DNA of 44,493 bases. It comes from a virus. The notes beneath the pieces were generated by a model. That model did not search any database, was not told where the DNA came from, and saw nothing but the letters and a program-made list of their open reading frames with translations. Location of the stretch: positions 1-44,493 of the IMG/VR virus record IMGVR_UViG_3300040815_002808. The stretch is one strand, 5' to 3'. Shown here in pieces: positions 1 through 44,493 of the stretch (positions are counted from its first letter, which is position 1; each line of letters opens with the position of its first letter). A program made the position numbers and the translations under genes.

Positions 1-1120
1 TACCTCGATTTGTACGTAAAGATTGGTTACCATTTACGTCAGTTATAACTTTAAATTGGTCAGGTAACATTTTTGCAGCATCTTGTGCCACATCACTTAC
101 TACCCTCCCTGTGCCCTGTGGAACCACCAAACGTGGCGCACCACCAGTCCCCTCAACCTGCGGAACAGTACCTAGGCCAGGCGTAGTCAATTTTGGTGTT
201 ACTGATTTATTAGTAGGAACTTCATCATAGCCTCCTGTTGGTAGTTTTCCACCATCATCGACTTTTGGTGCTTCCATTCCTGACGGCGTAGCTACTTTAC
301 CTGCTCTCTGGGCAGCATCATCTAACTCCTTAAGTACCTGGTTGTTTTTTGCATCCAGCTCTTTTAGCATCTTTTCTACTCTAGTAGGAAAGACCTTATT
401 CAATATTCTTTTAACCGACCAGCCACCTATTGCTAGGGCAATGGTAATTTCTTTCCAATGTTCAAGTGCCCACGTAACTGGATCTTTCATTTGTTCTATA
501 AGTGCATTTATTGAAGTCATATTGGCATTCATATCGGCCAAAGTCGTGTTAAAATCGGCAATTCCGGTTTTAAGACTTTCAAATCCGGTTGATATTTCTT
601 TTGCTGACATTGACCCAATTTGTGTTGCCAACTCACCTATATTAGTTTCCATATTTGAAAAGGCACCATCATATTTCTCGTCAATAAACCCCTTTGCAAG
701 ATTATACATACCAAAACCACCAGCACTCAAAAGAAAAAGGTCCTTAAGATTGCCCATAATACCGCCTTCCATTAGGGCAGCAACTACACCAAGCTTTTTG
801 TCTGCATTGCTATCATCATCGGCAGTGGATGGTGGGCTTTGAAGTGACGGTGCGACCACGGATGCGGGAGGATTGAGTTCATCGTAATCAGCACGTCTTC
901 TTCTAAGTTCGGCATCATCTTTAGCCATTTTGGCTTGTTTTCTTAAGAGATCCGTTTGCATCATCATTTCATTCTTGATGTTTTGAAACACCGGCATGAA
1001 TTTATCTAATTTGATGTTAACTTCTCTTATAGAATTTTTGCCACGATTTCTAACAAGATCACCCTCATTCTTGAGGGTCTCAATTATAGCCTTCGTTTCA
1101 TCTGATAAAGGTGTTGCCAT
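1..1120 (-). CDS. Probable tail tape-measure protein, N-terminal part (runs off the window)
   Basis: The frame starts at the ATG at 1120-1118 (MATPLSDETK) and stays open to the window edge, giving about 373 residues without a stop, so its C-terminus lies outside. The first 80 residues are charged and helical (for example LLRKQAKMAKDDAELRRRR). Two hydrophobic, Gly/Ala-rich stretches follow, around residues 113-140 (LFLLSAGGFGMY) and 235-255 (ITIALAIGGWSVKRIL), then a Pro/Gly/Thr-rich linker. Helical repeats plus membrane-like segments are typical of tape-measure proteins, which set tail length and pass through the inner membrane. I see no sequence motif that proves this. The assignment rests mainly on context: it lies directly downstream of gp26 and the gp51-like frame, the position of the tape measure after the tail chaperones in lambda-type tails. 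The equivalent T4 protein would be gp29. No good ribosome-binding site precedes the ATG, and translation may be coupled to the frame ending at 1126. Confidence 0.6.
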   Translation of the reverse strand, partial: MATPLSDETKAIIETLKNEGDLVRNRGKNSIREVNIKLDKFMPVFQNIKNEMMMQTDLLRKQAKMAKDDAELRRRRADYDELNPPASVVAPSLQSPPSTADDDSNADKKLGVVAALMEGGIMGNLKDLFLLSAGGFGMYNLAKGFIDEKYDGAFSNMETNIGELATQIGSMSAKEISTGFESLKTGIADFNTTLADMNANMTSINALIEQMKDPVTWALEHWKEITIALAIGGWSVKRILNKVFPTRVEKMLKELDAKNNQVLKELDDAAQRAGKVATPSGMEAPKVDDGGKLPTGGYDEVPTNKSVTPKLTTPGLGTVPQVEGTGGAPRLVVPQGTGRVVSDVAQDAAKMLPDQFKVITDVNGNQSLRTNRG

Positions 1121-1125
1121 TTTTA

Positions 1126-1254
1126 TTATCCGTTTTCGTTTTGCTTTTCTATATGGTTAACTAACATTTGAAAATATAAATCCCGTTCATAAGGCATTAA
1201 AGCTTCTATATCACTTATTGAATATTTATGGTGCTGAGCCAAGGAGAAAGTCAT
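1126..1254 (-). CDS. 51: gp51-like tail/baseplate hub assembly protein, probably made as a gp26 frameshift extension
   Basis: This short frame starts in isolation at an internal ATG (1254-1252) and gives 42 residues (MTFSLAQHHKYSISDIEALM...). It has no Shine-Dalgarno sequence. The same frame is open upstream through 1296 and reads YLVLSHLTLGEYYK before the Met, which looks like genuine coding sequence. The motif of a hydrophobic patch, QHHKYSI, and then an acidic amphipathic helix ending PYERDLYFQML is what I recall for the small gp51 proteins of marine T4-like phages, described as hub assembly factors. Because this frame is entered exactly where gp26 meets a T-run, I infer that it is mainly expressed as a C-terminal extension of gp26. 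A GTG at 1290-1288 is an alternative independent start. The frame is too short to recognise securely without its context, so the gene name is tentative. Confidence 0.6.
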   Translation of the reverse strand: MTFSLAQHHKYSISDIEALMPYERDLYFQMLVNHIEKQNENG

Positions 1255-1302
1255 TTTATAATATTCACCCAATGTTAAATGACTCAGCACTAGATAAAAA
1301 AA
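1231..1302 (-). promoter_or_regulatory. Predicted -1 programmed ribosomal frameshift site (T TTT TTT plus nested hairpin)
   Basis: Read on the minus strand, gp26 ends AGT TTT TTT ATC TAG. The seven consecutive T residues at 1302-1296 form the canonical slippery heptamer T_TTT_TTT in the gp26 frame. After a five-base spacer, GTGCTGAG (1290-1283) is perfectly complementary to CTCAGCAC (1238-1231). Inside it, AGTCATTT (1284-1277) is perfectly complementary to AAATGACT (1256-1249). The two arms share two bases, so they can stack as a helix of about 14 pairs with a 12-base 3' bulge and a 20-base loop. A -1 slip leads straight into the gp51-like frame. The elements are read directly from the sequence; function is inferred from the tail-chaperone frameshifts known in lambda and many other tailed phages. 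Confidence 0.75.
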
Positions 1303-1991
1303 CTTTTCATTCCTTCTACTACAAATGTTTTCTCGTCACCATTCTTATTTGTATAACTCATTTGGTGTCTAACTTTAGGCATAGTTTCAAAAAATCTTTG
1401 CACACCTTGCACAACATCACTATTCATATTATCCATAAATTCATCTATCTGAGCGTCTGTATAATCTTTAAAATCGTGAACCTCGTCTTCTGATGCAACT
1501 TTGTCCAAGCAAGAAGTCATAATAAAGTAATTTGCCAAAGGATCATTTTCTAATGTTTGTGCTATTTTTATAAACTGATCTATTGTAGGATATTTTAGAT
1601 AGAGCGTATATTCATCGTTGATTTTAATTTCTTTAGAGTGGCTTTTATCTTTGTAAACTGTAACATTATCAATATCAAGTTCCATAGGAATTTGTTCTTT
1701 TGTATCTTCGTCTGTTATCATAAATGAAACGTTATTATTTACTGATTTTGATCTTAATAAAAGTAAAATATATTCCAAATCAAACATTGAAAGTGTGCCA
1801 ACGTCTACGTTAATTAAACAGTTATTAATAATCTGTTTTGTTGCTAGTATTTCTTGTTCCGAATCGTCAGATTCTTGAGCAACTAAAAGTATTTTTTCTT
1901 CTTTTACTGTAAAGCCTCTATATTTAATTTTTTTGCCTGTCGATGGCAATTTCATTTCAAATAAAGGTAAGTCAATTTTGGGTAATCCCAT
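1290..1991 (-). CDS. 26: gp26-like baseplate hub / tail assembly chaperone
   Basis: This 233-residue protein is close in length to T4 gp26 (208 residues). The N-terminal segment MGLPKIDLPLFEMKLPSTGK, then IKYRGFTVKEEKILL and a conserved-looking CLINVDVGTLSMFDLEYILL, is the pattern I associate with gp26 of marine T4-like phages. T4 gp26 is required for hub assembly but was not found in the mature high-resolution baseplate, which fits a chaperone. The ATG at 1991-1989 has a clear AGGAG site about 8 bases upstream. The gene lies 18 bases downstream of the gp54-like gene and just before the probable tape measure. Its last codons fall on a T7 slippery run followed by a hairpin, so a fraction of ribosomes probably makes a gp26-gp51 fusion of about 290 residues. 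Confidence 0.8.
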   Translation of the reverse strand: MGLPKIDLPLFEMKLPSTGKKIKYRGFTVKEEKILLVAQESDDSEQEILATKQIINNCLINVDVGTLSMFDLEYILLLLRSKSVNNNVSFMITDEDTKEQIPMELDIDNVTVYKDKSHSKEIKINDEYTLYLKYPTIDQFIKIAQTLENDPLANYFIMTSCLDKVASEDEVHDFKDYTDAQIDEFMDNMNSDVVQGVQRFFETMPKVRHQMSYTNKNGDEKTFVVEGMKSFFI

Positions 1992-2009
1992 ACTATAATC
2001 TCCTATAAT

Positions 2010-2783
2010 CTATCCAAGTGTATTTACAAGTTTGTTCAGCGAATTGTCTACCCTATAAATTCTATTAATAGCATCCTGCACACTATTGAATTTCGTGCCC
2101 TGCTTTACGGTTTGCTGTACAGTACCTGCAAATCCTGCAAGTGCTCCGAGTGTTGATAATAAACCATTTCCACGGCCATATAAACCTAGTGGATTTCCTT
2201 CAAGTTCTCCTGAAAACTCAATTCTTTCAAAAGCAAATTTTATAGGCAATGTGAGAAAGTTATCATTATCTGACCAAGACAAATTCGTTTCTCCCATACC
2301 GGTTGGATAGGCGCCATCTAATATTGTTTCGTAGTAGCGGTTATTATCTGAATCGGTAGTATAATGTTTAATTGATATTCGTGCGCCATAATCTTTCATA
2401 TATCCCATTTCAAAAGGTAATTTATTTCCCACAGACGAAAATTTACCGCCTTTAGTTCCATAATTCATAACTGCTTGCATCCATTGATGAAAGAACTGCA
2501 ATACTTTGTGCTCGGAATCCATCATAAAAATAGCATTGAATTGTGATGCGGAAATAGCAGTAGGATAAAATATTGGATTACTTGCAACGGGCGCATATTC
2601 TTGAGTTTGCAAGTTAATATTGGGTACAGTTGCAGATTGACAAAAGAATCGTAATGACCTAGCATCCATCCCTGCAACAGTATTTCTATGTACTGGAGTT
2701 ACAGTTACCTCAAACAAGGATCCACGTGAAGGTCCACCTCGTGAGTCAAGCTCAGCTTTAAATTGAGATATGTTAAAAGACAT
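2010..2783 (-). CDS. 54: Tail-tube fold protein, probably gp54 baseplate tail-tube initiator
   Basis: The protein has 257 residues. Its N-terminus (MSFNISQFKAELDSRGG followed by GSLFEVTV) and the stretch around RFFCQSATVPNINLQTQ are typical of the T4 tail-tube fold shared by gp19 and gp54. These proteins form six-fold rings; gp54 sits on the hub and starts tube polymerisation. The length exceeds the usual gp19 (about 160-210 residues) and is nearer gp54 (320 in T4). The extra C-terminal part is Gly/Leu-rich and then helical. The neighbours, gp26, gp2 and gp48 across the divergent gap, favour gp54, because gp19 normally lies beside the sheath and portal genes. If the major tube gene is absent from the rest of the genome, this could instead be gp19. 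The start lies 3 bases after the upstream gene's stop. Confidence 0.65.
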   Translation of the reverse strand: MSFNISQFKAELDSRGGPSRGSLFEVTVTPVHRNTVAGMDARSLRFFCQSATVPNINLQTQEYAPVASNPIFYPTAISASQFNAIFMMDSEHKVLQFFHQWMQAVMNYGTKGGKFSSVGNKLPFEMGYMKDYGARISIKHYTTDSDNNRYYETILDGAYPTGMGETNLSWSDNDNFLTLPIKFAFERIEFSGELEGNPLGLYGRGNGLLSTLGALAGFAGTVQQTVKQGTKFNSVQDAINRIYRVDNSLNKLVNTLG

Positions 2784-2786
2784 CTA

Positions 2787-3401
2787 TTATCTTCCTCTAA
2801 TTATTTTTCGAGATTCCGCATATACTTTACTCTTACTTGCGCCAGAAAATCTTGCGGTTGGTAAAAACAAAGCTACATCCCATTCGGTAGGATTTACATA
2901 AACCAATTTTGTTCTTACGTGCTGAAAAAGATAATGTTTTATACAAGGTTTAAATTCCTTGAATTTTTGTGCAGCCGCAAGTGTTCCGTAATTCAACCTC
3001 AATCTTGTATTTTCATCATATTTATCATTGCTTATGGTATCATACAAAGCATCCATAAGTTTTGCTCTCAGTATAGGTGGCAGATAATGCATGTTAAGCC
3101 CTAAAAATCCACCTTTTGCTCGGCCTATGGGAAATATTAAAGGAAACATATCATAGTATGGTAACGTTTCTTTATTTTTAGGATCATAACTAAACATATA
3201 CATATCACCAATGCGAAATCTACCTGCGGCCTTATAGCGATCCGTTCCCATTTCTCTGACAAGCTTTTCGGGTGCGACTCTACCTTTTGAAACGGTCTTT
3301 GCTTGATTTCGATACCATTCTCTTGCTTTATCCGTTCTTGCAGGTACCTGCCCTGCTCGAATACCTTTCAATAGAATATCGTCAAAAACTTTTGCAACCA
3401 T
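2787..3401 (-). CDS. 2: gp2-like DNA end protector / head completion protein
   Basis: The 204-residue protein contains the sequence block GDMYMFSYDPK, then TLPYYDMFPLIFPI, then GLNMHYLPP, which I recognise from marine T4-like proteins annotated as gp2, the protein that shields packaged DNA ends from host RecBCD. The C-terminal part is basic (SGASKSKVYAESRKIIRGR), consistent with DNA or neck contact. T4 gp2 is longer (274 residues). Its ATG overlaps the stop of gp4 by one base (TAATG on the minus strand), which suggests translational coupling. In T4 genes 2 and 4 are also close neighbours, which supports the call. No catalytic motif is evident, and the function is inferred from family resemblance and context. 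Confidence 0.6.
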   Translation of the reverse strand: MVAKVFDDILLKGIRAGQVPARTDKAREWYRNQAKTVSKGRVAPEKLVREMGTDRYKAAGRFRIGDMYMFSYDPKNKETLPYYDMFPLIFPIGRAKGGFLGLNMHYLPPILRAKLMDALYDTISNDKYDENTRLRLNYGTLAAAQKFKEFKPCIKHYLFQHVRTKLVYVNPTEWDVALFLPTARFSGASKSKVYAESRKIIRGR

Positions 3402-3859
3402 TACTTTATTCCTAGTTCTTTTTCGGTCATAATTATAAAATCCCAGTTTCTATCCGCACAAAAATTCCTTGCAGCTTTCCATTTTGCCTCATTAACTCCA
3501 TATGTTTTTACCTCATTTAAATATCGTCTGGATATTCTACCAGAAGGTGTATTATTCTTCTTTTTAATATCCGGAGGTAACGTTTGTTTATATGGTTTAA
3601 TTTCAATCATTACAGTCTTGCGTGTTCCGTTTGGTAATTTTTTATGTACAACCACATCGGGATAATATCTATGCCTGCGTCCATCAATAGGTGAAACATA
3701 AGGTACTATAACTTCTTCAGATTGCCACCACAATACATCTGGGTGCTCGTCAACCGTACGAAAAAATTTAAATTCCCACAACGATCTATAGATAATTTTT
3801 GTAGGATCACCTTTGTATTTTGAAGGATTTTTAGGTCTAAACCTTCCTTTATAAGCCAT
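3401..3859 (-). CDS. 4: gp4 head completion protein with PD-(D/E)XK nuclease motif
   Basis: Starting from the ATG at 3859-3857 (MAYKGRF) the protein has 152 residues, close to T4 gp4 (150). An in-frame TTG two codons upstream is possible but less likely because relatives begin MAYKG. A PD-(D/E)XK nuclease core is visible: Glu29 in the LWEFKFF helix, Asp68 in HRYYPDVVV, and Glu86-x-Lys88 in MIEIKPYKQ. T4-type gp4 has been reported to be a nuclease needed for joining heads to tails, probably by trimming the DNA end after packaging. The gene is first in the minus-strand transcript, 43 bases from a late-promoter match at 3909-3902, and overlaps gp2 by one base. All three motif positions appear intact. 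Confidence 0.85.
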   Translation of the reverse strand: MAYKGRFRPKNPSKYKGDPTKIIYRSLWEFKFFRTVDEHPDVLWWQSEEVIVPYVSPIDGRRHRYYPDVVVHKKLPNGTRKTVMIEIKPYKQTLPPDIKKKNNTPSGRISRRYLNEVKTYGVNEAKWKAARNFCADRNWDFIIMTEKELGIK

Positions 3860-3880
3860 TTCCAAATCACATTTTTTTAG

Positions 3881-3888
3881 TATAAATA
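3881..3888 (+). promoter_or_regulatory. Late promoter -10 element (TATAAATA) for the rightward operon
   Basis: TATAAATA is an exact match to the T4 late promoter and the cyanophage NATAAATA motif, which gp55-type sigma factors recognise. It lies 41 bases before the gp48 start, in the divergent gap. Transcription would begin near 3894-3896, leaving a leader of about 35 bases that contains AAGGGA at 3918-3923 as ribosome-binding site. Confidence 0.75.
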
Positions 3889-3901
3889 AGTATTATAAAG
3901 C

Positions 3902-3909
3902 TATTTATA
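3902..3909 (-). promoter_or_regulatory. Late promoter -10 element (TATAAATA) for the leftward operon
   Basis: The plus strand reads TATTTATA, giving an exact TATAAATA on the minus strand. It points toward gp4, with a predicted start near 3894-3897. It faces the rightward late promoter at 3881-3888, with only 13 bases between the two elements, so both transcripts would start at nearly the same point and diverge. Confidence 0.7.
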
Positions 3910-3929
3910 TAAAACACAAGGGATTTGAA

Positions 3930-4988
3930 ATGGCCAGTCCAAGAAAAGCTGATGAATACAGGAGATCCCAATCTCAAAGTAAATTTATGTCGTTTCCTAG
4001 TAGACCGGAAGCACATTCGATGTTATTGATATTTAAAGATTACCAATATAAAGACAGAGTAGCATACGAAAGTGTGGGACAAAGAAATAACGGACGTACC
4101 GTATATTCTCAAGCAGAAATTACTACAACATTAGCAGGATCTGCGGGGATTGAACTTCCGTTTCCAAAGCAATTAAACGACCAAACAGACTTAAGACTAA
4201 ACGGGTTTGAAAGAAGTTTAGTAACTGAGGGTATTGCAGGATATTTAACTGGTAAAGCCTCTAGTACGGCATCTCTTGCCGATATTGGTGCTGCTGCAAG
4301 TTCAATTACAGGAGATTTGGCAAAAATTGTTCAACAAGCTGGAGCGGGCCTTGCTAGCTTCACAGGAGAAGGCGGTGGTGGTAAGTTAGTTGAAAGTATC
4401 ACAAATGCATTAGCTTCTGTATCAATTAAGGATGCAGCTGCATCTTCAGCGTATCTTCTGCGGACATTTCTGCCTGGTGACATTGGAAGAAGTGTAGGTG
4501 TATATGCAGGAAATATAACTAACCCCAAAGAAACACTCGCGTTTGAAGGTGTAAATCTCAAATCTCACAGTTTTACTTGGGAATTATATCCACACAGTTC
4601 CGAAGATTCTGACATAATTAGAAATATTACAAGATTCTTAAAAGAAAAATCATTACCCGCGGCAGTAGATGTAGGTCAAACCGCAGGTCCAAATATCCGT
4701 AGAGCCTTTCTTAATTATCCTAGTGTTGTTGAAATAAAACTTTTAGGAGTTAACGAGCAACATTTCCCAGCATACAAACCTTGCATGATCCAAAACGTAA
4801 CACTTGATTATGGTGCACCGGGTACTGTACCGCTTATGGAAGGTGGCAAACCGGGTGCGGTGGTTTTAACAATTGCATTGCAAGAACTCGAAATCCACGT
4901 GTCAAATGATTATAGTGGGAATGGTGTTGCAACGCAAGTAATTAATGATAGCGCCTCAGCAGGCCTGGGCGGACTGGGGAGCAACTAA
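3930..4988 (+). CDS. 48: gp48 baseplate tail-tube cap protein
   Basis: The protein has 352 residues against 364 for T4 gp48. The C-terminal half carries the pattern typical of this family: NPKETLAFEGVNLKSHSFTW, then ELYPHSSEDSDIIRNI, with KPCMIQNVTLDYG further on. It has the tail-tube-like fold seen in gp19 and gp54 and, in T4, forms the ring between the gp5-gp27-gp54 hub and the tube. A central Ala/Gly/Ser-rich segment (about residues 105-165) is low in complexity. The start has AAGGGA at 3918-3923. It is the first gene of the rightward transcript, directly downstream of the late promoter at 3881. Its stop overlaps the gp53 start by one base (TAATG). Confidence 0.85.
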   Translation: MASPRKADEYRRSQSQSKFMSFPSRPEAHSMLLIFKDYQYKDRVAYESVGQRNNGRTVYSQAEITTTLAGSAGIELPFPKQLNDQTDLRLNGFERSLVTEGIAGYLTGKASSTASLADIGAAASSITGDLAKIVQQAGAGLASFTGEGGGGKLVESITNALASVSIKDAAASSAYLLRTFLPGDIGRSVGVYAGNITNPKETLAFEGVNLKSHSFTWELYPHSSEDSDIIRNITRFLKEKSLPAAVDVGQTAGPNIRRAFLNYPSVVEIKLLGVNEQHFPAYKPCMIQNVTLDYGAPGTVPLMEGGKPGAVVLTIALQELEIHVSNDYSGNGVATQVINDSASAGLGGLGSN

Positions 4989-5365
4989 TGGCTAAATACT
5001 TTCAAAGTTTTCCTATTATAGAATACCAAGGAAAAAGAGTAAGAGATATTACTCGACGTAACAGATTTTCTTCTTATCTATCCACAAATCCTTTTTTATA
5101 TTTGCCATATACTGTAAAAGATGATATGAGAGCAGAAGATGTTGCTCTATTTTATTATGGATCCGTTGATTATGTTTGGCTTGTTTATCTTGCAAATAAT
5201 ATAATTGATCCATATCACGAATGGCCTATGGATGAAAAAACTTTTAATGATTTTCTAATTGAAAAATATACTGATGTATCTGGCAAACAAGGCCAAGATG
5301 TTGTGGATTGGACTAGAGACCCCGATAATGATGAAAACATTCTTTATTGGTATAAAGAGGTATAA
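4988..5365 (+). CDS. 53: gp53 baseplate wedge protein
   Basis: The 125-residue protein is shorter than T4 gp53 (196 residues) but typical of marine T4-like versions. It has the family signature YYGSVDYVWLVYLANNIIDP followed by YHEWPMDEKTFNDFLIEKY. Gp53 joins wedges around the hub and, in T4, has a LysM-like fold. It begins at an ATG that overlaps the gp48 stop by one base, so the two are likely coupled. Wedge and hub genes surround it. Confidence 0.85.
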   Translation: MAKYFQSFPIIEYQGKRVRDITRRNRFSSYLSTNPFLYLPYTVKDDMRAEDVALFYYGSVDYVWLVYLANNIIDPYHEWPMDEKTFNDFLIEKYTDVSGKQGQDVVDWTRDPDNDENILYWYKEV

Positions 5366-5368
5366 TAA

Positions 5369-5626
5369 ATGGCAGTAGATATTATAAAGCTTTCACCGGA
5401 ATCTTTTCAGACAATTTACTTGCGAAGAGAAGATAGGGTAATTCTACGAACAGAAGCAGGCCGTAAAATTATTATAAAAAGAATTATTCCTGATGAGTGG
5501 AAACCATACAGAATATATGATTTTGAGTCAGATTTAAACGAGAATAAAAAAGAAATATTTTTGTTTGATAACGATTTTCTCGGCCAGATGGAAGATGAAT
5601 TTATACAAAAAATGCGAGTTGGCTAG
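5369..5626 (+). CDS. Small protein of unknown function between gp53 and gp27
   Basis: The 85-residue product (MAVDIIKLSPESFQTIYLRR...) is not one I recognise. It has alternating basic and hydrophobic residues in the middle (RVILRTEAGRKIIIKRIIP) suggesting beta strands, then an acidic, aromatic C-terminal half (YDFESDLNENKKEIFLFDND). It has no Cys, signal peptide or membrane segment. It starts three bases after the gp53 stop, and its own stop overlaps the GTG start of the gp27-like gene by one base. Being locked between two hub/wedge genes makes a small structural or assembly role in the baseplate likely. T4 gp28 has about this genomic neighbourhood, but I see no evidence of homology. Confidence 0.7.
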   Translation: MAVDIIKLSPESFQTIYLRREDRVILRTEAGRKIIIKRIIPDEWKPYRIYDFESDLNENKKEIFLFDNDFLGQMEDEFIQKMRVG

Positions 5627-7104
5627 TGTCAGAACCTTTTAATCCATCAAAGGCTACAATTGTAAAGGCAAGACTCTTGCCATACAAAGATAACCCAAAT
5701 GTAGATGATAAAGCTTGGGTTGATATCTTGCCTCTAATAACACAATTTTCCTTGACACAATCCATAGAAAGAAATGGAATAGTAGGCTCTATACTTTGTA
5801 CAGATAAAATTGGATTATTAGAAAATGCACTCCCCACGGATAAGCAAAGACTAGAGCCTATCGAATACGCTAAAGCCAATCCTTTAAGAGGAGAGGAACG
5901 ACTAGAAATTACTATTAAAGCAGAAGATCTTGGCACAACTTTAGATTTAAGATTATTTGTTTTTAGAATAGATGGAGTTACTCCAACCTCGACGGGAGAT
6001 GGTAAAACCTTTAGGATGCATTTCATATCGGCAGTTGCATTTAACGCAATGTTGAAAAAAATAACGGAACCTTTTACTAATGTTTCTCAAGGATACATGG
6101 CAAGAAAAATATTTAGAAATAACTATTCTAATTTTGATAGATTGAGCCGATTTGAGATTGACGAAAACTTACCGTTTGGAAATAGTAATAAATTTGTTCT
6201 GCTATCAGACCGACAGAGATATTTTTATACGATGGAAACAGAAGGAACTGACAGGGTCATTATTCCCAATCTAAGCCCTGCTGAAGCAATGAATTTTGTT
6301 GCAAGAAGATCTTATAGCAAACAATCAAATTCTTCCCTGTTTAGATTCTTTGAAACCGTAAATGGATTTTATTTTGTAACGGACGAGTGGCTCATAGAAA
6401 AGGCAAAAATAAATCCCTCAGAAATAATAGAATTAGTATACGATCCTTATACGACATTAGATCCTGCCAAAGGCGGCACGGAAGCACAGATAAAGCAAAT
6501 TGAAAGTTTATCCAATCCTACAAGAGTAGATGTTGCAGAAGATTTATATTCGGGTGGATATACTAACAAAGTAACAGAAATAGATATTAATACAAAATCC
6601 GTTAAAACTTATGACTATTCTTGGGATACAAATCAGGCAGGTAAATTCGTTAATATGGATGGCAAAAAGCATGATATAGAAGATGATGTCCATTCCAAGG
6701 AGTTTATGAAAGATGCTTTTAATAAAGAAAATGCTAGAGATTTTATATTAGTTAGAGATTGGGCATATGACGGTGACAACGGCAGCACAGTAAAGCATTC
6801 TAATCTGAATAGACAGGAGATGATAAGTAAAAGAATTGCTTATATGCACCATTTATCCAGAACGCAGATTGATGCTACACTAAAAGGCAGACTAGACATT
6901 CAACCAGGCATGATAATAAATATTAATTTAACTGAATTGAAAAATAGAAATACAGTTAATAATAAAAGGTCCCAGCACGAACAGTTATCTGGAAAATATC
7001 TTTGCATTTCTTCTGAGCACCATTTATCTGACGATATTTTAGATACTAATTTAAGATTGACTAAGCTTGACTGGAATACCACAGTGGAGAATATTACAAT
7101 ATGA
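5626..7104 (+). CDS. 27: gp27-like baseplate hub protein
   Basis: The 492-residue protein begins at a GTG that overlaps the previous stop (TAGTG); no ATG lies near enough in frame to be preferred. The opening (VDILPLITQFSLTQSIERNG with ILCTDKIGLLENALP) and the late segment QPGMIININL, then LSGKYLCISSEHHLSDD, fit the gp27/gpD-type hub proteins, which form a trimeric torus that converts six-fold tube symmetry to the three-fold spike. T4 gp27 is 391 residues, so this one has extra sequence, perhaps around residues 285-380. The stop overlaps the gp5 start (ATGA), and the two products should form the hub-spike complex. The identification rests on hub-like features and on its place before gp5. Confidence 0.7.
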   Translation: MSEPFNPSKATIVKARLLPYKDNPNVDDKAWVDILPLITQFSLTQSIERNGIVGSILCTDKIGLLENALPTDKQRLEPIEYAKANPLRGEERLEITIKAEDLGTTLDLRLFVFRIDGVTPTSTGDGKTFRMHFISAVAFNAMLKKITEPFTNVSQGYMARKIFRNNYSNFDRLSRFEIDENLPFGNSNKFVLLSDRQRYFYTMETEGTDRVIIPNLSPAEAMNFVARRSYSKQSNSSLFRFFETVNGFYFVTDEWLIEKAKINPSEIIELVYDPYTTLDPAKGGTEAQIKQIESLSNPTRVDVAEDLYSGGYTNKVTEIDINTKSVKTYDYSWDTNQAGKFVNMDGKKHDIEDDVHSKEFMKDAFNKENARDFILVRDWAYDGDNGSTVKHSNLNRQEMISKRIAYMHHLSRTQIDATLKGRLDIQPGMIININLTELKNRNTVNNKRSQHEQLSGKYLCISSEHHLSDDILDTNLRLTKLDWNTTVENITI

Positions 7105-9170
7105 TTTCAAATCCGTTATTTTTTATAGGTGTTGTAGAAAACTACGATCCTACCAATGAAGGCAGGGTTCAGGTAAGAGCATTTGATTTACATGGCTCAA
7201 ATGATAAGGTTCCTACAAAATCACTTCCCTGGGCAAAATGTGCATCTGGAAGCTATGACCCTAATACGCAACTGCCTCCATTAAATTCGTTAGTATATGG
7301 TATGTTTTTAGATGGAAGAGATGCACAACAACCTCTCATATTAGGGCTCATTCCTACAAACTTTGATACCCGAATAGATCACCCAGAGAGTCATGGTTGG
7401 GGAGTTTATCCTGAGAAAGATGGAGAGGAACTTGCAAAAGGTTCAAGACCCTCAGACGTACATCAACCGGCACAATCAAGACTGGTCAGAGGTGAGGACT
7501 TGTCAGAAACATATATTCTTTCCCAGGAAATGAATAGAGTTGAAGAAATTAAAATAGCAGGATCGGAAGATACATGGGATGAACCTCCTCCAGCATATGC
7601 CGCAAAATATCCACATAATAAGATATGGGAAACTTCTAAGCATGTAATAGAGTTAGACGATACTCCAGACCACGAACGAATTATGATTTATCATAAAGAA
7701 GGTGCCTATATCCAAATGGACTCATACGGCAATGTTGCTTATAAAGCAGATGGTGATAAGTTTGATGTTTCTGTAAAAAATAGTCATGTTTTTATTGGCG
7801 GCCAAAGCCATATTCACGTAAACAGTGACGCCACAATGTATGTGAAGGGCAATTATACACAAGAAGTTACCGGTGATTATAATTTAATCGTACACGGCAA
7901 TGCTCAATTTGGTACAGGCCAACAATTGGCAATTAATGGTGGTACTCAATTAACCATGCGAGGCCCAGAGGTCCGTATGGAAGCAAATGTAAGTAATATG
8001 TCAATTATTGCTAAAGGGAATATGAAACAACAAGCTGGCGAATCTTGGAATGCGGTAGCACCATTTACCCGTCAGACGAGCCTAATATCTCACAGCACAC
8101 AGGCAGGCCCGAAGGGTTATAATCTATTTGTTGCAGGTGATTATACTGCTTCTGTAAATAATATGGATGTTGATGCATTAGGTACACAAAATTCTTTGCT
8201 TGGAAGCAGAGGGATTACATTGAATAGTTTAGCAGGACCTGCCCAATTAAATTCAACTGTGTACACCTCAATTTATGGCCCCATAGTTACTATTGATAAT
8301 GTTGTGTCTCTGGCTGGACAAATCAGAGGCCCAACATTTGCATTGTCTGCTGCTACCAATTTATTAAGTGGATTAGACTACGCCGAAGCAGGCGCCTTTC
8401 CTCAAATGCCTGAACCTCCTGCTGCATCTACAGCATTTGTTCAGCGTCAAGGTTCATCATCATCGGCAGGAGTAACCTCTGGTGCTGGTCACTCAGACAG
8501 GCCAGAGTCTACCTTAGGCGATAAACCTGCTGATATTGTTCGTAATAAATCAGATACGATGAAGCCTATCCTAGATATGATTTCTGCGGCAGAAAGTAGA
8601 GCCGACGGATACGATGCAGTTTACAGTGAGATTTCACAAAGAAACAGACCTACAAAACCAATTTCTAGGATGACTGTAGGTGAAGTACTTGACTGGCAAG
8701 ATAAACTTATTGCTAGTGGTGAGATAGGAAGTGAATCTTATAACGATTCGCCTAGTGTTGCAGCAGGTAGATATCAGTTTATCAATGCAACATTAGAAAG
8801 AGTTGTTGCTAATGGTTACATTTCAAGGGATGAAGTATTTGGTCCAGAGGTTCAGGATAGAGCAGCAATTGGCTTGATGGAAATGGATGGAAACTTAAAT
8901 ACTTGGCTTGATGGTAAGTTAAGTAATACACAATTCCAAAGAAAACTTGCTGGAATATGGGCTGGAATACCTGACCCTAGTACAGGAGAAAGTGTTTACG
9001 GATCTGATGGGTTTAATCAAGCAACAATTACAACAAACACTGCAGGTATTGCAGTTGAAAGTGCAAAGAACCGATATGTTGCATATGTTAACCGCATTGT
9101 TGAGCTTGACGATTCGGTAGATCTTCACATAGCTGCAAATATCCCGAATGTTTTTATTGGCGATGTATAA
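7101..9170 (+). CDS. 5: gp5-like spike protein: OB domain, beta-helix and C-terminal lysozyme-like domain
   Basis: The protein has 689 residues. Residues 1-90 form the gp5-type OB domain (FIGVVENYDPTNEGRVQVRA; LILGLIPTNFD). Residues about 180-430 contain short strand repeats of the kind that make a trimeric beta-helix (MDSYGNVAYKADGDKFDVSV; MYVKGNYTQEVTGDYNLIV). A low-complexity linker follows. Residues about 485-640 resemble lambda-endolysin-type glycan cleavers: LDMISAAESRADGYDAVYS with Glu498 as the likely catalytic acid, SVAAGRYQF at 552-560, and LAGIWAGIPDP. In T4 gp5 the lysozyme sits between OB domain and beta-helix; here it seems to come after. The gene overlaps gp27 by four bases, and its stop lies within a late-promoter match. 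Confidence 0.8.
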   Translation: MISNPLFFIGVVENYDPTNEGRVQVRAFDLHGSNDKVPTKSLPWAKCASGSYDPNTQLPPLNSLVYGMFLDGRDAQQPLILGLIPTNFDTRIDHPESHGWGVYPEKDGEELAKGSRPSDVHQPAQSRLVRGEDLSETYILSQEMNRVEEIKIAGSEDTWDEPPPAYAAKYPHNKIWETSKHVIELDDTPDHERIMIYHKEGAYIQMDSYGNVAYKADGDKFDVSVKNSHVFIGGQSHIHVNSDATMYVKGNYTQEVTGDYNLIVHGNAQFGTGQQLAINGGTQLTMRGPEVRMEANVSNMSIIAKGNMKQQAGESWNAVAPFTRQTSLISHSTQAGPKGYNLFVAGDYTASVNNMDVDALGTQNSLLGSRGITLNSLAGPAQLNSTVYTSIYGPIVTIDNVVSLAGQIRGPTFALSAATNLLSGLDYAEAGAFPQMPEPPAASTAFVQRQGSSSSAGVTSGAGHSDRPESTLGDKPADIVRNKSDTMKPILDMISAAESRADGYDAVYSEISQRNRPTKPISRMTVGEVLDWQDKLIASGEIGSESYNDSPSVAAGRYQFINATLERVVANGYISRDEVFGPEVQDRAAIGLMEMDGNLNTWLDGKLSNTQFQRKLAGIWAGIPDPSTGESVYGSDGFNQATITTNTAGIAVESAKNRYVAYVNRIVELDDSVDLHIAANIPNVFIGDV

Positions 9171-9173
9171 ATA
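9166..9173 (+). promoter_or_regulatory. Late promoter match (TATAAATA) before the M15 peptidase gene
   Basis: An exact TATAAATA overlaps the gp5 stop codon (TAA at 9168-9170). The predicted start near 9180 would fall right beside the AGGAG at 9181-9185, so the transcript would be almost leaderless. It may be active, but the location is tight, so confidence is moderate. Confidence 0.5.
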
Positions 9174-9190
9174 TTTTGTAAGGAGATTTT

Positions 9191-10771
9191 ATGACATCTA
9201 GTTGTATAGAATACAGCTCATCGTTAGATGGGCAATGTTTAGTAGACCAAACGACGGCTAACCGTGCGCTTGTTGGTGCGTTGCCGAAGGTCAAGGATGA
9301 TGGATCATTTACGTTTGACCAAATAGATGCTTGGGGAGATGAATTTGTTACTACCTATCTAGTAGATGCTGAGAACAATCCAGTAGCAAAAGCAGAGCTT
9401 CAATATGGTGCCGAACTTTATATTCAATTAAATAATATTAATTCATATGCACGTAATATAGATTTAGGTCCATGGCCCGATTTGTCCGATAGACTACAAA
9501 GGGGTGAGCTTGGTATAATTGAATATGTGGATTTTTTAAATGAATTTAATTATACGATTTCAGATCTTCAAACACAAACTCAAATTAATCCAGCAACAGT
9601 TGCTTTTCAATTAGATAGTTATTATAAAAACACATTTTATAACAGTGTTATGGGTGGTTTTTGCAAACGAATAGAAGGAGTTTTTGGTGCTATTGATGCG
9701 TTCTTTGATCTTGTAAATGCTGTAAACGGATTTATTACCAAGGCATTATCATTTGTTGGTAATCTTAAAAGCGGCAAATTCTTTAAGGATATTGCGGAAC
9801 AAGGATTGGCAAAAGTACTCATTAAGGAAATAGAAGAAAAGATTATTAGTGTTATTCAAAAGGCTTGGAAAAAAATCCAACAAACTCTTGAAAACTTTAA
9901 CCTACTTAATTATGTTGATTGCGCTGCAAATTTTATAAATCAAAATGTAGCAAAACGAGCATATAAACTTAGACAAGAAGCACTTGCTTTTTTAAACGAC
10001 GTAAATTTAAAAAGTCTTATAAAAAGAGTTGAAAAGTTATTTGACTATGCAGTAAACCTATTTGATAGACCTGGGTTGGCAGAAATTCAATATCTGGTGT
10101 TAAGATTCTGTTCGTTTATATCAAACATTGAAGCCCTAATTAATGAAATAAAGAAACCTTCACAGAATTTTGCATTAAAATACCAGACAGTAGTAAATAG
10201 ACTAGATAGAGCTAGTTCAGCGGCATCTGCATTAGCAGTTGCGAGCGGTGCAAAAAGATATTCAAAAGAACAAAGAAAAATAAGCGCTAATGCACTTGCG
10301 GCAAAATGGACGAATCCAGATGGGGAAATTTTACCTACAAATACAGGAAATAAACCTGCAAATATGCCAGAAATTACCTGTAAAGAAATAAATAACATTC
10401 CTACCTGGGATGAAGTAAGACTTGGAAAGTCATCTATATTTACATTTCAAAATGACGGAAAGTCGTTTATTGATAAAGAAGCAGCATGGACGGGAATGCA
10501 TTGTAACTTCCTTGTTAATATAATGCGAATACAAAAAGAAATTGGAAAACCATTTCAGATTAATAGCGGCTGGAGAAGTCAACAAGCTAATAAACAAGTC
10601 GGTGGTGCCGATAATTCTTATCACGGTGTTGGTAGGGCTATAGACATTAGTAAAAAAACCCTAAATAGCGATGATATTAAAAAAATTCGAAGTTTGGTAA
10701 AAAAATATAATTATGAAGTACTCTCATACGGTTCACACATTCACATAGAACCGGCACCGTCAGGATCATAA
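9191..10771 (+). CDS. Structural protein with C-terminal M15-type (D-Ala-D-Ala carboxypeptidase-like) peptidase domain
   Basis: The protein has 526 residues. The first 400 are mostly helical and not recognisable, with long amphipathic helices around 165-350. The last 80 residues are a zinc peptidase domain of the M15/VanY type: INSGWRSQQANKQ, then SYHGVGRAIDI, then GSHIHIEP. The likely zinc ligands are His478, Asp485 and His518, with His516 nearby. Such domains cut peptide cross-links in peptidoglycan. The gene lies between gp5 and gp25 and has a good site (AGGAG at 9181-9185). A virion-borne cell-wall enzyme that complements the gp5 lysozyme domain is the natural inference. The N-terminal part may attach it to the hub. 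Confidence 0.75.
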   Translation: MTSSCIEYSSSLDGQCLVDQTTANRALVGALPKVKDDGSFTFDQIDAWGDEFVTTYLVDAENNPVAKAELQYGAELYIQLNNINSYARNIDLGPWPDLSDRLQRGELGIIEYVDFLNEFNYTISDLQTQTQINPATVAFQLDSYYKNTFYNSVMGGFCKRIEGVFGAIDAFFDLVNAVNGFITKALSFVGNLKSGKFFKDIAEQGLAKVLIKEIEEKIISVIQKAWKKIQQTLENFNLLNYVDCAANFINQNVAKRAYKLRQEALAFLNDVNLKSLIKRVEKLFDYAVNLFDRPGLAEIQYLVLRFCSFISNIEALINEIKKPSQNFALKYQTVVNRLDRASSAASALAVASGAKRYSKEQRKISANALAAKWTNPDGEILPTNTGNKPANMPEITCKEINNIPTWDEVRLGKSSIFTFQNDGKSFIDKEAAWTGMHCNFLVNIMRIQKEIGKPFQINSGWRSQQANKQVGGADNSYHGVGRAIDISKKTLNSDDIKKIRSLVKKYNYEVLSYGSHIHIEPAPSGS

Positions 10772-10772
10772 A

Positions 10773-11189
10773 ATGCCTATAACAGTATTTACACCTAGGA
10801 CCAAAAAGATTAATCTTTATGCTGACCTGCGCAAGGACTTGGCAATAAGTCCTGTTTCCGGTGATATTACTCTTGTAAAAGATGAGGATGCTGTAAAAGA
10901 AGCACTAGTAAATTTAATATTAACAGACCCAGGTGAAAGGTTGATGCAGCCTAACATTGGCGGCGGCGTAAGAGAAATGCTATTCGAGAATTTAACTCCT
11001 GCTGTTCTTACACTTATTAAGGAAAGGGTCACGGATTGTGTTAAACTGTATGAGCCAAGAGCAGAACTAATTGATGTTACTGTTGCGGCGGATATGGACT
11101 CAAATAACGTATCAGCAAACATACAATTTTACATAAGAAATGTAGAACAACCTATCACACTTGATGTGATACTAGAAAGGACGAGATAA
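10773..11189 (+). CDS. 25: gp25 baseplate wedge protein (lysozyme-like fold)
   Basis: The 138-residue product matches gp25 (132 in T4) in length and signature: LILTDPGERLMQPNIGGG, followed by a hydrophobic helix and YEPRAELIDVTV, containing the EPR motif. Gp25 is one of the most conserved parts of contractile tails; it sits at the inner baseplate and anchors the first sheath ring. The ATG follows the preceding stop by one base, and gp6 begins three bases after its own stop. Gp25 next to gp6 is a nearly universal pairing in contractile systems. Confidence 0.92.
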   Translation: MPITVFTPRTKKINLYADLRKDLAISPVSGDITLVKDEDAVKEALVNLILTDPGERLMQPNIGGGVREMLFENLTPAVLTLIKERVTDCVKLYEPRAELIDVTVAADMDSNNVSANIQFYIRNVEQPITLDVILERTR

Positions 11190-11192
11190 GTT

Positions 11193-13064
11193 ATGGCTAC
11201 TCAGACTCCTATAACGGAATTAGATTTTGATAACATTAAAAGTCAATTAAAATCGTATCTGCGCCAACAAGATAAATTTGTGGATTATAATTTTGAAGGC
11301 TCTAATATGAGTGTTCTTCTTGATGTACTTGCATATAATACTTACCAAAACAATTTTTATACAAATATGGCAATCAATGAAATGTTTCTTGATTCCGCAT
11401 TGCTTAGAAATTCGGTTGTATCACATGCAAAGGAATTAAATTATCTTCCAAGGTCTAGACGATCTGCAAAGGCTACTGTTACTCTAACAATCAGGGATAA
11501 TGATGGCATTCTTGAAGGTCAAACAGTTTCAATTCCTGCATACACAGATTTTAATAGCACATTCCAGGGTGAAAATTTCAATTTTGTTACGGCACAAACA
11601 TACGTTGCTAGAAAAACCGGTGTTGGTGTATACCAGGCAGCAAATATAGAATTGTTTGAAGGAGAATATCTTACAAGCTTTGAACGAGAAGGATTTATTG
11701 TTGATGCTGACGGTATACTAAGAGTAGCAATTACAAACGAAAATGCAGATACGGATTCATTTGAAGTGTTTGTTGATGCTGAGGCAACGGATGATGCTAA
11801 TGTTTATTTGTATGCAAAAGATATTTTTGGCGTAGGCCCTACTGACAAAGTATTTTATGTTGAACCTTATCTTGATAACAGATATTCGATTTACTTTGGT
11901 GGAAACGTATATGGTGAGCAACCATCGGAATTTGAAGATGTAAGAGTAAGATATCGTATATGTTCAGGCACTGAAGCAAATGGTGCTAGCGTATTTACCA
12001 CAAATTTCATAGATAACGTTACCGCTACGGTAACAACATTGGTTGCAGCAAATGGTGGGCAAGAAAGAGAATCGTTAGAAAGTATTAAAGCATATGCACC
12101 CAAATCTTTGCAAATACAAGAAAGAGCAGTAACAACAAAAGATTATGAAACATTGCTAAAACAAAGATTTCCAGAAATTAATGCAGTTGCTGCTTATGGT
12201 GGAGAAGAATTAGATCCTCCACAGTTTGGAAAAGTTGCGGTGGCCGTATATTTAAGAGATGGTGACGAATTGATTTCATCATCTTTGGCAAATAGATATG
12301 TTGAGTATCTCAGGGACAAAACTCCTCTAACAATTGAACCTATCTTTATTCAAACATCATTCGTATATGCTTGTGTTACAGCAAAAATTTATTACAGTAA
12401 AAGACTTACTACATTATCACCGGGTGATCTTGAACAATTGGTTAGAGCAAAAATACAAGCTCATTCTGCAGCTAATTTAGCAGATTTTGGCAAAAAATTA
12501 AGAATGTCAGGTTTATCTACAGAAGTGGATGCAGTAGACAACGGCATACAAAGTGTTAATATTACTGCTGTGCCTCTTATAGATTGGTCGCCTGATCTTG
12601 GTATTGCATCTACCGTCGTGTTTAGATTTCAATCAGAATTAGTAAAACCATATCCATACACACAAGATACGGGATTTACAGATTACAAACCTGCCGTAAA
12701 ATCTAGTGTTTTCAATATTACCGGTAGTGTGCCGGTTTATATACAAGACGATGGCTTGGGAAATATCATGGTTATTTCTGACAGTCCAAGTGACCCACAG
12801 GTTTTGAATCCTAAAGTTGGTACTGTTAGTTATACGACAGGTGAGGTAAAACTTACCAAGTTTGCTGTCGAATCATTTACTGGATCAGCAATTAAAATTG
12901 AGGTAAATACTGTTCGCAGAGACATTACAGCACCTACTGGTAGAATTTTCTTAATCAGAGATGAGGATGTACATGTTGAAATATTTGCAGAAGAAGAATT
13001 AAACAAGACTGCTTCCTCGCAATCCGTGGCCACCGCAGGTGGTATTGTGATTACAACCGTATAA
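11193..13064 (+). CDS. 6: gp6 baseplate wedge protein (gpJ-like)
   Basis: The protein has 623 residues (T4 gp6: 660). The N-terminal segment is highly typical: LKSYLRQQDKFVDYNFEGSN, VLLDVLAYNTYQNNFY, AINEMFLDSALLRNSVV, and KELNYLPRSRRSAKATVTL. The central region contains the Baseplate_J-like stretch ERAVTTKDYETLLKQRFPEI with KVAVAVYLRDG downstream. Gp6 dimers form the continuous ring of the inner baseplate that transmits the contraction signal. The gene follows gp25 directly and is followed 18 bases on by gp7, the standard wedge order. Confidence 0.9.
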   Translation: MATQTPITELDFDNIKSQLKSYLRQQDKFVDYNFEGSNMSVLLDVLAYNTYQNNFYTNMAINEMFLDSALLRNSVVSHAKELNYLPRSRRSAKATVTLTIRDNDGILEGQTVSIPAYTDFNSTFQGENFNFVTAQTYVARKTGVGVYQAANIELFEGEYLTSFEREGFIVDADGILRVAITNENADTDSFEVFVDAEATDDANVYLYAKDIFGVGPTDKVFYVEPYLDNRYSIYFGGNVYGEQPSEFEDVRVRYRICSGTEANGASVFTTNFIDNVTATVTTLVAANGGQERESLESIKAYAPKSLQIQERAVTTKDYETLLKQRFPEINAVAAYGGEELDPPQFGKVAVAVYLRDGDELISSSLANRYVEYLRDKTPLTIEPIFIQTSFVYACVTAKIYYSKRLTTLSPGDLEQLVRAKIQAHSAANLADFGKKLRMSGLSTEVDAVDNGIQSVNITAVPLIDWSPDLGIASTVVFRFQSELVKPYPYTQDTGFTDYKPAVKSSVFNITGSVPVYIQDDGLGNIMVISDSPSDPQVLNPKVGTVSYTTGEVKLTKFAVESFTGSAIKIEVNTVRRDITAPTGRIFLIRDEDVHVEIFAEEELNKTASSQSVATAGGIVITTV

Positions 13065-13082
13065 AGTAAGGCATTACAAGCA

Positions 13083-15683
13083 ATGGACATCCAAAAGAAA
13101 ATTGCGTTTTTCATAGAAAAACAATTCCCCGCAGTTTATCGGGAATACGGTTCTGAGCTTGTAACTTTAGTAGAAGAATATTATAGATTCCTAGAAGATT
13201 CTCCAAATCAAAGCCATTATAATAACCGTAGATTATTTGAATATAAAGATATAAGTACTACACTCAATAGTATGCTAATTTTTTATAAAAACAAATATTT
13301 AAAAGATTTACCGCTTGATGAGTCAAATGTAAAATTTCTAGTAAAGAATATTTTAGACCTTTATAGAAGAAAAGGTACTCCCGAAGGTATCATTTTATTT
13401 TTTAGATTGTTCTTTCAAGAAGATGTAGAAATATATTATCCTGCACAGCAGATACTAAAACCTTCCTCCTCAACTTGGCAAACCGGTACGTTCCTTCAAA
13501 TGGAATACAATAATAATGTATTTACGGATATTGATGGAAATACATTTTCCTATGTTGACTTGCCAGGCAGAAATATAAAAGGCTCATTGAGCGGAGCAAG
13601 AGCTGCTGTTAGCAATGTAAATCTTATGATAATTAATGGGGTTAAAGTTGCTATACTTTATATTGATTCCGTTAGAGGTAAGTTTATTAGATACGATGAT
13701 GTTACAGCAAAAATTGGCTCAAATATAGTTAATTTTGGTCGTATATCAGGTTCATTGAGTGGTTTCAATATAAATGAGACCGGAGGCCGAACAGGCAATA
13801 AAAAGGGAGATATTTTTGATGTCGTGTCTGGTACGGGAACGTCAGGACGGGCACTTGTAACCGCAGTTTCGGATAACCCGACTGGAGAAGTTTCTTATAA
13901 TGTGACTGATGGCGGTTGGGGCTATACAGTTGAAAATACCGTACTTGAGGTTTCAAATCAATCTATAATACTCGAAAACTCTGAACGAGTTTTTATTATA
14001 GGCGAGACAATATCAGATACCTTAGGGAATACTGGAAAGGTAGTTGGCCAAAATGACGGCTCCGTAGGTATCTTAATGGACGGTTCCGATGAGTTTATAT
14101 TTGGTAGAAACCATTTTGCAATAGACCGACCTGGAAGCCCTAGAATTGAAAATTTGGGAACCAGCTTTTCTGAAGTTACCAGCATACCAGACCGGAACGA
14201 TACCTCTCCTGGAGATATGTTTGCTAATACTGGGTTATCAACTGACGTTAAGGTTTCCTCGCTCAATTTTATAGAAACAGTACAATTAATTACAGACACA
14301 ATTTCCCCACACCTTGCTACTGTACTTAACATAGCAGATTGGGAAGCTAATGCTCCTTTTAGTGGGACCGCAAGTCCAGTTAGTCTAACAACCGTAATAT
14401 CAGATGCCTTTGATCTTACACCATTTCAAGTTGGTAGTATCAATTCATTCTCAAATCTTGATCCTGGCACTGGATATGTAAATGATGTTTTTGCTCTGGC
14501 AAAAGATCCAACAATGATTAATTTTGACAGATATAATCAGATACTTAAAATTGATCCACCAGCAGCTGCATCCATTGTTAGTGTAGGTGAGCTTATTACC
14601 GAAACAGTGCCAAGTACAAGCTATTTTGGTAGGGTTGTAAGTACTGATTCTACAGCAGGTACTATTACAATAACACCATATGTTTATTATGGATTTTCTT
14701 CTACCGAAATTACAACTTCAGCAGGAGAAAAACTTGTTGTTACCGGAATTTCTACCGATTATACATCCAAAAAAATCGGAAGTAATGCAACTGTAAATGC
14801 AGATACAGATTTTGCAACAGGAAGAGTAGAATCAGTATCAATATATAATTCTGGCTTTGGTTATCAACACCAAGCAGATGCCTCTCTCGTAAACGATGAC
14901 GGTATTACGATAGCAAGAGGTCAAATTAATGTTGATTCGCAGGGTGTAACATCAGGTTATTGGGCAGACTTTACTTCTCACTTAAACGGCTATCAAGTAA
15001 ATAGTACCACACCAACACAATTGATCTTACCAAACAGTAATTTTTCTACTGCAATCTCGTCAATATCTGCTGGAACTGACCCTACAACTCAAGTTGCTAG
15101 TCTTGATCCACTATTCGAGACGTGGGTGCAGACTATTGCATCCGACGGATTTCCGATGTATGATTTGGAAAAAGACGGTCTACAAATAAGTGCCTATGAT
15201 GCATCACGATGGGAATTATTAGCTCAAAACAGTGCTTCAGCTGGAATTGTAAATAGATGGAATAACATAATAGTTCCTTCTTTAAAATCACAGCCTTGGT
15301 ATTCTAGCCAGCAAGGAGTCATTTGGACAAACTCAGATATAGTAAATATCTATGACCAAAAATACTACGACTCTGGTATGAAAGTACAGGACAGTGACTA
15401 TTACCAGGAATACTCATATGAAATTAAAAGTACTATACCACAATCACAATATGAAACAGTTTTAAAAGAAAATGTTCATCTTGCAGGTTCAAAACAATTT
15501 AGTCAATTTTACTTTAGATACAAAAACGATAGCACATTAGAGCAAGATTTTATAAGGGTATTTAATGATGACGGTAAAGGCACACCACTTGATCAAGCAA
15601 TACTTAACAATCTATCAATGGACGCAACAAATTTATCGGTAGACTCTACCGAGGTCAGAGCGGATAATGTTCCAACCATCTGA
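13083..15683 (+). CDS. 7: gp7-like baseplate wedge protein
   Basis: The 866-residue protein (T4 gp7: 1032) starts with a helical segment that I recognise from marine T4-like gp7 proteins: FPAVYREYGSELVTLVEEYY, LDLYRRKGTPEGIILFFRLF, and EDVEIYYPAQQILKPS. The middle consists of repeated beta-rich units of the form VFIIGETISDTLGNTGKVVG and NVTDGGWGYTVENTVLEVSN. In T4 gp7 clamps the gp6 dimer and gp25 and carries the outer wedge arms. Its place right after gp6 supports the call. The start is preceded by TAAGG at a workable distance. Confidence 0.8.
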   Translation: MDIQKKIAFFIEKQFPAVYREYGSELVTLVEEYYRFLEDSPNQSHYNNRRLFEYKDISTTLNSMLIFYKNKYLKDLPLDESNVKFLVKNILDLYRRKGTPEGIILFFRLFFQEDVEIYYPAQQILKPSSSTWQTGTFLQMEYNNNVFTDIDGNTFSYVDLPGRNIKGSLSGARAAVSNVNLMIINGVKVAILYIDSVRGKFIRYDDVTAKIGSNIVNFGRISGSLSGFNINETGGRTGNKKGDIFDVVSGTGTSGRALVTAVSDNPTGEVSYNVTDGGWGYTVENTVLEVSNQSIILENSERVFIIGETISDTLGNTGKVVGQNDGSVGILMDGSDEFIFGRNHFAIDRPGSPRIENLGTSFSEVTSIPDRNDTSPGDMFANTGLSTDVKVSSLNFIETVQLITDTISPHLATVLNIADWEANAPFSGTASPVSLTTVISDAFDLTPFQVGSINSFSNLDPGTGYVNDVFALAKDPTMINFDRYNQILKIDPPAAASIVSVGELITETVPSTSYFGRVVSTDSTAGTITITPYVYYGFSSTEITTSAGEKLVVTGISTDYTSKKIGSNATVNADTDFATGRVESVSIYNSGFGYQHQADASLVNDDGITIARGQINVDSQGVTSGYWADFTSHLNGYQVNSTTPTQLILPNSNFSTAISSISAGTDPTTQVASLDPLFETWVQTIASDGFPMYDLEKDGLQISAYDASRWELLAQNSASAGIVNRWNNIIVPSLKSQPWYSSQQGVIWTNSDIVNIYDQKYYDSGMKVQDSDYYQEYSYEIKSTIPQSQYETVLKENVHLAGSKQFSQFYFRYKNDSTLEQDFIRVFNDDGKGTPLDQAILNNLSMDATNLSVDSTEVRADNVPTI

Positions 15684-15696
15684 TGCAACAAAATGA

Positions 15697-15704
15697 AATA
15701 AATA
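15697..15704 (+). promoter_or_regulatory. Candidate late promoter (AATAAATA) before the cupredoxin fibre gene
   Basis: AATAAATA fits the cyanophage-style NATAAATA but differs from the T4 consensus at the first base. It is in the 51-base gap after gp7, about 30 bases before the next start, so a transcript from near 15711 would carry AGAGGG just before the ATG at 15735. Gap position is the main support. Confidence 0.45.
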
Positions 15705-15734
15705 TATAATTAAGGAATTTAATTAGAGGGCGAC

Positions 15735-17132
15735 ATGGCAAAACAAACTGTAAACATCGGGGCGCTACCAAATGATGGTACCGGCGATACATTGCGCGAT
15801 GCAATGGATAAACTCAATGACAATATGAACGAAATTTACTCTGCAATCGGTGATGGTACTGAGACATTAAATATAGTAAATAATAATGGTGAACTTGATG
15901 TTTCTGGTGAGGCAAATAAAATATCATTCTTGTATGATACTCTTGCAGATTTGCCAAATGCAACTACATACCATGGCGCCCTTGCTCATGTTCATACGGA
16001 AGGTACGGTCTTTTTTGCTCACGGTGGCTTATGGCATAAGCTTCTAGCTGATACTTCAAATACGAGCATATCAATAGCAAATTATTCTTCACCTCTTGCT
16101 ACTGTTGCATATACAGGATTAGCGTCAGATTTAACAGGCGGTGGTGGTGCTAGCGGCACAGCAAATACATTCAGTACAATTGCCGTTGCTTCACAAACCA
16201 GTCTTACTGCCGATGCAGCCGATACGGTTGAATTTGTTGCTGGTACAAATATGACAATTGCAACAGATGCAAGTACAAATAAAATAACATTCAATTCGAC
16301 TGGTAGTGGTGTCGGAGGATCTTCTACATTTTCTGGTCTTACTGAAACCGCATTGGCTGACCTCGATGTAAATGACATTGCTGGTCAAGCATCTGTTACT
16401 CTTAACGTATCAGCATTAGGTACATCTGCATATAGGTTCGACACAACCGGCACAACAGACAATCCTACTATTTACGCAAGAGCAGGCACGACAATTGCTT
16501 TTGATCTTACGAATGCAACTGGTCACCCATTTAATATTGAAACGGGTGCTGGTCAAATAGTTGGTGAGGGTCTTACACATTATTCACCTACAGGCGCAAA
16601 AACATCTGCGGCCTCTGCACAGGGAAAAGATTCTGGCACCCTTTATTGGAAAATACCTGCTGGTTTTTCTGGGACATACAAATATCAATGTGCCAGCCAC
16701 TCACCTATGGTTGGGGATATAGAAATTGAGGCTGCAGCTGGCGGCGGTTCAGGATTACAAACAAGAACAACAAAAACAACCACAGTATCTAATATGGCCG
16801 ATGGGGCAACATCTTCCATTGCAATTGATGGGTTTAAAGGCTATGGATTATACTCTATCCAAACAACACATGCTTCCTGGATCCGACTTTACATATCAAC
16901 TGCTGCTCGTACTGCCGATTTGGCTAGTGGAAGAACAGAACTTACAGATCCGCTGCCAGATGCCGGTGTGGTTGCTGAAATTATAACCACTGGTGCAGAA
17001 ACTGTTAACTTTGGCCCTGCAGTTCTAGGTTATGTTGATAGTGGAACTATTATTTCTGCTGCCGTAACAAATAAATCTGGTGGTACTGCTACTGTTGCCG
17101 TAACACTTACCTTGCTCCAACTGGAGGGATAA
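15735..17132 (+). CDS. Fibre-like virion protein with an internal cupredoxin (plastocyanin-like) domain
   Basis: The 465-residue protein opens with a motif common at the start of marine phage fibres (VNIGALPNDGTGDTLRDAMD, then KLNDNMNEIYSAI). Residues about 222-332 form a cupredoxin-like beta domain: an ARAGTTIAFDLTN strand, GHPFNIE, and YKYQCASHSPMVGDIEIE at the end. His264, Cys319, His322 and Met325 sit where type-1 copper ligands occur (H...CxxHxxM). The rest is beta-rich and unrecognised. Copper binding is an inference; similar domains in marine phage fibres may be structural only. A candidate late promoter lies upstream, and the gene ends five bases before the subtilase, so the two are probably cotranscribed. 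Confidence 0.75.
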   Translation: MAKQTVNIGALPNDGTGDTLRDAMDKLNDNMNEIYSAIGDGTETLNIVNNNGELDVSGEANKISFLYDTLADLPNATTYHGALAHVHTEGTVFFAHGGLWHKLLADTSNTSISIANYSSPLATVAYTGLASDLTGGGGASGTANTFSTIAVASQTSLTADAADTVEFVAGTNMTIATDASTNKITFNSTGSGVGGSSTFSGLTETALADLDVNDIAGQASVTLNVSALGTSAYRFDTTGTTDNPTIYARAGTTIAFDLTNATGHPFNIETGAGQIVGEGLTHYSPTGAKTSAASAQGKDSGTLYWKIPAGFSGTYKYQCASHSPMVGDIEIEAAAGGGSGLQTRTTKTTTVSNMADGATSSIAIDGFKGYGLYSIQTTHASWIRLYISTAARTADLASGRTELTDPLPDAGVVAEIITTGAETVNFGPAVLGYVDSGTIISAAVTNKSGGTATVAVTLTLLQLEG

Positions 17133-17137
17133 AAATA

Positions 17138-19768
17138 ATGTCGGAACTCCAAGAATGGGTAATAACATTACATCGCAAGGAAGATTTAGAATCTTTCTAT
17201 GATGATATGGAAACACCAGGGGGTAATTTATACATTCCGAACAGATCCGTAGAAGTTGCAAATAAAAGGCCGATTAGCCGTAATACACATTATATTTTGG
17301 ATGACGATGAAGCAACAATGGTTTTGAATGATGCAAGAGTATGGGATGTCGTAACACTTGCAGAATTAGAAGAACACACACCTGAGCCGTGCGGCTTTTC
17401 AATTGATAATGGCATTTTCTCAAAATCTAGTATTGCGAATGGCACTCATATTAATTGGGGACTTTTGAGACATACAGAGCGACAAACAAGGGCCGGATGG
17501 AGTTCAGGCGACTCAGCTACAGAAGACATAGTATCCACATCATCTGGTAAAAATGTTGATGTTTTGATTGTTGATGGCCATATAGAACCATCACATCCAG
17601 AGATGGCACACCCAGATAGCGTTTCAGATTATGTTGACACGGCTCTAGCAAATAATAGTTCAAACGGTGCAGTATTTGATAGACAAATAACAGCTCGTGG
17701 TTTAAAAATGGTTGTTGCAGGTGCGGTTGGCGGTCAGTCCGCAGTACCCGATGCATGGGCAGAAAAAACTGCTAAAATGGTAACATTGCTAATTGATCCA
17801 ACATACCCTCTTATTAATACAGATTATCAAATTAATCTAATTAAAACATTACAAGGCGACACAGGAACTGTACACGCAGGGTTACCTGCCGTTCAAAGAA
17901 TTGCATACGGTGCTGGTTCTGAGTATAGTCCAAACTTTTTGACAGATGTAGGTGCGGCACAGTATGCCGGTTATGTTAACTTTTTAGATAGTCATGTTCA
18001 TAACGATATGGTTTGGTACGCTAATATTTCTGGACCAAGCCCATCAGTTGGTGATAGAGACATTGAAGAACTTGTAGAACATCTCATGCACACAATACAT
18101 TTGTTTGGTGTTATGGGTGCGGTACCGGGATCTGAAACAGCCGTGAATTGGTTAGCAACCAATAATGTTAATTGGCAAACAACAGAATTGCACCTTGCCA
18201 TGAAAGAAGCTATTGATGGCGGATTTTTTGACCCGTCTGGTTACGCTTCTGATTGGGCAACAGTAGACGAGGCAGCTGAGGTAGCTTATAAAGAATACAT
18301 GTATTTAGTTAACTGGTCAATGTGGGATATGAGTACTTTTTGGGATGGCGGAAGTCTTGCCCCAGAATGGTCTGACTCATTAAAAACTCCAGCTGGAATG
18401 TTAGCTAATAATCCGAAAGGGTATGCTCTATTCAAATCGTATTTTCAACCAGTATTAAGTAAACCAGACTTTGATGTTTTAAGAGATATTTTTAGAAACA
18501 ATGATGCCGGTCCTTCATATTATACGCCAGCATCAAACGGCGCTTCAAGAGTAAAGCAGATAAATTGGTTTTCACACGGCGGTTCAGGAACTTACGATTA
18601 TACTCCTTATATAAATGCTAGTAATCCAGTAAACGAAGGTTTGTCTTCTGACAACAATCACGGCGCACATTGCGCTGGAACAGTTGCGGGTAACACTCAA
18701 GGTTGGGCTAGAAACTCTGATATTTACAACATAAGTCCTTATAGTTCAAACCCTAATGGTAATATAAGTAGTACGATGTGGGACTATATTAGGGAGTGGC
18801 ATAATACAAAACGAATCAACCCAGCAACAGGTCGTAGAAACCCGACAGTATCAAATCACAGTTATGGTTCAGGTATAAATCTTTATCGTGATGCAATATC
18901 ATACTCAAGCTATAAATTTCCTTATTCAATAACATATCGTGGAACTACAACTGCGGTTAATCAAGGTGATGAATTGACGGCAGCACAGTTAGAAGCTGCA
19001 GGCTTAAATGTACTTTCAGGAACTTTTAATGTCGGCGGAACCCCTACTGTACTAGAATATACAAGAATACCATATTATGATACGGCACGATTTGCAGATA
19101 TACAAGATGCTATTGATGATGGTATCATTGTAGTTTATGCAGCTGGAAATGATAATAATAAAATAACAATAGCTTCAGATGTTGATTACAACAATCAGCT
19201 TACTCTAAGGTTGGCAAATCTTTTTGACCGAACCTATACATATATGAAAGGGAGTGCATCAGGTCAGGGTGTTGATAATTCTATAGTAGTTGGTGCGCTT
19301 GAGACAGATGATAGGCTAGGGAAGGCATATTTTAGCAATTACGGCAGTGCCGTTGATATATTTGCAGCTGGGATGACCATTCAAAGTTCAGTAAATGACC
19401 GAACATTTACTAGTGCCTCAAGCATAGATGATCCTAGAGATTCTAATTATGATCAGGCCAAATACCAAGGAACAAGCATGGCTGCTCCTCAGGTAACAGG
19501 CATTCTTGCTTTAATGGCAGAGTCCTGGCAGGATATGTCCCAACAACAGGCAAACGATTGGCTAAAGGAAACAGCTGTCACAGGAAATATGTACGATTCG
19601 GGTACTCCACCTACTAGTTCTTATGCATTAGACGGTGCCAACGATGCAATTGCATATTGGAAAAATTTGAGACCAGACACAGGGGCCGCATATCCTTTTC
19701 AGAAAAAGGGTAGAAGAAAAGAAACAAGTATTACCTACCCAAGGCCCAAGATAAGGCACCGCGGTTAG
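17138..19768 (+). CDS. Subtilisin-like serine protease (S8) with a large inserted domain
   Basis: The protein has 876 residues. Residues 1-75 look like an I9-type pro-region (WVITLHRKEDLESFYDDMET). The subtilase triad is complete: Asp146 in VDVLIVDGHIEPSHPEM, His508 in NNHGAHCAGTVAG, and Ser780 in GTSMAAPQVTG, with the oxyanion Asn671 in VVYAAGNDNN. Asp and His lie 362 residues apart instead of a few dozen. The extra segment, about residues 160-466, is mostly helical and contains DIEELVEHLMHTIHLFG and MYLVNWSMWDMSTFWDGGSL. No secretion signal is present, so the enzyme acts on phage proteins in the infected cell or is carried on the virion. GGAGGG precedes the start. Its target is unknown: processing of the neighbouring fibres and attack on host surface proteins are both possible. 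Confidence 0.88.
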   Translation: MSELQEWVITLHRKEDLESFYDDMETPGGNLYIPNRSVEVANKRPISRNTHYILDDDEATMVLNDARVWDVVTLAELEEHTPEPCGFSIDNGIFSKSSIANGTHINWGLLRHTERQTRAGWSSGDSATEDIVSTSSGKNVDVLIVDGHIEPSHPEMAHPDSVSDYVDTALANNSSNGAVFDRQITARGLKMVVAGAVGGQSAVPDAWAEKTAKMVTLLIDPTYPLINTDYQINLIKTLQGDTGTVHAGLPAVQRIAYGAGSEYSPNFLTDVGAAQYAGYVNFLDSHVHNDMVWYANISGPSPSVGDRDIEELVEHLMHTIHLFGVMGAVPGSETAVNWLATNNVNWQTTELHLAMKEAIDGGFFDPSGYASDWATVDEAAEVAYKEYMYLVNWSMWDMSTFWDGGSLAPEWSDSLKTPAGMLANNPKGYALFKSYFQPVLSKPDFDVLRDIFRNNDAGPSYYTPASNGASRVKQINWFSHGGSGTYDYTPYINASNPVNEGLSSDNNHGAHCAGTVAGNTQGWARNSDIYNISPYSSNPNGNISSTMWDYIREWHNTKRINPATGRRNPTVSNHSYGSGINLYRDAISYSSYKFPYSITYRGTTTAVNQGDELTAAQLEAAGLNVLSGTFNVGGTPTVLEYTRIPYYDTARFADIQDAIDDGIIVVYAAGNDNNKITIASDVDYNNQLTLRLANLFDRTYTYMKGSASGQGVDNSIVVGALETDDRLGKAYFSNYGSAVDIFAAGMTIQSSVNDRTFTSASSIDDPRDSNYDQAKYQGTSMAAPQVTGILALMAESWQDMSQQQANDWLKETAVTGNMYDSGTPPTSSYALDGANDAIAYWKNLRPDTGAAYPFQKKGRRKETSITYPRPKIRHRG

Positions 19769-19769
19769 G

Positions 19770-19777
19770 TATAAATA
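19770..19777 (+). promoter_or_regulatory. Late promoter -10 element (TATAAATA) before gp8
   Basis: An exact TATAAATA begins two bases after the subtilase stop and 43 bases before the gp8 ATG, in an otherwise non-coding gap. Spacing to the ATG leaves a leader of about 30 bases. This would start a second late transcript for gp8 and the downstream giant genes. Confidence 0.7.
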
Positions 19778-19812
19778 ACAAATATTAGAACATTTAGAAC
19801 AGCAGGATTCAA

Positions 19813-21468
19813 ATGGCAGAAGTATTGACAACAGATTGGAAAATTGATACTACGAGATTATTTGTAGCAGATGTACTGGCAAGCCAATATTATGTATTTG
19901 CATCCGGCACAGTAAAAGAAGACTCTACAAATTCTATTCGTTCTACTACAAAATTTTTGGAACAAGTACAATTTGGTAAAAAGATTAATAACTCCGACGT
20001 AAAATTTATGATTAAATATTACCCGTGGCAGTTGGGTGGTGTCTATGCAAAGTATGACGATAACATAGACATTTCAAATTCAAATTTTTATGCAGTGGTA
20101 GGCCCAACAAATAACTCTACTGGTGATTATAGAGTTTATAAATGTCTTGATAATAATAATGGAGGAGCTTCAATAAGTGCTCCAATTTATGATGCAAGTA
20201 CTATAAATCAAATATATGATACAGGGGATGGATACATATGGAAATTTATGTATGCTATAACCAGGATTGAATTTGAATCATATAATGCTCTTGGATATAT
20301 TCCTATAATGGGTACCTTTGACACAGATCCAGTTGCAAATACAGCAGGTTCTCAACTCGGGGATATTGAAGTTACTAATATTGATAGTAATAACGGATAT
20401 ACCGTTGCATTGGGGCAAGTAAAACGAATACAAAATTCAAATGGAAATATAGGTAGACTTACCGTAGAATTTGGTGTGGGAACAACTTTTTCAAAATTGT
20501 TTGCATATTACGTAGGGCAAACAATTTACACCACAAACTCAAATGGCGGTTTTTCATACCCCTGGACAATTTTATCTTATACCTGGGACGATCCAAACTC
20601 GAGAGGTTTGTTTGTAGTTGAGGGCCAACCCGCCGATAGCGTTCAGGGTCTGGGTGGACAAGGAGGTGGTACTTCCTCATTCCAAGTATTCCCAAGAATT
20701 AAAATATCAGGTGATGGTTCTGGAGCTCTAGCAATACCTATAATCACTGACGGAATAGTAACAGATGTTACATTATTCGATGGCGGCCAGAATTATAATA
20801 ATGCTACAGCAGAGGTAGTCAACCCAGTTTATGATTTCGACCCTGACAATTCAGCTACAATTGATGTTAAGGCATTATTAAGACCAATACTTACACCTGT
20901 TGATGGCCATGGTTCAAATTTATTAAATGAATTTTACTGTAGACATTTTTTACTATATGGATACATTACTGGTGCGAATAATAATGAAATAGGATATAAT
21001 AATGTTTATTCAAAAGTAGGGGTTGTTAAAGATCCAGAATGGGCAAACACTGTTTTATATAATAATCTAACAGGTGGCCCAGAAATTTTTGATAACAGAA
21101 TTGCAATTACGTCTGATGATACTAGAGATGTAGTACGTGATGAAATACTATACCAATATAATTCAAGTAATGAGATTGTATTTCAAGGACAGGTACATAG
21201 TACAGACCAAACTTCAAATACATTTTACTTGATAAATTATTCTGGACCGCAATTAAATGTTGCTAATAATGATATCTCATTAGATACATCTTTGAATTTT
21301 AGAAAAAGCACCGGGCAAAATATTAGAATAAATACTCCTGTGGTTGATAATATTATAGAGTCTCCATATGTCCAGAGAACTGGAAAAGTATATTACATGG
21401 AGGATTTTTTCCCATTGGAACGAACTGTAAACTCGAGAGAAGAATTTAAATTCGTAATGGAATTTTAA
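19813..21468 (+). CDS. 8: gp8 baseplate wedge protein
   Basis: The protein has 551 residues, longer than T4 gp8 (334) but normal for marine relatives. Family-typical sequence includes SQYYVFASGTVKEDS near the N-terminus, YYPWQLGGVYAKYDDNIDIS, YRVYKCLDNNNGGASI, and GDGYIWKFMYAITRIEFE. The C-terminal half is beta-rich and ends with the segment SREEFKFVMEF. Gp8 dimers form part of the wedge and contact gp6, gp7 and gp10. The next gene starts 11 bases downstream. Confidence 0.85.
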   Translation: MAEVLTTDWKIDTTRLFVADVLASQYYVFASGTVKEDSTNSIRSTTKFLEQVQFGKKINNSDVKFMIKYYPWQLGGVYAKYDDNIDISNSNFYAVVGPTNNSTGDYRVYKCLDNNNGGASISAPIYDASTINQIYDTGDGYIWKFMYAITRIEFESYNALGYIPIMGTFDTDPVANTAGSQLGDIEVTNIDSNNGYTVALGQVKRIQNSNGNIGRLTVEFGVGTTFSKLFAYYVGQTIYTTNSNGGFSYPWTILSYTWDDPNSRGLFVVEGQPADSVQGLGGQGGGTSSFQVFPRIKISGDGSGALAIPIITDGIVTDVTLFDGGQNYNNATAEVVNPVYDFDPDNSATIDVKALLRPILTPVDGHGSNLLNEFYCRHFLLYGYITGANNNEIGYNNVYSKVGVVKDPEWANTVLYNNLTGGPEIFDNRIAITSDDTRDVVRDEILYQYNSSNEIVFQGQVHSTDQTSNTFYLINYSGPQLNVANNDISLDTSLNFRKSTGQNIRINTPVVDNIIESPYVQRTGKVYYMEDFFPLERTVNSREEFKFVMEF

Positions 21469-21479
21469 GGAACAAATAG

Positions 21480-24400
21480 ATGCCAATTAATACAAATTTA
21501 AGCACTGCTCCATATTTTGATGATTATGATTTAACTAATCAATATTATAAGATATTATTTAAACCAGGATATGCAGTCCAGGCCAGAGAGCTCACACAGC
21601 TTCAAACTACTTTACAAAATCAAATAGAGCAATTTGGTGATAATGTCTATAAAGAAGGCAGTATTATCAAAGGTTGTAACTTTACACAAATCGGTGGACT
21701 CAGTTATGTAAAAGTTCAGGACACAGATACAAGTAATGTTCAGTTTGATCCTACCAAATATGCTTCTCGCAGAGACAGTGAAATAATTGGTGGTGTGACT
21801 ACGGCAATTGATTATGTGTATGAAGTAACAGGAGCAACCTCAGGCTTAAAAGCAATAATTTTTGCAGGTGCATTAGGTCTCAGCTCAAGGCCTCCTAATC
21901 TCAATACTCTCTTTATTTCATATACAGGTGAGGGTGAAGATCCAGGAGATTCTTCAAGGGTTACAGCATTCCTAGAAGAAAACTTAATAATCGTAGAAAA
22001 GAAATTTAAACTAGATCCATTGGGTTTTGGAGAAACAAATCCAATTCAAACAACAACCGTTGCTACAGTTGCTGCCACAAACCAAACTCCTCGTGTAGGA
22101 CCTGCATTTGGTATTCGGGCAGAAGCAGGTGTTGTGTTTCAAAAGGGTCACTTCCTATTTGCTGATGCGCAAACACTCATTGTAAGTAAATATACAAACC
22201 AACCAGATCAGCTTTCTGTCGGATACCAAGTACAAGAAACACTTGTGAATGCATTCGAAGATGAAACTTTATACGACAATGCAAACGGATCAAATAATTT
22301 CAATGCGCCAGGAGCCGATAGACTTAGATTAATTCCAACGCTGACAGTAAAAACTACTGCCGCGGCTGATGCAGACGCTGACTTCTTCTCATTAATCCGT
22401 TATAAAAATGGTAATGCTGTAAGTATTAGAGATGTTACACAATTTAATACTATTACAGATGAAATGGCTAGGAGAACTTATGAAGAATCTGGTAATTATG
22501 TTGTAAGTAATTTCTCCGTTAATACTGCAAGACAAGGAAATTCTCTTGTAGCAAACATCGGGCCAGGCGTTGCATATGTAAAGGGATATAGAGTAGAAAA
22601 TCTCGCAGAAAATGCATTTGATATTATTCCGGTTTCGTCTTCAGAAACTGTAGAAAATCAATTCACCTCATTGAATTATGGAAATTATGTATCTGTATCT
22701 TCTTATCAAGGGCATATACCACTAGACTTTACAGCAGTAGACCTAAAGGATAGCGGCAGTGTAAAAATTGGTGAAGCATTTGTATATAATATGACACCAG
22801 ATAAAGTTCATCTCATGGGAGTCAGAATGACTCCTGGGAATAATTTTAGAAATGTGGAAATATTGGATGTCGCAACCGGATATATCGAAGTTGCAAATAC
22901 GGCAGCATCCGAACCTGTAGACTCTATTGCTACAATGGAAGAATCAGACAAGCAGGCTCTGATTTTTGATACAGGAATGTTCAGTTTAAAGGGTACCACA
23001 ACAAATGTACTTCCCGTAAGACGATCTGTTGACACGACTGTATCTGTATCTGACACAATTCTTATAAATGTAAGCAACCTATCCGATGAAAACTTTAACG
23101 TCGACCATAGTGAAACTTTGGTAATTGATAATACTGGACAAAAGTTAACAGTTACCTCAACACAGGTAAATCTTGCAGGTGGCCAATTACAGATCAACAT
23201 TGATCCAGCTGATGGTGCTGCTGGCAATGCTTGTCACGTTTATTACAATATTAATACTATTGGAGCTAATGCTCAACCATATGAAAAAATAATTGCTGAA
23301 CCATACATTTATATTACTCATGTTTTTAATACTCAAGACAACAGGTGGAGTTTAGGATTCCCTGATGTTTATGAAATTACAGAAGTAATGGATAATACAG
23401 TTTCACCCCCAGTAGATTATAAGGATAGTTTTAGATTATTTAAAAATCATAAAGACCATTACTTAGATATATCTTACATGGAATATATTAAAGGCCGTCC
23501 GATTCCACCCACCGGCAGACTAGATATTAAGCTTAAGGTATTTAAAGTAGACGGTAGTTCGGGAAGTAACTATTTTACCATTGAAAGTTATCCTACCTCG
23601 GTTAACCCAAATGATATTACGGACACAAATAATAGCTTAAATGACATACCAGTATATGTTTCTTCTAAGGGCAAAAAATACAATTTAAGAGAATCCATTG
23701 ATTTTAGAAGTCAGGTTGACAAAGATACATTAGCAGATTATACTGCGACAACAGTAGGTGCTGCACCTAATATTTCTGCACAGGTAGGTGCAAATGCTCC
23801 TACATTTACTACATTCCCTCCGATTATTCCCGCAAGAAATGCATATGCCAGCATGGATATGACATATTATTTTACTAGAGTAGATGCAGTAACAGTTGAT
23901 GCTTATGGAAGATTTGGAATTGTGCAAGGTAAAGAAGAACAATTTGCCAGACCTCCTTTGTTAGGACCAGACCAATTAGTATTAGCAGAAATTATCGTTC
24001 CAGGTGTTCCAGCATTAACTAAGGCAGAGGCAGCAATAAAAGGCAAACCTAATTACGGCATTAGAATAAACAGAAAAACTGCCGAAGGTTTTAAAATGAA
24101 AGATATTAAGAATATCCAAACAAAGGTGGATAACTTAAATTATTATATTTCATTGAGCCAATTAGAATCTGATACCAGAGATCTTTCCATACTAGATGAA
24201 AATGGTTTAAACAGATTTAAAAACGGGTTTATTGTTGAATCGTTCCGTGATCTTAAGTTTGCAGATATTGGCGATCCTAATTATAGTGCATCATTAAAAT
24301 TTAATGAAGAAGTTCTAATGCCTTCAGTAAGGCAATTTCCATTAGATCTTAAATATTCATCATCTGTGAATGCTTCTATCTTTCCAGCAACGGTAAATCC

Positions 24401-26909
24401 TGATGTTGTAACTCTATCAAGAAATGCAAACGTAGAGATAATTTCACAACCATATGCTACAAGCTTTCGAAATGTCGTATCAAACTTTTATAACTACAAA
24501 GGGCAAGGTGCACTATCACCAGAATATGATGTTGCATATGATATGACAGCAAATCCCGAGCCACTCGAAATCGACTTGGTTACTGTATTTGATGATTTCG
24601 TAGAAAATTTACAAACATTTATTCCTTTAACTGATGTTGTTACTGAAAGTGGATGGAATGGATTGAATCCATTTGGTAGACGTGGCGGAACTCTTAATTT
24701 TAATGAAACCGTATCTACTCTTTCAGTACAGGAATCCGGAAAATTTGTTGGTGACTTTATTACTAACTTTGAGTTCAATCCTTTTATTGCAGAAAGAGAA
24801 ATAAAAATTTGGATGGCTGGTCTTAGACCAAATACACCACATTGGTTCTACTTTGATAAACAAGATATTAGTGCACACGTTGCACCAGGAACCACCGCGG
24901 ATGTTGCAGGTGACATTCTAAAATCAGGAAATTATGGAATTTCAGCTAATGGTATTACCACAGACGCAAATGGAATATTATATGCCGTGTTTAAAGTACC
25001 TGCAGAGACTTTCTTTGTAGGAGACAGAGTACTACAAGTTGCTGATGTTGACCAATATGCAAGCATAGAGTCTGCCGCAACTTCAAAAGGAACCCTTACT
25101 TATAGAGCATATAACTTTTCTATAGAAAAGACTGAACTATCTACACGAGAACCACAAATTAATTTGGATCAAGTAGTAGTACCACGTTCTGTTACATTCC
25201 CAAGACGAGGCGACCCTCTTGCTCAAACCTTCTTTATTAGGAAAGGTATGGCTGAAGGGGGTGATACATTACTTTTATCTGAATTGTCACTTTACTTTAA
25301 AAGAAAAAGTGATATAAATGGTGTTTCAATTTATTTAAGTGAAATTGATAATGGTTATCCATCCGGAAATATTATTCCTTTCTCAAAAGTACATTTGAAA
25401 CCAACTGAAGTAAATATTTCAGATACAGCTTCTGTTGTAACGACCGTACAATTTCCTGCACCTGTAAGATTAAAAACAGAACAGGAATATGCATTTATAA
25501 TTCAACCAGATGCAAACGATCCTAATTATTTGGTGTATACTTCTAAGGTTGGCGAGGTTGATATTACTGCCGGTGCTGCCACTGAAGGCCAAGCAATTGT
25601 TCAGGACTGGGGTGATGGTGTTCTGTTTACATCAACAAATAACAGAGCATGGCAATCATATCAGGACGAAGACGTAAAGTTTGTTTTGCGGAGGCATGAT
25701 TTTAATGCCAATGCAGGTGTTGTTACATTAACAAACAACGACCATGAATTTTTTACCATAAATGATATTTCAGGTCGGTTTAAACGGGATGAGCACGTCT
25801 ACCAGATCACCAGCTTGGGAGCAGGAACAAGTAACGTTGTTTCAATGGATATCAATACAAGTACAGTTAATGGTGTAGGACTTGATTCCACATACGCTAC
25901 AGGCGATATGATTATCATTGAAGATTCAGGAACTAAGGATGTTTTCAAAGTTGTAGACGTAACTTCCTCAACGGCAATGACTGTAAATAAACCTACATCT
26001 TTTGCCGTAAGCTCTGGATCAGGCCAGCCTATTGTTACTGGTAGAGTATCACACTTTGATAGATCAGAACCAGAAAATCTTTATGTAGAACAAAGTACTG
26101 CTCGGTCAGGTAGATTATTTACGCAAGGTGAATTTTTATATGGCTTAGAAAGCGCTGCGCAGGCAAATACAGCTTCAATAGATAATATTGAAGTAGGCTA
26201 TATTCAGCCGTTTATTAATAGAACAAATGATGCTATTACCAGAACTGGTCTTACAGGTGAATTTGTACCACCGGCTGATACCTCAACTTCATACACTAAG
26301 CCTTTAATGTTTAATACTAACGGCCAATTCACAAAGAACGGTGCGGTAATATTTAGTAAATCTAATGACATTGGAAATTCTAAGAAATTTGAAATTAAAA
26401 TAGATATGAGTAATGGCGCTACAAGTTCAGCATCACCTCTCATTGATGTAGAACTTGCAAAACTGTTTGCCTATACATATAAGCAAACAAACGATGCTGC
26501 TACAACATCAAAATACATTTCTAAAAGAGTAGAATTAGCAGAAAGTTTTGATGCAGAAGATTTTAATCTTATTGTTACTGCATATAGACCTACTAATACA
26601 GATATAAAATGCTATATAAAACCCCAGAATGTTTATGATAGTGCTAATTTTGAAAATATTCCTTGGATTGAATTGGAAATATTTGAGGGCACTGACACAT
26701 ATTCTTCTAACATAAATACTAATGATTATAGAGAATTAAGATATAGAGTTCCTACTGCAAATAAAGATGCCCAGGGTGTATTGACTTATACAAGTGATGC
26801 GGGTGATTTTACAAGCTACAGACGCTTTGCCGTTAGAATTGACCTTTTATCTACGAATTCATATAATGCTCCTACTATCAAGGATTACAGAGGAATTGCT
26901 CTAACATGA
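21480..26909 (+). CDS. Giant DUF4815-type baseplate/fibre structural protein (gp10-like position)
   Basis: The protein has 1809 residues. The N-terminus (APYFDDYDLTNQYYKILFKP, then GYAVQARELTQLQTTLQNQ) is the start of the DUF4815 family found in baseplates of marine T4-like phages. Around residues 1235-1400 lies a second block: FPRRGDPLAQTFFIRKGMA, LYFKRKSDINGVSIYLSEID, NGYPSGNIIPFSKVHLKPTE, which resembles a beta-sandwich appendage module. The C-terminal 300 residues are beta-rich. Its place after gp8 suggests the role of T4 gp10 or gp9/gp10, linking wedges to fibres; this is inference. The stop overlaps the next start as ATGA. Confidence 0.75.
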   Translation: MPINTNLSTAPYFDDYDLTNQYYKILFKPGYAVQARELTQLQTTLQNQIEQFGDNVYKEGSIIKGCNFTQIGGLSYVKVQDTDTSNVQFDPTKYASRRDSEIIGGVTTAIDYVYEVTGATSGLKAIIFAGALGLSSRPPNLNTLFISYTGEGEDPGDSSRVTAFLEENLIIVEKKFKLDPLGFGETNPIQTTTVATVAATNQTPRVGPAFGIRAEAGVVFQKGHFLFADAQTLIVSKYTNQPDQLSVGYQVQETLVNAFEDETLYDNANGSNNFNAPGADRLRLIPTLTVKTTAAADADADFFSLIRYKNGNAVSIRDVTQFNTITDEMARRTYEESGNYVVSNFSVNTARQGNSLVANIGPGVAYVKGYRVENLAENAFDIIPVSSSETVENQFTSLNYGNYVSVSSYQGHIPLDFTAVDLKDSGSVKIGEAFVYNMTPDKVHLMGVRMTPGNNFRNVEILDVATGYIEVANTAASEPVDSIATMEESDKQALIFDTGMFSLKGTTTNVLPVRRSVDTTVSVSDTILINVSNLSDENFNVDHSETLVIDNTGQKLTVTSTQVNLAGGQLQINIDPADGAAGNACHVYYNINTIGANAQPYEKIIAEPYIYITHVFNTQDNRWSLGFPDVYEITEVMDNTVSPPVDYKDSFRLFKNHKDHYLDISYMEYIKGRPIPPTGRLDIKLKVFKVDGSSGSNYFTIESYPTSVNPNDITDTNNSLNDIPVYVSSKGKKYNLRESIDFRSQVDKDTLADYTATTVGAAPNISAQVGANAPTFTTFPPIIPARNAYASMDMTYYFTRVDAVTVDAYGRFGIVQGKEEQFARPPLLGPDQLVLAEIIVPGVPALTKAEAAIKGKPNYGIRINRKTAEGFKMKDIKNIQTKVDNLNYYISLSQLESDTRDLSILDENGLNRFKNGFIVESFRDLKFADIGDPNYSASLKFNEEVLMPSVRQFPLDLKYSSSVNASIFPATVNPDVVTLSRNANVEIISQPYATSFRNVVSNFYNYKGQGALSPEYDVAYDMTANPEPLEIDLVTVFDDFVENLQTFIPLTDVVTESGWNGLNPFGRRGGTLNFNETVSTLSVQESGKFVGDFITNFEFNPFIAEREIKIWMAGLRPNTPHWFYFDKQDISAHVAPGTTADVAGDILKSGNYGISANGITTDANGILYAVFKVPAETFFVGDRVLQVADVDQYASIESAATSKGTLTYRAYNFSIEKTELSTREPQINLDQVVVPRSVTFPRRGDPLAQTFFIRKGMAEGGDTLLLSELSLYFKRKSDINGVSIYLSEIDNGYPSGNIIPFSKVHLKPTEVNISDTASVVTTVQFPAPVRLKTEQEYAFIIQPDANDPNYLVYTSKVGEVDITAGAATEGQAIVQDWGDGVLFTSTNNRAWQSYQDEDVKFVLRRHDFNANAGVVTLTNNDHEFFTINDISGRFKRDEHVYQITSLGAGTSNVVSMDINTSTVNGVGLDSTYATGDMIIIEDSGTKDVFKVVDVTSSTAMTVNKPTSFAVSSGSGQPIVTGRVSHFDRSEPENLYVEQSTARSGRLFTQGEFLYGLESAAQANTASIDNIEVGYIQPFINRTNDAITRTGLTGEFVPPADTSTSYTKPLMFNTNGQFTKNGAVIFSKSNDIGNSKKFEIKIDMSNGATSSASPLIDVELAKLFAYTYKQTNDAATTSKYISKRVELAESFDAEDFNLIVTAYRPTNTDIKCYIKPQNVYDSANFENIPWIELEIFEGTDTYSSNINTNDYRELRYRVPTANKDAQGVLTYTSDAGDFTSYRRFAVRIDLLSTNSYNAPTIKDYRGIALT

Positions 26910-27097
26910 TAAAAAGAGACATTTATAACAAGGCGGTTATTGCCACAGATGCAGAAGCATTGAATAAATATAAAACGGATAGACTCTATTATCGAAAGAT
27001 TAATATGATACAAGATGATATGGTAGAGATCAAAGAAACAGTTTTTAACATTTGCAAACGCATCGAAGCACTGGAAAAGAAGCAGGAAAATGGCTAA
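26906..27097 (+). CDS. Small coiled-coil protein of unknown function
   Basis: The product has 63 residues. Its N-terminal half is basic and aromatic (YKTDRLYYRKINMIQDD), and its C-terminal half is a regular heptad (MVEIKETVFNICKRIEALEK) typical of a short coiled coil. It overlaps the upstream gene by four bases (ATGA) and the downstream fibre gene by eight, so the three are translationally linked. This overlap at both ends is strong evidence that it is real. It may be a fibre chaperone, or a small trimerising connector between the wedge protein and the S74 fibre. I do not recognise a family. Confidence 0.7.
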   Translation: MIKRDIYNKAVIATDAEALNKYKTDRLYYRKINMIQDDMVEIKETVFNICKRIEALEKKQENG

Positions 27098-28511
27098 ACC
27101 TAATCTTACAGAAATAACCACATCTCAAACTTTTCAGGCTTGGTTTGACAAAACTAACGAAGTTGTAAATCTATTACGTTCGGAGATTGTTACTGCTTCA
27201 GCATCAACAGATGTTACCGAAGGTAATGCAATTATAAACGGTACCGTTGAGATAGATACTCTCATAGCAAATACCGCATTTCAAACAGACACAATTGCAT
27301 CCGACGGTGCTACCAATATTTCAATTACTACCCAGCCAAAAATAGAAACTGGTGATAAAATTGCAGCAATTTTTGCATATGGTGCATCAGGTGCTAATAT
27401 AAGATTTACCAATAATATTTTTAATTGGGATATAGGAATTGAAGATAATACTGATGCTAATTTTATATTAACAAACGCAACAACTACACCAATTACAGTC
27501 ACGCCCGACGGCATGGTAACTCTAACAGATTTGACCGTGACCGGCAATACAACACTAGGTTCAAGCGGATCGGTTGCTGAAATTGCGCATGGCGCATTTA
27601 AGGCAGGAGATAATATTGCCTTTGCTGGACCGGATGCAAATAATCAAGTTACTATTTCATCTAGTACAGCATACGATGGTACAGGAATAGATATTACAGT
27701 TCCTAAACAAGTTTCTCATGCAAATGATGCCGACACAAGAATTCGATTCGACCACATGTCGGAAGCAGGTTCAAGGAACGGCCAGACATTTTTTGAAAAT
27801 AACGGCCATGTAATGATGTATATCCATGGCGAGGAAAGATCCACAGATCGCCGTGTTGATTTTATTCTAAAAGATGATCTGACTGGTATACCCACAGTAG
27901 CTGGTGCTACTTTTTACCAGGCCACAAATGGTCTTGGTACAGATGTTGGTAAAACAAACTTTGAGGTAGAAGGTACTATTACTTCGGGTCTTAATATTAC
28001 GGTCAACAATGACGGTTCTGTCGGAAATAAATTACGGGCCCGAAATGGAGCCAATATTGAATTAGAAGACACCAGTGATAATGTTAAAATCACACTTGCA
28101 GGCGAAACTGGTAATATTGACATGGATGGCACATTAACTGCTGGCTCTGTGTCGGCAACTGGAAATATTACCGCTACTGGTGATGTACAAGCAGGCGGTG
28201 ATCTTATAACATTATCAGACGCCCGAGTAAAAGAAAACGTAAACGATCTAGAAAATTCATTAGAAAAAATTACAAATCTTAGAGGCGTGACCTATAATAA
28301 AATAGGTAATCCTACAGAAAAGATTGGTTTTATTGCTCAAGAACTAGAGGAAATTATACCTCAAGTGGTGACGGCTGACGATTCCGAAGAAAAAATTAAA
28401 AGCGTTGCATACGGCAATCTCGTTCCTGTTCTCGTTGAAGCAATTAAAGAATTAAATGAAAAAATTAAAAGGCTTGAAAACGAAAAATGCGCTTGTGGTT
28501 GTAATAAATAA
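27090..28511 (+). CDS. Tail fibre protein with C-terminal S74 intramolecular chaperone
   Basis: The protein has 473 residues. The N-terminus (ITTSQTFQAWFDKTNEVVNL) is a pattern seen at the virion-binding end of marine phage fibres. The middle is a beta shaft. The last 100 residues are a peptidase S74 chaperone: LSDARVKENVNDLENSLEKI, GVTYNKIG, KIGFIAQELEEIIPQVV, VAYGNLVPVLVEAIKELNEK. Ser376 and Lys381 are placed as the self-cleaving dyad. Such domains trimerise, fold the shaft and then cut themselves off. The protein ends CACGCNK, with three Cys in five residues. The start lies inside the end of the 63-residue gene. Confidence 0.88.
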   Translation: MAKPNLTEITTSQTFQAWFDKTNEVVNLLRSEIVTASASTDVTEGNAIINGTVEIDTLIANTAFQTDTIASDGATNISITTQPKIETGDKIAAIFAYGASGANIRFTNNIFNWDIGIEDNTDANFILTNATTTPITVTPDGMVTLTDLTVTGNTTLGSSGSVAEIAHGAFKAGDNIAFAGPDANNQVTISSSTAYDGTGIDITVPKQVSHANDADTRIRFDHMSEAGSRNGQTFFENNGHVMMYIHGEERSTDRRVDFILKDDLTGIPTVAGATFYQATNGLGTDVGKTNFEVEGTITSGLNITVNNDGSVGNKLRARNGANIELEDTSDNVKITLAGETGNIDMDGTLTAGSVSATGNITATGDVQAGGDLITLSDARVKENVNDLENSLEKITNLRGVTYNKIGNPTEKIGFIAQELEEIIPQVVTADDSEEKIKSVAYGNLVPVLVEAIKELNEKIKRLENEKCACGCNK

Positions 28512-28523
28512 TTTTTGATGTTT

Positions 28524-28531
28524 CATAAATA
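28524..28531 (+). promoter_or_regulatory. Candidate late promoter (CATAAATA) before the 3413-residue fibre gene
   Basis: CATAAATA fits NATAAATA and lies in the 41-base gap between the S74 fibre and the giant fibre, 29 bases before the ATG. AAAGG at 28539-28543 is the likely ribosome-binding site. The surrounding A-rich sequence makes chance matches easier, so confidence is moderate. Confidence 0.5.
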
Positions 28532-28552
28532 AAAATAAAAAGGTAGACTTAT

Positions 28553-31500
28553 ATGTCAAAGATTTCAGAATTAGGTCCTATTACCGGCGCAAATACTAGA
28601 ACTGAAGATCTTTTTGTTATTGTTAACCTGGTTCAGGGTGACGACGGTACAAAAAATATTACAAGAAAAGAACTTGTTGAAGCAATTCAATACGAAATCT
28701 TTTCTCGTATTACTATTACTGGCGGAACCATTGCCAATGTGGTGATGTCAAACTCGACATTGAATACTGTAATTATTAACAGTTCAGACTTCAATTTGGG
28801 TGAGATTGATAGATCTTCTTTTGACCGTGGTACAATTAATGACTCGGTTATTACTGATAGTAGTGCAAACAACCTGGTAATAACAAATTCTACTTTCAGT
28901 ACGGGTGGTATTTCAACATCAACATTTGATGATGGTACAATAACAGATTCCACCGGCGATAATCTTACGATTACAAATTCTTCGTTTGCCACCGGCAACA
29001 TTTCAGAGAGTTCTATAAGCACTTCAGACTTTGACCTGGGTACAGTAACAAACAGTACTGCTAATAATTTAGTAATTACCAATTCGGAGATAAATGACGG
29101 CACCGGTAATAATATGGTGTTTACAAACTCTACGATTGACGATTCAACGTATAATAATGTTACTATCGACCAAGGTACTGCTAACGGACTTATTCTTACT
29201 AACATTGAAATTGATGAGTTACTTCTTGAAGATGCTGAGATTTCAAACTCTAGCATTACCACAACTTCTTTTGAAGACGGAACTATTTCAAACACAGCAA
29301 TTGATACTTCTACCTTTGTTTCTGGTCGGATTTTAAATTCTACTGCAAACACACTTTCAATTGATGATGGGTCATTTTATAATTCCACTGGTGAGAATAT
29401 TGACCTTCAAACTTCAGTATTCAATAACGGTACAATAAGTAACTCTGTATTAGCAAATAACGTAATTTCAAATTCTTCATTCCAAGGTACTATGGATGAT
29501 GTAGTTGCACAGAACATGACGATTACAAGTTCTACTGCAGCAAATACAGGTTTGACACAATCTACTTTCCAAGGTGCAATTGTAGACTCTACAATTTCAA
29601 ACACCTCTATTGAGGATTTGGATCTTGATAATGTTGTAATACGAAATTCTAAAATATTAGAATCCGAACTTACTAACTTCGACATGAATCTTGCTGATCA
29701 GTGGGAACCAAAAATGGACGAGGACTCGTATTTTGCAATTAAAAATGCAAAGACGGGTGACACAGAAAAGATTTCGTATCGTCAACTGTTCGATGAAGTA
29801 TCCAAAAATACTGAAAAGGCACTTAAAATTCATGTTGCCGTAGACGGTGATGATAGTAAACCAGGAACAATATTACAACCTGTAAAAACCCTCGAAAGAG
29901 CAGCAGAACTTGCATTAGAAAAAGCAGGTGGATCATTTAATAGAAACGGTTTGAATGATCCGGTTCATATTTCAGTAGGACCAGGTACCCATTATACAAA
30001 AGGGAATGTTGCATTACCAGATGATTGTGCAATTACTTCTACCTCAGGTCAGTATGCCACAGTAATTCAAGCACTGCCTGGGTATGAGATGAATAATGCC
30101 ATTTTGCTAGGGTCGGGCGGTTATTCTCAGGGCTTTTCATTTTTTAATTGGCAGGTAGATAACTTCGATTATCCTTCTGGTGGTTTTGCATATGCATATC
30201 GTCCAGGCGCAAAAATCTTGCGGTCACCATATGTGCGTGACTCATCTCAGTTGTCAAACTTTAATCGTCTCGATGTTGAACCTCCCCTATCTCCGTTTAA
30301 CACCAAAGGAACAGTTGCTGATCTTGGTAGACAACTTATAATGGAAGCTGGACACAGTGGTGCATTTACGGAAGGTGATGAAGTAACATTTTCTTCTGGT
30401 GCATTCGGAATCATTTCCTGGGACGACGATGTTGCATCATCAGACGAGGTATATGTTCGGAACTTAAAAGGTAACGTAGAGGTCGGTGACTACATCTATG
30501 CACAATCAGGTGGTGTTGGTCAAATTAAAACAGTAGGAATTGACGACTTCCCGAACCCACTAGTTGGTAGAGGCGGCGGTGTTGTTTTGGCAGATAGAAA
30601 ACAGCTCGATCCTGACTCATTATATACCTACTGGTTATGTTTTGGTGCTACTCCTCGTACTCAAAACGGTATCGGTTATGTTGCTAAAAACGGTGCTGGT
30701 GTTAACGGTATTGGTTCTTTGTCAATCTTTGTTCGTGTTGCTTTCTATGCGCTAGACGGCGGTCAAATGACCTTGAACAACTCTGGTACTCAGTTTGGTG
30801 ACATCTCGATGAGATCTAAAGGTTCAACTCAAGTATTCCAACCAACACTTACAGAAGCACAACTTGTACAGAATACTGTATTTGCTGATGCCATTCTTGA
30901 TAACGCTGGTCTTATTATTGAAGACATGGTTGATTATCTTACTGCGAACACAGCAAATGGTGGCCTTAATTATCAGGCTTATGACTCAGATAAATGTAAG
31001 CGTGACACAGGAATTATTATTGATAGCGTAGGCTACGATGTCGCACTAAATACAAATTATTGGGGCAGATTAAATGGTATTACATATCGTTCTCCAATTT
31101 CACAGAGAGTTTACGGTGAACAGTTAAACGAAACCGCTGGTGCAATTCGTCATCTGAAAGGTGAAGTAGAACATATCTTTAGAAATTCACAGGTTGCAGT
31201 TGTTGAAAGAGCAAATACATCCTTCAATGAAACACTCAATATTCTTGAATACGGCGAAGATTATGCAAACCCGCTAACATTTAGTGATACAGGAAACTCT
31301 GCACAGGTAGGTGCTCGTCAACAAATTCAGGAAAATAGATCGTTCATTCAAGATGCCCTTCTTGATTGGATTGATAATAATGAAGAATTTTATGCATATG
31401 ATAGCGGCAAATGTCGCAGAGATATTGAGGATTATATTCTACCTGCAGTCAAGTATGATATGTTACTTGAAACTAATTACAATGCGGTTACTGCTGGTAA

Positions 31501-34500
31501 TGCATACTATATGGGAACTGCACGGAAGGTAATTGGCCAACAGAGAAATGAAACCGTTGGGTCATTTGAATACCTTAGAAAAATTACTGATGATGTATTG
31601 CAAGCAAATTCATCTTCTGCTGCTGTTGCGACCTACGAATCATTCAATGAAATTATAAACATTTTGGATAATGCTGGAAAGAAATTTACTCCAGTAACAG
31701 CAGATTATAATCCAACTACTGGCTCTATGACAGTTAATATCGGGTTGCATGATTTACAGGTAGGTCAAAAAATCTTAATTGATCCAGAGAGCATGGTGTT
31801 TACATGTTCTGATGATAATTATGTTACCGAAATTTCTCACCCGAGACCAAGTGACAGAGTTGCATATCAACGACCATTGCCAATTACAGCTCGTACCGTT
31901 ACCACAATTACATTCCTTGTAGGTAAGGCAGGTGTACCATTTGCGCATAAATTTATGCGGTCGACAAAAGATTGTATTACACTTCTGGGTTCAAACATAG
32001 TATATAGTGATAATGCGGCACTTGACACAGATCATAAAAATGCCAGAAAACAACTGCAAACGAATAGAACATATATTCAAGATTACATGATGGCTTGGAT
32101 TGACGATAATTATTACATTTATGATAGTGATAAATGTCGTAGAGATACTTCACAGTATATTTTACCGGCAGTCCAGCGTGATATGTTATTAGGTACAAAC
32201 TTCAATTCGGTGCAAACTGGTGTTGCCTATTACACGGCAACTGCAAGTGAGGTTCTTAAAGATCAACTCGACCAGACTGCTGGCGCTATTACTTATCTCA
32301 AAGGTCAAGTAAATTCCGAAACACTCTCGGACATTTCTGCTTATGAGAAAACAAATGAGGCATTTGATAAAATCATTGGTATAATGTTAAATGCTGGAAA
32401 AACATATACACCAACAAATGCAGCATATGACCATATAACAGGCTTGATGGAAATTACCTTGGGTGACCATGATATTCAAGTAGGTCATGCAATTGTATTT
32501 GACGATTTGAGTATTACCTTCTCGTGCCCAGATGATCTTGGTAACCCAGTAGAAATTACTCATCCTAGAAAAACAGATCCTGCATATAGAACTGCAATGA
32601 AAGTATTGGAAGTAACCGGCACAACTGTTACAATTAACACTGGCCCTGCTGGTGTTGATAAAGTACATACCTTTGTAAGTGCTGCTGCGGATTCAATAAG
32701 GGTTTCAACATACACTGGTAAATATACACCACAATCTGCAACATATAATGGTGCTACTGGTGAATTTGTAGCTACCATAGGACAACACAATATTCAGGTT
32801 GGGCAATATATTGAAATAGCACCAAATAGTGTTGTATTTACTTGTTCCTTGGATAATAATATAACGGAACACCCAACACCAGCACCACATCATCCTGCTT
32901 ATAAAACTCCAATTGTTGTTTCTGCGGTAACTCCAAATTCGATTACGGTTAATGTTGGACCTGGTGCAGGCGGAACACATACATTTGTAAGAGCAGATGT
33001 TGGAGCAATCAATGCTGATGCTTTGATTTGGAGTGATCCTGCTAAATATAACAGCTATGTCACACCAACTACTGCCACATACATTCCGGCTACTGGCGTA
33101 TCAGAAATTACCATCGGTACACATACACTTACCACTGGTGATTTTGTTGAGATAATGCCATACAGCTTGACATTTACCTGTTCACAAGACAGTAATGCTA
33201 CTGAACATTCATATCCAAGAAGAGGTGATGGAAATTATAGAGTTCCAGTTGAAATTACAGGAACAACCTCTACTACAATTACAGTAAATGTAGGTGCTGG
33301 TGCTGGCGGAACTCACACATTTGTGAGAGCTGCAGCGGATGCAATCGCAATAACAAATACCTCTGCTAATTCTACGAATGCTAGAAAACAGATAATGGAC
33401 AATAAGGAATTCATTAAAGGCGAGGTTGTAGCATATCTGAATGATAATTACTTTACATATGACGGTGTTAGATGTGCAAGAGATACTGGACTTATTCTCG
33501 ATGCAGTTAGAAGAGATGTACTGACAGGATCAAACTTTAGTTCTGTCTTTGCCGGACTGGCTTATCGTGCCGGAACAGCAAGTGGTGATATTGTGGTAAC
33601 CGATCAACTTACAGAAACAGTTGGTGCTATCACGTGGCTGAAAGGTGAGATTGGCTCTAATATATCTGGTACATCACTGACAAGATCAAATGCCGCCTTT
33701 GACGAAATTATTGACATTATGAATAATGGACAAGGCAATGCAGATGCTATTTCATTCGGCACTGAAACTGTAGGTAGTACCTATACTGATGCAAGAATTG
33801 CATTACAGAATAATAAAGTATTCTTACAGGCAGAAATTAATGCTTGGATTGCTGTTAATTATCCTGACCACACATATGACACTGCAAAATGCGAACGTGA
33901 TTTAGGATTCATTATTGATTCCGTATCATTTGACATACAACATGGCTCAAACACAGGTTCTGTAAATAATGCCAGATTGTACTTCAATAAAGCCGTAAGT
34001 GTTTTACCCGAAAGCCAACAGTTAATTACGGCAGAAGCATTTGAACATATTGCAGAACTTGCTAGGAAACTTGTAAGAGGAGAGGATGTTACTGCATCCG
34101 TAGGCAATTTCCAATCAACTGATACAAGTGTACCTGCCGGTTTGACACCAACAGACGCAGATTATAACCATACTTCAGGCTATATGACTCTTACGTTTGG
34201 TTCGGCACACGGTCTGAGCGTAGGTGATAGAGTTAATTTTGATGAGAACTCTATAACCTTCTCATGCCCAGATGACCTTGGTAGCCCAGTTAATATTTCA
34301 CACCCACGTTCTACTGATCCTATTTTTGGTGATTCGGTTGAAATTACAGAAGTTACGGCAAATACAATTACGATGTATGTTTATCCTGCTAAAGTGGATA
34401 AGGTGCATACCTTTGTAAGTGCAACAACTGGCGGAGTTAAACCTACTGCATCGGGCCCATCACTTAGAACTGCTCAGTTATTCAATATCATTTCTGATAT

Positions 34501-37500
34501 GATCCGTGGGGATGATTTTTCTGAACTACCTGCTTATGATGAGCCAACAGTTACCGTTGCGGCAGAATATTCTTCAGCTGCAGAATATATTGCTGGCGCC
34601 ACAGGAAAATATCAAGTTGAAATTCTTGATTTTATAAATTCAGAATACAACGGCCTAGCATATGATGAAGTAAAATGCCGCAGAGATATTGGATATATTC
34701 TTGATGCAATTGCACAGGATATTGAATATGGTGGAAACGAGGCAACCATTACTGCTGCCAATTATTACTTCATTAGAGGCCAGCAGTTAATTGAAGAATA
34801 TCCTGAAAAGCAAACACTGCCAACAGGTTCAAATACTACAAATCTTTCATTGGCTGCCTATGACGGTCCCGTACCTAACTATTCAGATTATATTACTCTA
34901 GTTAACTCACTACCTAAATTACAACGTGAGCCAACCAGACTTGCATATGTTCATATGGCTGATGTTCTTGAGGATGTTGTCCAGAAAACACAAGTTACTC
35001 CATCGTTCGGTGCACAATTTACACCTACTAATGCAACGTATGACCCAGCAACTGGTGTATTTGTTGCTACTATCGGCACACACAGTTTGGTTGCTGGAGA
35101 TTATATTTGGCTTGCTGATGACGGAATTACGTTCAGTTGTGATATGGGTGCAGGCGGCGGTGTACAAAACCACACCTCTCCACAAGCACACCATCCTTTC
35201 TACAGACGACCTGTAAAAATTACATCTGTAGTTGCTAATACATCAATTACGATGAATGTGGGAACCGGTGGATCAGGTCAACAACCACATACATTTGTGT
35301 CGGCCGTTCCTAATGCAATCAGTGAAATAACAGGAGCAGTAAATGTTGTAGGACAAGAATTTAGAGGAACTGCTTCTGATGCTGCCACCGCACTTGTAGG
35401 TAAAAACTTAATACTTGATATTGCAAATGCAATTGATGATTTCAGTAAACCTGCTGACATTCCTGCTATATCAGGTGCACCCACAAGCAATCCTAAAAGA
35501 ACATATGCAAGAGAACAGATACAATTAAACAGAGATTTCATTATTGATGAGGTTGTTAGTTATATCAATGACCAATACTATACATATGATGAAGCAAAAT
35601 GTGCAAGAGATGCAGGCTTTATTCTTGATGCGGTTGCTAGAGATATTCTTACAGGTTCAAACTACAATTCAATTTACAGTGGACTTGCATACAGAATTGG
35701 CACAGCAGGTGCAAATAAAACTATTAATGAACAGCTTGCTGAGACAATTGAAGGTTTCAAATATGTCCAAAGAAAAGTAGAGGCGTCACTCACTGGCAAT
35801 GCACTTGCTAGAGCAACTGCAGGATTTACAGAGTTATACGATGTAATGACAAACGGAGAAACCGCTGCTGATGGTTATGTATTTGGTACTGCTAGTATTA
35901 GTACAAGTAACGGTAATGCTACTGCCGGTCTACAGGCAAACCGTGAATTTATGAAAGAAGAAATTGTTGCTTATATCAACCAGAACTTCGGTTCATTGGT
36001 ATATGACCAAAATAAGTGCAAGCGTGACACTGGACACTTTGTAGATGCGCTATCATATGATATCCAACACGGTTCAAATACTGGTGTTCGTAATTTTGCT
36101 AGACTATATTTTGAAAACGCAATAAGTGTTCTTCCTGCAGACCAACAACCTGCAACCGTAAGCGCATGGACTAGATTAGGTGTGGTTGCTGAACAGATTG
36201 TATTGAAACAACCTGTAACTGCAAGCCCAGGAAATGTAGTTATTCAGGATACATCTTCATTCGGTGGGACTACTGCTCCTATTGCTCAGCAAATTCAGGA
36301 TCTTACAAAAATTGTTTCTGATGCAATTGATGCAAACACTATTAGCCAATTACCTGCAGAAGTGTTACCACAGACCGAAAATTCAAATGCAACAGGCTAT
36401 GATTTAGAATATACCGAGGGTTATACAACTGCTGTTGCACTTAAATCAGTAATTCAACGTGACATTGTTGCTTATCTCAATTCCAAATTTAACTATCTGG
36501 AATATGACGAATCAAAATGCCGCAGAGATACAGGTTATATAGTAGATGCAATATCACATGACATTCAATATGGTGGCAATGCTGCTACAGTTAATGCAGC
36601 TGGTATATACTTTGAAAATGCAGTAAATGTTCTTGATCGTGACCAAAGGGAACCGACTAAACGTGCGTTTGAACATCTAGGTGAGATCGTAGAGCACATC
36701 ATCTATAATAATACAATAACACCATCAAGAGGAAATAACCAGTCTCAAACGACAGCTAATGTACCAGGTGCGAACCCTGCTAAACCAGAAATTGCAACTG
36801 ATGCAAAAAATCTTGCATGGATAATATCTGCAATTGCTGATGATGAAAATCCGGCAAATATTCCTGCCAGAAAAGATCCCGATATGTCTTGGGTAGGTTC
36901 AAACTATACTGCTGCAAAAGAATTACTCGATACAAACACAAATGAACTTGCAGAATCAGTAATCAAATATATCTCTACTACATATAAAGGATTGAGCTTC
37001 CCAGAAAATCAATGCCGCAGAGATATAGGTATATTAATTGATGCGGTATCGCATGATATTAACTACAACACAAACCAAGCAATACGTCAGTCTGCTCAGA
37101 TTTATTTTGAAAACGGAATAAGTGTTTTACCAATAGACACCAGAGAGCAAACAGCAGATGTTTATGAAAAAATGTCAAGTCTTATATCTGATGTTGTTCA
37201 GGAAATTGATACTTCAAACGTATCATTTAGTATTGCATCTACTCAGGATATCAGTGGTATTCCTGCAAATGCTAATACTGCAGTTCAGGTATCTGAATTA
37301 ATTGAAGTAATTGAACAAGTAATTAGAAATGACTCTACTGCTGTAATACCGCCACTTGACGAACCCGATACTTCTTGGGTTTCAGCAGACAAAGTATGGG
37401 CTGCATCGGCAATTGATGAAAATTCAGATACATTTGCTGACGATGTTCAGATATGGTTGAAGGAAAACTTTACCGTTCTCGATTACAACAAAGCAAAATG

Positions 37501-38794
37501 TCGTAGAGATACAGGTTATCTTATTGATGCCTTTAGCTTTGATCTTAATTATGGCGGTAATGCCGCATCAAGATGGAATGCTGATTTCTATTACTGGAAC
37601 AATATCTATCGTATACCGGAAGATCAAAGAGTTCCAACCGCACTTTCATATCGTCAACTTGGTAAAATATGTTCAGATGTTATTCTCGGTAAGGCAGTTG
37701 GTCAAGTACTTGAAGGAGAGAAAGGCACTGAGGTTGAAGCGGACAAAGTTAAGAAACTTGCCAATATCTTCTACAACACACAATATAATGATTCTACTCA
37801 ATATCTTCCAGTTCTTGAATATCCTAATTTCAATTGGGAAACAAATAAGATCTTTAACTTCTCAAGAGATATTCTTATCAGCCGTCGCAGAGAACTTCAA
37901 TCCGAAGTCGTACGCCACGTAAATCAAGAATATGGATTCTTAGATATAAATCTAGCTAGAAGAGATGCAATGAATCTTTTGGTTGCATTTACTAATGACT
38001 TTAGATTTATAAACACTTCACAGGCCGTGGCAGGTTCATACTTCGGTGATGGCTACGGTTCACAAAAATCATTGGGAGCATTTGTTGCTTCGTTCTTTGA
38101 CTTCGATGGAACACACGTATTCCCAGTGTTCAATCCCCCAAGTAACTATAAGGATTTAAGTTTCAAGGGTGCCGTAATTGATATAAATAATGTTATTACC
38201 GATGATATTAAACAAAATGATGCTTATATCCAATCAACCGATTATAATGGAAACAGATTTGCAGGTACAATATATGCCTGGGATCTTTCACTTAATGCTG
38301 GCGCTGGTGGATGGGCTAATATAGGAGCAAATAACGTGGATCTTCTTTACTCATTCTACAAATCTTTTGAGCGGATGAGAGATTACATTAATACTAATTT
38401 AACACCTGCCGATTCTAATAGCTATCACCAAGGAATGGTAAATGGTCTGTTCAATGATGTATTAATAGGAAATCTACTCAGACCTAATGTACTAACATTC
38501 GGAAGTCTTGTTGAATCCATTGCTCACCAGTTTAACGGCGCATCCGCAGGTGTAAACAGAACAGCACTTCCACTGAACTTTAGGAACCTTGGCTCGGCAA
38601 TTTCTGCTCTGGCATCTGTGCTTTCTGAGGACGGTGGACGGATCCGCTGGTCTGGTTCTGACGAATTGAATAACCAATACTTTGCTAGAGGTTTGAGAAT
38701 TAACGGTCAGACCGGACGGATTGAGGGTAGACCATTTACATCATCGGTAAGAAAACTTGCAAGACGGGCATCTAACAGTAGGGCAATAGTATAA
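28553..38794 (+). CDS. Giant 3413-residue repetitive tail fibre/appendage protein
   Basis: The N-terminus (MSKISELGPITGANTRTEDL) is the fibre-attachment type seen in marine T4-likes. Residues about 50-380 are a repetitive Asn/Ser/Thr-rich beta-helix with pentapeptide-like units (NSTFSTGGISTSTFDDGTIT). Residues about 425-765 look like a pectate-lyase-type beta-helix domain (HVAVDGDDSKPGTILQPVKT). The rest is built from two interleaved repeat families: about 11 helical units with a KCxRD core, and six beta units with an FTC/FSC core. The C-terminus is basic. Its size and repeats indicate a long host-contacting fibre or baseplate whisker. There is no sign of a frameshift across 10 kb. The stop overlaps the next ATG by one base. 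Confidence 0.8.
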   Translation: MSKISELGPITGANTRTEDLFVIVNLVQGDDGTKNITRKELVEAIQYEIFSRITITGGTIANVVMSNSTLNTVIINSSDFNLGEIDRSSFDRGTINDSVITDSSANNLVITNSTFSTGGISTSTFDDGTITDSTGDNLTITNSSFATGNISESSISTSDFDLGTVTNSTANNLVITNSEINDGTGNNMVFTNSTIDDSTYNNVTIDQGTANGLILTNIEIDELLLEDAEISNSSITTTSFEDGTISNTAIDTSTFVSGRILNSTANTLSIDDGSFYNSTGENIDLQTSVFNNGTISNSVLANNVISNSSFQGTMDDVVAQNMTITSSTAANTGLTQSTFQGAIVDSTISNTSIEDLDLDNVVIRNSKILESELTNFDMNLADQWEPKMDEDSYFAIKNAKTGDTEKISYRQLFDEVSKNTEKALKIHVAVDGDDSKPGTILQPVKTLERAAELALEKAGGSFNRNGLNDPVHISVGPGTHYTKGNVALPDDCAITSTSGQYATVIQALPGYEMNNAILLGSGGYSQGFSFFNWQVDNFDYPSGGFAYAYRPGAKILRSPYVRDSSQLSNFNRLDVEPPLSPFNTKGTVADLGRQLIMEAGHSGAFTEGDEVTFSSGAFGIISWDDDVASSDEVYVRNLKGNVEVGDYIYAQSGGVGQIKTVGIDDFPNPLVGRGGGVVLADRKQLDPDSLYTYWLCFGATPRTQNGIGYVAKNGAGVNGIGSLSIFVRVAFYALDGGQMTLNNSGTQFGDISMRSKGSTQVFQPTLTEAQLVQNTVFADAILDNAGLIIEDMVDYLTANTANGGLNYQAYDSDKCKRDTGIIIDSVGYDVALNTNYWGRLNGITYRSPISQRVYGEQLNETAGAIRHLKGEVEHIFRNSQVAVVERANTSFNETLNILEYGEDYANPLTFSDTGNSAQVGARQQIQENRSFIQDALLDWIDNNEEFYAYDSGKCRRDIEDYILPAVKYDMLLETNYNAVTAGNAYYMGTARKVIGQQRNETVGSFEYLRKITDDVLQANSSSAAVATYESFNEIINILDNAGKKFTPVTADYNPTTGSMTVNIGLHDLQVGQKILIDPESMVFTCSDDNYVTEISHPRPSDRVAYQRPLPITARTVTTITFLVGKAGVPFAHKFMRSTKDCITLLGSNIVYSDNAALDTDHKNARKQLQTNRTYIQDYMMAWIDDNYYIYDSDKCRRDTSQYILPAVQRDMLLGTNFNSVQTGVAYYTATASEVLKDQLDQTAGAITYLKGQVNSETLSDISAYEKTNEAFDKIIGIMLNAGKTYTPTNAAYDHITGLMEITLGDHDIQVGHAIVFDDLSITFSCPDDLGNPVEITHPRKTDPAYRTAMKVLEVTGTTVTINTGPAGVDKVHTFVSAAADSIRVSTYTGKYTPQSATYNGATGEFVATIGQHNIQVGQYIEIAPNSVVFTCSLDNNITEHPTPAPHHPAYKTPIVVSAVTPNSITVNVGPGAGGTHTFVRADVGAINADALIWSDPAKYNSYVTPTTATYIPATGVSEITIGTHTLTTGDFVEIMPYSLTFTCSQDSNATEHSYPRRGDGNYRVPVEITGTTSTTITVNVGAGAGGTHTFVRAAADAIAITNTSANSTNARKQIMDNKEFIKGEVVAYLNDNYFTYDGVRCARDTGLILDAVRRDVLTGSNFSSVFAGLAYRAGTASGDIVVTDQLTETVGAITWLKGEIGSNISGTSLTRSNAAFDEIIDIMNNGQGNADAISFGTETVGSTYTDARIALQNNKVFLQAEINAWIAVNYPDHTYDTAKCERDLGFIIDSVSFDIQHGSNTGSVNNARLYFNKAVSVLPESQQLITAEAFEHIAELARKLVRGEDVTASVGNFQSTDTSVPAGLTPTDADYNHTSGYMTLTFGSAHGLSVGDRVNFDENSITFSCPDDLGSPVNISHPRSTDPIFGDSVEITEVTANTITMYVYPAKVDKVHTFVSATTGGVKPTASGPSLRTAQLFNIISDMIRGDDFSELPAYDEPTVTVAAEYSSAAEYIAGATGKYQVEILDFINSEYNGLAYDEVKCRRDIGYILDAIAQDIEYGGNEATITAANYYFIRGQQLIEEYPEKQTLPTGSNTTNLSLAAYDGPVPNYSDYITLVNSLPKLQREPTRLAYVHMADVLEDVVQKTQVTPSFGAQFTPTNATYDPATGVFVATIGTHSLVAGDYIWLADDGITFSCDMGAGGGVQNHTSPQAHHPFYRRPVKITSVVANTSITMNVGTGGSGQQPHTFVSAVPNAISEITGAVNVVGQEFRGTASDAATALVGKNLILDIANAIDDFSKPADIPAISGAPTSNPKRTYAREQIQLNRDFIIDEVVSYINDQYYTYDEAKCARDAGFILDAVARDILTGSNYNSIYSGLAYRIGTAGANKTINEQLAETIEGFKYVQRKVEASLTGNALARATAGFTELYDVMTNGETAADGYVFGTASISTSNGNATAGLQANREFMKEEIVAYINQNFGSLVYDQNKCKRDTGHFVDALSYDIQHGSNTGVRNFARLYFENAISVLPADQQPATVSAWTRLGVVAEQIVLKQPVTASPGNVVIQDTSSFGGTTAPIAQQIQDLTKIVSDAIDANTISQLPAEVLPQTENSNATGYDLEYTEGYTTAVALKSVIQRDIVAYLNSKFNYLEYDESKCRRDTGYIVDAISHDIQYGGNAATVNAAGIYFENAVNVLDRDQREPTKRAFEHLGEIVEHIIYNNTITPSRGNNQSQTTANVPGANPAKPEIATDAKNLAWIISAIADDENPANIPARKDPDMSWVGSNYTAAKELLDTNTNELAESVIKYISTTYKGLSFPENQCRRDIGILIDAVSHDINYNTNQAIRQSAQIYFENGISVLPIDTREQTADVYEKMSSLISDVVQEIDTSNVSFSIASTQDISGIPANANTAVQVSELIEVIEQVIRNDSTAVIPPLDEPDTSWVSADKVWAASAIDENSDTFADDVQIWLKENFTVLDYNKAKCRRDTGYLIDAFSFDLNYGGNAASRWNADFYYWNNIYRIPEDQRVPTALSYRQLGKICSDVILGKAVGQVLEGEKGTEVEADKVKKLANIFYNTQYNDSTQYLPVLEYPNFNWETNKIFNFSRDILISRRRELQSEVVRHVNQEYGFLDINLARRDAMNLLVAFTNDFRFINTSQAVAGSYFGDGYGSQKSLGAFVASFFDFDGTHVFPVFNPPSNYKDLSFKGAVIDINNVITDDIKQNDAYIQSTDYNGNRFAGTIYAWDLSLNAGAGGWANIGANNVDLLYSFYKSFERMRDYINTNLTPADSNSYHQGMVNGLFNDVLIGNLLRPNVLTFGSLVESIAHQFNGASAGVNRTALPLNFRNLGSAISALASVLSEDGGRIRWSGSDELNNQYFARGLRINGQTGRIEGRPFTSSVRKLARRASNSRAIV
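30980..37980 (+). repeat. Tandem KCxRD helical modules in the giant fibre
   Basis: About eleven copies of a helical unit of the form YDxxKCRRDTGYIxDAxxxD occur between residues about 811 and 3010 (for example YDSDKCKRDTGIIIDS at 30980 and YDESKCRRDTGYIVDAISHD near 36508). Each has one Cys directly before the RD pair; the first is Cys815 and the last canonical one Cys2983. A degenerate twelfth unit near 37950 (LARRDAMNLLVAF) has lost the Cys. Copies differ strongly in DNA sequence, so this is an old protein repeat and not a recent DNA duplication. Confidence 0.85.
31683..35330 (+). repeat. Six copies of an approximately 100-residue beta module (FTC/FSC type)
   Basis: Copies start near 31683, 32404, 32722, 33055, 34140 and 35018. 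Each runs: YTPxxAxYxxxTG, a short strand ending in TIGxHxxxVG, then FTCxxD or FSCPDD, a His/Pro-rich turn (HPRxxDPxY), and a closing THTFV or VHTFV segment. Copies 2, 3 and 4 are nearly contiguous, and the others are separated by KCxRD modules. Each keeps one Cys in the FTC/FSC core. This looks like a small beta-sandwich used as a spacer or a surface-binding domain; I do not know a named family. Confidence 0.8.
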
Positions 38795-39225
38795 TGGCAA
38801 ATAATTCAATAACAACTATCGTAACAACACAGGCGCCCGATGCAAAACCGGTCGCTAAAAATCTAACACTTACCACGGAATGGGCTGTAGTAATTGAGGT
38901 TCCTAACTATGAAGTTCCTGAACTTGTATTTGGTGGATCTACTACAGTAGAACCTGGTATTGGTGAGGTAATATCACCATTGATTGTGTGCAATACAACA
39001 GCAAATACGGCAACATTAGACGTTAAAGTTTATAGATGGAACACCTCTAATAATTACTATTTGGTAAGAAATATGCCTGTACCAGGGTATGATACAATCC
39101 CAATTCCTTTGAACGGGCAATTTTTTGCAAGTGGTGATTTACTAGAAGTAAGATCTAATGCTAATAATGCCCTGGATGCTACACTATCATTCACACTTGG
39201 TCAATCTGAAGAGGATGATGTATAA
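38794..39225 (+). CDS. Small beta-rich structural protein of unknown function
   Basis: The 143-residue protein is rich in Thr, Asn and Val (LIVCNTTANTATLDVKVYRW) and looks like a single beta-sandwich domain ending in an acidic tail (SEEDDV). It has no Cys triad, signal or membrane segment, and I do not recognise a family. It overlaps the preceding and following fibre genes by one base each (TAATG), so it is almost surely translated together with them. A connector or tip protein between the giant fibre and the collagen-like fibre, or a fibre chaperone, is possible. Confidence 0.75.
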   Translation: MANNSITTIVTTQAPDAKPVAKNLTLTTEWAVVIEVPNYEVPELVFGGSTTVEPGIGEVISPLIVCNTTANTATLDVKVYRWNTSNNYYLVRNMPVPGYDTIPIPLNGQFFASGDLLEVRSNANNALDATLSFTLGQSEEDDV

Positions 39226-42200
39226 TGTCATCAAGGTTTAAGTCACTACGCAACAGAACGGTAACTCTTGGGCAAGGTATCCCACAGCAGTTTCCTATCA
39301 ATCTTGATCCGGCACCGTTTGAAGGGGCCGTGGTATATGCCGAGAATGGGCAGTTAAAATATTCTAACGGCACCGCATGGGTTGATCTTGGTGCGGGCCC
39401 ACAAGGTACACAAGGAGTTCAAGGAACTCAGGGTGTCCAGGGGTTACAAGGTGATTATGGACCAGGTTTTAATATTATTGGTTCGGTTCCGGATGTAAAT
39501 GTAGATCCACCGAACGATGAACAACTCACACTTAATACAGCATTCCCTAGCGCTTCGGTTGGTGAAGGCGTAATTGATAATACAGATGATGAACTTTGGG
39601 TTTACGATGGAGCTATCTGGGTAAATGTTGGATCATTTAGAGGTGTCCAGGGCTTTCAAGGTGTCCAAGGTGTTCAATCACTTCAAGGTACTATCGGTGA
39701 TAAAGGTGTCCAAGGTTATAGAGGTTATAGAGGCTTTCAAGGTACACAGGGTGTCCAAGGTATCCAGGGTGTTCAAGGAACTGATGGTAATCAAGGCACA
39801 CAAGGTGTGCAAGGTCTTCAAGGCGTGCAAGGTCTTCAAGGTGTCCAGGGTCCACAAGGCAACCAGGGTGTCCAGGGTGTTCAATCAACCCAAGGTGTTC
39901 AAGGTGTCCAGGGCACCCAAGGTACTCAAGGAGCACAGGGTCTTGTAGGTGACTTTGGTGGTTTAACTGTAAGATATAATTATAACGGATTAGATAGCAA
40001 TAACACAGATCCTACTCCTGGTATTATTAAAGGTAATAATGCTACTTTCGGTAATTCTACTTTACTGTTTATGGATGTTGATGATGCCGATGGCGTTAAT
40101 ATTGCATCACTTATCCAAGAATTTTTCGAGTCTACAAATCCTAACAGTAAGGGTTATTTAAAGATACAAGATGCTGCTAATGTTTATAACTATTTTGTTT
40201 TTGAAATACAAAATGGTGCATTAAGTGGTAGTACAAGTACTGGTTGGTACACATTAACAGTAAATGCAGTAATAGGTTCTTCAATAGCACTTTCTAATGG
40301 TACGGACGTACGTATATCGTTTACCCGTACTGGTGACCAAGGTGTGCAAGGTCTTCAAGGTACTCAAGGTATTCAGGCGGCACAGGGTCTGCAAGGCAAT
40401 CAGGGTGTCCAGGGTGTTCAATCAACACAAGGTGTTCAAGGTACTCAATCTCCACAGGGTCCGCAAGGACATCAAGGATACAGTGGTGGACTTACATTTG
40501 AATGGGACTTTAATTCTTCAACAACTGAAGGCTTCCCAGGATTAAACAATTGGTTACTTAATAATACAAGTGTAGTATCCGCCACTAAGATGTATATTGA
40601 TGATCTTACCAATACAGGTCGGAGAGTTGATGGGCTATTTGATTATCTCGATGGACAGACAAGTAATCCAAAAGGTACTATTTTTATTCGGACACCAAAA
40701 AACCCGAGTACTGATGATTATCAATTCTTAATTTATAGCTTTAGTAATTGGACCTGGTCACCTACCGGTACTGGTAGAGATTGGGGACATTTTGATATTA
40801 CTCTTATGGACAGGAGTGAATTAGAAGGTACTGATTTAAGTCCTGGTACTAGTTGGAATACAGGTGCTGTTGCTGGTTTTGGTTCTACTGCAATTATTGA
40901 CTTTATTCCACACGGTGATCGTGGTCCACAAGGTATTCAAGGTACTCAATCAACACAGGGTATTCAAGGTGCTCAAGGTTTCCAAGGTGTTCAATCAACA
41001 CAAGGTATTCAAGGTGTCCAATCCGTACAAGGCTTTCAAGGTACTCAAGGTGCACAAGGCACTGTAGGTATTCAAGGTAACCAAGGTGTGCAGGGTGTAC
41101 AAAGTATTCAAGGTAGCACAGGTGCGTATGGTGGAATATCATTTGAATATAACTTTATTCCTGATATTACCTCAACTGATCCTGGCACTGGCAACTTAAA
41201 GGTAAATAATAATACCTTACTAAACGGCACAGAGTTCCGAATCAATAGAACTGATGCAGTTGCAAATAATATTGAAGAATTTTTAAGAACAACAGACGAC
41301 TCTACCAGTCCTGTAAAAGGCCATTTAAAAGTAACCTCGGTAGATGATCCTTCCATATTCATCTTATATGAATTTACTAATACTACAGAAACAACACCTT
41401 ATTTTACATTTGATATTCAAAATGGTGTTGGTAATGCTACTCAGTCATACTTTATAGGCTTACCGGCGGTTGTAGTAACATTTGTTAGAACTGGTGATAA
41501 GGGAGTTCAAGGTGTTCAAGGTGTCCAGGGCACCCAAGGTACTCAGGGTGTTCAAGGCAACCAAGGTGTTCAAGGTGTTCAATCGACGCAAGGTGTGCAG
41601 GGTATCCAATCAGTACAAGGTACTCAGGGCGATCAGGGTGTTCAAGGTGTCCAATCTACCCAAGGTGTACAGGGTACTCAATCCGTACAAGGTTTCCAAG
41701 GTGTACAGGGTACTCAAGGCGCTCAAGGATTGCAGGGAACACAAGGTGTTCAAGGTCTGCAAGGTATTCAAGGCATGGAAGGTGCGAGAACATTTCTTGT
41801 CACCAATGATGGTTCTTCATTCTGGGAAGTAGATGGAGTTACTAACAACCCAACACTGCAATTGCTGAGAGGATTTACTTATGTCTTTGAGGTAGACGCA
41901 TCGGGTCATCCTTTCTATATTAAAACTGTAGCAGGTACCGGCACTGGAAATCAATTTACTACTGGTGTAACTGGAGCAGGTACTCAGGTTGGTAATGTAA
42001 TCTTTAAGGTTCCTGCATCAGCACCAGATACACTGTACTATCAATGTTCAGTTCATGCTGGAATGGTAGGTACACTTTCAATATCTGACTTGGGCCCACA
42101 AGGCGTCCAAGGGGTGCAGGGAGTACAAGGTGTCCAAGGTGAGGTAGGACCTCCTGGTAGCTTTGGTGGTATTACATTCGACTACACATTCGACGATGAT

Positions 42201-44493
42201 GTTTCGGTAAGTAATCCAGGGCCTGGACTTTTAAAATTCAATAATGCAAACATATCTACTGCATCTATCATGTCGATAAACGACAGAGATGATAATTTTA
42301 CAGATATTCAAACATTTTTAAGAACAATTGATGACTCTACTTCTTTAATCAAAGGTCATTATAAGATTACAGACGGTGGCGACATTACACAATGGGCCAT
42401 TTTCACAATCAGTTCATTAACAGAAGCATCTGGATATTTCCAAGTAAATTCAACTTGGGTGGACGGTGAAACAAGCTTCACGGATGGTGATGATGTAAGA
42501 ATTACATTCGCAAGAACTGGAGACATTGGTGACGTTGGCCCGCAGGGTGTCCAAGGTGTTCAAGGTGATCTTGGGGTTCAAGGTAATCCAGGTGCTGGTT
42601 CACAGGGTGTTCAAGGTATACAATCCGTACAAGGTGTGCAGGGTGTCCAAGGCGTTCAAGGTTTCCTTGGCGACCCGGGAATACAAGGTTCCCAAGGTGT
42701 TCAAGGTGATCCTGGTGTAGGTATCCAAGGTGACGAAGGTGACTTTGGTCCTCAAGGTGTCCAAGGTCTACAAGGAACACAAGGTGACTCGGGATTAGGA
42801 GTCGGCGGATCACAAGGTGTCCAAGGTAACGAAGGACAGCTCGGAATCCAAGGTTTCCAAGGACCTCAAGGTGTCCAGGGCATACAGTCAACTCAAGGTC
42901 TTCAAGGAACTGACGGTGGTACTGGTCTTGGCCAACAAGGTGTCCAGGGTGTCCAGGGCGGACCAGGTATTCAAGGTGAAGGTGGAGACGGGTTACAGGG
43001 TGTCCAGGGAACGCAGGGTTTCCAAGGTATTCAAGGACAATTTGGTACCGGTGCTGATGGCTTCCAAGGTGTTCAAGGTATTCAAGGTATTCAAGGTGAA
43101 CCTGGTGAAGAAGGCGGCGGTACTCAAGGTACTCAAGGTGCTCAGGGATTTCAAGGTGTTCAAGGTGATCTTGGCGCTGGCGATCCTGGTGCTCAGGGTG
43201 TTCAAGGTGTTCAAGGTGTTCAAGGCGACCAAGGTGAGGATGGAGCAGGAGATCCAGGCATTCAAGGTACACAGGGTGTCCAAGGTGAAGAAGGTATCCA
43301 AGGCCTTGACGGTGATGGTTTACAAGGTGTTCAGGGTCCACAATCTATTCAAGGTACTCAAGGTATACAAGGTGGTGATGGCGTAGGCGCAGACGGTATT
43401 CAAGGTACACAGGGTGTGCAGGGTGATCTTGGTATTCAAGGTAACGAAGGACCCACAGGAGGAGGGGTTCAAGGACTTCAAGGTGTTCAAGGCGGCCCTG
43501 GTGCTCAAGGTTTCTCTGGATTTGGATCGGACGGTCTGCAAGGTACACAGGGTTTACAAGGTACCGCTGGTGAAAACCCACTAGCAGCAGAGGATGGTGT
43601 ACAAGGTGACGCAGGTATCCAAGGACCAGATGGACCTCAAGGTATGCAAGGACCTCAAGGATTCCGTGGGATCCAAGGTCTCCAAGGTGTTCAAGGATTT
43701 ACAGGCTCTGACGGAGAGGGTGCTCAAGGTACTCAAGGTGTCCAAGGTACTCAGGGTGTTCAAGGTAGATCTATTCAGGGTGTTCAAGGTAGTGAAGGAA
43801 ATACCGATGCAATTACCTTGAATAATATACACGACCAAATAACCAGTTTACAAGCAACAACCATGCCGATTCCATTCTTTGACGGTACTGGTTCTGGTGC
43901 AAGACCATTATATGCTACAACAGGACCTAACCCAGGTTTCGCTGGCTCTGCTGGTGGTGAAAATAACTTTGTTTACCAATCATCTGTAGACCAAATGCAA
44001 GTAGAAAATATTGAAGCATTTGGAAATATTGAGGTTGCAGGAGACTTAACGGTTACTGGCACAATTAGCGGCAGTGGTATTAGTTCAACAATTTCAGATG
44101 CAGGAAATGACATCAAAACCGGCGGATCTATTAGATTAGATGATAACGTTGATCTTTACTTCGGCACCGGTCAGGACATGCAGTTCTATTATACCGGCAG
44201 TGAAATGCGAACAGATTTCAATGCTTCTGTTAATTGGGATTGGAGAAATACATCAAATGTTGTTAAAGTTAGAATTGGAGACAACGGTTCTATTGGTGCA
44301 ACTACATTTAAAAACGTGCCAACAGGTACGGGAACATTTACGGTAGATGACGCTGGTAATCTTGTATGTAATAATATAACTGTAAATGGAACAAATAACA
44401 TATCAGTTGCATCATTCCTCGATGCAACCAATAGCGCAACTAAAACTAGTGGTAGCTTAACATTTAATGATAATGTTGAAATGTATTATGGTA
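39225..44493 (+). CDS. Collagen-like tail fibre with globular inserts (3' end outside the window)
   Basis: From the ATG at 39225 the frame is open to the window edge, at least 1756 residues. A short N-terminal domain is followed by Gly-X-Gln collagen-like tracts, roughly at 39396-39455, 39642-39952, 40335-40485, 40923-41127, 41493-41785, 42090-42155 and 42537-43803. Between them lie globular beta domains, four of which share the pattern GG(I/L)(T/S)F or GGLTV at the start and (R/H)GD or RTGD at the end. A fifth, 41788-42092, is a cupredoxin with His895, Cys941, His944 and Met947. After the last tract come shaft modules of the type RLDDNVDLYFGTGQDM, which often precede an S74 chaperone; that end is not visible. 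It is probably a host-recognition fibre. Ser replaces Gly at 15 collagen positions. Confidence 0.88.
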   Translation, partial: MSSRFKSLRNRTVTLGQGIPQQFPINLDPAPFEGAVVYAENGQLKYSNGTAWVDLGAGPQGTQGVQGTQGVQGLQGDYGPGFNIIGSVPDVNVDPPNDEQLTLNTAFPSASVGEGVIDNTDDELWVYDGAIWVNVGSFRGVQGFQGVQGVQSLQGTIGDKGVQGYRGYRGFQGTQGVQGIQGVQGTDGNQGTQGVQGLQGVQGLQGVQGPQGNQGVQGVQSTQGVQGVQGTQGTQGAQGLVGDFGGLTVRYNYNGLDSNNTDPTPGIIKGNNATFGNSTLLFMDVDDADGVNIASLIQEFFESTNPNSKGYLKIQDAANVYNYFVFEIQNGALSGSTSTGWYTLTVNAVIGSSIALSNGTDVRISFTRTGDQGVQGLQGTQGIQAAQGLQGNQGVQGVQSTQGVQGTQSPQGPQGHQGYSGGLTFEWDFNSSTTEGFPGLNNWLLNNTSVVSATKMYIDDLTNTGRRVDGLFDYLDGQTSNPKGTIFIRTPKNPSTDDYQFLIYSFSNWTWSPTGTGRDWGHFDITLMDRSELEGTDLSPGTSWNTGAVAGFGSTAIIDFIPHGDRGPQGIQGTQSTQGIQGAQGFQGVQSTQGIQGVQSVQGFQGTQGAQGTVGIQGNQGVQGVQSIQGSTGAYGGISFEYNFIPDITSTDPGTGNLKVNNNTLLNGTEFRINRTDAVANNIEEFLRTTDDSTSPVKGHLKVTSVDDPSIFILYEFTNTTETTPYFTFDIQNGVGNATQSYFIGLPAVVVTFVRTGDKGVQGVQGVQGTQGTQGVQGNQGVQGVQSTQGVQGIQSVQGTQGDQGVQGVQSTQGVQGTQSVQGFQGVQGTQGAQGLQGTQGVQGLQGIQGMEGARTFLVTNDGSSFWEVDGVTNNPTLQLLRGFTYVFEVDASGHPFYIKTVAGTGTGNQFTTGVTGAGTQVGNVIFKVPASAPDTLYYQCSVHAGMVGTLSISDLGPQGVQGVQGVQGVQGEVGPPGSFGGITFDYTFDDDVSVSNPGPGLLKFNNANISTASIMSINDRDDNFTDIQTFLRTIDDSTSLIKGHYKITDGGDITQWAIFTISSLTEASGYFQVNSTWVDGETSFTDGDDVRITFARTGDIGDVGPQGVQGVQGDLGVQGNPGAGSQGVQGIQSVQGVQGVQGVQGFLGDPGIQGSQGVQGDPGVGIQGDEGDFGPQGVQGLQGTQGDSGLGVGGSQGVQGNEGQLGIQGFQGPQGVQGIQSTQGLQGTDGGTGLGQQGVQGVQGGPGIQGEGGDGLQGVQGTQGFQGIQGQFGTGADGFQGVQGIQGIQGEPGEEGGGTQGTQGAQGFQGVQGDLGAGDPGAQGVQGVQGVQGDQGEDGAGDPGIQGTQGVQGEEGIQGLDGDGLQGVQGPQSIQGTQGIQGGDGVGADGIQGTQGVQGDLGIQGNEGPTGGGVQGLQGVQGGPGAQGFSGFGSDGLQGTQGLQGTAGENPLAAEDGVQGDAGIQGPDGPQGMQGPQGFRGIQGLQGVQGFTGSDGEGAQGTQGVQGTQGVQGRSIQGVQGSEGNTDAITLNNIHDQITSLQATTMPIPFFDGTGSGARPLYATTGPNPGFAGSAGGENNFVYQSSVDQMQVENIEAFGNIEVAGDLTVTGTISGSGISSTISDAGNDIKTGGSIRLDDNVDLYFGTGQDMQFYYTGSEMRTDFNASVNWDWRNTSNVVKVRIGDNGSIGATTFKNVPTGTGTFTVDDAGNLVCNNITVNGTNNISVASFLDATNSATKTSGSLTFNDNVEMYYG
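39396..43803 (+). repeat. Gly-X-Gln collagen-like tracts (nine-base periodic DNA)
   Basis: Seven tracts of GxQGxQ triplets, mainly GVQ, GTQ, GIQ and GLQ, are encoded by alternating GGT-GTN-CAA/CAG units, which gives a strong nine-base period. The longest tract, about 1.27 kb at 42537-43803, also carries acidic and Gly-Asp-rich interruptions (GDEGDFG, GEDGAG). Because of the periodicity several other frames stay open on both strands here, but these encode simple repeats such as KVFKVFKV or LEHLEYLE and are not genes. Confidence 0.9.

Follow-up and report, generated by a model that had tools for sequence, protein, structure and literature searches.

The window analysed here is the whole 44,493-nucleotide stretch of an uncultivated viral genome (IMG/VR record IMGVR_UViG_3300040815_002808). 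Near one end of it, the minus strand carries gene 26, a set of putative recoding signals around the end of that gene and an open -1 frame (Table 1). A tail tube gene (phrog_45, E 5.2e-31) lies upstream of gene 26. The gene after the -1 frame is probably the tape measure gene, an assignment that derives from position, length and weak tape measure matches in relatives rather than from homology in the window. In relatives, this gene is of variable length (548-686 aa), and its start lies between -1 and 21 nt from the stop of TAC-C. Elsewhere in the window, the gene for a head closure protein (gp4-like, phrog_218; 3401-3865) also matches a TnsA-like endonuclease N-terminal domain (PF08722, E 4.7e-20), and an open frame of 3413 aa occupies the plus strand at 28553-38794.

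Table 1. Positions of the genes and of the predicted frameshift signals in the window
Feature	Position	Strand	Remarks
Gene 26, short form (TAC-N)	1991-1290	minus	233 aa, C-terminal end MKSFFI
GAAGGA, putative internal Shine-Dalgarno-like element	1316-1311	minus	ends 8 nt before heptamer; codon skew
Slippery heptamer T_TTT_TTT, in gene 26 frame	1302-1296	minus	in frame for a -1 shift
-1 frame extension (TAC-C, gp51 domain)	1296-1126	minus	56 aa, YLVLSHLTLGEYYK...NENG; stop TAA 1128-1126
Gene 26 stop TAG, which shifted ribosomes would pass	1292-1290	minus	
Stem 5' arm	1290-1280	minus	GUGCUGAGUCA; folding and conservation
Loop, 38 nt	1279-1242	minus	length constant in relatives
Stem 3' arm	1241-1231	minus	UGGCUCAGCAC; folding and conservation
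Following gene, cut by window end	1120-2	minus	probable tape measure by position

The gene 26 product is a homologue of T4 gp26, as indicated by profile matches to PF12322 (T4_baseplate, E 3.9e-53) and phrog_150 (E 2.1e-59). PF12322 is the family common to T4 gp26 and T4 gp51, and gene 26 of the window belongs to this TAC-N family; its description as a chaperone family follows Vladimirov et al. (2022). The window represents an uncultivated marine lineage, with a best gp26 identity to named phages of about 41%. The predicted structure of gp26 (mean pLDDT 82.7) matches other predicted gp26 proteins well. In a fold search of the PDB, the HK97 chaperone 2ob9 was among the first matches at a non-significant level (E 0.65, probability 0.47), and a PDB sequence search with the gp26 profile found no phage relative.

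The 3' end of gene 26 reads ATG AAA AGT TTT TTT ATC TAG. Re-reading of the window bore out the in-frame heptamer before ATC TAG that a preliminary description of this DNA had reported. The same description had proposed that the -1 frame is open from the slip site to position 1126, which was confirmed: the frame reads YLVLSHLTLGEYYKMTFSLAQHHKYSISDIEALMPYERDLYFQMLVNHIEKQNENG after the predicted shift, and its 56 residues match phrog_634, the baseplate hub assembly catalyst (gp51), with an E value of 9.9e-21. The predicted shifted product, TAC-N joined to TAC-C, would be about 288 aa long. The gp51 region is left unannotated in some deposited cyanophage genomes, including ACG-2014b (L184, KJ019043, record positions 5683-5829) and S-WAM2 (L185, KU686211), and other cyanophage deposits call it a separate gene.

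By itself, the heptamer is no proof, because T-runs are not rare in the window, even though TTTTTTY occurs there 21 times, below the expectation from shuffled sequences. As judged from the comparison with relatives, it is the fixed position of the heptamer, not a T-run as such, that counts against chance. The heptamer ends 3 nt before the gene 26 stop in all 80 IMG/VR contigs of the window clade, whose gp26 relatives are 59-100% identical. The 60 distinct genes among them carry TTTTTTT (45 genes), TTTTTTC (14 genes) or GTTTTTT (one gene), and some relatives have a run of eight Ts. Relatives that lack the T-run had been named beforehand as evidence that would weigh against frameshifting; the window clade held none, with only the one distinct gene starting with G. 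F231-F232 of gp26 are likewise unchanged in all 36 aligned relatives, and in all 80 contigs the -1 frame runs on for 54-61 codons without a stop. The type with G_TTT_TTT in place of T_TTT_TTT (L021, L025 and L026) has kept the stem and should slip less well.

The slip site extends far beyond this clade. A further 80 contigs closely resemble cyanophage P-SSM2, and all of their 74 distinct genes carry TTTTTTC at the same fixed place. Among 25 gp26 regions of named phages, 21 have T_TTT_TT(C/G) 0-6 nt upstream of the stop, and these come from many lineages (Kyanoviridae, Eurybiavirus, Emmerichvirinae, Mylasvirus, Otagovirus, Menderavirus, Pootjesviridae and others). The other four of the 25 are T4 and Serratia phage CBH8, both Tevenvirinae, which have no heptamer and have separate genes 26 and 51, and two Ackermannviridae, Vibrio phage YC (L089) and Serratia phage phiMAM1 (L181), which are without the T6 heptamer. 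Gene 26 has ATGTAATG at the stop in YC and GGTTTTC in phiMAM1; these two phages may use re-initiation or another slip site.

Downstream of the heptamer, the RNA is predicted to fold into a stem of 11 pairs, one of them G-U, which begins 5 nt after the heptamer and closes a 38-nt loop. The spacing lies within the 5-8 nt of dnaX-type signals. With dinucleotide shuffles as the reference, the folding energy of -22.6 kcal/mol has a z of -4.2; with synonymous shuffles, the z is -5.7. The preliminary description had recorded an outer repeat of 8 bases (1290-1283 with 1238-1231); the repeat is present, but its length was underestimated. An inner hairpin nested in it (1284-1277 with 1256-1249) had also been proposed. 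This repeat exists in the window, but neither its nested use nor its conservation is borne out: only 62% of its cells are paired in relatives (z 0.9), its bases 1284-1280 are shared with the 11-bp stem so that both cannot form fully, and the minimum-energy fold omits it. A pseudoknot between the loop and the downstream sequence (1267-1260 with 1226-1219) was considered as well and rejected, since the perfect 8-bp match in the window is fully paired in only 2 of 43 relatives (z 1.0).

Pairing of the 11-bp stem is conserved beyond what the encoded protein demands. In 43 distinct relatives, 92.2% of the stem cells are paired, against 19-53% when the partner is slid. When the codons of the -1 frame were exchanged among sequences so that the gp51 protein was kept, the pairing fell: 458 of 495 cells are paired in the real alignment against a mean of 435.2 in the shuffles (z 6.7, or 6.3 when only the nine inner pairs are counted, kinship being left uncorrected in both values), and none of 500 shuffles reached the observed number. 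One pair occurs in five types (U-A, A-U, U-G, G-C and C-G) and is unpaired in 2 of the 43 relatives; at least 15 changes at this pair are needed on the gp26 tree, or 13 without the two unpaired rows. The conservation of the outer pairing in relatives that the preliminary description had asked about is thus above the synonymous expectation. RNAalifold predicts 6 of the 11 pairs, and the stem is weak in one relative (L070). A phylogeny-corrected test of the pairs gave no significance, with too few independent contrasts on well-supported branches.

A third putative signal lies upstream of the heptamer, where conserved Glu-Gly codons are written GAAGGA or GAGGG in most genes (L001-L177). In the cyanophage-type set, Glu is encoded by GAG in 71 of 74 genes, compared with 24% elsewhere in the gene (Fisher p 8e-38, a value inflated by uncorrected kinship), and the three remaining genes read GAAGGG. 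The skew in the window clade concerns Gly, for which 43 of 60 genes use GGA or GGG, compared with 35% elsewhere (p 2e-7, also inflated by kinship). The upstream codons are also predicted to pair more strongly with the anti-Shine-Dalgarno sequence than their synonymous alternatives would. Codon skew and pairing energy together point to an internal Shine-Dalgarno-like element 8-9 nt upstream of the heptamer, in a dnaX-like layout and with a putative function in frameshifting.

The downstream stimulators of other lineages differ. P-SSM2 has a compact downstream hairpin (z -4.6 against synonymous shuffles) and S-PM2 has one of 14 bp (z -2.7). By folding, the downstream hairpin is weak or not evident in Aeromonas 65, S-SM1, ACG-2014b and RL2RES, which have the same heptamer. 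From these differences between hairpins, we infer that the stimulator has turned over between lineages.

The comparison with T4 bears on the function of the two frames. T4 gp26 matches PF12322 alone, while in T4 gp51 residues 1-201 match PF12322 and residues 147-246 match phrog_634. By these matches, T4 gp51 is itself a protein of TAC-N plus TAC-C and thus the single-gene counterpart of the fusion predicted in the window. With HHalign, the gp26 profile aligned to only 31 residues of T4 gp51, whereas the Pfam model spans the whole TAC-N part there. T4 gene 26 has kept Phe-Phe near its end, written TTC TTT, and has no slippery heptamer. Very probably, the short tail assembly chaperone of the window is gp26 on its own, and its long counterpart is the gp26-gp51 fusion. 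The proposal of the preliminary description that these two proteins are the G/GT equivalents and are made by -1 frameshifting is supported, in that the heptamer, the pairing of the stem and the make-up of T4 gp51 all fit it.

We consider it highly likely, from the sequence signals, that this one gene yields tail assembly chaperones of two lengths through -1 ribosomal frameshifting. In the proposed mechanism, most ribosomes would end the 233-aa gp26 (TAC-N) at the TAG. A minority would pause at U_UUU_UUU, where the 11-bp stem would hold them up from the front and the internal Shine-Dalgarno pairing would perhaps push from the rear. The paused ribosomes would slip back by one base at the Phe-Phe codons, pair anew there, continue in the -1 frame and add the 56-residue gp51 domain (TAC-C), giving the long form. 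Like lambda gpGT, the latter would bridge the chaperone-coated tape measure and the tail tube protein. The signals, their conservation and the domain make-up on which this mechanism is built were computed; that ribosomes shift here, how efficiently they do so and what the products do in tail assembly is inferred from them.

It is also conceivable, though quite improbable, that ribosomes terminate and re-initiate at overlapping stop and start codons (TAGTG in the window, TAATG in others) and in this way make gp51 as a small protein of its own. The GTG of the window does overlap the TAG, the overlap holds ATG in 18 and GTG in 12 of 44 distinct relatives, and cyanophage annotators call gp51 as a gene of its own. 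However, the overlap reads GCG or ACG in the remaining 14 of the 44, where the next start lies within the conserved domain, as far as 38 nt in. A separate gp51 start, which had been named in advance as evidence against frameshifting, is therefore not a general option. Re-initiation also leaves aside why the heptamer is retained at the Phe-Phe codons and followed by a covarying stem, and gp51 of T4 is no small protein but a fusion. Slightly less probable again is transcriptional slippage, in which RNA polymerase would slip on the T-run and mRNAs one base longer or shorter would fuse the frames. The seven consecutive Ts of the window and the eight of some relatives could serve this process, but the run is only T6C in 14 of the 60 window-clade genes and in every gene of the cyanophage type, and a conserved stem five bases downstream together with a Shine-Dalgarno-like element upstream suits ribosomal frameshifting. 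Least credible is the view that protein conservation and an AT-rich composition account for both stem and heptamer, with gp51 decaying or unexpressed: the stem arms do encode conserved residues (LCH and AQHH) and T-runs are common in the window, but the synonymous shuffles, apart from effects of relatedness, already contradict this view, and the -1 frame is intact in every window-clade relative.

With ribosomal frameshifting as the preferred reading, we lean modestly towards the following history of the signal across T4-like phages. The U-run would be ancestral and nearly fixed, and the RNA stimulator would have been rebuilt in each lineage, as a long-loop 11-bp stem here, as compact hairpins in cyanophages and as none evident in some. 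A selected internal Shine-Dalgarno element would be the third component, and the T4 subfamily would have lost frameshifting on duplication of TAC-N into genes 26 and 51. The window reveals no new mechanism. The analysis indicates that in many marine T4-like genomes the long tail chaperone is annotated as two genes or not at all, and the conserved signals are a well-supported guide to correcting these annotations. The constant heptamer and the hairpin that varies by lineage also form a good natural set for testing the roles of stimulators.

Vladimirov and colleagues reportedly concluded that several groups of T4-like phages appear to share conserved frameshifting and that T4 relies on its genes 26 and 51. 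According to Atkins et al. (2016, PMC5009743), G-T frameshifting is conserved widely among long-tailed phages, T4 being the exception. The PRFect report (PMC10885494, citing Vladimirov et al. 2022) states that some T4-like phages have short and long chaperone genes in place of frameshifting. PolyT slippery sequences in TAC-N genes of T4-like phages are known from PMC12846349, in the passage that cites Vladimirov, Gautam and Davidson (2022, Virology 566:9-15). From these statements it follows that a frameshifted chaperone in T4-like phages is, as a general finding, not new. The suggestion of the preliminary description that it had not been described for this family was largely wrong, since the latter two reports cite the 2022 study on T4-like tail assembly chaperones.

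The signal can be placed among known systems as follows. The E. coli dnaX signal consists of an internal Shine-Dalgarno element about 10 nt upstream, the heptamer A_AAA_AAG and a downstream stem. This three-part layout is common to dnaX and the window. The window differs in having a U-run, a Shine-Dalgarno-like element 8-9 nt upstream and a long 38-nt loop, and its shift would yield a longer, not a shorter, protein. In lambda, a single gene gives gpG and gpGT by -1 frameshifting, and both act on the tape measure protein (PMC5009743); the window would make its short and long chaperones in the same way. The slip site of lambda is GGGAAAG, which is not known to have a strong conserved hairpin, whereas the window has U6-7, a stem and a Shine-Dalgarno-like element. 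In Pseudomonas phage Adele and the Vandenendeviridae/Andersonviridae, a conserved T-rich motif, GTTTTT, likewise ends TAC-N and an open -1 frame precedes the tape measure; these are other phage families, and the available part of that report (PMC12846349) describes no stem. Closest are the T4-like chaperones of Vladimirov et al. (2022), which reportedly share gp26/gp51 as TAC-N/TAC-C and a T-run slippery site ending TAC-N, with T4 having its short and long forms as separate genes. The present analysis concerns an uncultivated marine lineage and includes tests of a covarying 11-bp stem and of a Shine-Dalgarno-like element.
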